DNA of 64,000 bases, taken from positions 3,906,001 to 3,970,000 of the forward strand of contig NZ_CP054690.1 in NCBI RefSeq assembly GCF_013348805.1, in the 5' to 3' direction. The notes beneath the pieces are model-generated. The model saw nothing but the letters and a program-made list of their open reading frames with translations. It searched no databases and was not told where the DNA came from. The position numbers and the translations under genes are program-made. The DNA is from Rhodococcus sp. W8901 (GTDB taxonomy: Bacteria > Actinomycetota > Actinomycetes > Mycobacteriales > Mycobacteriaceae). This document shows, piece by piece, positions 1-64,000 of this stretch; within the stretch, counting starts at the first letter, position 1; each line of letters opens with the position of its first letter.

Positions 1-248
1 CGGTCGCGGTCGCCCTGACCGACGCGCAGGCGATGGCGGTCCTGGCTACCGAGCACGACACCGGTGCCGTCACCTCGGCGCCGGCCCTGCTGGCGCAGAA
101 GCTCTACGGCCGTCTCGGTGGGACGGTGATCAGCGGTGCCGGCGAGATCTGGGCGGCCACGGTGAACAAGTCCGGCGGGGAGCCCGGTCCCACCGACGAT
201 CGTGTCGTGAAGCTTCCGCTGCCGAGCGGTGGCGGCGGGACCGACTGA
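1..248 (+). CDS. 3' end of an unrecognised protein (partial)
   Basis: Open reading frame that enters from the left edge and stops at 248, leaving the last 81 residues. The tail is alanine- and glycine-rich and ends in a PLPSGGGGTD-like stretch; no motif was recognised. It converges on the antiporter gene with only 3 bases between the two stop codons. In M. tuberculosis a rightward hypothetical gene (Rv3008) sits in this position next to gatB, so this may be its counterpart, but I cannot confirm that from the fragment. The function is unknown. Confidence 0.6.
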   Translation, partial: VAVALTDAQAMAVLATEHDTGAVTSAPALLAQKLYGRLGGTVISGAGEIWAATVNKSGGEPGPTDDRVVKLPLPSGGGGTD

Positions 249-251
249 CGC

Positions 252-1484
252 TCAGGCGCTCGCGGGTCTGGCCGTCTGCGGGTCTCGCCGATCTCCGTGC
301 TCGCCCCGGTCGCCGCGTGCCAGCGCGCTCGCGAGCATCGGCAGCACCAGCACCGTGATGGCTCCGGCCGCGACGAGGATCGACGCCGTCGCATTGGACA
401 TCTCGCCCGCCGACACCGCGACGCCGGTGACTGCGACGATGAGCGGAAGACCCGTGGTCGAGTACAGCGCGATCTGGAGTTGCTCGCGGGTGTCGAAATT
501 CGCGCCGGCCGGTCCCCGGTCGTAGCGCGACGCGACGAACACCGGGAGACCGCGGGCCACCAGCAGCAGGCCGAGGAAGGCGAGCAGGACCACCGGCTCG
601 CCCGCCACCGCGGACACGTCGATCGCCATCCCGGACGTGACGAAGAAGATCGGGATCAGGAGCCCGAACGCCAGGCCCTCGAGTTTCGCCTCGAGCTGCT
701 CGTTGCCGTCGGGCACCGCGCGTCGCAGGATGAACCCGGCCGCGAAGGCGCCGAGGATGACGTCGAGGTCGAACACCGCCGCGACGGCGATCAGCGCCAC
801 CAGCAGGAGCATCACCAGGCGAACCGTCGTCTGGGCCGTGGTGTCCGCGCCGCGGCGGATCACCGCGAGCAGGTCCGAGCCCTCGCGCAGGATCCTGGTC
901 GGCAGCATCGCGACGACGACCGCCACCACCGCGAACGCCGCGAGCACGACGAGGGACATGATCGCGCCGCGGGCGCCGAGCAGCACGGCCATCGCGATCA
1001 CCGGGCCGATCTCGCCGACAGCGCCGTGGTTGAGTACCGCCTTGCCGATCGGCGTCTCGACGAGCCCGCGATCCTTGAGGATCGGCAGCAGCGTGCCGAG
1101 TGCCGTCGACGTCAGCGCGATCGCCACGGCGATCTCCGAGTGCACCAGACCCGCCGCCCCCAACGCGGCGACGATCCCGAACGCGACGGCCAGGCACACC
1201 AGCCACGTGACGAGGGCGCGCCGACCGCCGCGGCCGGTCAGCTCCTCACGGTCCACCTCGTATCCGGCGAGGAGGAACAGCATGCCCAGTCCGAGTTCCC
1301 GCAGCATCTCGATCTCGCTGCCGGCGTCGGCAAGTTCGAGCACGTAGGGACCGATCACGATCCCGGCCACGAGCAGCAGCACGACCTCGGGCACGAGCTT
1401 GCGGGGCAGTGATCCGGCGACCAACGGCGCGACCACGGCCGCGACGGCGATCCAGAACAGTGAGGTGGCGACGGCGGCGTCCAT
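252..1484 (-). CDS. Kef/NapA-type cation:proton antiporter (CPA2 family)
   Basis: A 410-residue, very hydrophobic protein with about 11-12 predicted membrane helices starting near residue 6. It looks like the Na+/H+ exchanger domain of the CPA2 family: the N-terminal helix region runs into a conserved GMLFLLAGYEVD segment (about residues 66-79), typical of the Kef core. There is no C-terminal RCK/TrkA nucleotide-binding domain, so it is the short, membrane-only type. Such proteins exchange K+ or Na+ for protons across the cytoplasmic membrane; the ion cannot be read from the sequence. The gene follows gatB by 22 bases on the same strand and may share its transcript, although the functions are unrelated. 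Confidence 0.85.
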   Translation of the reverse strand: MDAAVATSLFWIAVAAVVAPLVAGSLPRKLVPEVVLLLVAGIVIGPYVLELADAGSEIEMLRELGLGMLFLLAGYEVDREELTGRGGRRALVTWLVCLAVAFGIVAALGAAGLVHSEIAVAIALTSTALGTLLPILKDRGLVETPIGKAVLNHGAVGEIGPVIAMAVLLGARGAIMSLVVLAAFAVVAVVVAMLPTRILREGSDLLAVIRRGADTTAQTTVRLVMLLLVALIAVAAVFDLDVILGAFAAGFILRRAVPDGNEQLEAKLEGLAFGLLIPIFFVTSGMAIDVSAVAGEPVVLLAFLGLLLVARGLPVFVASRYDRGPAGANFDTREQLQIALYSTTGLPLIVAVTGVAVSAGEMSNATASILVAAGAITVLVLPMLASALARGDRGEHGDRRDPQTARPASA

Positions 1485-1506
1485 GCGCCGCTACATTACT
1501 GCCCGA

Positions 1507-3018
1507 TCAGCTGCACGCCGCGATGACGAGCTCCTTGACGCGCGCCGGGTCGGCCTGCCCGCGAGTTGCCTTCATCACGTCGCCGACAATCTTGCCGGCC
1601 GCCGCGACCTTGCCGCTGCGGATCTTGTCGGCGATGTCGGGGTTCGCGGCCAGGGCCTCGTCGACCGCGGCCTGCAGCTTGCTGTCGTCACGCACGACCA
1701 CGAGCTCCGGGTGCGCGGCGAGGATCTGTGCCGGATCGCCCTCACCGTCGAGCACGTAGTCGACGACCTTGCGGGCGAGCTTGTTGGTGAGCTTGCCCTC
1801 GGCGACGAAACCGATGACCTCGGCGACCTGCGCGGGCGTGATGGGCAGCGCGGTGAGCTCGACGCTCCGGGTGTTGGCCTGCTGGCTCAGGTAGGCGACC
1901 CACCACGAGCGGGCCTCGGACGCGGGCGCGCCGGCCTCGGTCGTCGCGATCACCAGGTCGAGTGCGCCGGCGTTGACGAGGTCGCGCATCTCCTCGTCCG
2001 AGACACCCCACTCCTGCTGGATGCGCGCGCGGCGCAGCCACGGCAGCTCGGGCAGCGTGCCGCGGAGTTCCTCGACCCAATCGGCGTCAGGCGCGACGGG
2101 CTCGAGGTCGGGCTCGGGGAAGTAGCGGTAGTCCTCGGCGGTCTCCTTGCGGCGACCGGCGGACGTGGTGCCGTCGGCCTCCTGGAAGTGCCGCGTCTCC
2201 TGGATGATCTCGCCACCGGAGACGAGGACGGCGGCCTGACGGCGCATCTCGTGGCGGACGGCGACCTCGACGCTCTTGAGCGAGTTGACGTTCTTGGTCT
2301 CGGTGCGGGTGCCGAACACCTCGGCGCCGATCGGCATCAGCGAGACGTTCGCGTCGCAGCGCAGCGAGCCCTGGTCCATGCGGACGTCGGAGACATCGAG
2401 GGCCTTGAGCAGATCACGCAGGGCGGCGACATACGCGCGGGCCACCTCGGGCGCGCGCTCACCTGCACCGGTGATGGGCTTGGTCACGATCTCCACGAGC
2501 GGGACGCCGGCGCGGTTGTAGTCCAGCAGCGAGTGGCTCGCACCGTGGATTCGGCCGGTGGCGCCACCGACGTGCAGCGACTTACCGGTGTCCTCCTCCA
2601 TGTGCGCGCGCTCGATGTCGACACGCCACGTGCTGCCGTCGTCGAGCACCACGTCGAGGTAGCCCTCGGTCGCGATGGGCTCGTCGTACTGCGAGATCTG
2701 GTAGTTCTTCGGCTGGTCCGGGTAGAAGTAGTTCTTCCGCGCGAACCGGCCCCACGGGGTGATCGAGCAGTTCAGCGCCAGGCCGATGCGGATCGCGGAC
2801 TCGACGGCGGCCTGATTGACCACCGGCAACGCTCCGGGCATGCCGAGGCACACGGGGCACACCTGGGTGTTGGGCTCAGCACCGAACTCGGTGGGACACG
2901 GGCAGAACATCTTGGTCTTGGTGTGCAGCTCGACGTGCACTTCCATGCCCAATACGGGCTCGAACTTCGCGAGGACGGCGTCATAGTCGAGAAGGTCAGC
3001 GGACACGGCGGCAGTCAT
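1507..3018 (-). CDS. gatB: Asp/Glu-tRNA amidotransferase subunit B
   Basis: 503 residues, the normal GatB length. With GatA and GatC it converts misacylated Glu-tRNA(Gln) and Asp-tRNA(Asn) to the amidated forms. The N-terminal kinase-like domain shows GMEVHVEL (24-31), the zinc/tRNA region with CPCP and CPVCLGMPG, and the [16 protein letters not shown] block. The C-terminal 140 residues form the YqeY-like tail ending in DPARVKELV. The frame stays open far upstream, but that stretch lies within pfkA, so the start is ATG 3018 or ATG 3024. pfkA ends 17-23 bases upstream, so the two are probably cotranscribed. gatB is about 8 kb away from gatCA, separated by pfkA and an accessory block. Confidence 0.97.
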
Positions 3019-3040
3019 GGCCATGAGTTTATGCGCCCCG

Positions 3041-4072
3041 TCACCCGAAGAACGCGGCCGCCTCCCGGTAGCGCTCGACGGGCACGGTCTTGAGCTGTTT
3101 GGTCGCCTCCGACAGCGGCACCAACTCGATGTTCGTGCCGTGCAGCGCCACCATCTGACCGAACTGGTTGCTGTGGGCGGCGTCGGTCGCGTGGACGCCG
3201 AATCGGGTCGCGAGGACCCGGTCGTACGGGGTCGGCGTCCCGCCGCGCTGCACGTGCCCGAGCACCGTCGTGCGCACCTCCTTGCCGATGCGGTGTTCGA
3301 TCTCGACGGCCAACTGCTGCGCGACACCGGTGAAGATCTTGTGTCCGTACTCGTCGATGCCGCCCTCGCGGAGCGTCATCGACGCCGGGTCGGGCGAGGC
3401 CCCCTCCGCGACCACGCAGATGAAGTGCGAGTCGCCGCGCTGGAAGCGCTTCTTGACCAGCGCGCACACCTCGTCGACGTCGAACGGCTCCTCGGGCACC
3501 AGCGTCAGATGCGCGCCCGACGCCATGCCGGACTGCAACGCGATCCAGCCCGCGTGACGGCCCATCACCTCGACGAGCATCACCCGCTGGTGTGATTCGG
3601 CGGTGGTGTGCAGCCGGTCGATCGCGTCGGTGGCGATGGTCAGGGCGGTGTCGAAGCCGAACGTGACGTCGGTGCAGTCGATGTCGTTGTCGATCGTCTT
3701 GGGCACCCCGACGACGGGGACACCGCTGTCGGCGAGCCAGCTCGCGGCGGTGAGCGTGCCCTCGCCGCCGATCGGGATGAGCACGTCGATGCCGTTGTCG
3801 TCGAGGGTCTGTTTGATCCGGTCGAGGCCGTCGTGCAGTCTCTGCGGGTTCACCCGCGCGGTGCCGAGGATGGTGCCGCCGCGCGCGAGGATCCGGTCTA
3901 TGCGGTCCTCGTTGCGCATCTGCATCTTGCGGTCCTCGAGCAGACCCCGCCAGCCGTCCTGGAACCCGACGACGGTACTGCCGTAGCGCGCGTCCGCAGT
4001 GCGCACGACAGCGCGGATGACGGCGTTCAATCCGGGGCAGTCGCCGCCCCCGGTCAGGATTCCGATGCGCAT
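3041..4072 (-). CDS. pfkA: 6-phosphofructokinase
   Basis: 343 residues, the same size as the mycobacterial enzyme. It phosphorylates fructose 6-phosphate in glycolysis. Visible are the nucleotide loop [13 protein letters not shown] (8-20), IGGEGT (101-106), the substrate and catalytic loop PKTIDNDID (124-132) and MGRHAGW (170-176). At the phosphoryl-donor position the motif is GGEGT. As I recall, this matches M. tuberculosis PfkA; the small residue after the acid favours ATP over pyrophosphate as donor. The start is ATG 4072, with a GAGAGGGG ribosome site about 5 bases upstream; the longer open frame runs into the response regulator gene and is not used. Confidence 0.96.
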
Positions 4073-4154
4073 CACGGCCCCTCTCGGCCATCGCGGAGCA
4101 GAGCGGTCCCTTCTCATCTTGCCGCGCCCGCGCCGATCAGGCACGCCGAGTCGA

Positions 4155-4817
4155 TCAACCGGGCGTGACCAGTCCCGTTTCGTAGGCGAGGACGACGGCC
4201 TGCGCACGATCCCGCAGCGACAGCTTCGCCAGCACCTTCCCGACGTGCGTCTTGACGGTCTGCTCCGCAACGAACAGGCGTTCGGCGATCTCGGTGTTCG
4301 ACAGCCCGGCCGCGATGAGTTCGAGGACCTCACGCTCGCGCGGCGTGAGCGACTCCAACCGCGTGTTCCGCGGGCGCGGCGCCGAACGCCGACGGGTGAC
4401 GTCCGCGATGAGACGACGCGTGACGCTCGGCGCGAGCAGCGCCTCACCGGCCGCGACCACCCGCACCGCCCGGATCAGCTCCTCGGCCGGCGCATCCTTG
4501 AGCATGAACCCGCTCGCCCCCAGCCCGAGGGCCTCGTAGACGTACTCGTCGATGTCGAACGTCGTGAGCATCAACACCCGAACCGGATGTTCCGTTGTGG
4601 CGGAAAGGATTTCACGTGCCGCGTCGAGACCGTTCATCTCCGGCATCCGCACGTCCATCAGCACCACGTCGGGGCGCAGGCGCTTGACCTCGCTGACGGC
4701 GACCCGCCCGTCCGGCGCGTCACCGATGACACTGATGTCCGGCTGTGCACCGAGCAGCGCGCCGAAACCCTGCCTCACCATCGCCTGGTCGTCCGCAATG
4801 AATACCGTGATCGCCAC
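4155..4817 (-). CDS. NarL/FixJ-family response regulator
   Basis: 220 residues. The receiver domain (1-120) has the acidic pair DD at 9-10, phosphoacceptor D55 in the [11 protein letters not shown] strand and the conserved K in MLKDA. The C-terminal LuxR-type helix-turn-helix (about 152-210) contains [15 protein letters not shown] and the recognition helix [12 protein letters not shown]. It is the DNA-binding partner of the kinase encoded 9 bases upstream. Targets are unknown; the divergently transcribed lipase-like pair at 6233-8244 is the nearest candidate. Confidence 0.93.
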
Positions 4818-4826
4818 CGTGACAGA

Positions 4827-6077
4827 CTAGGCGGCCGGCCCGGCCGGGGTGCCGGCCACAACCGGGACACTCCCCGGAATATGGGCCCGGACCTCGAATC
4901 CCCCGCCGTCGAGTGCGCGGGTGTCGAGTGTGCCGCCGACGGCGCGGGCACGATCCCGCATGCCGGCGATCCCACTGCCACCCGACGACTCGGGACGCGG
5001 TTCGGCTCCCACCGCGGGACCGTTCGTCACGACGAGCGACGTGACGGCGGGCGAGAAGTCGACGACGACCTCCACGTGCGCGCCCGGACAGTGCCGACTG
5101 GCATTGGCCAGCGACTCCTGCAGGATCCGGTACACCGTCAGCCCCGTCGTCTCGGAGATCGCGGACGGCTCCCCGGAGATGCTGCGCGACAGCGACATAC
5201 CGGCACGGACGCTGCCGTCGAGCAGTTCCTCGATCTGCGCGACGCCGGGCTGCGGGGCCCGCTCGGTGGTGTCCCCGTCGCTGCGCAGCACGCCGAGCAG
5301 GCCACGGATCTCGTTGAGCGCCTCCCGCGCGGTGGCACCGATGGATTCGAACTCCGCCCTCGCCTCGTCGGACACCGAGTCCAGCCGATACGGCGCGCTC
5401 TGCGCCTGCACCACGACCATCGACATGTGGTGGGCGACGACGTCGTGCAGGTCACGGGCGATCCGCGCCTTCTCCTCGAGGATCGCGCGGCGGGCTCGTT
5501 CGAGTTCGCTGGTCTGCTCCTGGGCGGCGAGCTGGCGCCGCGAGATCACCAGCCAGCGGATCAGCAGCCCGAACAGCACGAGGACCGTGAGACCCACCGC
5601 CCAGCCGCGCCCGTCCTGGCCCGGCGTGTCGGCGAGGAAGAGCAGCGTCGTCGCGCCCCACGCGACCGCGACCACCGGGATCGGCGACCGCAGGCTCACC
5701 GCCAGCAGCAGCGCCATCAGCACCATCACGTGGACCACCTGCCACGGGAAGTCGTAGTCGTCGGCGCGCTGGTACACCACCGGGATCACCAGCGCGCCCG
5801 CCGCCGAGATGGCCCATCCCAGCGCCGGATTAGCCCGGATCAGCAGGAGCGGCAGCGCGGCGAGCCCTCCGATCAGCGGCTGCACGCCGGCGGGCACATG
5901 GTGCGTCACGTGGAGCGTGGGCCACGCGATCGCGTACAGCACCGCGGTCACGAACAGCACCACCAGGTCCAATCGCTGCCCCGTGCTCATCCGCTTCAGG
6001 CGCGGGGCCGCGGCCGAGACCGCGCCCTGTGCCGCACGGTCGAGTGCACGATTTCGTTTCCTCACACCCGGAAACAC
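4827..6077 (-). CDS. DesK-type membrane sensor histidine kinase
   Basis: 416 residues. Four to six hydrophobic segments lie within residues 35-178, followed by a short coiled linker and the HisKA_3 dimerisation domain, whose ARIARDLHDVVAHH motif carries phospho-His H211. The HATPase domain has a SGGSGIAGMRDRA glycine box near the C-terminus. There is no periplasmic sensor, GAF or PAS domain, so the stimulus is probably felt in or near the membrane. Translation may begin at the ATG of codon 1 or at the internal ATG of codon 30 (MSTGQRLD), just before the first helix. It forms a two-gene operon with the regulator and is transcribed away from the secreted phospholipase-like gene. Confidence 0.9.
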   Translation of the reverse strand: MFPGVRKRNRALDRAAQGAVSAAAPRLKRMSTGQRLDLVVLFVTAVLYAIAWPTLHVTHHVPAGVQPLIGGLAALPLLLIRANPALGWAISAAGALVIPVVYQRADDYDFPWQVVHVMVLMALLLAVSLRSPIPVVAVAWGATTLLFLADTPGQDGRGWAVGLTVLVLFGLLIRWLVISRRQLAAQEQTSELERARRAILEEKARIARDLHDVVAHHMSMVVVQAQSAPYRLDSVSDEARAEFESIGATAREALNEIRGLLGVLRSDGDTTERAPQPGVAQIEELLDGSVRAGMSLSRSISGEPSAISETTGLTVYRILQESLANASRHCPGAHVEVVVDFSPAVTSLVVTNGPAVGAEPRPESSGGSGIAGMRDRARAVGGTLDTRALDGGGFEVRAHIPGSVPVVAGTPAGPAA

Positions 6078-6100
6078 TAGGAACCGGGACTCGAAATGTC

Positions 6101-6118
6101 CTCATACCCAGGGGTGAG
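6101..6118. promoter_or_regulatory. imperfect palindrome in the kinase/phospholipase divergent region
   Basis: An imperfect inverted repeat, CTCATACCC-A-GGGGTGAG, lies 24 bases upstream of the kinase start in the 155-bp region shared with the divergent phospholipase-like gene. It could be an operator for the adjacent response regulator, but the symmetry is not perfect and there is one copy only. Confidence 0.25.
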
Positions 6119-6232
6119 ATGCGACTGGCTCCGGGGTATCAGGCGCCGGTCGCGATCACTCCCGCGACGTGCCACGGTTCGGCACCGCGGGGTGATGTCG
6201 CAGGGTAGCGCCCATTTCTAGCGTCGTTTGTC

Positions 6233-6886
6233 ATGCGAACTACGAGATGGATCGGATCCGTCCTCGCCGTGACGATCGGCGGGATGACGCTCACTGGGAC
6301 GGTGTCGGCCCCCACCGCCGACGCGCACTCCCCGGCACGGGAGAACCGAGCGGCCGCGGCCGCCGTGACGTTGCTGACCGCCGACGACCACGCCCTCGCC
6401 GCGTCCGCGATTCCTGACGACTTCGCCGCCGTCATGGGATATCGGCCGACGGTGATCGACGGCACGGTCGTCAATCCGCTCGGCGCGTGCTCGTCGCCGA
6501 TACCGCTGCCTGCCGAGTTCGACACGGCCTGCAAGGCACACGATCTGGGGTACGACCTGCTGCGTTACGCACACCGCGGCGGCGGCGACCTCGGGGCCTG
6601 GGCGCGCACCGAACTGGACGCGCAACTCGACCGACGGATGCACGCGGCCTGCGACGCCCGGGCTGCAGACCGGACGTCCTGCTTCGCGATGGCGAACACC
6701 GCGACGGCCGCCGTGGGGATGAACTCGATGCGTCAGGGGTTCGGCGCACCGGTCGACGAACCGTGGATGCGGTACGGCCTGGGTGGGCTGCTCGGCGCCC
6801 TCGGAGCGCTGCTCGTGACCCTGACTCTGCGGAGGATCAGGCCGATGCTCGGCCTTGTCGCTCCCAGCCCGGCGGTGGCGGCATGA
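6233..6886 (+). CDS. secreted phospholipase A2-like protein with C-terminal membrane anchor
   Basis: 217 residues. An N-terminal signal sequence (about 1-31, hydrophobic run then SAPTADA) is followed by a helical domain. Its segment FDTACKAHDLGYDLLRYA (about 99-116) matches the prokaryotic phospholipase A2 active site: a Cys followed by the catalytic His-Asp pair. A second conserved-looking stretch holds further cysteines (HAACDARAADRTSCF). A single hydrophobic helix near 180-200 followed by arginines would anchor the C-terminus. Family knowledge predicts cleavage of acyl chains from phospholipids at the cell surface; activity is inferred. Its stop overlaps the start of the next gene (ATGA), so the two are translated together. 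Confidence 0.7.
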   Translation: MRTTRWIGSVLAVTIGGMTLTGTVSAPTADAHSPARENRAAAAAVTLLTADDHALAASAIPDDFAAVMGYRPTVIDGTVVNPLGACSSPIPLPAEFDTACKAHDLGYDLLRYAHRGGGDLGAWARTELDAQLDRRMHAACDARAADRTSCFAMANTATAAVGMNSMRQGFGAPVDEPWMRYGLGGLLGALGALLVTLTLRRIRPMLGLVAPSPAVAA

Positions 6887-8244
6887 GCGCGATCCCCGGC
6901 GCGCATGCCGGGAGCGCCCGATTCGCGGTCACCGTTGCGTTGCCGCGGGTGAGCACATCGGTGGCCATCGCCACCGGAGCCGTCGCCTCGCTGGCGCCGT
7001 CGCTACTCCCCCGAACCCCTGTCGCGCAGGGCATGTTCACCGGAACTCTGGTGGCGCTGTGCTGGGGCGTGGCCGCACTGCTCCGACGGCTGCGACCGGC
7101 CCGCGGCAGCCACACGCACGACGCCGCCCGGGCCGGCGCAGCCGTGCTGGCAGGCCTGATCCTCGCGTGGTCGGTGGCGTCGGCGGACCACTGGCAGAAC
7201 GCGCTCCGCTCGGCGATGAGCCTGCCCGCGATCGGTCCGGGACACTGGGCGCAGGTCGCGTTCTGGGCGGTCGCGGTGTGTCTCGTACTGTTCGGCCTCA
7301 CCCGGGGATGCGTCACGCTCGCGCGACGCCTGGGATGGGTGCGCTGCGTCGGCCTGCTGGTGGCGATCGTCCCCCTCGCGGGCCTGATCGCGGTACCGCG
7401 GGCGGCTTCGGCTGCAGCGCAGCATTTTCGGACCACCAGCTCGGTCATCGACACCAGTCTCGTTGCAAACGAACAGAACTCGATCGTTCCATGGACGACG
7501 CTCGGCGCGGAGGGCCGGCGGTTCGTGGCCGGCGTATCCGATCCGCGGGCCGTCCGCACGTATGTCGGGCTCGACTCGGCGCCCGACGTCGCCGCCCGGG
7601 CCGCGCTCGCGGTGGACGAGCTCGACCGCACGGGCGCGTTCTCCCGATCGCACGTCGTGGTCGCCGTCCCGACGGGTTCGGGATGGATCGACGGCGAGGC
7701 CGCCCGCGGTATCGAGCGCAGGTTCGCCGGCGACGTCGCGACCGTCGGCATGCAGTACTCGTACGCGCCCAGCTGGGCGACGTTCCTGTTCGGCCGGGCC
7801 GACGCGGAGGAATCTGCGCGGACACTGTTCGCGGCGGTGTCGGCACGGATCGCCGAACTGCCCGCCGATGCCCGGCCCGCGCTGCACGTGTACGGCCAGA
7901 GTCTCGGGTCGGTGGGCGGCAGCGCGATCTTCGGCGACGCCGACGACCAGCGGGCGCGCGCGTGCAGCGTTCTGTGGGCCGGACCCCCGGCCGGGGCGGT
8001 GCGCACCGACGATGCGACGGTGCTCGCGAACAGTTCCGATCCGGTGGTGTGGTGGTCACCGTCGCTGCTGACCCGGGCACCCGACCTAGGCGACGTCCGC
8101 GTCGACGCACCTGTGCCGCAATGGATTCCCGGTATCAGCTTCCTGCAGACCGGCGTGGACATGCTGTTCGCGCTCGACGCTCCCACCGGGCACGGGCACC
8201 GGTACGGCGCCGATCAGGGACTACGGATGCCGGACTGCGCCTGA
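6883..8244 (+). CDS. alpha/beta-hydrolase membrane protein (Abhydrolase_9-like)
   Basis: 453 residues. About four membrane helices fill residues 20-180, then a globular hydrolase domain contains the nucleophile elbow GQSLGS (serine in a G-x-S-x-G setting) and a late His-rich segment (PTGHGHRYG) that could supply the catalytic histidine. The architecture resembles the actinobacterial Abhydrolase_9 family, whose substrates are not established. The start at 6883 overlaps the stop of the phospholipase-like gene by four bases; the frame is open further upstream, but that part lies inside the preceding gene. The tight coupling suggests both act on the same envelope lipid. Confidence 0.75.
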   Translation: MSAIPGAHAGSARFAVTVALPRVSTSVAIATGAVASLAPSLLPRTPVAQGMFTGTLVALCWGVAALLRRLRPARGSHTHDAARAGAAVLAGLILAWSVASADHWQNALRSAMSLPAIGPGHWAQVAFWAVAVCLVLFGLTRGCVTLARRLGWVRCVGLLVAIVPLAGLIAVPRAASAAAQHFRTTSSVIDTSLVANEQNSIVPWTTLGAEGRRFVAGVSDPRAVRTYVGLDSAPDVAARAALAVDELDRTGAFSRSHVVVAVPTGSGWIDGEAARGIERRFAGDVATVGMQYSYAPSWATFLFGRADAEESARTLFAAVSARIAELPADARPALHVYGQSLGSVGGSAIFGDADDQRARACSVLWAGPPAGAVRTDDATVLANSSDPVVWWSPSLLTRAPDLGDVRVDAPVPQWIPGISFLQTGVDMLFALDAPTGHGHRYGADQGLRMPDCA

Positions 8245-8276
8245 TCCGAAGACGCCCACGACCGGCGGTGTGCGCT

Positions 8277-8282
8277 TACCGT
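8277..8282 (+). promoter_or_regulatory. -10 element of the DinB-like gene, probable leaderless start
   Basis: TACCGT fits the TANNNT -10 consensus and ends exactly 6 bases before the ATG at 8289. In mycobacteria and rhodococci this spacing puts the transcription start on the start codon. There is no ribosome-binding site between them. Confidence 0.45.
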
Positions 8283-8288
8283 GGACAC

Positions 8289-8816
8289 ATGACCCCACAG
8301 AAGGAGACGGACGCGGCCCGCGAGATCCTGCGGGACAACTTCGAGCGCATCCGGGAACTCGTGGTCGAGGTGTGTGCCGGCCTGACACCCGAGATGTCCG
8401 ACTACCGGCCGGGGCCGAACGCCAACTCGATCGCGTGGCTGATCTGGCACCTGACCCGGGTCCAGGACGATCACGTGAGCGACATCGCCGACGTGGAGCA
8501 GGCCTGGACGTCCCGGGGTTGGCGGGAGCGATTCGCCCTGCCGTTCCCGGCCGGCGACGTCGGCTACGGGCACAGCAGCGCCGACGTCGGCATCGTGCAC
8601 GCGGACGCCCGATTGCTCGCCGACTATCACGGCGACGTGCACCTGGCGACGCTCGAGTACATCGACGAACTCACCGCCGACGAGCTGGACCGGATCGTCG
8701 ATCGCCGCTGGGATCCGCCCGTGACCGTCTCGGTGCGCCTCGTCAGTGTGATCGGCGACTGCCTGCAGCATCTGGGGCAGGCCGCGTACGTGCGGGGGCT
8801 GTTCGAGGCGCGGTGA
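8289..8816 (+). CDS. DinB-fold (DUF664-type) protein
   Basis: 175 residues. Helical protein of the DinB/DUF664 superfamily, recognised by the early NSIAWLIWHLTRVQDDH segment (about 45-61) and a late histidine in CLQHLGQAAYVRG; these histidines normally bind a divalent metal in a four-helix bundle. Relatives include thiol-dependent enzymes, for example mycothiol-dependent ones in actinobacteria, but the substrate is not known here. A -10 element 6 bases upstream suggests a leaderless transcript. Its last 74 bases overlap, tail to tail, the 3' end of the monooxygenase gene on the other strand. Confidence 0.8.
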   Translation: MTPQKETDAAREILRDNFERIRELVVEVCAGLTPEMSDYRPGPNANSIAWLIWHLTRVQDDHVSDIADVEQAWTSRGWRERFALPFPAGDVGYGHSSADVGIVHADARLLADYHGDVHLATLEYIDELTADELDRIVDRRWDPPVTVSVRLVSVIGDCLQHLGQAAYVRGLFEAR

Positions 8817-10257
8817 TGCGGAAGTCGCGGCGGTCGGGGCGTCGGGTCCGGCGCCGGTAGGCCGTGACGGTGCCCGGCCAGTTGGTGGTGATCTTGCCCG
8901 ACGCGGTGCGATACCAGCTGCTGCACAGGCTCCACACCGAGTCGGCGAGCTTGCGTTGGATGCGGTCGTCGAATCGTCGCTCGACACCGGCGTCCACCTC
9001 GACCGCACACCCCGGCTGCTCGACGAGCCACTCGACGAGTCCGGCGATGTGCCGGGCCTGGGACTCGAGCATGTACACGATCGATCCCGAGCCGAGGTTC
9101 GTGTTGGGACCGTACATCAGGAACAGGTTGGGGAACCCGGCCGTCGTGACGCCGAGATACGCGTGGGCGCCGTCGGACCAGGCGTCGTCCAGACTCCGTC
9201 CGGCGCGTCCGCGAATCTTCATAGGCGCGAGGAATTCCGTTGCGGCGAAACCGGTCCCGTAGATGATCACGTCGGCCGGGTGCAGGGTTCCGTCGACCGT
9301 CCGCACACCGTCGGGTTCGATGCGGTCGATGGCGCCGACGACGACGTCGACGCTGCTGCGCGTCAGTGCCGGGTAGTACTCGTCCGACAACAGCATCCGC
9401 TTGCAGCCGGGCTCGTAGTCCGGCGTCAGTGCCGCCCGTAGCGCCGGATCGGTGACCTGCTCGCGCAGGTGCCTGCGCGCCAGTGCGCCCGCGATGCCGC
9501 CGCGCCACCTGGTGTCGAGCAGGCCGACGGTGAGCAACTCGAATATCCCCCAGGTGACGAGGCGTTCGCCCCGCAACGTCGCCGGCACCGACCGGAAGAT
9601 CCGGTGATGCCGGTCCCCGTACACACGATCGGGTTTCGGGAGGATCCACGGCGCCGATCGCTGGAACAGCGTCAGCCGGCCCACGTCGGCGGCGATCGCC
9701 GGCACGAACTGGACCGCGCTGGCACCGGTGCCGATCACCGCGACGCGTCGGCCCGCCAGATCGACGTCGTGGTTCCACTCGGCCGAGTGGAAGGCGGGCC
9801 CGGCGAACGTCTCGCGTCCCGGAATGTCGGGCAGCGCCGGGCGCGACAACTGGCCGACCGCGGTGACGAGGACGTCGGACTCGACGATCTCACCGCCGGC
9901 GGTCCGCACCGACCACCGGTTGACGTGCTCGTCGAACTCGGCCTCGATGACCGTGACTCCGAACCGGATCAGCGGCCGCAACTGATGCCGCTCGGCGATG
10001 TCGCGCAGGTACGCCAGGATGTCGGGCTGCTCCGAGAACCGCCGCGACCATTCGGGATTGGGCTCCGACGAGATCGAATACAGCGGCGACGGCACGTCGC
10101 ACGCCGCGCCGGGATACGTGTTGACGCGCCACACACCGCCGACGTCGTCGCCCTTCTCCAGGATCGTGATGTCCGTGAGCCCGGCACGACGCAACTCGAG
10201 CGCCATCGCGATTCCGCCGAATCCGGCGCCGATGATCGTGATCGACGGCTTCCCCAC
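8743..10257 (-). CDS. flavin-containing Baeyer-Villiger-type monooxygenase
   Basis: 504 residues. Class B flavoprotein monooxygenase: N-terminal FAD loop GAGFGG just after the start, the Baeyer-Villiger fingerprint FAGPAFHSAEWN (F-x-G-x3-H-x3-W, with N where P or D is usual), and the NADPH loop GTGASA. These enzymes insert one oxygen from O2 next to a carbonyl, turning ketones into esters using NADPH. The start is set at GTG 10257 because a perfect AGGAGG sits 6 bases before it; the upstream in-frame ATG at 10281 has none and would place AGGAGG inside the gene. The substrate is unknown. The 3' end overlaps the convergent DinB-like gene by 74 bases. Confidence 0.88.
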   Translation of the reverse strand: MGKPSITIIGAGFGGIAMALELRRAGLTDITILEKGDDVGGVWRVNTYPGAACDVPSPLYSISSEPNPEWSRRFSEQPDILAYLRDIAERHQLRPLIRFGVTVIEAEFDEHVNRWSVRTAGGEIVESDVLVTAVGQLSRPALPDIPGRETFAGPAFHSAEWNHDVDLAGRRVAVIGTGASAVQFVPAIAADVGRLTLFQRSAPWILPKPDRVYGDRHHRIFRSVPATLRGERLVTWGIFELLTVGLLDTRWRGGIAGALARRHLREQVTDPALRAALTPDYEPGCKRMLLSDEYYPALTRSSVDVVVGAIDRIEPDGVRTVDGTLHPADVIIYGTGFAATEFLAPMKIRGRAGRSLDDAWSDGAHAYLGVTTAGFPNLFLMYGPNTNLGSGSIVYMLESQARHIAGLVEWLVEQPGCAVEVDAGVERRFDDRIQRKLADSVWSLCSSWYRTASGKITTNWPGTVTAYRRRTRRPDRRDFRITAPRTAPARTRPAPDAAGSRRSH

Positions 10258-10263
10258 TTCGAT

Positions 10264-10269
10264 CCTCCT
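10264..10269 (-). promoter_or_regulatory. Shine-Dalgarno AGGAGG that fixes the monooxygenase start
   Basis: A consensus ribosome-binding site six bases upstream of GTG 10257. It lies inside the longer alternative reading frame starting at ATG 10281 and is the main reason for choosing the shorter protein. Confidence 0.7.
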
Positions 10270-10320
10270 GGCATCCCGCACACATCCTGCTGCCCCGGAG
10301 CCTAGTCCCCCACGACAGCG

Positions 10321-10356
10321 AACAGCCCGGATCCGAATGTCCGGATCCGGGCTGTT
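10321..10356 (-). terminator. hairpin after gatA
   Basis: A perfect 15-bp inverted repeat (arms AACAGCCCGGATCCG and its complement, 6-base loop) lies 30 bases past the gatA stop. The downstream side has no long U-run, which is common in this phylum. It separates the gatCA transcript from the monooxygenase gene. Confidence 0.75.
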
Positions 10357-10385
10357 GCCGAACGCGTTCGGTGACGCGCCGGGCG

Positions 10386-11870
10386 TCAGTTCACGGGCGA
10401 CGCGATCGGCCCGCGGGCGGCCTCGTAGGCCGCGCCGACGCGGTACAGGCGCTCGTCGGCCAGAGCCGGGGCCATGATCTGCAGACCGACGGGCAGGCCG
10501 TCATCCGCGGACACACCCGACGGAACCGACATCGCGCAGTGGCCCGCCAGGTTGGTCGGCAGGGTGCACAGGTCGGACAGGTACATCGCGAGCGGGTCGT
10601 CGACCTTCTCGCCCAGCTTCCACGGCGTGAACGGGCTGGTCGGCGAGACCAGCACGTCGACCTTCTCGTACGCGGCGTCGAAGTCACGCGCGATCAGCGT
10701 GCGGACCTTGAGCGCCGAACCGTAGTAGGCGTCGTAGTAGCCCGACGACAGCGCGTAGGTGCCGATCATGATGCGGCGCTTGACTTCCTTGCCGAAGCCG
10801 GCAGCGCGGGTCGCGGCCATGACCTGCTCGGCGCTCATGTCGCCGTCGTCGACCCGCAGGCCGTACCGCATGGCGTCGAAGCGCGCGAGGTTGGACGACA
10901 CCTCGCTGGGCAGCACCAGGTAGTACGAGGCCAGCGCGTACTCGAAGTTGGGGCACGAGACCTCGACGACCTCGGCACCGAGGGCCGTCAACTGCTCGAC
11001 CGCGGCGTCGAACGACGAGATGACGCCCGGCTGGTAGCTGTCGGAGTGCAGTTCCTTGACGACGCCGACGCGCACGCCCTTCAGGTCGCCGGTCGCGCCC
11101 TGGCGGGCCGCCTCGACGACGGGGCGGACGGGCTCGTTCAGCGACGTGGAGTCACGCGGGTCGTACCCGGCGATCACCTCGTGCAGCAGCGCGGTGTCGA
11201 GGACGGTGCGGCCGCACGGGCCACCCTGGTCGAGCGACGACGCGCAGGCGACGAGACCGAAGCGCGAGACGGTGCCGTACGTGGGCTTGGTGCCGACGGT
11301 CGCGGTGACCGCGGCGGGCTGCCGGATGGAGCCGCCGGTGTCGGTGCCGATCGCGAGCGGGGCCTGGTACGACGCGAGCGCCGCGGCCGAGCCGCCGCCC
11401 GAGCCACCCGGGATGCGCGTGGTGTCCCACGGGTTGCGGGTGGGCCCGTACGCGGAGTTCTCGGTGGACGAGCCCATCGCGAACTCGTCCATGTTGGTCT
11501 TGCCCAGGATCGGGATCCCGGCCTCGCGCAGCTTGGTGGTGAGCGTCGCGTCGTACGGCGACACCCAGCCCTCGAGGATCTTCGACGCGCACGTGGTCGG
11601 CATGTCGGTGGTGGTGAAGACGTCCTTGAGCGCGATCGGCACGCCCGCGAGCGCCGACGACGGCGCCTCACCGGCAGCGAGAGCGGAGTCGACCTCCTTG
11701 GCCGCGACCAGCGCCTGCTCGCCCGCAATGTGCAGGAACGCGTGCAGTTCACCGTCCACCTGACCGATCCGGTCGAGGTGTGCCTGCGTGGCCTCCACCG
11801 ACGAGATCTCGCGCGAGTGGATCTTCGACGCCAGCTCCGAGGCGTCGAGACGAGTCAGATCGGTGCTCAT
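10386..11870 (-). CDS. gatA: Asp/Glu-tRNA amidotransferase subunit A
   Basis: 494 residues, full length. This is the glutaminase/amidase subunit of the tRNA-dependent amidation complex: it frees ammonia from glutamine for GatB. The amidase-signature triad is complete, with Lys82 in ALKDVF, cis-Ser157 in GGSGGGS and nucleophile Ser181 in [11 protein letters not shown]. The ATG overlaps the gatC stop by four bases (ATGA), so the two subunits are translationally coupled in a gatC-gatA operon that ends at the hairpin at 10321-10356. Confidence 0.98.
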
Positions 11871-12166
11871 TCGCCCTCTCCCAGGATCTGCGGAACGGCG
11901 AACCGATCCTGTTCGACGGCCGGCGCACCCGACAGCGCCTGCTCGGGCGTCAGCCCCGGCACGATGACGTCCGGCCGCGTCACGTTCGCGATCGGATTGG
12001 GGTTCGCGGTGGGCGGGACATCATCTGCCGCGACCTCGGACACCGCCTTCACGTGGCTGAGAATCGAATCCAGCTGACCGGCGAACTCGTCGAGTTCTGC
12101 GTCGGTCAGGGCAAGCCGGGACAGCCGGGCGAGGTGGGCGACCTCGTCACGGGAGATGGCAGGCAC
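11867..12166 (-). CDS. gatC: Asp/Glu-tRNA amidotransferase subunit C
   Basis: 99 residues. The small subunit that braces GatA against GatB. The N-terminal [19 protein letters not shown] block (about 4-22), the following [13 protein letters not shown] and the C-terminal proline-rich tail are typical. A GAAGGTG ribosome site precedes ATG 12166. It is first in the gatC-gatA unit, is divergent from the ACT-domain gene, and is separated from it by a 186-bp promoter region. Confidence 0.96.
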
Positions 12167-12352
12167 CTTCGGTGACCCCTTTCAGGTCGAAGTGAACGTT
12201 CCCGACCAGCCTAGAGCGTGGCCGGATCGGTCGTGCAGCCCGTCACCCCAGCGGACGCGAGCCCGGGGTGAAAGGATAGGGAACGGCGGGGGTGCGCACT
12301 GTGTCCCGTCTTCGGCGTCGGACCCGGCACCGAACGAACGGAAAGGCAGCAC

Positions 12353-13003
12353 GTGTCCTACCTGCTCCGCGTCCAACTCCCCGACCGACCCGGCAGCCTC
12401 GGCGCACTCGCCGTCGCACTCGGCTCGGTGGGAGCGGACATCCTCTCGCTCGACGTCGTCGAGCGAGGATCCGGATTCGCCGTCGACGACCTGGTGGTCG
12501 ACGTCGAGGCCGGGTCACTGCCGGACACTCTGATCACCGCGGCGGAGAAGCTCCCCGACGTCCGGGTCGACTCCATCCGCCCCTACTCCGGCATCCTCGA
12601 CACCCACCGCGAGCTGGAGTTGATCGACCACGTCGCCACCGCGCACTCCGACCGCCTGCAGGTCCTCGTCGACGGGGCGCCGCGGGTGCTGCGGGTCGGC
12701 TGGTCCACCGTCATGGACATCGGCCCGCACGGCTCGTTCCGTGTCGTCGGTAGCCCGGGCGCACCCGAGACCCACGCCGGCGACGCGCCCTGGATGCCAC
12801 TGAAGAAGGCCACGGTCCTCGACGGCAACGACGACTGGGTGCCGCAGGTGTGGCGCGACATGGACACCACCCTCGCGGCCGCCCCGCTCGGCAGCACCGG
12901 CCGGGCACTGCTACTCGGGCGCCCCGGCGGACCGGAGTTCCGCCCGTCGGAGGTGGCGCGACTGGGCTACCTCGCCGGCATCGTCGCCACCGTCCTGGGC
13001 TGA
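12353..13003 (+). CDS. ACT-domain protein (Rv3013-like)
   Basis: 216 residues. An N-terminal ACT domain (about 1-75, with LLRVQLPDRPGSLGALAVAL) normally senses an amino acid. The C-terminal half is a less conserved GAF-like region with no catalytic motif that I recognise. The start is GTG 12353, with GGAAAGG seven bases upstream. I recall a homologous ACT protein divergent from gatC in mycobacteria. A link between an amino-acid sensor and the amidotransferase is plausible from position, but unproven. Confidence 0.8.
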   Translation: MSYLLRVQLPDRPGSLGALAVALGSVGADILSLDVVERGSGFAVDDLVVDVEAGSLPDTLITAAEKLPDVRVDSIRPYSGILDTHRELELIDHVATAHSDRLQVLVDGAPRVLRVGWSTVMDIGPHGSFRVVGSPGAPETHAGDAPWMPLKKATVLDGNDDWVPQVWRDMDTTLAAAPLGSTGRALLLGRPGGPEFRPSEVARLGYLAGIVATVLG

Positions 13004-13005
13004 CG

Positions 13006-13494
13006 TCAGACGAGTTCGCGCACCAGCGCGGTCAGCTCCATGCCGGGGATCGGTTCCCAGTTGCGCTCGGGCGCGGGAACGAAACCGTTGCGGTCGTATA
13101 TGCGTCGCGCGTCGACCATGTCGGGCTGCGTGGAGATGACGACCGCGCGGTCGCCGCGGTCGTACGCGACGTCGAGCACGTGGCGCACCAGCGCGGAGCC
13201 GACGCCCTTGCCGCGCGCCGACGCCGCGACCGCGAGCATGCGGAACTCGAGTTCACCCTTCTCGGCGACGTCCGCGAACGGCGACTCCGGCTCGGCGATT
13301 GTCACCGAGCCGACGATCTCGCCGTCGACCAGCGCCACCACGACATCGGCCTGGTCGGCACGGGTCGCGGTGTCGCGCAGTCGCTCCGCGTACATGTCGC
13401 TGTCCGATACGAAACCACCGTCGATGTAGACGTCGGCAGTGAGCTCGCCGACAGTGTCGTAGTCGGCAGGTGTGACGGGCCGGATATCGATCAT
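13006..13494 (-). CDS. GNAT-family N-acetyltransferase
   Basis: 162 residues. One GNAT domain: the acetyl-CoA loop is ARGKGVGSALVRHVLD (motif A, about 92-107), preceded by the beta-4 strand ELEFRMLAV. It should move an acetyl group from acetyl-CoA to an amine; the substrate is unknown. The stop is 2 bases from the stop of the convergent ACT gene. The 274-bp space on its upstream side, before the ligA stop, holds its promoter but no gene. Confidence 0.85.
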   Translation of the reverse strand: MIDIRPVTPADYDTVGELTADVYIDGGFVSDSDMYAERLRDTATRADQADVVVALVDGEIVGSVTIAEPESPFADVAEKGELEFRMLAVAASARGKGVGSALVRHVLDVAYDRGDRAVVISTQPDMVDARRIYDRNGFVPAPERNWEPIPGMELTALVRELV

Positions 13495-13768
13495 GGCGTC
13501 ACTATGTCAGCCACTGGCCGCCGTCAGAAAACCGATTCAGATGCCCCGAGCGGCGCAAATGAGACACGCGCCACATTTGGGACGGTCTGCGATCGAGGCC
13601 GCCACTGCCCCGGCCGACGCCGCGACTCCGGGTGCACGCCCGCCCCCGAACTATTCCGACCAGCATCGATGGCGCGAAGTTCACCATGCGCACACTCGGC
13701 GGTCCGTCGCGAATTTCCGGCCGTCGGAATTCCACCGAAAACGACACCACGTCGTAGCGTGGCGTTCA

Positions 13769-15949
<2,181 letters not shown>

Positions 15950-15992
15950 TTATCGCAGCCAGCTGACAGTTTTCGCGGCCGCAAACTCCCGT

Positions 15993-17024
15993 TCAGGCCA
16001 TGGCGGACGGGTCGGCACCGTCGGCGAAGGCGCGGGTCAGCTCGTTCGCCGACCGCAGGGCCGTGCGGGCCCAGTCCGCGTCCGCGCCCGCCAGACCGCA
16101 CGCCGGGGTCACCGTCACGCGCGACGACAGCAACTCACGCGCGAAGCCCAGGCGATCGAGCAGACGGGTCGCCGGCTCGGCCAGGTCCCGCCAGCCCGGT
16201 GTGCGTTCGGGCGCGGTGGTGGGCACCAGGCCCAGCGCCAGGTCGATTCCCGCGTCGAGCAGTTCGCCGATGCCGTCGAGGTCCGCGGTGCGCAGCGTGG
16301 TCACGTCGAGGCCCACCATCGACGCACCACTGCGATGCAGCAGACCGAGGGGGGCGTCGGCGGCGCAGCAGTGCACCAGCACGGGCGCGCCGACCCGCTC
16401 GATCGCCGACTGCAGCAGTGCCAGGGCCTCCGGTTCGGGCAGCGCACGCGGGGTCTGCAGGATCGACACTCCGGACAGCAAACCCGCGAGGACCGCGGGC
16501 AGTCCGGGCTCGTCGAACTGGACCACGACCGGTGAACCGAGGCGCCGCGCCGTGTCCGCGACATGGGCCGCGACACCCTCCGCGAGCGATTCGGTGAGAT
16601 CGCGCAGCGCACCCCGATCGGTGAGCACCCGGTGCCCGGCGTGCAGTTCCAGTTGCGATGCGAGCGTCAGCGGGCCGACGGCCTGCACCTTCACCGGCTG
16701 GTCGGTGCCCCGGCGTCCCGCCAGCTCCCACGCCTCCTCGAGGGCATCGAGGTCGCGGGCCAGCAGGTCGCGGGCGGTGCGGGTGGCCGCGCCGACCCGT
16801 TGCGTGAGGCGGTAGCCGGTCGTGGAGGTGTCGAGCGGCATGGAGATCAGCAGCGCCGCGGCGCGGCCGATCATGTCGGCCCCGATGCCGCGGGCCGGAA
16901 GTTCCACCAGGTGTGGCAGGGCGGGCAGTTCGCCGACGACGATCTCGGCGGCCGCCCGCGGATCGGTCCCGGGCCAGGAGCCGACGCCCGTCGCGACGCC
17001 GACGGGAACGCGGGCGCCCGTCAC
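15993..17024 (-). CDS. cobalamin-independent methionine synthase-like protein (Rv3015c-like)
   Basis: 343 residues. Resembles the UROD/MetE-like TIM-barrel family: an opening [14 protein letters not shown], a central HCCAADAPL segment with the Cys-His expected to bind zinc, and a late VTPACGLAG, which carries another possible zinc-ligand cysteine. It is about half the size of true MetE and lacks the N-terminal barrel, so a C1- or thiol-transfer role on an unknown substrate is more likely than methionine synthesis. The start is GTG 17024, overlapping the mnmA stop by four bases (GTGA); the open frame further upstream lies inside mnmA. Confidence 0.75.
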
Positions 17025-18109
17025 GGACGGTCCGCGGAGGTTCCCGAGATGGTGCCGCTGCCGATGACCACGTCCCCGTCCTCGTCCGGGTGGTACAGGA
17101 CCACGGCCTGCCCCTTCGCGACACCGGTGAGCGGTTCCGACAACTGCACCGAGATCCCGCCGTCGACTTCCTCGGCCACCGCGCGGGCGGTGCCACCGTG
17201 GGCACGCACCTGAACGACGCACTCGATCGGACCCTCGGGCGCCTGCCCGGACGTCCAGATCGCGCGCTCGGCGGAGATGGTCCACACCTTGAGCCGCTCG
17301 GCCGAACCGACCCGGACCGTACCGGTTTCGGGCTCGATCGACGTCACGTAGCGGGGCTGACCGTCCGCGGCCGGGCCCTTCACACCGAGCCCCTTGCGCT
17401 GACCGATGGTGAACCCGTGGACGCCGTCGTGCTCGGCGAGGACCTCACCGGAGTCGGCGTCGACGACCGCGCCGGGACGGATCCCGATCTTGGCGCCGAG
17501 GAACGCGCGGGTGTCACCGGACGGGATGAAGCAGATGTCGTGGCTGTCGGGCTTGTTCGCCACGGCGAGGCCGCGCTCGGCGGCCTCCTCGCGGATCTGC
17601 TCCTTGGGGGTGTCGCCGACCGGGAACATGGCCCGCGACAACTGCTCCGAGGTGAGCACCGCGAGCACGTAGGACTGGTCCTTGTCGGCGTCGACGGCGC
17701 GGCGCAGGACGCCGTCCTCGAGCCGCGCGTAGTGACCGGTCGCGACGGCGTCGAAGCCCAGCGCGATCGCGCGGTCCGCGAGCGCCGCGAACTTGATCTT
17801 CTCGTTGCATCGCAGGCACGGGTTGGGGGTCTCCCCCGCCGCGTACGCCTCCACGAAGTCGTCGATCACGTCTTCCTTGAAGCGCTCCGCGAAATCCCAG
17901 ACGTAGAAAGGGATTCCGAGCACATCCGCCGCACGCTTGGCGTCGCCCGCGTCCTCCTTGGAGCAGCAGCCACGCGACCCGGTCCGCAGTGTGCCCGGCG
18001 CCGTCGACAGTGCGAGGTGAACACCGACCACGTCGTGGCCGGCCGCCACCGCACGGGCCGCCGCGACCGCGGAGTCCACGCCGCCGCTCATCGCTGCCAG
18101 AACTCGCAT
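17021..18109 (-). CDS. mnmA: tRNA-specific 2-thiouridylase
   Basis: 362 residues. Adds sulfur to U34 of Lys, Glu and Gln tRNAs. The PP-loop SGGVDS (8-13) binds ATP, the NPCLRCN segment carries Cys101 (the catalytic position, with Cys98 nearby), and a second Cys lies in HDICFIP for the persulfide relay; GHYARL is also conserved. Its ATG directly abuts the stop of the cysteine desulfurase gene, which would supply the sulfur. The downstream MetE-like gene overlaps its stop by four bases, making a three-gene coupled unit. Confidence 0.97.
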
Positions 18110-19360
18110 CTACCGATTCCCTCCGTGTGTTCCCCGAGCGCCGGCACTCGCCAGTCCGGCGGCGCGGGCACGCTCGATCACCTGCGGCAGCGCCGACAAC
18201 AACGCCTCGACGTCCCGCTCGGTCGACGTGTGCCCCAACGAGAATCGCAGTGATCCACGCGCGAGGACGGGGTCGACGCCCATCGCGGTCAGCACGTGAC
18301 TCGCGCTCGCGACGCCGGCCGTGCACGCCGAACCCGTGGAGCACTCGACGCCGGCGACGTCGAGCAGCATCAGCAGCGAGTCGCCCTCACAGCCGGGAAA
18401 AGTGAAGTGCGCGTTACCCGGAAGCCGCCCGGCACCGGTGGCGCCGTTGAGGATCGCATCGGGGACCGCGCGCCGGACGCCGTCGATCAGGCTGTCCCGC
18501 AGGGCCGCCAGCTCGGCGCCGCGCACGTCCATGTCGGCGGTCGTGATCTGCAGCGCGGACGCCAGTCCGACGATCGACGCGGTGTCCTGGGTTCCGGAGC
18601 GCAGGTCGCGTTCGTGCCCGCCGCCGTGCAGCAGCGGCACACACGACACCTGCCGGCCCAGCAGCAGGGCGCCGACGCCCTGGGGGCCGCCGAACTTGTG
18701 CCCGGCGATGCTCAGCGCCGACAGGCCGCTCGCTGCGAAGTCGACCGGCAGATGCGCCGCGGCCTGCACCGCGTCGCTGTGGATCGGGACGCCGAACTCT
18801 GCGGCGACGGCCGCGATCTGCGCGATCGGGTTGATCGTGCCGATCTCGTTGTTGGCCCACATGACGGTGACGAGGGCCGTCTCGTCGGCGTGCACCGACA
18901 GCTCGGCCCGCACGACGTCGGGGTCGACGGCACCGTCCGCATCCACGGGCAGCCACGTCACGTGGGCTCCCTCGTGGGCCACGAGCCACTCGACGGCGTC
19001 CAACACGGCGTGGTGCTCGACGGCACTGGCGAGGATGCGGGTGCGTTTGGGGTCGGCGTCGCGGCGGGCCCAGTAGATGCCCTTGACGGCGAGGTTGTCG
19101 CTCTCGGTACCACCGGAGGTGAAGATCACCTCGGACGGCCGGGCCCCGAGGCAGGCGGCGATGGACTCGCGGGACTCCTCGATCCGGCGCCGGGCCGACC
19201 GACCCGATCCGTGCAGTGACGAGGCGTTACCCACCGTGGCGAAGACCTCGGTCATCGCCTCGATCGTTGCCGGATACATGGGTGTGGTCGCGGCGTGGTC
19301 GAGGTAGACCGCTGAGCTGGTGGCAGACGAGATCATGACTCGACAAGGATAGCCGTTCAC
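18110..19360 (-). CDS. cysteine desulfurase (IscS/NifS family)
   Basis: 416 residues. A PLP enzyme that takes sulfur from cysteine as an enzyme persulfide. Seen are the N-terminal YLDHAATTP, the cofactor histidines in EHHAVL, Lys222 in [12 protein letters not shown] for the Schiff base, and the catalytic Cys loop STGSACTAG. The frame begins at GTG 19360; ATG 19336 (MISSATS), just before the conserved YLDHAATTP, is the likelier true start. Its position immediately before mnmA suggests direct delivery of sulfur for tRNA thiolation; no separate sulfur-relay genes are present here. Confidence 0.94.
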
Positions 19361-19389
19361 CCGGACCCGTCACGCCGCGGAGACCCCCG

Positions 19390-20238
19390 TCACGCAGCAC
19401 GTGCGCGACGACGACCTTCCAGACGCGCAAGGATGCGGTCCGCGCCCACCGCAGCGCCGCGGCGGACCTCGCATTCACACCGCTCGGCCAGCTCCCGACG
19501 GTCGCGGCCCGGGGCCTGCAGCGCCCCCAGCGTCACCCGGGCCCGCAGGCCGCGACTCCTGAGCACCCGGCGCATCGAGGCTCCGATCGAGTCGTCGCCC
19601 ACGAAGCACGGCCCGGTCGTGTGCGCCCCCGCCGCGTCGACATACTCCACCAGCACCGGCTGGACGGGCCGCTGCGCGTCGACCGCGGCCTGGAACAGCG
19701 CCGGCCGGAACCGACCGAACGCCCGACCACACCACGTGGTCCCCTCCGGAAAGACGATCACCGTGTCCCCCGCGAGCAGCCGATCCCGCGCGGTGGCGAC
19801 CGTGTCCGGCAGGCCGCGCAGGTTGCCCCGCTCGATGGGGATCACCCCGGCCCGCCGGGCCACGCCACCGAGCAGCGGCCAGGTCAGCAGGTCGGCGCGG
19901 GCGACGAACCGACCCGGCAGCACCGCCGCGAGCACCAGGACGTCGAGCCACGAGACGTGCCCGGCCACCACGAGCGTCCCGCCGGGCACTCGGGCCGGCG
20001 ATGCGGACACGTCGATCCGGATACCGATGCCGCGCAGTGCTGTTCGCGCGAACATTCGATGGCATGCCACCCGCGGCTGCCGCGGGAGCAGTCGCACGAT
20101 CGGCAGCAGCACCGACGCCGACGCCACCGCCACCAGCGCGATCCAGCGGCCGCACGCGAGCGCGACCGGGACCCGCTCGGGGCGCCGCGGCAGGCAACCG
20201 TCGCCGCACGGGCTCGTCGGCAGCCACGAATGACTCAT
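19390..20238 (-). CDS. 1-acyl-glycerol-3-phosphate acyltransferase (PlsC-like)
   Basis: 282 residues. One or two hydrophobic segments near 28-50 are followed by the acyltransferase domain with HVSWLD (the H-x4-D catalytic motif), the substrate-binding FPEGTTW and a late VQPVLVEY. It transfers a fatty acyl group to a lysophospholipid-type acceptor at the membrane. The start is ATG 20238, which overlaps the stop of the upstream GNAT-like gene (ATGA). The same pair (Rv3026c/Rv3027c) is recalled in M. tuberculosis. Resembles the OlsA half of an OlsBA system, but ornithine lipid formation is only an inference. Confidence 0.85.
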   Translation of the reverse strand: MSHSWLPTSPCGDGCLPRRPERVPVALACGRWIALVAVASASVLLPIVRLLPRQPRVACHRMFARTALRGIGIRIDVSASPARVPGGTLVVAGHVSWLDVLVLAAVLPGRFVARADLLTWPLLGGVARRAGVIPIERGNLRGLPDTVATARDRLLAGDTVIVFPEGTTWCGRAFGRFRPALFQAAVDAQRPVQPVLVEYVDAAGAHTTGPCFVGDDSIGASMRRVLRSRGLRARVTLGALQAPGRDRRELAERCECEVRRGAAVGADRILARLEGRRRARAA

Positions 20239-21065
20239 GCCGCGGCCTCGATCACCGCCGACGCGCGCCGCAACCGCTCGAGGTAGCGGGTGTCGGCGTC
20301 GTGCAGGCTCTGCAGGGCCACGAAGTCGGCGACACCGAAGTCCGGGTCGTGCGCGGGTTCGCCGCAGATCTTCGCGCCCAGCCGCAGGTAGCCACGCAGC
20401 AGCGGCGGCACCGACGGCCGCAGCGGCGCGGCGATGTCGTCGAGGGGACGGCCGTCCACCCGGACCGGACGCAGCGGTCGCGCCCACGTCGACGGATCGG
20501 CGGCGTGGCGGCTCAGCAGGAAATCGCGCACGCCGCGCACGTTCGCACCGGCAACCGCGTCGGGGCGGTCCTGCATCGGCACCGACACACAGCCCATGAC
20601 GGTGTCGTGGCCGGTGAGCTGCAGGTAGTGCAGGATCCCCGCCCACATCAGTGCCAGGACCGAGCCCGAGCGGTGGTCGACGTCCACACAGGCCCGTCCC
20701 ATCTCGACGACCCGCCGTCTCGCAGGGTCGAGCGCCGACAGGTCGAACTCGGTCGCGGTGTAGTAGCCCCCGGCCGCGACCGCGGCGTCGGGCGGCAGCA
20801 TCCGATAGCAGCCGACGAAGTCACCGGAGACGTTGTCGCGGACGAGGAGATGGTCACAGAAGTCGTCGAACCGATCGGCATCGATCCGCTCGGCAGACGG
20901 GGGGAGGACGAAGCCGGGTTCGGCGGCGAACACGCGGTAGCGCAGGCGCTGCGCCGCCTCACGATGCTCGCGGTCGGAGGAGACGAGGAGGGAGTAGCGG
21001 GATCTGGTGGTCCCTGAAGTCACGGGCGCGGTGTAGACGGTCTCGACGAGTGGCGAAGTTGTCAT
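20235..21065 (-). CDS. GNAT-fold acyltransferase (OlsB-like)
   Basis: 276 residues. Matches the Acetyltransf_5 group, which includes ornithine-acyl-ACP N-acyltransferase: REAAQRLRYRVFAAEPGF near the N-terminus, CDHLLVRD, VVEMGRACVDVDHRSG in the core and a loop with MGCVSVPM. These transfer a 3-hydroxyacyl chain onto an amine. It is coupled by a four-base overlap to the PlsC-like gene downstream, so the two may carry out successive acylations of one lipid. The product is not proven; a polyamine or amino-acid acyltransferase cannot be excluded. Confidence 0.75.
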   Translation of the reverse strand: MTTSPLVETVYTAPVTSGTTRSRYSLLVSSDREHREAAQRLRYRVFAAEPGFVLPPSAERIDADRFDDFCDHLLVRDNVSGDFVGCYRMLPPDAAVAAGGYYTATEFDLSALDPARRRVVEMGRACVDVDHRSGSVLALMWAGILHYLQLTGHDTVMGCVSVPMQDRPDAVAGANVRGVRDFLLSRHAADPSTWARPLRPVRVDGRPLDDIAAPLRPSVPPLLRGYLRLGAKICGEPAHDPDFGVADFVALQSLHDADTRYLERLRRASAVIEAAA

Positions 21066-21146
21066 GCCAGAGGTCTATCGAGCCCGTCCGGCGACGAGGC
21101 ATCAGCCGCATGTCGACGGGATGCCGGTTCGGTGAACGTCACTGCC

Positions 21147-21204
21147 GCGCGCGAATTGACGCCCCGCGCGCACGATTGCACGCGCGGGAGACGAATTCGC
21201 GCGC
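21147..21204. repeat. 58-bp palindromic repeat, copy 1
   Basis: Nested inverted repeat. The outer arms are GCGCGCGAATT and AATTCGCGCGC; the inner arms CCCGCGCG and CGCGCGGG surround a short loop. The six bases between outer and inner arm differ on the two sides (GACGCC versus the complement of GAGACG), so an internal loop is expected. It is 56/58 identical to the copy at 21808-21865 and in the same orientation, flanking the decayed AbiEi/DUF559 gene. Confidence 0.85.
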
Positions 21205-21210
21205 GCGGCG

Positions 21211-21240
21211 GCTGTGGACAACGTCGGAGTTGTCCACAGC
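21211..21240. repeat. inverted repeat of DnaA-box-like sites upstream of the decayed gene
   Basis: Perfect 12-bp arms GCTGTGGACAAC and GTTGTCCACAGC with a 6-base spacer. Each arm contains TTGTCCACA, which matches the high-GC form of the DnaA box, in opposite orientations. It ends 50 bases before the ATG at 21291. Either an operator, a hairpin in the transcript leader, or a protein-binding site. Confidence 0.7.
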
Positions 21241-21290
21241 AGCGCGAACAGGCGTCGCGCATCGCATCTGCGACGTCGAAGATCGAGGCC

Positions 21291-21820
21291 ATGACCGAGC
21301 CTGCACCTCGAACACTGAGACGACGCGATGCGCTCTCCCGAGGCTTCACCGACGCCGAGATCCGCACGCTCTGCCGAAACGGAGGTCTGCGCAGGCTCCG
21401 TCCGGGCACATACCTGAGCGCAGTAGCCGATGCCTCGATGGACCCCGCGCAGCGACACCGCGAACTGATCCGGGCGACGCTACCGGGACTGAATCCCGAC
21501 GCCGTCGTCAGTCACCAGTCCGCCGCGGTGCTGCACGGCCTGTCATTGTGGGACATCCCACTCGACCGCGTATACGTCACGCGGAACCGGACGGGAGGTG
21601 GACGGCGCACCCGGCACTTCGCCCAGGCCAGGATGCCGGCGATGCCGTGTTCGCAGAAAAGCAACGTGAGGACAGGATCCGCGACGCCGGCTGGGAGGTC
21701 GCGCGGTGGACGTGGCGAGACCTCGACCGTCCGGACGTGATCGGAGCGAGAGTTCGTCGATCGATGCAGCGGCGCGACGACCGGCCCCGCCCCCTGGGCG
21801 CGGTGCTGCGCGCGAATTGA
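21291..21820 (+). pseudogene. decayed AbiEi/DUF559-type (Vsr-like) gene with internal deletion
   Basis: The first about 107 codons (from ATG 21291) encode an AbiEi-type N-terminal winged helix: RRRDALSRGFTDAEIRTL, then LRRLRPGTYLS, and VVSHQSAAVLHGL. Near 21610-21640 homology stops. The family's C-terminal signature EKQREDRIRDAGWEVARWTW (from about 21655) resumes in another reading frame and ends at TGA 21818-21820. Intact relatives are about 280-310 residues; the middle of the nuclease-like domain is missing, so an internal out-of-frame deletion is inferred. Relatives are linked to type IV toxin-antitoxin or Vsr-like endonuclease folds. The stop codon lies inside repeat copy 2. Confidence 0.75.
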
Positions 21821-21865
21821 CGCCCCGCGCGCACGATTGCGCGCGCGGGAGACGAATCCGCGCGC
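21808..21865. repeat. 58-bp palindromic repeat, copy 2
   Basis: Second, directly oriented copy of the nested palindrome at 21147-21204, with two base differences: G for A in the central loop edge and C for T in the right AATT. It overlaps the final codons of the decayed gene. The copies are 661 bp apart, start to start. Confidence 0.85.
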
Positions 21866-21885
21866 AGCGGGAAGTGGACGGGCAC

Positions 21886-21922
21886 AACACAAAACCCCCG
21901 CCACCGGAACCGGTGACGGGGG
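21886..21922 (-). terminator. Rho-independent terminator of etfBA
   Basis: A 13-bp stem with one mismatch (arms CCCCCGCCACCGG and its near-complement), a 2-base loop, and on the minus strand a TTTTGTGT tract directly after the stem. It begins 21 bases past the etfA stop. Confidence 0.88.
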
Positions 21923-21943
21923 CGTGCGAGCCTGGGACTGGGA

Positions 21944-22900
21944 TCAGCCCTTGTGAGCCTTGACAGCCTCGGTGAGCTGCGGTGCGACGTTGAACAGGTC
22001 GCCGACGACGCCGAAGTCCGCGATCTCGAAGATCGGGGCCTCTTCGTCCTTGTTGACCGCGACGATGGTCTTCGAGGTCTGCATGCCGGCGCGGTGCTGG
22101 ATGGCACCGGAGATGCCGAGCGCGATGTACAGCTGCGGCGAGACCGTCTTACCGGTCTGACCGACCTGGAACTGGCCCGGGTAGTAGCCGGAGTCGACGG
22201 CGGCGCGCGATGCACCGACGGCGGCACCGAGCGAATCGGCGAGCTCCTCGACGACCGAGAACTTGTCGGCGCTGCCGACGCCACGGCCACCGGAGACGAC
22301 GACCGACGCCTCGGTGAGCTCCGGACGATCGCCACCGACGATCGGGGCACGCGAGACGACCTTGACGGCGCTCTCGTCCTGAGCCGGAACCTCGACGACG
22401 ACCTGCTCGCCGGCAGCAGCCTGCGGCTGGGCCTCGACGGCACCCGGGCGGACCGAGATGACCGGAACCTCGCCGTTGGCCTTGGCCTCGACGGTGAACG
22501 CGCCACCGAAGATCGAGTGGACGGCGCTGCCGTCGGCCTTGACCTCGACGACGTCGGACAGCAGGCCGGAGCCGATGCGAGCTGCCAGGCGACCGGCAAC
22601 TTCCTTGCCCTCGGTGCTGGCGGCGGTGACGACGGCGGCCGGGCCGGCGGTCTCGACCAGGCCGGCGAGGACGTCGACCTTGGGGGTCACGAGGTAGCCG
22701 TCGATGTCGTCGGACTCGGCGACGTAGATCTTCGCGGCACCGGCGGCAGCCAGCGCGTCGGCCAGCTTCGCGGCGGTACCGGCCGGGCCGGTGACGACGG
22801 CAGCCGGCTCACCGAGAGCGCGGGCGGCCGTGATGAGCTCGGTGCTGACCTTCTTGAGTGCACCCTCGGCGTGCTCGACGAGCACGAGTACTTCTGCCAT
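21944..22900 (-). CDS. etfA: electron transfer flavoprotein subunit alpha
   Basis: 318 residues, normal length. It binds FAD in its C-terminal domain, seen as [26 protein letters not shown] and [12 protein letters not shown]. With EtfB it collects electrons from acyl-CoA and other dehydrogenases and passes them towards the membrane quinone pool. The gene starts 45 bases after the etfB stop and ends at a strong terminator. M. tuberculosis FixB (Rv3028c) is the equivalent. Confidence 0.97.
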
Positions 22901-22945
22901 TGCTTACTTCTCCCTGTCTTCTCTGCTGGTCTCGAGGGGGCGCGA

Positions 22946-23746
22946 TCAGATGATCTTCTGGCCCACGAGGTACGCGGCGATCTTGGAGCCGCCGTCGCCC
23001 TCGTCGGCGACACGCTCACCAGCGGTACGCGGGGGCTTGGGGGTGGATGCGGTGACGGTGGTGCCGGCGTTGGCGACGCCCACGGTCTCCGGATCGACGC
23101 CGAGGTCGGCCAGGGTGAGGACCTGAACTTCCTTCTTCTTCGCGGCCATGATGCCCTTGAAGGACGGGAAGCGGGGCTCGTTGATCTTCTCGGTGACCGA
23201 GACGATGGCCGGCAGACCGGCCTCGAGGCCGAAGACGCCCTCGTCGGTCTCGCGCTCGCCGGTGACCTTGCCGTCGGCGAGGGTCAGCTTGCGCAGCTGC
23301 GTGAGCTGCGGCAGGCCCAGGTACTCGGCGATGATGGCCGGGACGGCGCCGATGCGGCCGTCGGTGGCCTCGTTGCCGGCGATGACGAGATCGGCGGCCT
23401 CGCCGTTCTCGAAGCCGATCTGGCCGAGGGCCGCGGCGAGGGTCCAGCCGGTCTGGACGGCGTCGGAGCCGTGCAGGGCGGGATCGTTGACGTGGACGGC
23501 CTTGTCGGCGCCCATCGACAGAGCCTTGCGGATGGCGTCGGTGGCACGGTCCGGTCCGGCGCACAGCACGGTGACCTCGCCGCCCTGGGCCTCCTTGATG
23601 AGGAGAGCCTCTTCGACTGCGCGCTCGTTGATCTCGTCGAGCACGGCGTCGGCGGCCTCGCGGTCAAGCGTGAAGTCGCCGTCGGAGAGCTTGCGCTCGG
23701 ACCACGTGTCGGGGACCTGCTTGATCAAAACGACGATGTTCGTCAT
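22946..23746 (-). CDS. etfB: electron transfer flavoprotein subunit beta
   Basis: 266 residues. Binds AMP and docks with partner dehydrogenases. The N-terminal VLIKQVPDTWSERKL, the CAGPDRATDAIRKALSMGADKA block (quoted in part: ALSMGADKAVHV) and VIAGNEATDGRIG are typical; the recognition loop LAAALGQIGFENGE follows. First gene of the etfB-etfA operon. A perfect 22-bp palindrome lies 117 bases upstream of its ATG. Confidence 0.97.
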   Translation of the reverse strand: MTNIVVLIKQVPDTWSERKLSDGDFTLDREAADAVLDEINERAVEEALLIKEAQGGEVTVLCAGPDRATDAIRKALSMGADKAVHVNDPALHGSDAVQTGWTLAAALGQIGFENGEAADLVIAGNEATDGRIGAVPAIIAEYLGLPQLTQLRKLTLADGKVTGERETDEGVFGLEAGLPAIVSVTEKINEPRFPSFKGIMAAKKKEVQVLTLADLGVDPETVGVANAGTTVTASTPKPPRTAGERVADEGDGGSKIAAYLVGQKII

Positions 23747-23863
23747 GGGTCTTCGTCGACCTCCTGTGTCTATCTACCTGATGATCGCGAGCGGCTCCGC
23801 GAGATGCCGAGCTCTCGTAAGTAATTTCGTTGCACGTTGGCTGTGCGACAGATTACCCCACGT

Positions 23864-23885
23864 TAAGTTACCCACGGGTAACTTA
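23864..23885. promoter_or_regulatory. perfect 22-bp palindrome, candidate operator for etfBA
   Basis: TAAGTTACCC and its exact complement GGGTAACTTA, separated by AC. The arrangement is what TetR-family dimers bind. It sits in the 240-bp divergent region between etfB and the methyltransferase gene, 118 bases from the former's start and about 102 from the latter's. No regulator gene is adjacent, so the binder is probably encoded elsewhere. Confidence 0.7.
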
Positions 23886-23973
23886 GGCGAAATCCGGTCT
23901 CACCATAACCGCCTACCGGGCGTTTCATGCGTGTGATGTGGACCACCCCGACCGCCGTCGACACCGCGGGCAC

Positions 23974-23979
23974 TAACCT
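23974..23979 (+). promoter_or_regulatory. -10 element of the methyltransferase gene
   Basis: TAACCT ends 7 bases before GTG 23987, which fits a leaderless transcript. It supports the GTG start over the ATG at 23927, 60 bases upstream. Confidence 0.45.
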
Positions 23980-23986
23980 CGCTGGG

Positions 23987-24802
23987 GTGAGCGAATCCAC
24001 AGTTGGTTCCACCGCCGAGTCCCTCGACACCACGACGCCGTCCCCCGACGACGCCGCGACGCTGCCGTTGACCGGCGAGCGGACCGTGCCCGGAATCCCC
24101 GAGGAGAACTACTGGTTCCGGCGCCACGAGGTGGTCTACCGCGACCTGCTCCCCCGCTGCACCGGCCGCACCGTCCTGGAGGCCGGATCCGGAGAAGGCT
24201 ACGGCGCCAACATGATTGCCGACGTCGCGAGCAAGGTCACCGGGCTCGACTACGACATCTCCGCCGTCGAACACGTCCGTGCCCGGTACCCCCGGGTGGA
24301 GATGCTGCACGGCAACCTCGCGGAGCTTCCGCTCGCGGACGGTTCCGTCGACACGGTCGTGAACTTTCAGGTGATCGAGCACCTGTGGGACCAAGCGCAG
24401 TTCCTGCGCGAGTGCCACCGTGTCCTGACGCCGGGCGGCGAGCTGCTCGTCAGCACGCCCAACCGGATCACGTTCTCCCCCGGCCGGGACACCCCCCTCA
24501 ACCCGTTCCACACGCGTGAACTCAACGCCGCCGAGCTCACCGAACTGCTCGTCGAGGCCGGCTTCCGGGTGGCGGTCATGACCGGCGTCCACCACGCCGC
24601 GCGTCTGCGCGCGCTCGACACCAAGCACGGCGGCTCGTTCATCGACGCCCAGATCGACCGCGCCCTGGCCGGCGAGCCGTGGCCCGAGGATCTCACCCGG
24701 GACGTCGAGGGCATCGACGTCGACGACTTCGAACTCCGCGAAGCCGACATCGACGACAGCCTCGACCTCGTCGCCATCGCGATCAAGGATCCTGTGGCAT
24801 GA
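23987..24802 (+). CDS. SAM-dependent methyltransferase (Rv3030-like)
   Basis: 271 residues. Class I methyltransferase: motif I VLEAGSGEGYGANM, post-motif D in GLDYD, and the acidic VIEHLWDQ region, with LTPGGELLVSTPN near motif VI. The GTG start gives a length close to the M. tuberculosis counterpart (274 residues as I recall). An in-frame ATG at 23927 would add 20 residues. The stop overlaps the GH57 gene start (ATGA), and GH57 in turn overlaps GT4, so three genes are translated together. The mycobacterial homologue is proposed to methylate glucose in methylglucose lipopolysaccharide; the same role here is inferred. Confidence 0.88.
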   Translation: MSESTVGSTAESLDTTTPSPDDAATLPLTGERTVPGIPEENYWFRRHEVVYRDLLPRCTGRTVLEAGSGEGYGANMIADVASKVTGLDYDISAVEHVRARYPRVEMLHGNLAELPLADGSVDTVVNFQVIEHLWDQAQFLRECHRVLTPGGELLVSTPNRITFSPGRDTPLNPFHTRELNAAELTELLVEAGFRVAVMTGVHHAARLRALDTKHGGSFIDAQIDRALAGEPWPEDLTRDVEGIDVDDFELREADIDDSLDLVAIAIKDPVA

Positions 24803-26385
24803 CCGGCACTCAGGGGGGTCGGGCCGCCGAGGCCCGAGAGCCGGGCATGTTCTGCCTGGTCCTGCACTCGCATCTGCCGTGGCTCGCGAACCACGGCCGG
24901 TGGCCGGTGGGCGAGGAGTGGCTGTACCAGTCGTGGGCGGCGACGTACCTGCCGGTGACGGCCGTGTTGCGCCGGCTCGCCACGGAGGGCCGCTCACGGC
25001 TGCTGACGCTCGGCATCACGCCGGTGCTCGCTGCCCAACTGGACGACCCGCACTGCCTTGACGGCATGCACCACTGGCTCGGCAACTGGCAGATCCGCGC
25101 GCACGAGGCGGCGGGGATGCCGTCGGCGTCACACAAGGAACTCGGTGCGCGCGAGCACCGCGCGTCCGCCACGGCGCTCGCGGACTTCGAAACCCGTTGG
25201 CGCCACGGCGGATCCGCGGTGATCCGCGAACTGATCGACGCCGAGGCGATCGAACTGCTCGGCGGCCCGCTGGCCCATCCGTTCCAGCCGTTGCTCGATC
25301 CCCGCCTGCGCGCGTTCTCGCTCGCGGAGGGCCTCGCGGACGCGAAGGCCCGCTGGGACCACACACCGTCCGGCATCTGGGCGCCCGAGTGCGGCTACAC
25401 GCCGGGCATGGAAATCGGTTACGCAGCCGCGGGCGTGTCGCACTTCATGGTCGACGGCCCCGCGCTGCGCGGCGACACGTCGGCGGGTCGGCCGGTGTGG
25501 GACTCCGACGTCGTCGCGTTCGGCCGCGACCTCGAGGTCAGCTACCGCGTGTGGTCCCCCAAGACCGGGTACCCGGGCCACGCCGCCTACCGCGACTTCC
25601 ACACGTACGACCACGACACCGGGCTCAAGCCCGCGCGCGTCACCGGGCGCAGTGTGCCGTCCGAGCAGAAGGCCCCGTACGACCCGGACCTGGCCGCCGC
25701 GGCGATCGACAAGCACGTCGAGGACTTCGTCGAGACGGTCCGACGACGACTCCGCAGCGAGTCCGAGCGCATCGGCAGGGACGCACTGGTCGTCGCCGCG
25801 TTCGACACCGAACTCTTCGGGCACTGGTGGTTCGAGGGCCCGCAGTGGCTCGAGAAGATGCTGCGCGCGCTGCCCGAGGCCGGGATCGACGTCGGCACCC
25901 TCGCCGATGCACGCGCCCGTGGCTACGTCGGCGCACCCGTGGAACTGCAGGACTCGTCGTGGGGTTCGGGCAAGGACTGGCGGGTGTGGGCCGGCGACCA
26001 GGTTTCCGACCTGGTCCAGCTCAACGCGGAGGTCGTGCAGACCGCACTCGACACCATCGACAAGTCGCGCGATGCGAATCCGGGCAGACCGGAACTTCGC
26101 AATCGGGTCCACGACCAGATGTTGCGTGAGACGCTGATGGCGGTCTCGAGCGACTGGGCGTTCATGGTCAGCAAGGACTCGGCAGCCGGGTACGCGCGGG
26201 ATCGGGCCCACAAGCACGCCCACGCGCTGCGGGAAATCGCCGACGCGGTCGCGTCCGGCCGGGACGACGTCGCACGCCGTCTCGCGGACGGATGGAACGC
26301 CGCCGACGGCCTGTTCCCCGCCCTCGACGCGCGGCGCCTGCCCGGTCCGCTGACTGATACAGCCGCATTCGCTGGGAGCGTGTGA
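24799..26385 (+). CDS. GH57 family glycosidase / alpha-glucan branching enzyme-like
   Basis: 528 residues. The GH57 conserved regions are in order: HSHLPW (23-28), GITPVL (72-77), the nucleophile Glu197 in GIWAPECGY, and the acid/base Asp336 in FDTELFGHWW, with a C-terminal helical domain. GH57 enzymes cut or transfer alpha-1,4-glucan chains with retention; the mycobacterial relative Rv3031 acts in methylglucose lipopolysaccharide synthesis, probably as a branching enzyme. It is coupled on both sides: its ATG overlaps the methyltransferase stop and its TGA overlaps the GT4 start. Confidence 0.92.
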   Translation: MTGTQGGRAAEAREPGMFCLVLHSHLPWLANHGRWPVGEEWLYQSWAATYLPVTAVLRRLATEGRSRLLTLGITPVLAAQLDDPHCLDGMHHWLGNWQIRAHEAAGMPSASHKELGAREHRASATALADFETRWRHGGSAVIRELIDAEAIELLGGPLAHPFQPLLDPRLRAFSLAEGLADAKARWDHTPSGIWAPECGYTPGMEIGYAAAGVSHFMVDGPALRGDTSAGRPVWDSDVVAFGRDLEVSYRVWSPKTGYPGHAAYRDFHTYDHDTGLKPARVTGRSVPSEQKAPYDPDLAAAAIDKHVEDFVETVRRRLRSESERIGRDALVVAAFDTELFGHWWFEGPQWLEKMLRALPEAGIDVGTLADARARGYVGAPVELQDSSWGSGKDWRVWAGDQVSDLVQLNAEVVQTALDTIDKSRDANPGRPELRNRVHDQMLRETLMAVSSDWAFMVSKDSAAGYARDRAHKHAHALREIADAVASGRDDVARRLADGWNAADGLFPALDARRLPGPLTDTAAFAGSV

Positions 26386-27629
26386 TGAAGATTCTGATCG
26401 TGTCGTGGGAGTACCCGCCGGTCGTGGTCGGCGGGTTGGGACGGCACGTCCATCACCTCGCGACCGAACTGGCCGCCGCCGGCCACGAGGTGGTGGTGCT
26501 GTCGCGGCGGCCGTCGGGCACCGATCCGACGACGCACCCGACCGTCACGGAGATCTCCGAGGGCGTTCTGGTGGTCGCGGTCGCCGAGGATCCGCCACAC
26601 TTCATCTTCGGTGAGGACATGCTGGCGTGGACGCTCGCGATGGGCCACGCGATGGTCCGCGCCGGGGTCGCGCTGTCGAAGGGCGGCATCGGTGAGGGCT
26701 GGCAGCCCGACGTCGTCCACGCCCACGACTGGCTGGTGGCGCATCCGGCGATCGCCCTCGCCGAGTTCTACGACGTCCCGCTGGTCTCGACGTTGCACGC
26801 GTCGGAGGCAGGCCGGCACAGCGGCTGGATCTCGGGGCGGATCAACCGTCAGGTCCACTCGGTGGAGTGGTGGCTGGCGAACGAGTCGGACTCGATCATC
26901 ACGTGCTCGGCGTCCATGGAGGACGAGGTCACTCAGCTGTACGGGCCCGAACTGCCGCCGATCACGGTGATCCGCAACGGCATCGATGTCACCACGTGGA
27001 GCTACCGCCCGCGCGCACCGCGGTCGGGGCCGGCGACGCTGCTGTACGTCGGACGGCTCGAGTACGAGAAGGGCGTGCAGGACGCAATCGCCGCACTCCC
27101 CCGGATCCGGCGCAGCCACCCGGGCACGACGCTGGCCGTCGCGGGCGAGGGGACCCAGTTCGAGTGGCTGCAGCAGCAGGCCCGCACGCACCGAGTGGCA
27201 CGTTCGGTGACGTTCCTCGGCAACCTCGACCACGAGGAGCTGCTGAGCTGGCTGCACGGCGCCGACGCGATCGTGCTCCCCAGCCGGTACGAGCCGTTCG
27301 GGATCATCGCCCTCGAGGCGGCCGCCGCGGGCACACCGCTGATCACCTCGACCGCGGGCGGGCTCGGCGAGGCCGTCGTGGACGGCGTGACCGGACTGTC
27401 GTTCGAGCCGGGGGACGTGGACGGACTGACCTCCGCGGCCCGCGAGGTGCTCGACGATCCCGCCGCCGCTCAGACGCGGGCGCGGGCGGCTCGCGAGCGG
27501 CTGACCGCCGACTTCGACTGGCGCAAGGTCGCCGAGGAGACGGTCCAGGTGTACTCGGCGGCCAAGCGCCGCGTGCGGCATCCTTTGGCACGCCCCGAGA
27601 TTCCCGAGCGCCCGCTACCCGGTCGGTAG
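26382..27629 (+). CDS. GT4-family alpha-glucosyltransferase (Rv3032-like)
   Basis: 415 residues. GT-B fold retaining glycosyltransferase: N-terminal acceptor loop GGLGRHVHHL, then VHAHDWLVAHPA, ITVIRNGID at the domain linker, LLYVGRLEYEKG, and the EX7E nucleotide-sugar motif in YEPFGIIALEA. As I recall, it aligns closely with M. tuberculosis Rv3032, which builds alpha-1,4-glucan for methylglucose lipopolysaccharide and capsular glucan. The start is GTG 26382 or ATG 26385, both overlapping the GH57 stop. Confidence 0.94.
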   Translation: MMKILIVSWEYPPVVVGGLGRHVHHLATELAAAGHEVVVLSRRPSGTDPTTHPTVTEISEGVLVVAVAEDPPHFIFGEDMLAWTLAMGHAMVRAGVALSKGGIGEGWQPDVVHAHDWLVAHPAIALAEFYDVPLVSTLHASEAGRHSGWISGRINRQVHSVEWWLANESDSIITCSASMEDEVTQLYGPELPPITVIRNGIDVTTWSYRPRAPRSGPATLLYVGRLEYEKGVQDAIAALPRIRRSHPGTTLAVAGEGTQFEWLQQQARTHRVARSVTFLGNLDHEELLSWLHGADAIVLPSRYEPFGIIALEAAAAGTPLITSTAGGLGEAVVDGVTGLSFEPGDVDGLTSAAREVLDDPAAAQTRARAARERLTADFDWRKVAEETVQVYSAAKRRVRHPLARPEIPERPLPGR

Positions 27630-27658
27630 CGGGCCGCCCGGCCCACGCCCGAGCCCAC

Positions 27659-28438
27659 TCACTGTGAGGCGCCGGCGCCGTTCCCGTTGACGGCGGCGGC
27701 GCCGTTCATGGTCTTCTTGCGGGCGATGTCCTCGAGCGCGGCGATGTACTTCGCCCGCTCCGCGGCGCCGGCCTCCCAGTCGACGCGACGGTTCTTGACC
27801 GCCTTGGCGGGCGAGCCGACGGCGATGCTGAAGTCGGGGATCTCGCCCTTGACGACGGCGTGCGCGCCCAGCACGCAGCCGCGGCCGACGCGCGTGTTCC
27901 GCAGGACCGTGACCTTCGCGGCGATCCACGTGTCCGGTCCGATGCGCACCGGTCCCTTGACGATGCCCTGATCCTTGATCGGGACGTTCACGTCGTCCAT
28001 CCGGTGGTCGAAGTCGCAGATGTAGCACCAGTCCGCGACGAGGGTCGACGCACCGATCTCGATGTCGAGGTACGTGTTGACGACGTTGTCCTTGCCGAAG
28101 ACGACCTTGTCGCCGATCCGCAGGGATCCCTCGTGGCAGCGCAGGGCGTTGCCGTCACCGATGTGCACCCACTTGCCGATCTCCAGGCGGGAGAGTCCCG
28201 GCGTCGAGTGGATCTCCACGTTCTTGCCGAGGAACACCATGCCGCGCGTGATGATGTGCGGGTTGGCGAGTTTGAACTTCGCCAGACGGTAGTAGCGAAC
28301 CAGGTACCACGGTGTGTACGCCTTGTTCGCGATGACCCACTTCAGCGAGGCCGGCGTCAGGAAACGTGCCTGCTCACTGTCCCGACGTCGGGATCCACGC
28401 CACCTCGAGCGCAACGGTGCGCCCCACATGCTCGTCAT
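27659..28438 (-). CDS. left-handed beta-helix (hexapeptide-repeat) acyltransferase (Rv3034c-like)
   Basis: 259 residues. A run of hexapeptide-repeat turns from about 75 to 195 (for example MVFLGKNVEIHS, IGDGNALRCH, IGPDTWIAAKVTVL, VGRGCVLGAHAVV, AVGSPAKAVKNRR) marks a trimeric acyl- or acetyltransferase of the WbbJ/maltose-acetyltransferase type. It converges on the GT4 gene with 29 bases between stops. Its mycobacterial equivalent lies beside Rv3032 and is proposed to acylate methylglucose lipopolysaccharide; the acyl donor is not evident here. Confidence 0.88.
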   Translation of the reverse strand: MTSMWGAPLRSRWRGSRRRDSEQARFLTPASLKWVIANKAYTPWYLVRYYRLAKFKLANPHIITRGMVFLGKNVEIHSTPGLSRLEIGKWVHIGDGNALRCHEGSLRIGDKVVFGKDNVVNTYLDIEIGASTLVADWCYICDFDHRMDDVNVPIKDQGIVKGPVRIGPDTWIAAKVTVLRNTRVGRGCVLGAHAVVKGEIPDFSIAVGSPAKAVKNRRVDWEAGAAERAKYIAALEDIARKKTMNGAAAVNGNGAGASQ

Positions 28439-28491
28439 GACACGTAAGCCTACGGACCGCCACTGTGCGCCCCGTCACGTGCCCCGTCCGG

Positions 28492-28839
28492 TCAGAGGGC
28501 GGCGTGCCTGCTCACGCTGTGGCCGCCCCACGAGTGACCACTCCAGCGCGGCTTGACCCACACCTGACGCCGCCGGGTGCGCCGACGACGCGACGCCCGG
28601 ACCCAGTCGTCGTCGTGCGCGACCGCATACGCCACCAGCGCCCCACCGAGTGCGGTGACGAGCATCGCGACCACCGACGCCATCACCAACCCGATCGCGC
28701 CGGCGATGCCGGCGACGAGCATCGAGGTGACGACACGGCCCGCGGACGGCGATCCGAGGAGGTGGTTGTCGATATCGGAGACCCCAGGACCGGGGTCGAC
28801 TGTGACCGCTTCGGATTCTGTCCGCGTTCCCGGCTGCAT
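28492..28839 (-). CDS. small predicted membrane protein
   Basis: 115 residues from ATG 28839. An acidic N-terminal segment is followed by a long hydrophobic stretch of two helices (about 40-75, alanine/valine-rich) and a basic, tryptophan-containing tail (RRRRTRRRQVWVKPRW). The frame extends upstream to 28938, but that part looks non-coding. No family recognised. The base composition upstream is AT-richer than the surroundings. Confidence 0.55.
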   Translation of the reverse strand: MQPGTRTESEAVTVDPGPGVSDIDNHLLGSPSAGRVVTSMLVAGIAGAIGLVMASVVAMLVTALGGALVAYAVAHDDDWVRASRRRRTRRRQVWVKPRWSGHSWGGHSVSRHAAL

Positions 28840-28962
28840 GGATCTATTAGACACAATTCCTCGCCGCGTGTCGCAGCGGATTTCGATAAACGATCGGCAA
28901 CGATAGTTTCCCCGACGAATTACATCCATGGCGTTCACTCCAACAGGACAATTCAGTCGGGA

Positions 28963-30087
28963 TCAGCCACACAGTGCGGTCTCGACCGAGACGTACGGCA
29001 ACGCGTGCGCCAGCGCCACCGGCGCGTGCGTCACCTGACCCGACCAGGCATTCAATCCCATCGCCAGCGCACGGTCGGCGCGCATCGCCCCGCGCCAACC
29101 CTTTTCCGCGATCACCGAGACAAACGGCAACGTAACGTTTACCAACGCGCGGGTGGACGTATGGGGAACAATGCTCGGCATATTGGGAACCGCATAAATA
29201 ATAGAATTGTGAACCATATAGGTGGGTTGGTCGTGGGTCGTGGGACGCGAATCCTCGAAGCACCCGCCCTGATCGATCGCGATGTCCACCAGCACACTGC
29301 CCGGCAGCATCCGGGACACCTGCTCGGACGAGACCAACCGCGGCGCGCGGGCACCGTGCACCAGCACGGCGCCGATCACCAGATCCGCGTCGACCAGCGT
29401 CCGCTCGAGTTCCGTCCGGGTCGACACGACGGTCGAGATACGGGCCCCGAAGCGGGCGTGCAGCGCGCGTAGGCGCTCGACGTCGCGGTCGAACACGGTC
29501 ACCCGTGCGCCCATCCCCACCGCGACCGCCGTGGCGTGGGTCCCGGCGCTCCCGGCGCCGATGACCACGACACCGGCAGGTGGAACGCCGGGCACCCCGC
29601 CGAGCAGGATGCCGCGTCCGCAGCCGCCCGCGGTGGATTGCAGCGCGTGCGCCCCGACCTGCGTGGCGAGGCGGCCGGCAACCTCGCTCATCGGTGCCAG
29701 CAGCGGGAGCGAGCCGTCGGCGCGTTCGACCGTCTCGTACGCGATCGCGGTGACGCCACTCGACAGCAACGCCTCGGTGCACTCGAGCGACGCCGCGAGA
29801 TGCAGGTAGGTGAACAGCACCTGCCCCCGTCGCATCAGTTCGAACTCCGGCGCGAGCGGCTCCTTGACCTTCACGATCAGGTCGGCCTCGGCCCAGACGT
29901 CTTCGGCGTGATCGACGATCCGGGCCCCCGCGGCGACGAACTCACCGTCGGACATCGACGAACCGTCGCCCGCCCCACGCTCGACGACGACGTCGTGTCC
30001 CTGCGCACGCAGTTCGGTGACCGAGAGCGGGGTCAACGCGACCCGCAGCTCACCGCTCTTGATCTCCTTCGGCACACCAATTCTCAT
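28963..30087 (-). CDS. ald: alanine dehydrogenase
   Basis: 374 residues. NAD-dependent interconversion of L-alanine and pyruvate plus ammonia. Lys75 (VKVKEPL) and His96 (YLHLAAS) are the catalytic pair at their usual numbers; the NAD loop is VIGAGSAGTHA and DIAIDQGG carries the catalytic Asp. The start is ATG 30087, with GGAGGAGG four bases upstream. The last third, encoding about YMVHNSIIYAVPNMPSIVPH, uses AT-ending codons (TAT, GTT, AAT, ATT) unlike the rest of the gene. Divergent from the lipoprotein gene; the shared upstream region holds a direct and an inverted repeat. Confidence 0.93.
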   Translation of the reverse strand: MRIGVPKEIKSGELRVALTPLSVTELRAQGHDVVVERGAGDGSSMSDGEFVAAGARIVDHAEDVWAEADLIVKVKEPLAPEFELMRRGQVLFTYLHLAASLECTEALLSSGVTAIAYETVERADGSLPLLAPMSEVAGRLATQVGAHALQSTAGGCGRGILLGGVPGVPPAGVVVIGAGSAGTHATAVAVGMGARVTVFDRDVERLRALHARFGARISTVVSTRTELERTLVDADLVIGAVLVHGARAPRLVSSEQVSRMLPGSVLVDIAIDQGGCFEDSRPTTHDQPTYMVHNSIIYAVPNMPSIVPHTSTRALVNVTLPFVSVIAEKGWRGAMRADRALAMGLNAWSGQVTHAPVALAHALPYVSVETALCG

Positions 30088-30107
30088 GATGCCTCCTCCG
30101 CGCGGAC

Positions 30108-30133
30108 CTGCCGGGTCACGGAACTGCCGGGTC
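30108..30133. repeat. direct repeat upstream of ald
   Basis: CTGCCGGGTC occurs at 30108-30117 and 30124-30133, 16 bases start to start, 21 bases upstream of the ald start codon. It could be a tandem binding site for an Lrp-type regulator, which commonly controls ald, but no consensus was matched. Confidence 0.3.
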
Positions 30134-30170
30134 CCGACGCGCTGCGGATCGGGCGGGATCGAAGCGCGGA

Positions 30171-30199
30171 TCGTGGGACCTTCATCGAGGGTCCCACGA
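30171..30199. promoter_or_regulatory. inverted repeat between ald and the lipoprotein gene
   Basis: Perfect 10-bp arms TCGTGGGACC and GGTCCCACGA with a 9-base spacer, in the 194-bp divergent region. It lies 84 bases upstream of ald and 83 bases upstream of the lipoprotein start, so it could control either. Confidence 0.4.
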
Positions 30200-30281
30200 A
30201 ATGCGCCGGGGCGGTTCGGCGACCGCACATCGCAGCCGGGATAATCTCTGGTCCGAGCAGATCCCTACCCAAGGAGATGTA

Positions 30282-31587
30282 ATGCGGCGTGCCCTACGGT
30301 CGTCGGCGGCGGCGCTGACGGCGATCTCGGCCCTCCTCCTCGCAGGATGCGGCGGGGATTCCGGCACCGCGGACGTCTTCGGTGCGGGCGGATGCGGGAA
30401 TGCACGCCGATGCGCGGAGCAGCAACACGAGCCCGGTGACGGGATCCCGGTCGCTCGACTTCCAGTGGTCCCGCCCGATCGGCGGCCCCACCCCCACGAA
30501 CGCCTCGGTGGCGGCGAACGGACAGGTCTTCCTCACCGCACGCACCGACGAGGGCTGCAACCTCCTCTCGTTCCAGATCGACACCGGCCGCAAGCGCTGG
30601 TGCACCCGGATCGGCCCGGGCGCCGCGACCTCGACTCCCGTGGTGGACGCCGCCACCAACATCTACATCGGCGACGAGGGCGCGATGAGCTCGTTCAACG
30701 AGCGCGGCCAGTTGCGCTGGCGTACACCGGTGTCCGGCACTCCGCGGTCCGCCCAGTTCACCGGCGACGGCAACCTGCTGTTCATCACGCAGCTCGGCCA
30801 GATCAACGTCCTCGATCCGCAGACCGGCTTCAAGGTGGCGCCGTCGTACGACCTGATCCCGCCGGCGTCGTACACGCAGGGCGCCAACGTCGAGCCCGTT
30901 CCGAACGACCAGGGCCTCGACGGGTGCCTCGCCGGCGGGCAACAGTGCCCGGTCGCGAACACGCCGGCGATCGATCTGGACAACGGTCGCTTCGTGTTCA
31001 CATTCTGGCGCCCCTTCGCCCCACAGGCCGACCTGGTCGCGATGCGCTACACCGGAGGTGACGATCCGAGGATCGTCGAGGACTGGTCGACCGGCACCCT
31101 GCCGGGCGGCCCCGCCGGCGGCCCGAACCTGTCCGCGGACGGAAAGACCGTGTACACCAACGACAATGCCGGGCACCTGTGGGCCGTCGACGCCGAGACC
31201 GGTGAACCGCGGTGGAGCTACGACGTCGGCTACCCGGCCCTGGGCACCCCGTCCACGTCCGCCGGCGGACTGATCATTCCTGCCGGCGCGGAGAAGGGTC
31301 GGCTGCTGGCGGTGCGCGATCGCGGCGACCACGCCGAACTGGTGTGGGAGCGAGCCGATCTGCTGCAGCTCGGCGTGCCCGCGCAGACCGCCGGCACCAC
31401 CGGATACACCGTCGTCCGGGACGGCGACGCCGGACTCGCACTGCTGACGTTCGACACCGAGACCGGCGAAACGCTCGACCAGGACCCCCTGCCCGGGGCC
31501 ACCGGGTTCACCGTCGGTACCTCGATCGGACCGGACGGCGAGGTGCTCACCCCGACCCTGATCGGGGAACTGTTCGTCCTGAAGTAG
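30282..31587 (+). CDS. PQQ-like beta-propeller lipoprotein (Rv3035-like), apparent frameshift after the signal peptide
   Basis: ATG 30282, preceded by an AAGGAG ribosome site, opens a lipoprotein signal peptide ending in the lipobox LLAGC (about 19-23). The rest of the protein is in a different frame: the beta-propeller body runs from GTG 30382 to 31587 (401 residues) with PQQ-like blade motifs such as GQVFLTARTD, LLSFQIDTGRKRW, TPVVDA, IYIGDEGAMSSF and LWAVDAETGEPRWSYD. A stop at 30316 in the body frame rules out an earlier in-frame start. A net +1 shift is needed between about 30352 and 30430. Either a real inactivating or phase-variable change, or a sequencing error. Confidence 0.75.
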
Positions 31588-31590
31588 GCG

Positions 31591-32748
31591 TCAGTCCCGC
31601 GCGGCACACACGAAAGCGACGGGCGTCCGGCCGATCCTGGTGAGTACCACCGACATCGGCGTGGTGCCGCGCAGTTTCAGGCGCGGCCGCAGCACCGCCG
31701 GATCGATGTCGAGACCACGGACCAGGATCTCCGCCGACCCGCAGTCGCGCGCGGCCAGTTCCTGCCGCAGCGCCTTCTCGGTGTACTTGAGCCGCGCCAG
31801 TATCCGGAAACCGCGCACGCCGTCGGGCACGCTGTCGCCGGTCAGGTAGGCGATCCGCGGATCCAGCTGCCACAACCCGTGCCGGGCCGCGTAGTGGCGC
31901 ACCAGGCCGGACCGCACGACGGCTCCGTCCGGGTCGATGATCCACTCCCCCGGTTCGCGCTCCGGGATGTCGTCGGGCTCGGCGTCGGTGATCTCCCAGG
32001 TCGTCCCGTCCGAACGCAGCACGCTCGCCCGGCGCCGCACGCCTGGGCCTGCCAGCCCCGGCGACCACAGGCACGCCTCGCGCACCCCGCCGTCGAGCGA
32101 GACCACCTCCACCTCGCCGTCCCAGTCGAGCCGGTCGAAGTCGAGGCCCGGGGCGCACTTCACCGCGAGATCACGCCCGGCGTAGACGTCGAGCAGGTCC
32201 GGCAGCGGCGGCATCAGGGCCGCCGGGTCGTGTGTGCGCCTACCGCCGGAACGTCGTGCGGGGTCGGCGATCACGACGGTGTCGCGGGTACAGGGTCGTA
32301 GCGCGTCGGCGCGCACGAGTGTCGCGCCGGGAACATTGTGGGCCGCCATCGCCAACCGGACGGGGTCGAGATCGCTGCCGATCACGGTGTCCGCCACCGG
32401 AACCAGCGCCGAAAGCTCGGCACCGATCGAGCAGGTGACGTCGTGGACGCGGCGGCCCGCGAGCCGGACGCCGCGGTGCCGCGCCACCACGATCGGCGTC
32501 GCCTGCTGCAACGCGTCGTCGGTGAACAGCCAGGACTCGGCACCGTCCAGCTTGGCCTGCGCCTTGCGCCGCAGCAGCACCGTCTCGATCAGCAGTGCCG
32601 CGCGGTCACCGAAACGCGCACGCGCCCGGCCGATGTCGGCCAGTCGCGTACGCGTCGACAGCTCCGATTCCGCCGTCTCCGCCAGCGCCGCGATGCCGTC
32701 CGCGCTGCGCAGGTATCCGACGTCGTCGGTCGTGAAGTCGTATCCCAA
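31591..32748 (-). CDS. class I methyltransferase with THUMP-like C-terminus (Rv3037c-like)
   Basis: 385 residues. The N-terminal half is helical; the SAM-binding core starts at VHDVTCSIGAELSAL (motif I), GSDLDPVR (motif II), and a catalytic-loop equivalent IADPARRSGGRR. The C-terminal 120 residues resemble a THUMP-like domain, common in RNA-modifying enzymes. The mycobacterial counterpart has been proposed for methylglucose lipopolysaccharide methylation, but the architecture suggests nucleic acid as substrate. It starts 17 bases after the next methyltransferase's stop and converges on the lipoprotein gene with 3 bases between stops. Confidence 0.82.
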   Translation of the reverse strand: MGYDFTTDDVGYLRSADGIAALAETAESELSTRTRLADIGRARARFGDRAALLIETVLLRRKAQAKLDGAESWLFTDDALQQATPIVVARHRGVRLAGRRVHDVTCSIGAELSALVPVADTVIGSDLDPVRLAMAAHNVPGATLVRADALRPCTRDTVVIADPARRSGGRRTHDPAALMPPLPDLLDVYAGRDLAVKCAPGLDFDRLDWDGEVEVVSLDGGVREACLWSPGLAGPGVRRRASVLRSDGTTWEITDAEPDDIPEREPGEWIIDPDGAVVRSGLVRHYAARHGLWQLDPRIAYLTGDSVPDGVRGFRILARLKYTEKALRQELAARDCGSAEILVRGLDIDPAVLRPRLKLRGTTPMSVVLTRIGRTPVAFVCAARD

Positions 32749-32765
32749 AGCTCGTTCGGCTCAGT

Positions 32766-33749
32766 TCAGTCGGTGGCGCCCGGCTTCACGCCGGTGATCA
32801 TCACGTTGTAGAAGAAATTGCGCGGAACCACGTGCTGGAGCACCTTGTCGTCCAGCCAGCTCAGCGACTTGAAACCACCGAACGCGAACCTGGCCCAGCC
32901 CCAGCCCAGCTTCTCCGGCGGCACGGCGGCCTCGAAGGTGCGGACCGGCCAGCCGAGCAGCGCGGCGGCGAACTCCTCCGTCTTGGCCTTCACCTCGACG
33001 GCGCCGGCCGACTTCGCGATGTTCTCGAGGTCGGTGGGATCGAACGTGTGCAGGTCGACGACGGCCTCGAGCGCGGCGGCACGGGACGACTCGTCGAGCT
33101 CGGCCTGCGGACGACGCCAGTCGGACAGGAACGGCAGCTTGGTGACGTTCGTGGTCGCAGCCCACGTCGCGCGCCCGAGCCAGCGGGCGTAGAAGTTGCC
33201 GATGGTGCTGGGCTCGCCGGCGAAGACGAACCGGCCGCCCGGCTTGAGCACGCGCAGCACCTCGCGCAGCGACTGCTCGACGTCCGGGATGTGGTGCAGG
33301 ACCGCATGGCCGACGACGAGGTCGAAGGTGTCGTCCTCGTACGGGATGGTCTCGGCATCGGCGACGCGGCCGTCGACGGGCAGCCCGAGGTGCTCCGCGT
33401 TGCGCATCGCGACCTTGACCATGCCCGGGGACAGGTCGGTGACCGAACCGGTCTTCGCGACGCCGCCCTGCATGAGGTTGAGCAGGAAGAAGCCCGTTCC
33501 GCAGCCCAGTTCCAGCGCCCGCTCGTACGGCAGCGGCTGATCGCCCGCGACGGCGTCGAACCGGCCCCGCGCGTACTCGATGCAACGCTCGTCGTACGAG
33601 ATGGACCACTTGTCGTCGTAGGTCTCCGCTTCCCAATCGTGGTACAGGACCTGGGCGAGCTTCGTGTCCTTCAACGCAGCCTCGACCTCTTCGGCGGTTG
33701 CGTGCGGGTTCGGCGCGGGATCGATCCCGTCGTTCGGGCTAGCAGTCAT
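32766..33749 (-). CDS. SAM-dependent methyltransferase (Rv3038c-like)
   Basis: 327 residues, equal to the M. tuberculosis protein as I recall. Motif I ALELGCGTGFFLLNL, motif II VTDLSPGMVKVA, DTFDLVVGHAVLHHIPDVE and LRVLKPGGRFVFAGEPS are those of a UbiE/COQ5-like class I fold. The C-terminal about 110 residues have no recognised fold. The start is ATG 33749, with GGATT upstream; the longer frame is intergenic. It leads a two-gene operon with the THUMP-like methyltransferase. A strong palindrome separates it from the enoyl-CoA hydratase gene. Confidence 0.85.
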   Translation of the reverse strand: MTASPNDGIDPAPNPHATAEEVEAALKDTKLAQVLYHDWEAETYDDKWSISYDERCIEYARGRFDAVAGDQPLPYERALELGCGTGFFLLNLMQGGVAKTGSVTDLSPGMVKVAMRNAEHLGLPVDGRVADAETIPYEDDTFDLVVGHAVLHHIPDVEQSLREVLRVLKPGGRFVFAGEPSTIGNFYARWLGRATWAATTNVTKLPFLSDWRRPQAELDESSRAAALEAVVDLHTFDPTDLENIAKSAGAVEVKAKTEEFAAALLGWPVRTFEAAVPPEKLGWGWARFAFGGFKSLSWLDDKVLQHVVPRNFFYNVMITGVKPGATD

Positions 33750-33810
33750 GCAGCGAATCCTACCCAATGGTAAGGAATGAACAAGTTCTAGTTTTGGGCC
33801 TCGGGGGGCC

Positions 33811-33869
33811 CGATTTGCGCACTTGCCGCGGTTCCGGACGACCGGAAACGCCGACAAGTGCGCAAATCG
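33811..33869. terminator. compound hairpin between two leftward genes
   Basis: Outer arms of 15 bp (CGATTTGCGCACTTG and its exact complement) enclose a second 9-bp stem with one mismatch. It starts about 10 bases past the enoyl-CoA hydratase stop and probably terminates that transcript. The CAAGTGCGCAAATCG arm looks like a dispersed actinobacterial repeat. Confidence 0.7.
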
Positions 33870-33878
33870 CGGTGAGCT

Positions 33879-34658
33879 CTACTTGCCGGTGAACTTCGCC
33901 TTGCCGGGGCCGTTCTCGACGAACGACTCCATGCCGATGGTGCGGTCCGCGGTCGCGAACAGCGACGCGAACAGGTGCTGCTCGATCTTCAGGCCGGTCG
34001 CCAGGTCGGTGTCGAGGCCCTGATCGATCGCGGCCTTCGCGGCGGCGATCGCGCGGCTCGCGGCGCCGGTGAACTGCGACGCCCACTTGCGGGCGGCGTT
34101 GTACACCTCGTCGGGAGCGACCATCTCGTCGATCAGGCCGATCTGCAGGGCCTCCTCGGCGCCGACGAAGCGGCCCGTGAACACCATGTCCTTGGCCTTC
34201 GCCGGGCCCACCAGGCGGGCGAGGCGCTGCGTGCCGCCACCGCCGGGAATGACGCCCAGCAGGATCTCCGGGACACCGAGCTTGACGTTGTCGCCGGCGA
34301 TGCGGCGATCCGCACCCAGCGCGACCTCGAGGCCGCCGCCCAGCGCGTAGCCGGTGATGGCGGCGACGGTCGGCTTCGGGATGTCGGCGATCGCACCGAG
34401 CGCCGACTGCAGGTCGGCGATGATCTCGCTCATCTGCACGAAGTCGAGCTCCGCCATCTCCTTGATGTCGGCGCCCGCGGCGAACACCTTCTCACCGCCG
34501 TAGACGATGACAGCCTTGACCTCCGGATCGACGGTGGCCTGCCGGGCCGCGGCCCGAATCTCTTCCTGCACCTGACGGTTCAGCGCGTTCATCGGGGGGC
34601 GCGCCAGACGGATCGTACCGATACCTTCGGAAACCTCGAGGGTCACAAACTCAGCCAT
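33879..34658 (-). CDS. enoyl-CoA hydratase/isomerase (EchA17-like)
   Basis: 259 residues. Crotonase fold: oxyanion-hole segments KVFAAGADIKEM and ITGYALGGGLEVAL, and the catalytic glutamate region PEILLGVIPGGGGTQRL with the Glu in PEI and an acid position at VGAEEAL. It should hydrate trans-2-enoyl-CoA in beta-oxidation or a related pathway. It follows the NUDIX gene by 10 bases, giving an operon similar to Rv3040c-Rv3039c. It may feed electrons to EtfBA indirectly through acyl-CoA dehydrogenases. Confidence 0.92.
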   Translation of the reverse strand: MAEFVTLEVSEGIGTIRLARPPMNALNRQVQEEIRAAARQATVDPEVKAVIVYGGEKVFAAGADIKEMAELDFVQMSEIIADLQSALGAIADIPKPTVAAITGYALGGGLEVALGADRRIAGDNVKLGVPEILLGVIPGGGGTQRLARLVGPAKAKDMVFTGRFVGAEEALQIGLIDEMVAPDEVYNAARKWASQFTGAASRAIAAAKAAIDQGLDTDLATGLKIEQHLFASLFATADRTIGMESFVENGPGKAKFTGK

Positions 34659-34668
34659 GTGACTGAGG

Positions 34669-35532
34669 CTACTGGTCGGCGCCCCAGGGCAACGCCCCGG
34701 TGTCGTAGTACCCCTCGTCGCCGGGGAAGGCCACCCGCGGCTTGCCGTCCACGAAGCTCAGCTCGGGCAGGATCGGCGAGATCTCCGGCTCCGCAGCCAG
34801 AATCGCGTCGACGCCGTCGAACCGGCCGAGCGCGGCGAGCTGACTCCACGTGGGCGGCAACAGGACACTGCGACGCTCACGCCAGTCGTCGACGGCCGCA
34901 GCCGGAGTCCGCCACGAGACCTCCGCGGCCTCCGACGTGTCACCGTCCGCCAACTGCCCCTCCGGGAGCACCGCGACGAAGAAGCGCGTGTCGTACCGGC
35001 GCCCCTCCTGGACGGGGGTGATCCAGTTGGCCCACGGGCGCAGCAGATCCGTTCGCAGGACCAGGTTCTCGCGCGCGAGGAAGTCCGCGAACGACAGCTC
35101 CCGCGACTCGAGCTGGCGACGCGCCCGCGCGTACCCGGTGGTGTCGGCGACGACGGTGTCGACGGTGGGGCCGGCCAGCAGCACGCCGCACTCCTCGAAC
35201 GTCTCACGAACCGCCGAGCACACGAGGGCCTTGGCACGGGCATCGTCGACGCCGAACCTCTCGGCCCACCACGACAGCGGCGGACCGGCCCAGCGGACGT
35301 CGGCGTCCCCGTCGGACGGATCCACGCCGCCGCCGGGAAACACCGTCATACCGCCCGCGAATGCCATCCCCGCCACACGCCGCAGCAGGAAGACCTCGAC
35401 GCCCGCGTCGCCGTCGCGCACGAGCATCACGGTGGACGCGTCCTTCGGCGCCGGGACGGTGGTGTCCGGTGCGGTGGTATCCGGTGCGACGGCGCCGACG
35501 GAAGCGGCGCCCGACTCTCGAGAAGTTCCCAT
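34669..35532 (-). CDS. NUDIX hydrolase
   Basis: 287 residues. The NUDIX box is split: GGGVDPSDGD and, after an insertion of about 30 residues, AVRETFEECGVLL with the R-E-x2-E-E-x-G core. This arrangement is seen in CoA- or acyl-CoA-cleaving NUDIX enzymes of the NUDT7/19 type. The first 30 residues are low-complexity (repeated APDTTAPDTTVPAP). The gene is immediately upstream of the enoyl-CoA hydratase, which supports a link to acyl-CoA metabolism. Confidence 0.82.
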   Translation of the reverse strand: MGTSRESGAASVGAVAPDTTAPDTTVPAPKDASTVMLVRDGDAGVEVFLLRRVAGMAFAGGMTVFPGGGVDPSDGDADVRWAGPPLSWWAERFGVDDARAKALVCSAVRETFEECGVLLAGPTVDTVVADTTGYARARRQLESRELSFADFLARENLVLRTDLLRPWANWITPVQEGRRYDTRFFVAVLPEGQLADGDTSEAAEVSWRTPAAAVDDWRERRSVLLPPTWSQLAALGRFDGVDAILAAEPEISPILPELSFVDGKPRVAFPGDEGYYDTGALPWGADQ

Positions 35533-35587
35533 ATCCGGAACCTACGCCCCGAGTGACGAACGCCTCACCACCGGTCCGGTCCGCGTG

Positions 35588-36418
35588 TCAGGCCCGGTGC
35601 AGGCCGGGATGCCGCGTGCGGCGGGCGAAGAATCGGCCGTCGACGCGGTCGAGGGTGATCGCCTGGCTGAAAGCCTCGCTCAGGTTCTCGGCCGTGATGA
35701 CGTCGTCGAGCAGGCCCTGCGAGACCACGCGGCCCTCCGAGAGCAGCATCGCGTGCGTGAAGCCCGGCGGGATCTCCTCGACGTGATGGGTGATGAGCAC
35801 CGTCGCCGGCGAATCCGGGTCCGCGGCCAGGTCACCGAGGCGCGCGACGAGTTCCTCACGGCCACCGAGGTCGAGGCCCGCGGCAGGCTCGTCGAGGAGC
35901 AACAGTTCGGGGTCGGTCATGAGCGCACGAGCGATCAGCACGCGCTTGCGTTCACCCTCGGACAGCGTCCCGTAGGTGCGGGTCGCGAGATGCTCGGCGC
36001 CGAGACTCTCGAGCATCTCGACGGCCCGCTCGGTGTCCATGTCCTCGTAGCGTTCCCGCCAGCGTCCGAGCACCGAGTAACCGGCCGACACCACCAGATC
36101 GCTCACGATCTCGTCGGCCGGAACCCGATGCGCGAGCGCCGACGACGACAGCCCGATCCGTGGCCGCAGCTCGGTGATGTCGACCTTGCCGAACGTCTCG
36201 CCGAACAGTCGGGCCACGCCGGCGGTCGGGTGGACCTCGGCGGCGGCCATGCGCAGCAGCGACGTCTTGCCGGCGCCGTTGGGGCCGAGCACGACCCACT
36301 TCTCGTCCAACTCCACTTGCCAGGAGACCGGGCCGACGAGGGTCGCTCCGCCACGGCGAATCAGGACGTCTTCGAAATCGATGAGGAGATCAGGATCTGG
36401 TTCCGACACAGCGACCAT
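35588..36418 (-). CDS. stand-alone ABC-transporter ATPase (Rv3041c-like)
   Basis: 276 residues. Walker A GPNGAGKTSLL (about 56-66), Q-loop region, signature LSEGERKRVLIARAL, Walker B LLLLDEPAAGLD and the switch His in LITHHVEE. It most resembles ModF/iron-chelate type ATPases. No permease or binding-protein gene adjoins it, so either the partner lies elsewhere or it acts on a soluble target. Spaced 55-60 bases from both neighbours. Confidence 0.9.
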   Translation of the reverse strand: MVAVSEPDPDLLIDFEDVLIRRGGATLVGPVSWQVELDEKWVVLGPNGAGKTSLLRMAAAEVHPTAGVARLFGETFGKVDITELRPRIGLSSSALAHRVPADEIVSDLVVSAGYSVLGRWRERYEDMDTERAVEMLESLGAEHLATRTYGTLSEGERKRVLIARALMTDPELLLLDEPAAGLDLGGREELVARLGDLAADPDSPATVLITHHVEEIPPGFTHAMLLSEGRVVSQGLLDDVITAENLSEAFSQAITLDRVDGRFFARRTRHPGLHRA

Positions 36419-36478
36419 CTTCCCGTACTCGGTTGCGGCCGCATCGACTGGACCCGGACCTGCGTGTCGCCCTGGGGA

Positions 36479-38475
<1,997 letters not shown>

Positions 38476-38530
38476 CTACGTACAAAGAAATCCGGCCCCC
38501 ATTCTGCCAAGTCGAGGTGGCGGCACGGGA

Positions 38531-38575
38531 AAGGCCCCGCCAGCTCCCTCGACATCGGGGATCGGGCGGGGCCTT
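38531..38575 (-). terminator. hairpin after ctaD
   Basis: Perfect 11-bp arms AAGGCCCCGCC and GGCGGGGCCTT around a 23-base loop, 28 bases past the ctaD stop. On the minus strand the stem is followed by TTCCC. It separates ctaD from serB2. Confidence 0.8.
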
Positions 38576-38602
38576 CCGGCAGAGCAGGGACCTTCCGGTC
38601 CG

Positions 38603-40339
38603 CTAGGACTTGCTGTCTTCCAGGACCGCGGTGGCGTGCTTGCCGCCGTGTCCGATACCGACATGAGCCTCGTCGCGCAGGCGCTCGACCATGTGCGGGT
38701 AGTGCAGCTCGAACGCCGGACGCTCCGAACGGATCCGGGGCAGCTCGGTGAAGTTGTGGCGCGGCGGCGGGCAGGTGGTGGCCCACTCGAGCGAGTTGCC
38801 GTAGCCCCACGGGTCGTCGACCTTGACGACCTCGCCGTACCGGTAGCTCTTGAAGACGTTCCACAGGAACGGCAGCGTCGAGGCACCGAGGATGAACGAG
38901 CCGATCGTGGAGATCGTGTTCAGCGTGGTGAAGCCGTCGCTGGGCAGGTAGTCCGCGTAGCGACGCGGCATGCCCTCGGCACCGAGCCAGTGCTGGACCA
39001 GGAAGGTGGAGTGGAAGCCGACGAACGTGGTCCAGAAGTGCCACTTCGCGAGGCGCTCGTCCATCATGCGGCCGGTCATCTTCGGGAACCAGAAGTAGAT
39101 ACCCGCGTAGGTGGCGAACACGATGGTGCCGAAGAGCACGTAGTGGAAGTGCGCGATCACGAAGTACGTGTCGGTGACGTGGAAGTCGATCGGCGGGCTT
39201 GCGAGCAGGACGCCCGACAGACCACCGAAGAGGAAGGTCACGAGGAAGCCGACCGAGAACAGCATCGGCGACTCGAACGTCAACTGTCCCTTCCACATCG
39301 TTCCGATCCAGTTGAAGAACTTCACACCGGTCGGGACCGCGATGAGGAACGTCATGAAGGAGAAGAACGGCAGCAGGACGGCGCCCGTCGCGTACATGTG
39401 GTGCGCCCACACGGCGATCGACAGGGCCGCGATGGCCATCGTGGCGTACACCAGACCGCTGTAACCGAAGATCGGCTTACGCGAGAAGACCGGGAAGATC
39501 TCCGAGACGATGCCGAAGAACGGCAGCGCGATGATGTACACCTCGGGGTGACCGAAGAACCAGAACAGGTGCTGCCACAGCAGGACGCCACCGGTTGCCG
39601 GGTCGAAGATGTGGCCACCGAGGTGACGGTCGACGAACAGGCCCATGAACGCGGCGGTGAGCAGCGGGAACGCCAGCAGGATGAGGATGGCGGTGATGAG
39701 GATGTTCCACGTAAAGATCGGCATCCGGAACATGGTCATGCCCGGTGCGCGCAGGCACACGATGGTGGTGATGAAGTTGACGCCACCGAGGATGGTGCCC
39801 AGACCGGCAACCGCGAGGCCCAGGATCCACAGGTCCGCACCGATGCCGGGCGAGTGCAGCTCGCTCGTCAGCGGGGTGTAGGCGGTCCAGCCGAAGTCGG
39901 CCGCGCCACCCGGGGTGATGAAGCCGGCGGTGGTGATGATGGCGCCGAACAGGTACAGCCAGTAGCTGAACGAGTTCAGACGCGGGAACGCCACGTCGGG
40001 CGCGCCGATCTGCAGCGGAACGATGTAGTTCGCGAAGCCGAACACGACCGGGGTCGCGTACAGCAGCAGCATGATCGTGCCGTGCATCGTGAACAGCTGG
40101 TTGAACTGCTCGTTGGACAGGAACTGCAGGCCCGGAACAGCGAGTTCGGTTCGCATCAGCAGGGCCATGAGGCCACCGATGAGGAAGAAGGCGAACGACG
40201 TCACCAGGTACATGATCCCGAGCACCTTGGGGTCGGTGGTCGTGATCATCTTGTAAATGAACGAGCCCTTGGGTCCCTGCCGTGGCGGGTAAGGCCTCGC
40301 TGCTATCTCTGGGACTGGCTGGGGCGCTACGGCAGTCAC
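38603..40339 (-). CDS. ctaD: cytochrome c oxidase subunit I (aa3)
   Basis: 578 residues with 12 membrane helices. Catalytic core of the aa3 terminal oxidase: it binds heme a and the heme a3/CuB centre and reduces O2 to water while pumping protons. The [13 protein letters not shown] segment carries a CuB histidine and the Tyr cross-link, AHHMYATG the other CuB histidines, and VIAHFHYVL the heme ligands. The His of TMHGTIM near the N-terminus is the first heme a ligand. Normal length. In actinobacteria it works with subunits encoded at the ctaC/qcr loci elsewhere. Confidence 0.98.
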
Positions 40340-40524
40340 TAATCCTCCTGAATGTGCCCTTGATCGCTCCGCAGGCTCCGCTCTGAGCGCCGATCCCGGG
40401 CTGGCGAGATAGGCGTTCGCTGGCTTGCGCTCATCGAATCGTAGACGGTGCCTTCGGGGCCCGCGGACCGGGTCCTACTCCCTGTCGTACTCGGGCCGTA
40501 GTTCCCTCGGCCCACAGAGCCGCG

Positions 40525-40544
40525 AGCAGGACTTTAGTCCCCCA
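40525..40544. promoter_or_regulatory. DosR/DevR-like box
   Basis: The core AGGACTTTAGTCCC matches 13 of 14 positions of the DosR core GGGACTWWAGTCCC, and 15 of 20 of the full box. It sits 186 bases upstream of ctaD and 151 upstream of the lipoprotein gene. DosR controls hypoxia genes in mycobacteria and rhodococci. Match counted by eye; no binding data. Confidence 0.45.
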
Positions 40545-40648
40545 CCGGACCATCCGCCGGATGCGTCACGGCGTGTCGGTGCCGGTCGACCGACGCCCGA
40601 GCGTCACACCACAGAAGTCGACCACCGGGAACCCCACATCCCCGGTTG

Positions 40649-40668
40649 TTAAGGTTTTGCTTACCTAA
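40649..40668. promoter_or_regulatory. IdeR/DtxR iron box
   Basis: TAAGGTTTTGCTTACCTAA (40650-40668) matches 15 of 19 positions of the IdeR consensus TTAGGTTAGGCTAACCTAA. It ends 26 bases before GTG 40695, where an iron-bound repressor would block transcription. This predicts the two siderophore-binding genes are induced by iron shortage. Confidence 0.8.
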
Positions 40669-40694
40669 CCCCCTTCCTCTTGGAGTCTCGACCC

Positions 40695-41696
40695 GTGCAC
40701 ACACAGACCCGACGCCGCACCCTCACGTCCCTGGCCGCAGTCGGCGTGGCCGTCAGCCTCGCCCTCACCGGTTGCTCGTCCAGCGGGAGCACCGCCGATA
40801 CAACGGCGTCCGCGACCGACGAGTTCCCGCGGACCGTCCAGCACTTCCGCGGCGCGACCGACATCGACGCCCAGCCGCAGCGGATCGTCACGCTCGACAA
40901 CAGCTACGCGGACGCCGTCCTGCTGCTCGAGTCCCCTCTCGTCGGCTACGTCGACTACCGCGGACAGGGCCTGCCCGACTACCTCGGCGACGCGCGCGAC
41001 AAGTACGCCGCCGACGCCACCTCGGTCGGCAAGGTGTCCAACGCGAGCCTCGAGAAGGTCGCGCAGCTGCAGCCGGACCTGATCCTCTCCGCCGAGGTCC
41101 GCGACGGAAAGAACTACGAGGCGCTCTCCGCCCTCGCCCCGACGGTGTTCTCCCAGTCGACCGGCCCCACGTGGAAGGACAACATCCGCCTCGTCGCGAA
41201 GGCTCTCGGCAAGGAGGATCTGGCCGAGCAGAAGATCGGCGAATACGAGGCCCGGGCGAAGGCGATCGGCAACGAGATCAACGCCAAGGCGGACAACCCC
41301 GACGTCTCCGTCGTGCGCTTTGCCGGCGAGCCGACCGCCCGCCTCTACCGGACGACGTCGTTCAGCGGCATCGTCCTCGCCGACGCCGGACTGGCCCGGC
41401 CGGACAGCCAGGGCCCGGACCCGGCCGACGCCGGCAGCATCATGAACTCGATCAGCCCCGAGCGGATCAACGAGGCCGACGCCGACGTCGTCTTCGTCGC
41501 GACGTACGAGGATCCCGAGGGCAAGTCGATGAAGGCGGCGGAGGCCTTCCTGCAGAACCCACTGTGGGGGACGCTGAAGGGCCGCATCGTGGAGGTCGAC
41601 GACGCGATGTGGATGACGCCGGTCAGCATCCAGGGCGCGCACAAGATCCTCTACGACCTCGCGCAGGCATTCGGGGTGGATCCGCACAACGGCTAA
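40695..41696 (+). CDS. iron-siderophore ABC-transporter substrate-binding lipoprotein (FecB-like)
   Basis: 333 residues from GTG 40695, which has TTGGAG nine bases upstream; an in-frame TTG at 40680 is an alternative. The lipoprotein signal ends at LALTGC. The mature part is a class III periplasmic binding fold (FhuD/FepB type): PQRIVTLDNSYADAVLLL, LEKVAQLQPDLILS and LAPTVFSQ mark the two lobes and helix backbone. It should bind a ferric siderophore outside the membrane. An iron box lies just upstream. No permease follows; a second binding protein does. Like M. tuberculosis FecB (Rv3044) in position. Confidence 0.92.
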   Translation: MHTQTRRRTLTSLAAVGVAVSLALTGCSSSGSTADTTASATDEFPRTVQHFRGATDIDAQPQRIVTLDNSYADAVLLLESPLVGYVDYRGQGLPDYLGDARDKYAADATSVGKVSNASLEKVAQLQPDLILSAEVRDGKNYEALSALAPTVFSQSTGPTWKDNIRLVAKALGKEDLAEQKIGEYEARAKAIGNEINAKADNPDVSVVRFAGEPTARLYRTTSFSGIVLADAGLARPDSQGPDPADAGSIMNSISPERINEADADVVFVATYEDPEGKSMKAAEAFLQNPLWGTLKGRIVEVDDAMWMTPVSIQGAHKILYDLAQAFGVDPHNG

Positions 41697-41744
41697 CCTG
41701 AGTCGGCCGCACCCGCCGAGCTCGTCGAACAGGAAGTCGTCGCA

Positions 41745-42755
41745 TTGTCCAGTTCCCAGCCCGTCCGCACCGTCCGTCGAACCGCCGTGGCCGCGATGGC
41801 GGCCGCGACGCTGGTGGGACTCGCCGGCTGCAGCAATACGCCGGACGACGACGCGAGCACGATCGTGCGGACCACGACGAAGATCGCCGGCGCGGGTGTC
41901 GTGGGCATCGAACGCGACACCCACGCCGCGTGTGCGCCGGCCACCCCGGCCGACCCCGGGGCCCCGGATCCGCAGCGCATCGTCGTACTCGACAGCGCCG
42001 CAATGGATTCGGTATGCGCACTGGGACTGTGGCAGCGCGTCGTGGGTGCCGCGACGTCCGACGCCGGAACCCCGCAGCCGTCGTACCTCGGTGCCGGGGT
42101 CTCGGCGCTGCCGAGCGTCGGACCGGCCGGCTCCCCCGACGTCGGCCTGATCGCGGCGGCCGCCCCCGACCTGATCCTGGGCTCCGAACCGGCCGATCCG
42201 GCACTCGCCGACCGCCTTCGGGCGGTGGCACCCACCGTGTTCGTCGGCGCCGACCCGGTGCAGTGGAAGGACCGCTTCCTCGCATCAGGGAAGGCGCTGG
42301 GTCGCGGCATCTCCGCGCAGCAGGCTCTCGACGCCTACACCGCGGATGCCGCCCGAGTCGGGGCCGAGATCAACGCCCGGCAGACGCAGGCGTCGGTGGT
42401 CCGGTTCGGTTCGGATTCCTTGGCGATCGAGGGGCCGGGCAGCTTCTCGGGTCAGGTCCTGGCCGACACCGGCGTACAGCGACCGGCGTATCAGCGACTC
42501 GACGTGGCGTCCAAGGACATCGACGATCTCGGCGACGCGGAGGGCGATCTGATCTATGTCAGCTTCGACGGACCGGGCGGGCTCGAACACGGAACGTCGG
42601 TCATGGAGTCCGACGACTGGCACGAACTCGGTGCCGTGACCGACAAGCGCGTCTTCGCCGTCGACGACGCGATCTGGAACGACGGCAACGGCCTCGTCGC
42701 AGCACGGGCGGTCGTCACCGACCTGCAGCGCAGCCTCAACGAGTACGTCAGCTAG
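41745..42755 (+). CDS. second FecB-like siderophore-binding lipoprotein
   Basis: 336 residues from TTG 41745, preceded by AGGAAG at good spacing. The lipobox is VGLAGC. Body: RIVVLDSAAMDSVCALGL, AAAPDLILG and LRAVAPTVFVG, the same two-lobed fold as its neighbour, with which it is clearly homologous but diverged. Two extra cysteines (HAACAP and SVCALG) could form a disulfide. It begins 48 bases after the first gene and is likely under the same iron box. Either a paralogue for a different siderophore or a partner in the same uptake complex. Confidence 0.88.
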   Translation: MSSSQPVRTVRRTAVAAMAAATLVGLAGCSNTPDDDASTIVRTTTKIAGAGVVGIERDTHAACAPATPADPGAPDPQRIVVLDSAAMDSVCALGLWQRVVGAATSDAGTPQPSYLGAGVSALPSVGPAGSPDVGLIAAAAPDLILGSEPADPALADRLRAVAPTVFVGADPVQWKDRFLASGKALGRGISAQQALDAYTADAARVGAEINARQTQASVVRFGSDSLAIEGPGSFSGQVLADTGVQRPAYQRLDVASKDIDDLGDAEGDLIYVSFDGPGGLEHGTSVMESDDWHELGAVTDKRVFAVDDAIWNDGNGLVAARAVVTDLQRSLNEYVS

Positions 42756-42762
42756 GCCGACG

Positions 42763-43239
42763 ATGCCGGTCCCCGAATTCGTTGCGGCCCTACGTGAACA
42801 CGTCGGTCACGCCCCGCTGTTCCTGTCGGGCGTCAGCGCCGTCGTGATCGACGACGACGGTCGCCTCCTGCTCACCCAGCGGTCCGACAACGGCCGGTGG
42901 GCCGTCGTCTCCGGCATCCTCGAACCCGGCGAGAAACCCGGCGCCGCCGTCCTGCGGGAGATCCGCGAGGAAACCGGGGTGGACGCGGAACTGGTGCGTG
43001 TCACCAGCGTCGACACCGCCGGCCCCGTCACGTATCCCAACGGCGACATCGCCAGCTATCTCGACGTGTGCTTCCTCGTGCGCGCCGTGTCGGGTGAGGC
43101 GCGCGTCGCGGACGAGGAGAACCTCGACGTGCGTTGGTTCTCGCCCGACGGCCTCCCCGCCGACCTGACCGAGTCGTCACGGATGCGGATCGAGAAGGCG
43201 CTCGGCGACGACCCGCGGGCCTGGTTCGTCCGCGAGTGA
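42763..43239 (+). CDS. NUDIX hydrolase, MutT-like
   Basis: 158 residues. NUDIX box GILEPGEKPGAAVLREIREE followed by TG (about 48-69) is intact, with the R-E-x2-E-E-x-G metal site. Small single-domain enzyme that hydrolyses a nucleoside diphosphate linked to another moiety; substrate unknown. It starts 7 bases after the second binding-lipoprotein stop and is probably on the same transcript. Confidence 0.9.
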   Translation: MPVPEFVAALREHVGHAPLFLSGVSAVVIDDDGRLLLTQRSDNGRWAVVSGILEPGEKPGAAVLREIREETGVDAELVRVTSVDTAGPVTYPNGDIASYLDVCFLVRAVSGEARVADEENLDVRWFSPDGLPADLTESSRMRIEKALGDDPRAWFVRE

Positions 43240-43254
43240 GTGCGTCACTCCCCC

Positions 43255-43641
43255 TCAGCCTTTCGCGGTCTCCCACAACCCCATGACGTTGCCCTCGGTG
43301 TCCCGGAAGTAGGCGGCGAAGCCCATCTCGCCGACGGGCTGCTTCGCCGAGACCGTCGCGCCACCGAGCGACTCGATCTTCGCGAGCGCGGCATCGATGT
43401 CGGGGACGTCGATCGTGATCACCGGCCCCTGGGGATCCTGGTCCGCGCGCCGGAACATGCCGCCACCGATGTACCCGGGTTCGTTCGGCATCCCCGAATC
43501 CTCGACCGGCCCGGTGGACACGCCGGTGTACTCGAGCTCGGGCATCTCGGTGACGTTCCAGCCGAATGCCACCTTGTAGAAACTTCGTGCCCGGTCACCG
43601 TCGTCGAACGGTACCTCGAAATGCACTACTCGACCACTCAT
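43255..43641 (-). CDS. VOC-family (glyoxalase/bleomycin-resistance fold) protein
   Basis: 128 residues. Two beta-alpha-beta-beta-beta repeats of the vicinal-oxygen-chelate fold: VVHFEVPFDDGDRARSFY at the start, then a second-half FRDTEGNVMGLWE carrying the usual metal-ligand Glu; the early His (VVHFEV) is also kept. It could be a lyase, dioxygenase or binding protein. Convergent with the NUDIX gene (15 bases). Confidence 0.85.
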   Translation of the reverse strand: MSGRVVHFEVPFDDGDRARSFYKVAFGWNVTEMPELEYTGVSTGPVEDSGMPNEPGYIGGGMFRRADQDPQGPVITIDVPDIDAALAKIESLGGATVSAKQPVGEMGFAAYFRDTEGNVMGLWETAKG

Positions 43642-43785
43642 TACCGTCTCCTAGATCGTCGTCGGGCATCGTCGGCTCGGTCCTACAACCTCGACACTAG
43701 GCGCGGCTCACCTCCGCGACAACGGTCCGAACGAAACCTGGCCCTCGCCATTGCCTTTCGCGGCAGCGTCCGTCACTCTTCTGCG

Positions 43786-44274
43786 GTGACCACATCAGGG
43801 TTCGACGCAACCAGGCCCCCGGGAACGACACCGGTGCCGACGGAACTTCCGGACAAGCACGGCGAGTCGGACGACCCGCGGTATCCGTCGCCGCGCCAAC
43901 TGCGTCAGGCGATCGCCTTCGTCATCGACCTCGTCCTGCACATCGCAGTCGGCGTCGTCGGAATGATCGTGTGCCTCGATATTCCGGCAGTGTCGGATTG
44001 GGCACCGCTCGCGCTCCCGATCGGATGGATCCTCGCGTCACTCCTGCAGCGCGTCGTGGCCCAACGGATCTTCCACACGACCGTCGGCAAGGCACTGGCC
44101 GGCGTGTGTGTCATCCGCCCGTCCGACGGGCAGTGGCCGACCACCGGCTACCTGCTGAAGTGGTGGCTGATCGGGGCGTTCGACGTCGTCGGCACCTTCA
44201 CGGACAGCACGTGGTTGGGCGACTACGACGACTCGCCGGCCGTCGTCCGCCGCAGGGACGTCACCCTTCCCTGA
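43786..44274 (+). CDS. RDD-family membrane protein
   Basis: 162 residues from GTG 43786. A polar, proline-rich N-terminus (about 45 residues) precedes the RDD domain: QAIAFVIDLVLHIAVG (the Asp of RDD; the usual Arg is not clear), then a second helix and a conserved FHTTVGKALAGVCVI loop. Two or three membrane helices. The role of RDD proteins is largely unknown; some are linked to transport. The alternative starts upstream were not supported. It converges on nrdF across a strong palindrome. Confidence 0.75.
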   Translation: MTTSGFDATRPPGTTPVPTELPDKHGESDDPRYPSPRQLRQAIAFVIDLVLHIAVGVVGMIVCLDIPAVSDWAPLALPIGWILASLLQRVVAQRIFHTTVGKALAGVCVIRPSDGQWPTTGYLLKWWLIGAFDVVGTFTDSTWLGDYDDSPAVVRRRDVTLP

Positions 44275-44283
44275 AAACACCGA

Positions 44284-44336
44284 CGGCCGAATGTCACACC
44301 GGTTCAGTCCAACTGAACCGGTGTGACATTCGGCCG
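44284..44336. terminator. 25-bp perfect palindrome, bidirectional terminator, family A
   Basis: Two perfect 25-bp arms (GGCCGAATGTCACACCGG, then TTCAGT) with a 3-base spacer, between the convergent RDD and nrdF genes, 9 and 16 bases from their stops. No U-run follows on either side. A sequence relative lies at 49718-49768 in the same kind of position. Confidence 0.8.
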
Positions 44337-44352
44337 AAGTGGTGCGGGTGGG

Positions 44353-47548
<3,196 letters not shown>

Positions 47549-48014
47549 TGTTCACTCTCCATGAATTGTTCGAGGCCCTCGCGCACGGCGATGACATCCT
47601 CTGGTGTTCCCATTAGTTCGAAGCGGTACAGGTACGGCACCTGACACTTCTGAGAGATCACGTTCCCGGCGAAGCAGTACGACTCGCCGAAGTTCGTGTT
47701 GCCGGCAGCAATCACCCCGCGGATGAGCGAGCGATTGTGCTTGTTGTTCAAGAATCGGATGACCTGCTTGGGCACGTAACTCGTGTCGCGCCCCATCGCC
47801 GTCGTGCCGCCCCCATAGGTGGGGAGGATCAGGACGTAGGGCTCGTCGACTCCGAACGCGCCTTCACGGTCATGGAGCGGGATGCGCGCGGCGGGGACAC
47901 CGAGCCGCTGGACGAATCGGTGTGTGTTCTCCGACACGCTGGAGAAGTACACCAGCGATGCCATCGGTGTTCACCCTCTTACTCGAGCTGAGATTCGACC
48001 GGCCCCGCGACGCT

Positions 48015-48248
48015 TCAAGCAGCGTTTGCGGTGAGGGTCTTGATGCGATCGGGTCGGAAGCCCGACCAGTGGTCGTCACCGGCCACCACGACGGGGGCCT
48101 GGAGGTATCCGAGGGCCATCACGTAGTCGCGCGCCTCGGGGCTCTCGGAGATGTCGACGATGTCGTATTCGAGACCGGCCTTGTCGAGGGCGCGGTAGGT
48201 GGCATTGCACTGAACGCAGGCGGGCTTGGTGTAGACGGTGATGCTCAT
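48015..48248 (-). CDS. nrdH: NrdH redoxin
   Basis: 77 residues. Glutaredoxin-like electron donor for NrdE, charged by thioredoxin reductase. Redox motif CVQC at 11-14, and the C-terminal WSGFRPDRI is the NrdH-specific substrate-specificity loop. First gene of the operon. Two NrdR-like boxes lie 120-167 bases upstream. A longer reading frame upstream covers the promoter and is not used. Confidence 0.96.
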   Translation of the reverse strand: MSITVYTKPACVQCNATYRALDKAGLEYDIVDISESPEARDYVMALGYLQAPVVVAGDDHWSGFRPDRIKTLTANAA

Positions 48249-48367
48249 GATGGTCCCTCTTTCCACGGCCTGACGAGCTACGGATGCGTGCTCTGCATGC
48301 CGAGGAAAAGAGCCGGTTTTCCGACCCGGGATCCGTTTCGTTCCCGTTGTGCCCCTCGGCTGTGTAG

Positions 48368-48383
48368 ACACTACACCTAGTGG
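48368..48383. promoter_or_regulatory. NrdR-like box 1
   Basis: ACACTACACCTAGTGG matches 12 of 16 positions of the NrdR consensus ACACWATATATWGTGT, with a CACTA...TAGTG inverted pair. It lies 120 bases upstream of nrdH. Confidence 0.6.
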
Positions 48384-48399
48384 CCGACAGAAACGCACA

Positions 48400-48415
48400 A
48401 CCCGAGATCTTGTGA
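48400..48415. promoter_or_regulatory. NrdR-like box 2
   Basis: ACCCGAGATCTTGTGA matches about 11 of 16 consensus positions. It is centred 32 bases from box 1, that is three helical turns, which is the usual spacing for paired NrdR sites. Confidence 0.5.
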
Positions 48416-48813
48416 GTGACACGGTTGATATTCGCAGGTTGACCCCCTCCCGGCGGCGCGCCGAGACCCACTTTCGGCGTGTCGCAGATCACGTTTGCGT
48501 CGGTGATTTCGGTCACCTCCGAACCGTCTCGGACACGCCCCCGACGCGACACGCCGCGGACACGCCGAAGACGCGCCGGCGGTGCCGTCACAAGCACCGT
48601 CGACGTGTGTTCACGGACACACTCACAACCCCTCGCCGCCCCACTCGCGCAAACGTCGGGAGCGCCGGTGCGGATGCCGGCCCCAGGGTCGGGACGGAGG
48701 GGTCCGGACGTCGCGCCGACCACCCCGAGCGACGTACCCCCCGACGCATAACTGGCCGGTAACTGGCAGGCGGCTTCCACCGTCGCCGCACCGCGGTGTG
48801 CCAATGTGATCAG
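48416..48813. other. gene-free part of the nrdH-SIP divergent region
   Basis: Together with the nrdH promoter this makes a 565-bp gap (48249-48813). It is very GC-rich with scattered GACACGCC-type repeats. Two direct TAACTGGC octamers (48749-48756 and 48760-48767) lie 11 bases apart, about 46 bases upstream of the SIP start. Short open frames here show no family likeness or ribosome sites. Confidence 0.6.
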
Positions 48814-49704
48814 GTGCCGTCGAACGAGAGCCCCTACTACTTCGCGACCGTGTCGCGGGTAGTTCGCGTGACGCCCAACATGCAACGGATCACCCTCGCC
48901 GGCGGCGACCTGACCCGCTTCACCTCGAGCGGCGACCCCGACGAGCGGCTCCTGGTGGTGTTCCCGCCCGACGACACGGACCGCCCGCCCGCGCCGGAAC
49001 CCGTCGGAGACGGATGGGACTTCCCCGGCACGGAGAGTCCCGAGATGCGCAGCTACACCGTTCGCCGCTGGGACGCCGCAACCCACGAGATGGACATCGA
49101 CTTCGCCGTGCACGACGGCGGCGCCGCCGTTCGATGGGCCCTGCAGGCGCGCCCGGGGCAGGTGCTCGGGGTGACGACGGCGTCCGGCTGGTACCGCCCG
49201 CCGACCGAATCACGCTGGCAGCTGCTGATCGCGGACATGACCGCGCTACCCGCAGTGGTGCGCATCGTCGAGGGCCTCGAGCCCGGCACGCGCGTCCACG
49301 TGATCGCGGAAGTCACGACGGCCGCGGACGCGCAACGCCTCGACACCGCCGGCGACGTCACGTTCACGTGGCTGCACGGCACCGGCAACGGCGTCGGGCC
49401 CAGTGCCCTCGCCGCCGCCGCGAGGTCGTGGACCCCACCCGACGGCCCCGGCTACGTGTGGTTCGCCGGTGAGGCAGGCCTCTCGCGCGAGGTGCGCCGG
49501 TGGGTGCGGCACGACCTGGGCTGGCCGTCCGACCGGTACGACGTCATCGGCTACTGGCGCGCCGACAAGGAGGCCTGGACCGCGCGGTACGAGCAGGCGC
49601 GCGAGCAGATCGAGGCGGCGAAGCTGGCGGCACTGACCGCGGGCGGCGACTTCGACTCGGTCCGCGACGCCGTCGACGCGGCGATGGAGCAGGCCGGGCT
49701 GTGA
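48814..49704 (+). CDS. siderophore-interacting protein (flavin-dependent ferric reductase family)
   Basis: 296 residues from GTG 48814; GTG 48796 is possible but less likely. The FAD-binding domain shows MRSYTVRRW and FAVHDGGAAVRWAL; the C-terminal SIP domain has LLIADMTALPAVVRI and VWFAGEAGLSREVRRW for pyridine-nucleotide binding. Such proteins reduce siderophore-bound iron in the cytoplasm. The C-terminal tail of about 35 residues is helical and extra. It complements the binding lipoproteins at 40695-42755. Confidence 0.92.
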   Translation: MPSNESPYYFATVSRVVRVTPNMQRITLAGGDLTRFTSSGDPDERLLVVFPPDDTDRPPAPEPVGDGWDFPGTESPEMRSYTVRRWDAATHEMDIDFAVHDGGAAVRWALQARPGQVLGVTTASGWYRPPTESRWQLLIADMTALPAVVRIVEGLEPGTRVHVIAEVTTAADAQRLDTAGDVTFTWLHGTGNGVGPSALAAAARSWTPPDGPGYVWFAGEAGLSREVRRWVRHDLGWPSDRYDVIGYWRADKEAWTARYEQAREQIEAAKLAALTAGGDFDSVRDAVDAAMEQAGL

Positions 49705-49717
49705 GCACTTCCTGAAA

Positions 49718-49768
49718 CGCCGAATGTCACATACGTTCAGTCGAACTGAACGCATGTGACATTCGGCG
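49718..49768. terminator. 24-bp palindrome, bidirectional terminator, family A
   Basis: Arms of 24 bp with one mismatch and a 3-base spacer; the core GCCGAATGTCACA...GTTCAGT is shared with 44284-44336. It sits between the convergent SIP and FMN-reductase genes, 13 and 9 bases from their stops. Confidence 0.8.
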
Positions 49769-49777
49769 AAAAGGACG

Positions 49778-50359
49778 TCAGGCGTTCGCGAGGGCCTCGG
49801 ACGCCTTGGACGCCTTGGACGCCTCGACCAGCGCGGCGACGACGCCGGCGACCTGCTGCGCAACCTCGGCGTTCTCACGCGGGTGCTGGTCGCCGAACTT
49901 CTGGATGGTGCCGCCGATGGAGAGTTCGACGTCGAGCACGTTGCCGCCGGCGATGCCGAGAGCCTTGCGGGTGTCGTCGTGCGCCCACTTGGCGGCGTTG
50001 GGGCTCGGGGACGCGCTGATCACGGCGACCGGCTTGTCCTTGACGGCGCCGGTGCCGTACGGACGCGACAGCCAGTCGATGCCGTTCTTCAGGACGGCGG
50101 GGATGGTGCCGTTGTACTCCGGGGTGACCAGGAGCAGGGCGTCCGACTCGGCCGCAGCCGCGCGCAGCTCATCGGCGCCGGGGATCGTGGCACCGGGGAC
50201 GTCGACGTCCTCGTTGTAGAAGGGGAGGTCGCCGAGACCCTCGTAGATGGTGAGCTCGACACCCTCGGGTGCGACAGCTGCCGCGGTCTCCGCGACCTGA
50301 CGGTTGACGGAGCCGGCACGGAGGCTGCCGACGAGGACGAGAACGCGGGACTGAGACAT
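49778..50359 (-). CDS. NAD(P)H-dependent FMN reductase (Rv3054c-like)
   Basis: 193 residues from ATG 50359, with GAAGGAAC upstream. Flavodoxin-like fold: FMN loop GSLRAGSVNRQVA (about 11-23), LLLVTPEYNGTIPAVLKNGIDW (core TPEYNGTIPAVLKN) and the SRPYGTG loop. Reduces FMN or quinones. The C-terminal EASKASKASEALANA comes from a 9-bp tandem repeat. It is divergent from a TetR gene with a palindromic operator between, the classic layout of a TetR-controlled reductase; the same pair is recalled as Rv3054c/Rv3055. Confidence 0.92.
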   Translation of the reverse strand: MSQSRVLVLVGSLRAGSVNRQVAETAAAVAPEGVELTIYEGLGDLPFYNEDVDVPGATIPGADELRAAAAESDALLLVTPEYNGTIPAVLKNGIDWLSRPYGTGAVKDKPVAVISASPSPNAAKWAHDDTRKALGIAGGNVLDVELSIGGTIQKFGDQHPRENAEVAQQVAGVVAALVEASKASKASEALANA

Positions 50360-50412
50360 GGGAAGTTCCTTCGGTGATCCGGTCGATAACGCCGTGGACA
50401 TGTATAGCAGCA

Positions 50413-50434
50413 CAAACGGACCGCGGTCCACTTG
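50413..50434. promoter_or_regulatory. TetR-type operator between reductase and regulator genes
   Basis: A perfect 12-bp palindrome GGACCGCGGTCC (50418-50429) extended by CAA...TTG to 22 bp with two unmatched positions in each arm. It lies 53 bases upstream of the reductase and just before the regulator's -10 element, so one dimer pair could repress both. Confidence 0.72.
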
Positions 50435-50449
50435 CATTCCCGCCTGGGC

Positions 50450-50455
50450 TACGAT
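50450..50455 (+). promoter_or_regulatory. -10 element of the TetR gene
   Basis: TACGAT ends 6 bases before GTG 50462. It implies a leaderless message and supports GTG 50462 over the in-frame ATG at 50432, which lies within the operator flank. Confidence 0.5.
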
Positions 50456-50461
50456 GCTCAC

Positions 50462-51076
50462 GTGAACAGCCCGCTGCTTCCGCTGGTGGACGCCGAGATC
50501 CCCGAGCGATGTGATGCCGCCCGCAATCGGAAACTGCTCCTCGACGCTGCCGCTCGACTGGTCGCCGAGCGAGGCGTCGACGCCGTGACGATGGAGGCCG
50601 TCGCCGCCACGGCCGGAGTCGGCAAGGGCACCGTCTTCCGCCGCTTCGGCAGCCGCTCGGGCCTGATGAACGCGCTGCTCGACCACACCGAGCGCGAACT
50701 GCAGCACGCCTTCATGTTCGGGCCCGCACCGCTCGGCCCGGGCGCCGACCCCATCGTCCGCCTCGTCGCGTTCGGGCGTGCACGCCTCGACATGGTCGCC
50801 GTCCAGGGAGACATCCTGCGGGCCGCCGAGGACTCCCCCGAGTTCCGGTTCGCCGGTCCGGCCCGGGCCGTGAGCCTGCGACACATCGTGACGCTCCTCA
50901 CCGTCGCGGGCGTCGACGGGGACACCGAACTTCTCGGCACAGCCCTGCTGGCACCGCTCGAGGCGAGCCTCGTGCTGCACCAGATCCGCACCCTCGGAAT
51001 GTCGGAGAGACGGATCGCCGACGCCTGGGAAGACCTGGCCCGCAGGATCACCCGTTCGGCGCCGCCCGCCGACTAG
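50462..51076 (+). CDS. TetR-family transcriptional regulator (Rv3055-like)
   Basis: 204 residues. N-terminal helix-turn-helix: LLLDAAARLVAERGVDAVTM then AVAATAGVGKGTVFRRFGSR, the TetR recognition helix. The C-terminal ligand domain is variable as usual. It is expected to repress the divergent FMN reductase and itself at 50413-50434; the inducer is unknown, perhaps a quinone or redox-cycling compound. Confidence 0.93.
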   Translation: MNSPLLPLVDAEIPERCDAARNRKLLLDAAARLVAERGVDAVTMEAVAATAGVGKGTVFRRFGSRSGLMNALLDHTERELQHAFMFGPAPLGPGADPIVRLVAFGRARLDMVAVQGDILRAAEDSPEFRFAGPARAVSLRHIVTLLTVAGVDGDTELLGTALLAPLEASLVLHQIRTLGMSERRIADAWEDLARRITRSAPPAD

Positions 51077-51079
51077 GGT
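51074..51079 (+). promoter_or_regulatory. -10 element of the META lipoprotein gene
   Basis: TAGGGT, overlapping the TetR stop codon, ends 6 bases before ATG 51086, another leaderless-type spacing. Confidence 0.45.
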
Positions 51080-51085
51080 GTGGTC

Positions 51086-51907
51086 ATGCGCACGTCGTTG
51101 GTCGTCCTCGCCCTCCTGTCTGCAGCCACGCTGACCGCGTGTGGCAGCAGCACCGACAGTGCGGACGCCGGGACGACGTCCGCGAGCACGTCGGCGTCGG
51201 CCGCTGCTGCGCCCGAGGACGCGCTGTGGGGGCACACATACCTCTCGGTCGCCGTCACCGGTACAGCCATCCCCGGCGGCGGCCCGCTCGAGGTCGCCTT
51301 CCCCGAGAAGGGGAACATCGCGATGAGCGCGGGCTGCAACCGCGGCGTGAGCAGCGTCGACCTGTCCGGCGGAGTCGTGAAGACCGGTCCGATCGCGACC
51401 ACCATGATGGCCTGCCCGGGCGACCTCGCGGGCGCCGACAAGTGGATGACCGACCTGTTCGCCACCCAACCGTCGTGGACGCTGACCGGCGACATCCTCA
51501 CGCTCTCGTCTCCCGGAACCACCGTCACGCTCGCCGACAAGAAGACCGCGAATCCGGATCGCCCGCTCGTCGGAACGACGTGGGTGGTCGACTCGCTGAT
51601 CGGCCCGAACGCGATCTCGACGTCGGCGGCCCTCGAGACGTCGGCACCGACGTTGACGATCGGCGACAACGGGCAGGCCACCGGATCCACCGGATGCAAT
51701 CGTTTCAACGGTCCCGCCCAGGTCGGCGAGAGCACCGTCATGTTCGGTCCGCTGGCCACCACCAGGATGGCGTGCCCGACGGACGTCGCCGAGGTGGAGC
51801 AGGCCGTGCGGCACGTCCTCGACGGCGAGGTCACCTACACGATCGACGGCGACACCATGAAGCTGATGCGCGCCGACAGCACCGGCCTGGGACTGCGCGG
51901 CCAGTAG
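51086..51907 (+). CDS. META-domain lipoprotein (two META domains)
   Basis: 273 residues. Lipoprotein signal ending at TLTAC, a Ser/Thr/Ala linker, then two META/HslJ-like domains (about 45-140 and 150-270), each with a GCNR motif (SAGCNRGVSS and STGCNRFNGP) and a MACP near its end. META domains are heat- or antibiotic-stress-related envelope modules without a known catalytic role. The paired cysteines could form disulfides outside the membrane. Confidence 0.85.
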   Translation: MRTSLVVLALLSAATLTACGSSTDSADAGTTSASTSASAAAAPEDALWGHTYLSVAVTGTAIPGGGPLEVAFPEKGNIAMSAGCNRGVSSVDLSGGVVKTGPIATTMMACPGDLAGADKWMTDLFATQPSWTLTGDILTLSSPGTTVTLADKKTANPDRPLVGTTWVVDSLIGPNAISTSAALETSAPTLTIGDNGQATGSTGCNRFNGPAQVGESTVMFGPLATTRMACPTDVAEVEQAVRHVLDGEVTYTIDGDTMKLMRADSTGLGLRGQ

Positions 51908-51922
51908 GCGACCACGCCTACG

Positions 51923-52486
51923 TCAAAGCGTCTCGCGCAGCCACTCCCCGAGCACCCGCGCGCTCGCGTCCACCTGCGCCGGCCAGTCCATCGCCGAGTC
52001 GTCGGCCTGATCGCTGACGTGCTTGACCAGTCGGCAACGCGCACCGACCTGCGCGCACGCGAACGCGACAGCGAACCCCTCCATGTCGACCAGGTCGGCC
52101 CGGGCGGCGAGTGCATCGCGGATCTCGGCGTCGGAGATGAACGAATCCCCCGTCGCGAGGACCGAGCCGTCGCCGTCCTCGACCTCGATGACGTCACACA
52201 CGGGGTGACCGAGCGAGCGCAGCACCTCGCTGCTGATGTCGTGGTTGAGGACCGCCGACGGCAGGTAGAGGCCGCTGTGATGGGTATGCAGGGCGCCGGC
52301 GGTACCGATGTTCACCACGAGCGGCAGCCGATCCGGATCGCATTTCGCGAGTGCGTGCGTGACCGCGACCGCCGCGGCCACCTTGCCGATGCCCGTCACG
52401 ACGACGTCGAGGCCGTCCGGCACGTGCGCCGCCTCGCCTGCCGTGGCGCTCACCACGAGGATGCCGGTGCTGCCGGTGCTGCTCAT
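51923..52486 (-). CDS. nucleosidase (PNP/MTAN family)
   Basis: 187 residues, shorter than the usual about 230. Purine-nucleoside phosphorylase superfamily: [14 protein letters not shown] near the start, VNIGTAGAL and the catalytic loop [11 protein letters not shown] with the ribose-binding Met-Glu, followed by VSDQADDSA, where Asp is the base-protonating residue. Probably cleaves a nucleoside such as methylthioadenosine or S-adenosylhomocysteine. Converges on the META gene with 15 bases between stops. Confidence 0.85.
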
Positions 52487-52582
52487 CAGGGTCTCCCGAG
52501 TTTCTCTGCCGACGCCGGTGGGCGTGCGGAATCACATCCTGCCGTGCCGGTTCGCGTTGCTGCACACCCGACCCGTGCTCGC

Positions 52583-52588
52583 TACAGT
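52583..52588 (+). promoter_or_regulatory. -10 element of nadE
   Basis: TACAGT ends 6 bases before the ATG, with no ribosome-binding site in between; a leaderless transcript is likely. Confidence 0.5.
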
Positions 52589-52594
52589 TCTGCC

Positions 52595-53440
52595 ATGGCA
52601 ATTTCGCGCGCCCGGATCATCGAGGAACTCGGCGTCGAGTCGACGATCGATCCGGCAGCCCAGATCCGCAACCGTGTGCAGTTCGTCAAGAACTACCTGC
52701 GGTCCACCCCGGCGAAGGGCTTCGTGCTCGGAATCAGCGGCGGCCAGGACAGCACGCTCGCCGGCCGACTGACCCAGTTGGCGGTCGAGGAGCTGCGCGC
52801 CGAGGGCCACACCGCCGAGTTCGTCGCGGTCCGCCTGCCGTACGGATCGCAGTTCGACGAACACGACGCGCAGGTGGCCCTGAAGTTCATCGGACCGGAC
52901 CGGTCGCTGACCGTGAACGTCAAACCGGGTGCCGACGCGACCATCGCCGAGGCCTCACAGGCCATGCGAGGACTGCTGGGCGACGGCGGGCTGCTGCGAG
53001 ACTTCGTGCGCGGCAACATCAAGGCGCGCGAGCGCATGATGATCCAGTACGCGGTCGCGGGCGAGCTCGGCTACCTGGTGGTGGGTACGGATCATGCCGC
53101 GGAGGCGCTCACCGGGTTCTTCACCAAGTTCGGCGACGGCGGCGTCGATCTCACCCCGCTGACGGGACTCACCAAGCGGCAGGGCGCGGCACTGCTGCGC
53201 GAACTCGGCGCCCCCGACTCGACGTGGCGCAAGGTGCCGACCGCGGACCTCGAGGACGACCGGCCTTCACTGCCGGACGAGGTCGCGCTCGGGGTCACCT
53301 ACCACCAGATCGACGACTTCCTCGAGGGCCGGGACGTCACCGACGAAGTGGCCGAGAAGCTGGAGCGGATGTACCGCAACACCCGCCACAAGCGGACGGT
53401 TCCGGTGACTCCGCTCGACACGTGGTGGCGCGAGGACTGA
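52595..53440 (+). CDS. nadE: NH3-dependent NAD+ synthetase
   Basis: 281 residues. Last step of NAD synthesis: adenylates and amidates nicotinate adenine dinucleotide using ammonia. ATP PP-loop GISGGQDST (about 45-53), [20 protein letters not shown] and a C-terminal KRTVPVTP. There is no N-terminal nitrilase domain, so unlike the glutamine-dependent mycobacterial enzyme it needs free ammonia. Divergent from the nucleosidase gene. Confidence 0.96.
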
Positions 53441-53463
53441 CGGTCCACGACCGAGGGGGATCC

Positions 53464-54231
53464 ATGACCAGATTTCTGGTGGCGGGCGGCACCGGTGTCG
53501 CCGGGCGGTCCGTGGTCGCCGAACTGCTGCGCCGCGGCGAGCCGGTGCGGGTGCTCAGCCGCCACGGCGGGGCGCCGAGCAACGGTCTCGAGCACGCCGC
53601 CGGGGATCTGGTGAGCGGTGAGGGACTCGCGGCCGCCCTCGACGGCGTGGATGTCGTGATCGACACCACCGACGGCAAGACCCGCAGTACCCGGGCGGTG
53701 TTCACGACCGGCGCGACCAACCTGCTCGCCGCCGCGCGGTCGGCGGGCGTCTCCCGCGCGGTGCTGCTCTCGATCGTCAATGTCGACCGCGGGAGGTTCG
53801 CGTACTACCGGGCCAAGACACAGCAGGAACGGCTGTACAGCGACTCACCGCTGCCGACGCAGGTGGTGCGCGCGACGCAGTTCCACGAGTTCGTCCCGAT
53901 GATCTGCGCGCCGGCGTCGAAGGTCGGGCTGATCCCCGCGTTCACCCGCACCCGGTTCCAGCCGATCGACACCGCCGACATCGCCCGCGCGCTGGTCGAC
54001 GCCGCCGTCGCGGATCGGGTGTTCGACGACCCGACGACGATCGGCGGACCCGAGGTCCTGACGATGCGTGAGATGGCACTCGCGTGGAAGGCGGCCACCG
54101 GCGCCCGCGGCCGGGTCACGAACCTTCCCATGCCCGGCAACATGGGCACCTTCTGGAGGAACGGTTGGAACCTGGTGCCGGACAAGACGTTCGGCACCGT
54201 CACCTTCGCCGAATGGCTGCGCGGCCGGTGA
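53464..54231 (+). CDS. NAD(P)-binding NmrA/SDR-like protein
   Basis: 255 residues from ATG 53464. Rossmann loop GGTGVAGRSVV at 8-18, DLVSGEGLAAALDGVDVVID, and the atypical-SDR Y in FAYYRAKTQQE. This is the NmrA/TMR-like atypical short-chain dehydrogenase type, usually a redox sensor or NADPH-dependent reductase. It follows nadE by 23 bases, so the pair may be cotranscribed. Confidence 0.85.
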   Translation: MTRFLVAGGTGVAGRSVVAELLRRGEPVRVLSRHGGAPSNGLEHAAGDLVSGEGLAAALDGVDVVIDTTDGKTRSTRAVFTTGATNLLAAARSAGVSRAVLLSIVNVDRGRFAYYRAKTQQERLYSDSPLPTQVVRATQFHEFVPMICAPASKVGLIPAFTRTRFQPIDTADIARALVDAAVADRVFDDPTTIGGPEVLTMREMALAWKAATGARGRVTNLPMPGNMGTFWRNGWNLVPDKTFGTVTFAEWLRGR

Positions 54232-54240
54232 GCCGCAGAG

Positions 54241-54510
54241 CTATCCGCCCGCGAACGGCGGCAGCACGTCGACCTGCGCGCCGACCGGTCGCGACGGGTC
54301 GCGGGTGAGCTCGGAATCGACCAGGTACGCCGCGACGCCCAGGATCTTCTCCATCCCGGCGCCGTAGCGGTCGACGAGTACCGCCGTCAGGTCCGCGAGA
54401 TCGGCGTCCATAGGCACCGACAACGTCTCCGTCGTGCAGTCGGCCGCCTCGGCCGCCGCCGCGAAGTACCGCACCTCCACCGTGCGCACCGCCCCGAGTG
54501 TGTCAGCCAC
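54241..54510 (-). CDS. moaD: molybdopterin synthase small subunit
   Basis: 89 residues from GTG 54510. Ubiquitin-like sulfur carrier ending in the required diglycine (PFAGG), which carries the thiocarboxylate; [13 protein letters not shown] is the N-terminal strand. It overlaps moaA by 8 bases, and the partner subunit MoaE is encoded 3.3 kb away at 57847. Converges on the NmrA-like gene. Confidence 0.92.
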
Positions 54511-55576
54511 CGATCGCTCCCATACTGCGTTGCGGGGGGACGAATCCCGCCGCGTTGATGCCGTGACCGGCCCACTTGTCCCACATCGCCGCGCGCCACA
54601 ACTGCGCGAGTTCCTCGTCGTCGGCACCGGAGCGCAGCGCGTCCCGCAGGTCCACCTCGCGATCACTGAACAGGCACGACCGGACGGTCCCCTCCGCGGT
54701 GAGCCGGGTGCGATCGCAGTCCCCGCAGAACGAGCGGGTCACCGAAGCGATGATCCCGACCGTGGCCGGACCCCCGTTCACGAGCCACTCCTCCGCGGGC
54801 GCCGACGGATCCTCGCGGCCCACCTCCTGCAGCTCGAAGCGCTCGCCGAGGACGGCGAGGAGGGTCTGCGCGTCCACCATATTCTCCCGCGCCCATTCGT
54901 GGTCGGCATCGAGGGGCATCTGCTCGATGAACCGCAGCGCGCATCCGGAGTCGAGGCACCACTGCAGCAGATCGGCTGCCCCGTCGAGGGTTTCGGCCAT
55001 CAACACCGCGTTGATCTTCAGTGGCGCGAGTCCGGCGTCCTGGGCGGCGCGGATCCCCGCGAGCACCGAGCTCAGTCGGTCACGGCGGGTCAGTTCCGCG
55101 AAGTGTGCCCGATCGACCGTGTCGAGCGAGACGTTGATCCGCGTGAGCCCGGCGCGGGCGAGGGCGTCGGCGCGGTGCTCGAGCCCCACCGCATTGGTCG
55201 TCATCGACAGGGGAATCCCGGGCACCGCGGCGGCGCAACCCGCGACGATGGTCTCGAGGTCGCGGCGCATCAGCGGCTCTCCACCGGTGAACCGGACCTC
55301 CCGTACCCCCAGCCGGTGCACAGCGACGCCGACCAGTCGGACAATCTCGTCGGCGGTGAGCAGCTGCCGCGCCGGGACCGCCGGCAGACCCTCCGCCGGC
55401 ATGCAGTACGTGCAGCGCAGCGAGCACTTCTCGGTGATGGAGACCCGCAGATCTCGCGCGATCCGCCCGAAACTGTCCACCAACTCGGGAACGTCGGGAC
55501 GTCCGGTCGTCGCGGGCGCGGTCCGCACAGCAGGAATGCCGACGTCCACCACCGTTCCCGTTCGTACCGCGCTCAT
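54503..55576 (-). CDS. moaA: GTP 3',8-cyclase
   Basis: 357 residues from ATG 55576. First step of molybdopterin synthesis. N-terminal radical-SAM cluster CSLRCTYC (C51, C55, C58); [11 protein letters not shown] is the SAM-binding GGE motif; the C-terminal second cluster is [18 protein letters not shown] and the conserved GG tail follows later (MGAIGG). Divergent from moeA across 62 bases. The in-frame extension upstream is within the promoter region. Confidence 0.97.
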
Positions 55577-55624
55577 GCCCCCCAGTATGCCGCTGTACCG
55601 CCGCCCGAGTGCGGGGAAGATGCC

Positions 55625-55630
55625 TAGGAT
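55625..55630 (+). promoter_or_regulatory. -10 element of moeA
   Basis: TAGGAT ends 8 bases before the ATG at 55639, placing the transcription start at or within three bases of the start codon. Confidence 0.4.
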
Positions 55631-55638
55631 TGGCACTC

Positions 55639-56853
55639 ATGGCACAGCGTCCTGGGCACGAGCACCGCGGCACTGCGAGATCCGTCGAAGAACACGCCGC
55701 GGAGGTGGGCCGACTCCTCGCGCCGCTGCTGACGCGACCGTCCGAGACCGTGCGCCTCGACGACGCGCTGGACCGGGTCCTGTCGTACGACATCACCTCC
55801 CCCGTCGATCTGCCACTGTTCCGCAATTCGCAGATGGACGGATTCGCGGTCGATGCCGTCTCGGTGGCGGCGGTTCCGGTGACGCTCCCGGTGGTCGGCA
55901 CCGTCGCCGCCGGCCCGGCCGAGCCTGCCCCGCACGTGCCGGGAACCGCGGTGCGGATCATGACCGGGGCGGTGATTCCCGATGGCGCGGATGCCGTTGT
56001 GCCGGTGGAGGACACCGAGGTGATCGACGGAAAGGTGACCGTCAGTCGGCCCCGGGACCGCGGCGACTACGTCCGCGAGCGGGGCAGCGACGTGCGCACC
56101 GGGATGCTGCTGCTGACGGCCGGAACGCTGCTCGAACCGCGACATCTCGGGGTGCTGGCCGCGGTCGGGCTCGGGTCGGTGGCGGTGCGGACCCGGCCCC
56201 GCGTCGCGGTGATCACGACCGGCGCGGAACTGGTGGACGCCGGCACCACACCCGCGCCGGGACAGATCTACGACTCCAACGGCGCCGCGCTGTCCGCGAG
56301 CCTGCGGGCCAACGGCGCCGAGGTCGCGGTGGTGGACCGCAGCAGCGACGAGCCCGACGCCTTCCGTGCCGCGCTGCGCCGCGCGGTTGCCCGCACCGAA
56401 CTGGTGATCACCTCGGGCGGGGTGTCGATGGGCGACTACGAGGTGGTCAAGGACGTCCTCACCGAACTGGGCGCACGGTTCGGTCCGGTCGCGATGCAGC
56501 CCGGCGGACCGCAGGGCCTGGCGTTGGTCGACGAGATCCCGGTCCTGACGTTCCCCGGTAACCCGGTGAGCACGATGGTCTCGTTCGAGGTGTTCCTGCG
56601 CCCGCTGCTTCGCCGCGCGGTGGGACTGCCCGCCGTGCCGACCGAGGATGCCGTGCTCGGCCACGCGGTCACGTCGATCGCGGGCAAGCGCCAGTTCCTG
56701 CGCGGCCGCCGCACCGACACCGGGGTCGAGGTGGTGTCGGGTCCCGGATCGCACCTCGTGGCGGCGTTCGCGTGGGCCGATGTACTGATAGACGTTCCCG
56801 CCGCCGTCACGTCCCTGGCGGCGGGCGATCGAGTGAAGGTGTGGCCCCTGTAG
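55639..56853 (+). CDS. moeA: molybdopterin molybdenumtransferase
   Basis: 404 residues from ATG 55639. Inserts molybdate into adenylylated molybdopterin. Motifs: PLFRNSQMDGFAVDA near 50, IMTGAVIPDGADAVVPVED, TTGAELVD, DSNGAALSA, TSGGVSMGDYE and FPGNPVS. All MoeA domains are present. Its TAG shares one base with the next start (TAGTG), so translation passes into moaC-mog. Confidence 0.96.
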   Translation: MAQRPGHEHRGTARSVEEHAAEVGRLLAPLLTRPSETVRLDDALDRVLSYDITSPVDLPLFRNSQMDGFAVDAVSVAAVPVTLPVVGTVAAGPAEPAPHVPGTAVRIMTGAVIPDGADAVVPVEDTEVIDGKVTVSRPRDRGDYVRERGSDVRTGMLLLTAGTLLEPRHLGVLAAVGLGSVAVRTRPRVAVITTGAELVDAGTTPAPGQIYDSNGAALSASLRANGAEVAVVDRSSDEPDAFRAALRRAVARTELVITSGGVSMGDYEVVKDVLTELGARFGPVAMQPGGPQGLALVDEIPVLTFPGNPVSTMVSFEVFLRPLLRRAVGLPAVPTEDAVLGHAVTSIAGKRQFLRGRRTDTGVEVVSGPGSHLVAAFAWADVLIDVPAAVTSLAAGDRVKVWPL

Positions 56854-57854
56854 TGAGCGAACAGAACATGAGCGAGCTGAGCCATCTGGACGGCGAGGGC
56901 CGGGCCCGGATGGTGGACGTGAGCGCGAAGGCGGACACCACCCGGATCGCCGTCGCTGCCGGCGAACTGGTGACCACACCGGAGGTGGTCGCGCTGGTCC
57001 GCGCCGACGACATGCCGAAGGCCGACGTCCTCTCGACCGCGCGGATCGCGGGCATCGCCGGCGCCAAGAAGACCTCCGAGCTGATCCCGCTGTGTCACCA
57101 GCTGGCACTGTCGTCGGTCAAGGTCGAGTTCGGGTTCACCGACACCTCGATCACGATCGAGGCCACCGCGAAGACGAAGGGCCCCACCGGGGTCGAGATG
57201 GAGGCCCTCACCGCGGTCGCCGTGGCCGGCCTGACGCTGCACGACATGGTCAAGGCCGTCGACCCGGCCGCGACGCTCGACGGCGTCCGGTTGCTGACCA
57301 AGGAGGGCGGCAAGCGCGGGCAGTGGCGGCGCGACGACGCGACGCCGACCGCCGCCGCCACGGTCACCGACGTGCGGGCCGGTTCCGCGACCGTCCTCGT
57401 CGCGTCCACGGGTGGCGCGCGGGGTACCCGACCCGACACCACGGGCCCGGCGATCGTCGGCTGGCTCGAGACCCGCGGCCACACTGTCCGCGGCCCGCTG
57501 GTCTACGCCGACGCCGACATCGCGGCGGGCCTGGCCGACGCACTCTCCGACGCCCCCGCGCTGGTGATCACCACCGGCGGCACCGGGGCCTCCCCCACCG
57601 ACGCGACACCCGAGGCCACGCTCGCCGTCCTCGATCGGCAACTGCCGGGCCTCGCGGAGGCCATGCGCCGGCGCGGCACCGAGGTGACCCCGCACGCGTC
57701 GCTCAGCCGCGGCGTCGCCGGGTTGGTCGGGCGCACCGTCGTGGTGAACCTGCCGGGGTCGCCGGGCGGGGTAAAGGACGGCCTGTCGGTGCTGGACCCC
57801 GTCCTCGATCACCTGTTGGCGCAGGTCGCGGGGGGCGGTGCACACGATGCGTGA
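56853..57854 (+). CDS. MoaC-Mog/MoaB fusion protein
   Basis: 333 residues from GTG 56853 (ATG 56868 is an alternative). N-terminal MoaC domain (about 5-165): MVDVSAKADT, KKTSELIPLCHQL, and GVEMEALTAVAVAGL; this forms cyclic pyranopterin monophosphate. After a linker comes a MogA/MoaB domain (about 175-325): VLVASTGGARGTRPD, ITTGGTGASPTD and TVVVNLPGSPGG; this adenylylates molybdopterin before MoeA acts. The fusion thus joins early and late steps, and it lies directly between moeA and moaE. Confidence 0.93.
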   Translation: MSEQNMSELSHLDGEGRARMVDVSAKADTTRIAVAAGELVTTPEVVALVRADDMPKADVLSTARIAGIAGAKKTSELIPLCHQLALSSVKVEFGFTDTSITIEATAKTKGPTGVEMEALTAVAVAGLTLHDMVKAVDPAATLDGVRLLTKEGGKRGQWRRDDATPTAAATVTDVRAGSATVLVASTGGARGTRPDTTGPAIVGWLETRGHTVRGPLVYADADIAAGLADALSDAPALVITTGGTGASPTDATPEATLAVLDRQLPGLAEAMRRRGTEVTPHASLSRGVAGLVGRTVVVNLPGSPGGVKDGLSVLDPVLDHLLAQVAGGGAHDA

Positions 57855-58260
57855 GCTGCTCGCGCGCATCTGCGCCGAACCACTCGATCCAGCGGTCGTC
57901 GACGCCGCAGTCGCCGGGCCGGAGCACGGCGCTGTGGTGGTTTTCACAGGTGTCGTCCGCGACCACGACGGCGGCCGGTCGGTGTCGGCGCTCGAGTACC
58001 AGGCCCACCCGGACGCCGGACGGTTCCTCCGCCAGTGCTGCGAGCAGGTCTCCGAGCGCACCGGACTGCCCGTCGCGGCGCTACATCGGGTGGGGCAGTT
58101 GACCATCGGCGATCTGGCGTTGGTCGCTGCGGTGGCCGCACCGCACCGCACCGAGGCCTTCGCCGCGTGCGCCGAACTGGTGGAGCGGATCAAGGCCGAG
58201 GTGCCGATCTGGAAACGTCAGCGGTTCGCGACCGGCACGTCCGAATGGGTGGGTTTGTGA
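57847..58260 (+). CDS. moaE: molybdopterin synthase large subunit
   Basis: 137 residues from ATG 57847, overlapping the fusion gene by 8 bases. Catalytic subunit that adds two sulfurs from MoaD. FTGVVRDHDGGRSV, LEYQAHP and the conserved VPIWKRQRF with the reactive Lys are present. Last gene of the rightward moeA unit. Confidence 0.95.
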   Translation: MRELLARICAEPLDPAVVDAAVAGPEHGAVVVFTGVVRDHDGGRSVSALEYQAHPDAGRFLRQCCEQVSERTGLPVAALHRVGQLTIGDLALVAAVAAPHRTEAFAACAELVERIKAEVPIWKRQRFATGTSEWVGL

Positions 58261-58402
58261 CCCGGTCGGAGCGGCCCATCGGCCGACCCGCACAGCCCCG
58301 GATACCGGAACCCGGTATGGTGGCGAGTACTGGACGTCCGCTTGCGAGGCGTCCAGCGTCGTAGAACGCTTCACTTCGCGCCGGATCCGAGCGAGTGCTC
58401 GA

Positions 58403-58545
58403 ATGCCCAGAGGGCATCCACGCCCGCCAACGAGTGCAGACGAGTGCACCAGCACAAGCATTTCTTGCGGCGATCGATCTTGCCTCCCGGCAATGTCGCC
58501 ACCTTGTGCAGGCCGTGCACCGGGACCTCCCGGCCGTAGGCGTGC
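58403..58545 (+). promoter_or_regulatory. structured leader of the DEAD-box helicase gene
   Basis: The 285-bp gap before the helicase (58261-58545) holds a series of hairpins: ATGCCC-aga-GGGCAT (58403-58417); a two-part stem GGCGA/TTGCC against GGCAA/TCGCC (58469-58500); GTGCA/TGCAC (58506-58520) and CGGG/CCCG (58521-58532). Such long structured leaders often allow cold-shock or self-control of RNA helicases. No known RNA family was matched. Confidence 0.45.
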
Positions 58546-60045
58546 ATGACGAATGCCCGAAAGGCACCGACGAACTTGTCCACCAGCATCACCACCCCGT
58601 CCGACGAATCGGCAACTCCCTCCTTCGAGTCCCTGGGCGTCCCCGCCCCGATCGTCACCGCTCTGACCAACGGCGGCATCACCGCGCCGTTCCCCATCCA
58701 GGTCGACACCCTCCCCGACACTCTCGCCGGCCGCGACGTCCTCGGCCGCGGCAAGACCGGCAGCGGCAAGACCCTCGCGTTCTCCATCCCGCTCGCGGCC
58801 CGCCTCGCCGGCGGCAAGCGCCGCCCGGGCAAGCCCCGCGGCCTCGTCCTCGCCCCCACCCGCGAGCTTGCGACGCAGATCACCGCGACACTCGAACCCC
58901 TCGCCGACGCACACGGTCTGCGCGTCACCACCATCTTCGGCGGTGTCTCGCAGCACCGCCAGGTCAAGGCGCTCGAGGCCGGGGTCGACATCGTCGTCGC
59001 GTGCCCGGGCCGCCTCGAGGACCTGATGAAGCAGGGCTTCGTCAAGCTCGACGGCATCGAGATCACGATCCTCGACGAGGCCGACCACATGGCGGATCTC
59101 GGCTTCCTGCCCGGCGTGACCCGCATCCTCGCGGCGACGCCGGCCGGTGGCCAGCGACTGCTGTTCTCGGCGACGCTCGACAACGGCGTCGACAAGCTGG
59201 TCAAGCGGTTCCTGCAGAACGAGGTCCTGCACTCCGTCGACGAGGCGAACTCGCCGGTCGCGGCGATGACCCACCACGTCTACGACGTCTCCGGCGTCGA
59301 GGCCAAGAAGGCCCTGATCCACAAGCTGGCGTCCGGTCAGGGTCGGCGCATCTTGTTCATGCGCACCAAGCACCAGGCCCGCAAGCTCGCCCGCCAGCTC
59401 ACCGAGTCGGGCATCCCGTCGGTGGACCTGCACGGCAACCTCTCCCAGGCCGCGCGCGACCGCAACCTCGCTGCCTTCTCGGAGGGCTCGGCCCGCGTGC
59501 TGGTGGCGACCGACGTCGCGGCGCGCGGCGTCCACGTCGACGAGGTCGAACTCGTGGTCCACGTCGATCCGCCGGCCGAGCACAAGGCGTACCTGCACCG
59601 CTCGGGTCGCACCGCGCGCGCCGGCAGCGCCGGCGACGTCGTCACCATCGTGCTGCCCGATCAGCGCAAGGATCTGTCCGCGCTGATGCGCAAGGCATCG
59701 ATCAAGGTCACCCCGGTCCAGGTGACCGCCGACTCCGAGCACGTGATCCGTCTCGTCGGCGAGCCGGCCCCGCACGTGCCGCCGGCCCCCAAGACCGACA
59801 AGCCGGCCGGTGACGCGCGCCGCCAGCAGGGACAGCGTCCGGGCCGTGGCGGTCAGGGCGGCCAGGGCCGAAACAGCCGGGGTCCGCGAGCGGAAGGCGC
59901 CGCCACCACCGGTGGTGGACGCCGCCGCTCGGGCGGACGTCCGGGCGGCGGCAGCGGAACGGGCGCCACCGGTTCCGCCGGCTCGCAGGGCGGCGGAACC
60001 CGTCAGGCGTCGCAGGGCGGCGGCTCGCGCCGCCGCCGCGGCTGA
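58546..60045 (+). CDS. DEAD-box RNA helicase (RhlE-like)
   Basis: 499 residues. Complete helicase core (about 25-375): Q motif with FPIQ, motif I GKTGSGKT, Ia PTRELA, II DEAD (LDEADHMAD), III SAT, VATDVAARGVHV and VI HRSGRTARAG. The C-terminal about 100 residues are disordered, rich in Gly, Arg and Gln (RRQQGQRPGRGGQGG type), and probably bind RNA. Predicted to unwind structured RNA in ribosome assembly or RNA decay. It stands behind a structured leader. Confidence 0.95.
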   Translation: MTNARKAPTNLSTSITTPSDESATPSFESLGVPAPIVTALTNGGITAPFPIQVDTLPDTLAGRDVLGRGKTGSGKTLAFSIPLAARLAGGKRRPGKPRGLVLAPTRELATQITATLEPLADAHGLRVTTIFGGVSQHRQVKALEAGVDIVVACPGRLEDLMKQGFVKLDGIEITILDEADHMADLGFLPGVTRILAATPAGGQRLLFSATLDNGVDKLVKRFLQNEVLHSVDEANSPVAAMTHHVYDVSGVEAKKALIHKLASGQGRRILFMRTKHQARKLARQLTESGIPSVDLHGNLSQAARDRNLAAFSEGSARVLVATDVAARGVHVDEVELVVHVDPPAEHKAYLHRSGRTARAGSAGDVVTIVLPDQRKDLSALMRKASIKVTPVQVTADSEHVIRLVGEPAPHVPPAPKTDKPAGDARRQQGQRPGRGGQGGQGRNSRGPRAEGAATTGGGRRRSGGRPGGGSGTGATGSAGSQGGGTRQASQGGGSRRRRG

Positions 60046-60062
60046 CACCCCTCAGGAACGAA

Positions 60063-60692
60063 TCAGAAGCGTTCCCAGTGGATCGCGTCGGCCAGTGCCC
60101 GACGCGTCCGCCAGCCGAAACGCTCCAGATCGGGCACCTCCTGGAACTGGTCCACCTTGCCGACGCACAGCCACGCGATGGGGCGGACCGGGGCCGGGAT
60201 GTCCAACAGTTCGGTGAGGTACTCCTCGTCGTAGAACGACACCCACCCGACGCCGATGTTCTCGGCGGCCGCGGCCAGCCAGAGGTTCTGGATGGCCAGC
60301 ACCGCCGAGAACAGGCCGGTGTCGTCGATGGTGTGCCGGCCGAGGATGTTCTGGCCACCGCGCGACGGATCGTAGGTGACCACGATGCCGGTCCCGCTCT
60401 CGCGGATGCCCTCGATCTTGATGGGGTCGAACGTCTTCCGGCGATCCTCGGGCAACGAGTCGGCGAAGGCACGGCGACGGTCGGCGACGTGGTCGGCGAA
60501 CGTCGCGAGGGTGTCGGGGTTGCGGACGACGATGAAGTCCCACGGCTGCGTGTTGCCGACGCTCGGTGCCGCGTGTGCCGCACCGAGCACCCGTTGCAAT
60601 GTCTCGTCGGGGATCAGCTCGCCGCTGAACTCGGCGCGGACGTCACGGCGTCGGCGGATGGCTTCGTATACGGAAACAAGAGATTCGGTCAC
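60063..60692 (-). CDS. bluB: 5,6-dimethylbenzimidazole synthase
   Basis: 209 residues from GTG 60692. Nitroreductase-fold flavoenzyme that cuts FMN to give the lower ligand of cobalamin. YEAIRRRRDVRAEF near the start and AAPSVGNTQPWDF are BluB hallmarks, and it keeps the NLWLAAAAENIGVGWVSF block. The start at GTG fits the first conserved residues. It is separated by 59 bases from the CobW-type gene, on the same strand. Confidence 0.88.
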   Translation of the reverse strand: MTESLVSVYEAIRRRRDVRAEFSGELIPDETLQRVLGAAHAAPSVGNTQPWDFIVVRNPDTLATFADHVADRRRAFADSLPEDRRKTFDPIKIEGIRESGTGIVVTYDPSRGGQNILGRHTIDDTGLFSAVLAIQNLWLAAAAENIGVGWVSFYDEEYLTELLDIPAPVRPIAWLCVGKVDQFQEVPDLERFGWRTRRALADAIHWERF

Positions 60693-60751
60693 CACCCCAC
60701 GGTAGCCGTCCCCGGAAAGCCCTCCCGGTAGAGCTGCTCGCGGGTATCCGA

Positions 60752-61822
60752 TCAGGCGTCGACGGTGTAGCGGTGCACGCCCATCATCGTGTCCGCGTCG
60801 AGCCCCTCGGCCTCGGATTCGGTGCAGGCGTCCAGCATCGCGTCCACCGAGTCTGGATCCAGGTCGGTGCCGATCACGACCAGTTCGGTCCGACGGCGCT
60901 CGCCCGGGTTCCACCGCTGCGGATGGAACGCGATGTGGTCACCCACCACCTGCAGCAGGTACTTCTGTTGATGACCCCGCACGCCGAAGTACACGTACCC
61001 CTTGATCCGGTACACGCCCGCGGGCTGCTTCTCCAGGAAGCGGATGAGCCGACGCGGGTGCATCGGCAATTCGGACGCGAACGTGACGCTGTCGTAGAGC
61101 GTGTGGATGTGCGTGTCGTGATCGCCGCCGCATTCCCCGCAACCGGCGGCGTCTGCTGCGTCGGCGAGCAGATCGTCGAACGACAACTGTTGTCCCGGCC
61201 GGGGTTCGGGCCGCGGGGCACGGTCGAACAGCAGGCCGGGATCCACGCGCCCCTGCACGGTGGAGACCACAGCCGCCCGCGGATTGATCCCGCACACGTC
61301 GCCGAGAAGGGTGTCGTGGTCCTCCCCGCCGATGCGGTCCGTCTTGTTCAGCACGATCAGGTCGGCGATCGCGATGTGCTGGTCCAGTTCCGGATGCCGC
61401 GCCCGGCTGTTCTGGTACTCGGCACCGTCGACGAGCATGACGAGACCGCCGTACGTGATGTACGGGTTCTCACTGCCGAGTACCAGCCGAATCATGTTGC
61501 GCGGCTCCGCGAGTCCACTCGCCTCGACGACGATGACGTCGATCTCCGACGTCCGGTGCGCCAGCCGGTCCAGCATCGCGTCCATGTCGCTGACGTCCAC
61601 CGCGCAGCACATACAGCCGTTGCTGAGCGCCATCATCGAATCGACTTGCCCCGCAACCATCATCGAGTCGATGTTGACCGAGCCGAAGTCGTTGACGATC
61701 ACGCCGATCCGGGTGCCGCCGTTGTTGCGGAGCAGATGGTTGAGCAGGGTCGTCTTTCCCGACCCGAGGAAACCGGCCACGACGACGACAGGGATCGACC
61801 GCGGACCACGTTTCTTCGCCAC
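60752..61822 (-). CDS. CobW/COG0523 GTPase metallochaperone
   Basis: 356 residues from GTG 61822 (GGAGG 8 bases upstream); GTG 61849 would add 9. G1 loop GFLGSGKTTLL, metal site GCMCC (CxCC), switch region EASGLAEP, NKTD for guanine. A C-terminal domain follows, with a Cys/His-rich loop CGECGGDHDTHIH that probably holds zinc or cobalt. These proteins deliver metal to client enzymes. The neighbour bluB suggests cobalt supply for cobalamin; zinc is an alternative. Confidence 0.92.
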   Translation of the reverse strand: MAKKRGPRSIPVVVVAGFLGSGKTTLLNHLLRNNGGTRIGVIVNDFGSVNIDSMMVAGQVDSMMALSNGCMCCAVDVSDMDAMLDRLAHRTSEIDVIVVEASGLAEPRNMIRLVLGSENPYITYGGLVMLVDGAEYQNSRARHPELDQHIAIADLIVLNKTDRIGGEDHDTLLGDVCGINPRAAVVSTVQGRVDPGLLFDRAPRPEPRPGQQLSFDDLLADAADAAGCGECGGDHDTHIHTLYDSVTFASELPMHPRRLIRFLEKQPAGVYRIKGYVYFGVRGHQQKYLLQVVGDHIAFHPQRWNPGERRRTELVVIGTDLDPDSVDAMLDACTESEAEGLDADTMMGVHRYTVDA

Positions 61823-61878
61823 TCCTCGATCCTCCGCGCCCCGAGTCACCTACATCACCGACCGGCCATGCTACTCGG

Positions 61879-62721
61879 TTGGGGCCGGTGTGTTTCCACT
61901 CGCGCGAGAGCCCATACAACAATGCCCCGGTCAAATGCCATATCGTTGGCGACATCGACGCACTCTCCCACCTGATCCGCACTCGCCCGGCGACCGAGCT
62001 TCTCGTGTCGTCGCCCTCCGAGGTCTCCAGGACCCTGGCCTCGCTGGCCACCGTCAACCCCTACTTCGTCGCCACCACAGGCGATCCCGGCCTGGGCGAC
62101 TGGCGTCCGGCGAGTCGGCTGTACGACGAAGCGGACGCGCTCGCCGAGGTCGTCGGACATGTCGGAGCGCGCATCAGCTCGACGGAGTATCGCGTCGCGG
62201 CGTCGACGCTGTTCCTCGGGTATGCGGCGCGGTTGTGGTCGCTGGTGCTGGGCGGGGCCGTCCGTGATCGACGACTGCTGGACCTGGATCCGGCCGAGTT
62301 GCTGTGGCTCGACGACCACGGTCAGATCCGGTTGCACGTGCGCGAGCCTCGCGGCTGGGAGGGCGCAGATCTGGTGGATCTCGTGCGGGCGATGGTCCTC
62401 GACCGTCACCTCGAACCGATGGTCGACTCGATCCGGTCCGCCGAGCCGATGTCCGAGCGCCTGCTGTGGGGCAATGCGGCGTCCGCACTGATCGGGGCGG
62501 CGCGTGTGCTCGACGGCGACACCCGCACCGACGCCATCACCGTGACCGAGACGATCCTCCGTGATCCCCGCCTGACCGACACCGTCGACCGTGAGGGCGC
62601 GGGCTACCGACGTCGGAGCTGCTGCCTGTTCTATCGCACGCCGGTCTCCGGATACTGCGGCGACTGTGCGCTCACCGGTCCGAGCGAATCCGTCCACCAC
62701 CAGGGGGACGAGTCGGTGTGA
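61879..62721 (+). CDS. FhuF-like iron-sulfur protein
   Basis: About 280 residues. The C-terminus has CCLFYRTPVSGYCGDC, the C-C-x10-C-x2-C pattern that binds the [2Fe-2S] cluster in FhuF ferric-siderophore reductases. The rest is helical and alanine-rich. The start is uncertain: TTG 61879, GTG 61888 or a later codon. Divergent from the CobW gene. It probably releases iron from siderophores, in keeping with the binding lipoproteins and the SIP protein. Confidence 0.78.
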   Translation: MGPVCFHSRESPYNNAPVKCHIVGDIDALSHLIRTRPATELLVSSPSEVSRTLASLATVNPYFVATTGDPGLGDWRPASRLYDEADALAEVVGHVGARISSTEYRVAASTLFLGYAARLWSLVLGGAVRDRRLLDLDPAELLWLDDHGQIRLHVREPRGWEGADLVDLVRAMVLDRHLEPMVDSIRSAEPMSERLLWGNAASALIGAARVLDGDTRTDAITVTETILRDPRLTDTVDREGAGYRRRSCCLFYRTPVSGYCGDCALTGPSESVHHQGDESV

Positions 62722-62897
62722 CCACCGCAGGACCCGGCCACGCCACGATCGAGTTCGGCCGGTCGCACGTCCACCTGCGCACGGCTGACGCCCAGTCCGA
62801 CGTCTCGAGAAATGGTCATTCGACCCAGCCGACGTGCTTCAGGCCACAAATTGCACTACAGTTCAAAAAGTTGCCCGACCCCCCCTGGGCAGCAACG

Positions 62898-62933
62898 GGC
62901 CCGCCCAGAATTCCCCCCCTGCCTGGGCGGGCC
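62898..62933 (+). terminator. hairpin after the FhuF-like gene
   Basis: Perfect 11-bp arms GGCCCGCCCAG and CTGGGCGGGCC with a 14-base loop, 177 bases past the stop and 65 before the next start. No clear U-run follows. The preceding stretch 62722-62897 shows no gene. Confidence 0.65.
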
Positions 62934-62997
62934 GTCGGGTGGTGGCGCGTGAGACTACTCCGCGTCACCACCCGGCACCGTGTGCGAGGATCCGTCG

Positions 62998-63294
62998 ATG
63001 ATCCTCGAGCATGCACCACTGCAGGTGAGACCGGGACAGGCCGCCGCATTCGAAGCGGCGTTCAGCCAGGCCAGAACGATCATCTCGGCGATGAAGGGGT
63101 TCCGGCGCCTCACGCTCTCACGCTGCCTCGAACGCCCCGGCGCTTATCTCCTCCTGGTGGAGTGGGACACGCTCGAGGACCACACCGAAGGGTTCCGCGG
63201 ATCGGCGGAGTACCAGGACTGGCGTCGGCTGCTGCACCACTTCTACGACCCGTTCCCCACCGTCGAGCACTACGCGCCCGTCGACGACGCCTGA
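62998..63294 (+). CDS. ABM-domain (antibiotic biosynthesis monooxygenase-like) protein
   Basis: 98 residues from ATG 62998. Dimeric ferredoxin-like ABM fold: VRPGQAAAFEAAFSQA, FRRLTLSRCLERPGAYLLLVEW and the final YDPFPTVEHY. Members include monooxygenases and heme-degrading enzymes; the catalytic residues of IsdG-type heme oxygenases are not evident, so it is probably a small quinone or unknown-substrate oxygenase. Confidence 0.85.
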   Translation: MILEHAPLQVRPGQAAAFEAAFSQARTIISAMKGFRRLTLSRCLERPGAYLLLVEWDTLEDHTEGFRGSAEYQDWRRLLHHFYDPFPTVEHYAPVDDA

Positions 63295-63363
63295 CACGCC
63301 CGCCACTGGCGCGGCGTGCAGGGACCGCCGGGGACGGCACCCGACCCTGCAGAATGAGCGCTC

Positions 63364-63843
63364 ATGGAATCACTTGCCATCCTGAGTGACGTCGACGCCG
63401 GCGAGCTGCTGACCCTGCAGCGGGCCGCCTACGTCACCGAGGCACAGGCCCACCACGATCCGAACCTTCCGCCGTTGATGCAGACGTCGGAGGAGCTGCA
63501 GCGCGAGCTGCGGGACGACGCGGTGCTCGCCCTCGGACTGCGCGACGACTCGTCGCGACTGGTGGCAGCGGTGCGCGTCCGCATCGGGCAACCCGACCGC
63601 CGGACCGCCGAACTCGGCCGGCTGGTGGTCGCACCCGACATGCAGGGGCGGGGCCTGGGCAGCAGGCTACTGTCCCTCACCGAGCAGCATCTCCCGGAGT
63701 CGGTCACCGAGATGCGGTTGTTCACCGGCGAGTTCAGCAGCGGGAACCTGCGGCTGTACGCGCGGTTCGGCTATCACGAGACGCACCGCACCCCGACACT
63801 GTCCGGCTACGATCTTGTGCACCTCGCCAAGACCGTCGGCTGA
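63364..63843 (+). CDS. GNAT-family N-acetyltransferase
   Basis: 159 residues. GNAT motif A is MQGRGLGSRLLSLTE (about 98-112), preceded by ELGRLVVAP; the late NLRLYARFGYHE is the typical motif B. The acceptor is unknown. It ends 30 bases before the shared terminator of the tRNA gene. Confidence 0.88.
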   Translation: MESLAILSDVDAGELLTLQRAAYVTEAQAHHDPNLPPLMQTSEELQRELRDDAVLALGLRDDSSRLVAAVRVRIGQPDRRTAELGRLVVAPDMQGRGLGSRLLSLTEQHLPESVTEMRLFTGEFSSGNLRLYARFGYHETHRTPTLSGYDLVHLAKTVG

Positions 63844-63873
63844 CGGCCGTCCGCGCCGATCGGCGATACGTAA

Positions 63874-63914
63874 AAACTCCGGGCCACGATCGTGATGATC
63901 GTGACCCGGAGTTT
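63874..63914. terminator. bidirectional terminator between GNAT and tRNA-Ala
   Basis: Stem AAACTCCGGG-C-CACGATC against GATCGTG-A-CCCGGAGTTT with a 5-base loop. On the minus strand it ends in five T residues, a good intrinsic terminator for the tRNA; on the plus strand it has a short TTT. Confidence 0.88.
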
Positions 63915-63919
63915 CGGAG

Positions 63920-63992
63920 TGGAGCTAAGGGGACTCGAACCCCTGACCCCCACACTGCCAGTGTGGTGCGCTACCAGCTGCGCCATAGCCCC
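63920..63992 (-). tRNA. tRNA-Ala(GGC)
   Basis: 73 nt cloverleaf on the minus strand. The acceptor stem is GGGGCTA paired to TAGCTCC, the discriminator is A, the D arm has GCGCAGCTGGTAGCGC, the anticodon stem CCACA/TGTGG holds the loop CTGGCAG with anticodon GGC, and the T arm is GGGG-TTCGAGT-CCCC. The CCA end is not encoded. Reads GCC and GCU alanine codons. Confidence 0.96.
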
Positions 63993-64000
63993 GTGTTGAG

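Follow-up and report, generated by a model that had tools for sequence, protein, structure and literature searches.

An AbiEi-type nuclease gene between paired palindromes: signs of an undescribed nuclease and spreading-repeat partnership in actinobacteria

Introduction

A short locus in Rhodococcus sp. W8901 raises the question of why a broken gene lies between two nearly identical palindromes, and whether gene and palindromes belong together. We studied it in a window, the 64,000-nucleotide stretch of DNA analysed here, on a chromosome of 5.71 Mb. The original prediction, made from the letters of the window alone, had described a same-orientation repeat pair around a broken gene with an AbiEi-type start and a Vsr-like tail, and had suggested a mobile element. 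After comparison with congeners and with homologous genes, the arrangement looks like an undescribed partnership of a nuclease with a spreading repeat, present in several actinobacterial groups.

Results

The locus contains the following features.

21143..21206, plus strand: palindrome copy 1, a nested dyad of about 62 bp, its fold taken from the consensus of 37 copies
21208..21243: two inverted 9-mers resembling the DnaA box (21213-21221 on the minus strand, 21230-21238 on the plus strand)
21291..21620, plus strand: gene-start remnant with the AbiEi-type domain, equivalent to residues 1-110 of an intact orthologue
21581..21820, plus strand: gene-end remnant with the Vsr/I-Bth0305I-like nuclease part, equivalent to residues 242-320 (21581-21817), in a different frame from the start
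21804..21867, plus strand: palindrome copy 2, about 62 bp, oriented as copy 1
21818-21820, plus strand: stop codon of the broken gene, inside palindrome copy 2

The repeat pair described in the original prediction was confirmed as two 62 bp copies, at 21143-21204 and 21804-21865, which are 95% identical and run in the same direction on either side of the broken gene. Both copies fold into an outer and an inner stem with an internal loop between them, as had been proposed; in the consensus the outer stem has 13 bp, the internal loop is 5x5 and the inner stem has 9 bp. The two gene remnants bear out the AbiEi-type start and the Vsr-like tail, and the stop codon was correctly placed in the second copy. 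The neighbours of the broken gene, a GNAT-family gene on the left and etfA on the right, are both on the minus strand. The GNAT gene (window 20235-21065), which adjoins the element, is weakly similar to FeeM and autoinducer synthases. Within the window genome the repeat is rare: BLAST found it in four places, not at the hundreds of random, unlinked sites that the original prediction had named as evidence against itself, and a covariance model gave at least 10 rows, both strands counted. We consider it somewhat probable that the window locus is what remains of a two-part unit after decay, in which the gene has lost its middle, the palindrome pair has been kept and few copies lie elsewhere. A second, remoter AbiEi-nuclease family was also seen. 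It is fragmented in the window genome, about 2.3 kb before the window start (G000:C1:3903114-3903739). In several congeners (L198-L200, L202, L203) about 24 kb separate it from the gene at etfA, and in the relatives it is accompanied by GCCGCTCC-type palindromes.

The intact protein is predicted to consist of an AbiEi-like part and an I-Bth0305I/Vsr-like nuclease; among the matches listed for its predicted model are AbiEi and Vsr/I-Bth0305I folds. E199, D232, E243 and D245 are invariant in the homologues; no His was identified at the place of the E-D-x-H-D motif. The H-x-H of some homologues is not conserved, its second His being nearly invariant and its first missing in L099 and L110. The Pfam model for DUF559 (PF04480) matched one of 34 homologues, with an E value of 0.06.

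Within the genus (Prescottella group), 14 genomes, the window genome among them, were compared at the etfA locus, and etfA was found in every one. In seven genomes (G001, G002, G007, G008, G009, G010 and G012) an intact gene of about 320 codons stands at etfA, enclosed by two palindromes that run in the same orientation about 1.09 kb apart, and in all seven the stop codon of the gene lies within copy 2. Two genomes have a broken gene between the pair, namely the window genome, in which the middle is gone, and G006, in which only residues 205-320 were found. At the same locus G004 has one palindrome and no gene, G003 and G005 show by eye just 10-13 bp that look like a border of the repeat, and in G011 and G013 neither repeat nor gene was matched. 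Judged from these comparisons, the gene behaves mostly as a vertical chromosomal gene at etfA. Further units near this family were found away from etfA at C1:199 kb in G007 and C1:4,067 kb in G006, each with its own flanking pair. On contig 45 of G012, two near-identical same-orientation palindromes (L046:2743-2806 and 5359-5422) lie 2.6 kb apart; by eye they enclose a seeming toxin-antitoxin pair and a 478-aa ORF, and the repeated sequence runs past the palindrome.

Palindromes and nuclease-like genes had been predicted to travel together, and this held in a wider survey. Of 190 homologues in named genomes, 80 were analysed (from Rhodococcus, Prescottella, Nocardia, Pseudonocardia, Geodermatophilaceae and others), and the flanks could be compared at 79 of them, one flank being too short. 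A flanking pair with a score of at least 45 was present at 42 of the 79 loci and in none of 303 control windows shifted along the same loci; the other 37 loci fell under the threshold, which counts against the partnership. Gapless dyads scoring at least 14 were found upstream at 32 of the 80 loci and downstream at 26 of them, compared with 2 of 152 controls, part of the upstream ones being short hairpins of different kinds. Either a pair or a long dyad was present at 61 of 80 loci; the 19 loci with neither also count against the partnership. The upstream copy commonly starts about 130-200 bp 5' of the gene. On sequence grounds, the gene stands between two palindromes in many genomes, and the link between palindrome and gene family is strongly supported and extends far past the window. 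A pair score of 471 was obtained for L173 (Pseudonocardia endophytica), where long inverted arrays of GCCGCACC-type palindromes lie on both sides of the gene.

Below about 60% protein identity the palindrome sequences differ widely from gene to gene, and the correlation between palindrome and protein is weak (r 0.22, 49 loci) and may reflect phylogeny alone. Of the homologues in G007, three are each enclosed by a pair of their own, and a fourth has only an upstream dyad, of another type; two of the three pairs have a CCGCTCC outer motif in common. A plan is nevertheless shared by the dyads, which are mostly 60-78 bp long and contain the same short motif two times per arm. When dyads of score at least 11 and at least 54 nt were tested, counting both flanks of a locus where both qualified, the best internal offset was 19 or 20 bp in 61 of 75 dyads against 160 of 1500 shuffles, and at least 14 of 18 positions matched in 64% of dyads against 4% of shuffles. 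Since the motif occurs twice per arm and is inverted between arms, each element has four half-sites. On sequence grounds, the palindromes vary from gene to gene around this common plan of four short half-sites.

Copies 1 and 2 of the etfA locus are 92-97% alike in five of nine genomes and 78-83% alike in four, while between-genome means range from 73 to 88%. The likeness within a genome exceeded every between-genome comparison in three of the nine (G007, G010 and G012); copy 2 of the window genome, and likewise that of G002, is nearer to copy 2 of another genome (95%) than to copy 1 of its own (92%). These mixed values make homogenisation clear only in some lineages. They bear on the reading that the palindromes are ordinary GC-rich gene-end hairpins, either terminators or mRNA-stabilising structures, homogenised by recombination between the two copies. 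Recombination would give what was seen in the three genomes, and the solo copies described below are intergenic, many of them after stop codons. Terminators would not be expected to have an internal spacing of 19-20 bp, to be tied to a single gene family or to have a copy upstream of the gene as well, and we regard this reading as highly improbable.

Dispersal was searched for four palindromes, those of Prescottella, Nocardia colli, R. rhodnii and Pseudonocardia. For the N. colli palindrome (L110), at least 84 rows, or at least 42 sites, were found in its own species, with 40 of 92 candidates scored. Thirty-six N. colli regions were fetched, with 48 BLAST matches including partial ones, and the gene was present in just one region, between its two copies. 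Across 13 Nocardia genomes this palindrome gave at least 31 rows in N. ninae and at least 6 and 2 in two others, and no rows in nine among the candidates scored. The R. rhodnii palindrome gave 32 rows in 16 places of its own genome and no rows in 10 other Rhodococcus genomes. The Pseudonocardia palindrome was scarce, with rows in three of six genomes and at most 11, with 40 candidates scored per genome.

The N. colli copies are nearly all intergenic. By a crude codon-position test, 2 of 45 cores overlap coding sequence, compared with 533 of 900 70-mers drawn at random from those regions. For the 22 sites at which a crude gene caller assigned both neighbours, 15 were convergent, 6 tandem and 1 divergent; 21 further sites had no assignment. 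Forty-six cores had been picked and one unrelated dyad dropped, and the alignment of the remaining 45 contained 44 cells changed on both sides of a pair (shuffled mean 27.0, attained in 0 of 500 shuffles). The number of pairs having such a change was ordinary (9 compared with 7.9 shuffled, 131 of 500). An invariant or almost invariant CGCAC is present at both the inner and the outer half-sites, the conservation of the outer ones being partly by construction because cores were chosen to start with CGCA, CGGA or CGCG. Two further observations concern N. colli repeats. A dyad at L272:36-105 has the same plan and a different sequence, so this species may contain several palindrome families, and at L270:750-860 repeated partial palindrome arms lie next to a full copy, which suggests slippage or repeated partial copying.

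Palindrome positions differ between relatives. G007 has a solo palindrome (L011) between two genes, and the corresponding place contains none in the window genome, G011 or G013. What G007 has gained there extends over more than the palindrome, and in the other genomes the place holds different sequence or is not comparable. One N. colli site is absent in G048, G050 and G051, and a second is absent in G015, the other three relatives not being comparable there. At both sites the exact ends are unreadable because the intergenic DNA has diverged, though the adjoining genes are conserved. Among the congeneric loci fetched, some positions are common to several species and others occur in one, and no clear case of target-site duplication was found at palindrome sites. 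On sequence grounds, cognate palindromes also exist solo and between genes, the examined positions varying by species, which fits a mobile repeat. The original prediction of a mobile or self-targeting element, with the repeat as the putative recognition or transposition site of the protein, is partly supported; the gene itself behaves as mostly vertical at etfA, with further units elsewhere in two congeners.

The chief rival to a spreading repeat is that the palindrome is an operator bound by the AbiEi domain, its copies elsewhere being a regulon or remnants of chance recombination. It ranks first among the rivals because AbiEi proteins bind inverted repeats in promoters, as described in PMC7319586: each of AbiEi and Rv2827c is reported there to bind inverted repeats of 23 bp within its own promoter, two pairs of them in the case of Rv2827c. 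The usual start of the upstream copy, some 130-200 bp before the gene, agrees with such a role, and four half-sites suit a multimeric binder. An operator leaves unexplained the second full copy at the gene end, which holds the stop codon in seven of seven intact etfA-locus genes, as well as the 42 or more N. colli copies, many between convergent genes, and the fused nuclease. We therefore think an operator unlikely as the whole explanation, and it may be a role additional to a palindrome-spreading function.

Palindrome number was then set against gene state in the Prescottella group. The covariance model was built from 37 copies and 150 candidates were scored per genome, so that counts are lower bounds, and rows are about twice the number of sites since both strands are counted. 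Matches were obtained in 12 of the 14 genomes; G011 and G013 gave 0 and 0 rows among the candidates scored. The eight genomes in which a gene sharing at least 70% identity with P0001 is intact (G006 among them, its intact gene not being at etfA) gave at least 23, 29, 15, 31, 16, 8, 16 and 22 rows. Without an intact gene, at least 10 rows were found in the window genome, 12 in G003, 10 in G004 and 8 in G005. The difference between these eight and four genomes has a one-sided P of 0.02, uncorrected for relatedness. Covariation in this group was weak (7 pairs changed on both sides compared with 5.8 shuffled, 146 of 500).

Some of these genomes count against the partnership. G009 has an intact gene yet just 8 rows among the candidates scored, and G003 (only 79% complete), G004 and G005 have palindromes without a cognate gene, so palindromes may outlast the gene or arrive by another route or agent. 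Such genomes are what one would expect if MITE- or REP-like palindromes were moved by another transposase and the nuclease gene were a passenger caught between two of them. A passenger would not explain why the homologues of one genome have different palindromes, as do the three pairs and the fourth, separate type of dyad in G007, nor why the pairing recurs across several actinobacterial families with unrelated palindrome sequences. We judge it quite unlikely, a little more so than the operator.

A DnaA-box-like word accompanies many of the genes. The 80 loci, 686,172 bp in all, contain TTRTCCACA 45 times, and 44 of the 45 lie within 200 bp upstream of the matched gene start, spread over 36 loci; 43 of these 44 are at -140 to -61, and one of the 45 lies elsewhere. 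The reversed word, used as a control, occurred 0 times upstream and twice elsewhere, and an unbiased count of upstream 8-mers was topped by pieces of TTGTCCACAG and TTATCCACAG. The window contains exactly two TTRTCCACA, inverted, between copy 1 and the gene, where 0.18 were expected for the window. According to PMC4285127, TTGTCCACA is a high-affinity DnaA box in M. tuberculosis and S. coelicolor. TTRTCCACA is lacking at 44 of 80 loci, including 12 of 14 from Nocardia; it was found beside solo N. colli palindromes in 0 of 60 windows and had no association with the flanking pair (Fisher P = 0.82, 80 loci).

Discussion

The nearest known arrangement, by analogy, is REPIN-RAYT, or the REPtron, described in PMC3116915 and PMC8266576 as a vertical gene, mostly in single copy, next to a palindrome type of its own that is dispersed between genes; in these sources the dispersed REP/REPIN palindromes are tied to HUH transposases, the RAYTs. 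As with TnpA_REP and its REP/BIME elements, a chromosomal gene here adjoins its own palindrome type, with intergenic dispersal; distinct gene-palindrome pairs exist inside one genome, and the gene is mostly vertical (PMC3116915; PMC8266576). For the four palindromes whose dispersal was searched, the gene also lies between copies of a palindrome dispersed in its own genome, a feature shared with RAYT genes. The differences lie in the enzyme, predicted here to have an AbiEi part and a Vsr/I-Bth0305I fold whereas a RAYT is an HUH tyrosine transposase; in the palindromes, which unlike REPINs have 60-78 bp and four half-sites; and in copy number, up to tens here and hundreds or thousands for REPs in E. 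coli and Pseudomonas as given in PMC8266576.

The predicted catalytic fold is Vsr-like, as in the EDxHD group. Unlike EDxHD homing endonucleases such as I-Bth0305I, and unlike Vsr, the protein is linked to a dispersed non-coding palindrome and its DNA-binding part is AbiEi-like, and a search of phage records gave no match to this nuclease family. An AbiEi domain is present as well; unlike the AbiEi antitoxins of type IV toxin-antitoxin systems, the window gene has GNAT and etfA as neighbours rather than an AbiEii toxin, a nuclease domain is fused to it, and a second palindrome lies 3' of the gene.

Our preferred reading, which we hold to be fairly probable, is a partnership resembling REPIN/RAYT but based on a nuclease of unrelated fold, in which the palindrome would be bound, cut and moved. 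The unit would consist of a chromosomal AbiEi-type DNA-binding gene fused to a Vsr/EDxHD-type nuclease, together with its own family of 60-78 bp quasi-palindromes. The AbiEi domain may recognise the four half-sites as a multimer, and the nuclease would nick or cut at or beside the palindrome in the form of duplex, cruciform or hairpin. Host repair could then copy the palindrome into new intergenic sites, so that palindromes would spread while inheritance of the gene remains mostly vertical, a relation like that of RAYT genes to REPINs. The DnaA box of the promoter region may couple expression or activity to replication. The full version of this scheme is more speculative and we offer it tentatively: an AbiEi-part protein of homing-endonuclease fold might spread its four-site non-coding palindrome by cutting and host repair, without strand-transfer chemistry of its own, and in many lineages DnaA might time its expression or action through the box next to the palindrome.

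In the sources cited, dispersed REP/REPIN palindromes are tied to HUH transposases; in several groups of actinobacteria, the same signs of a partnership are seen here between a nuclease of another fold and palindromes of its own. The dozens of gene-palindrome pairs are testable and offer a natural set from which to learn how DNA is read by an AbiEi-type domain, and they could show whether a plain nuclease can spread a repeat with the help of host repair. Many of these genes are preceded by a DnaA box, which poses the direct question of a link to replication. If true, nuclease-driven spread of palindromes would mean that REPIN-like repeats had an origin of their own in actinobacteria.
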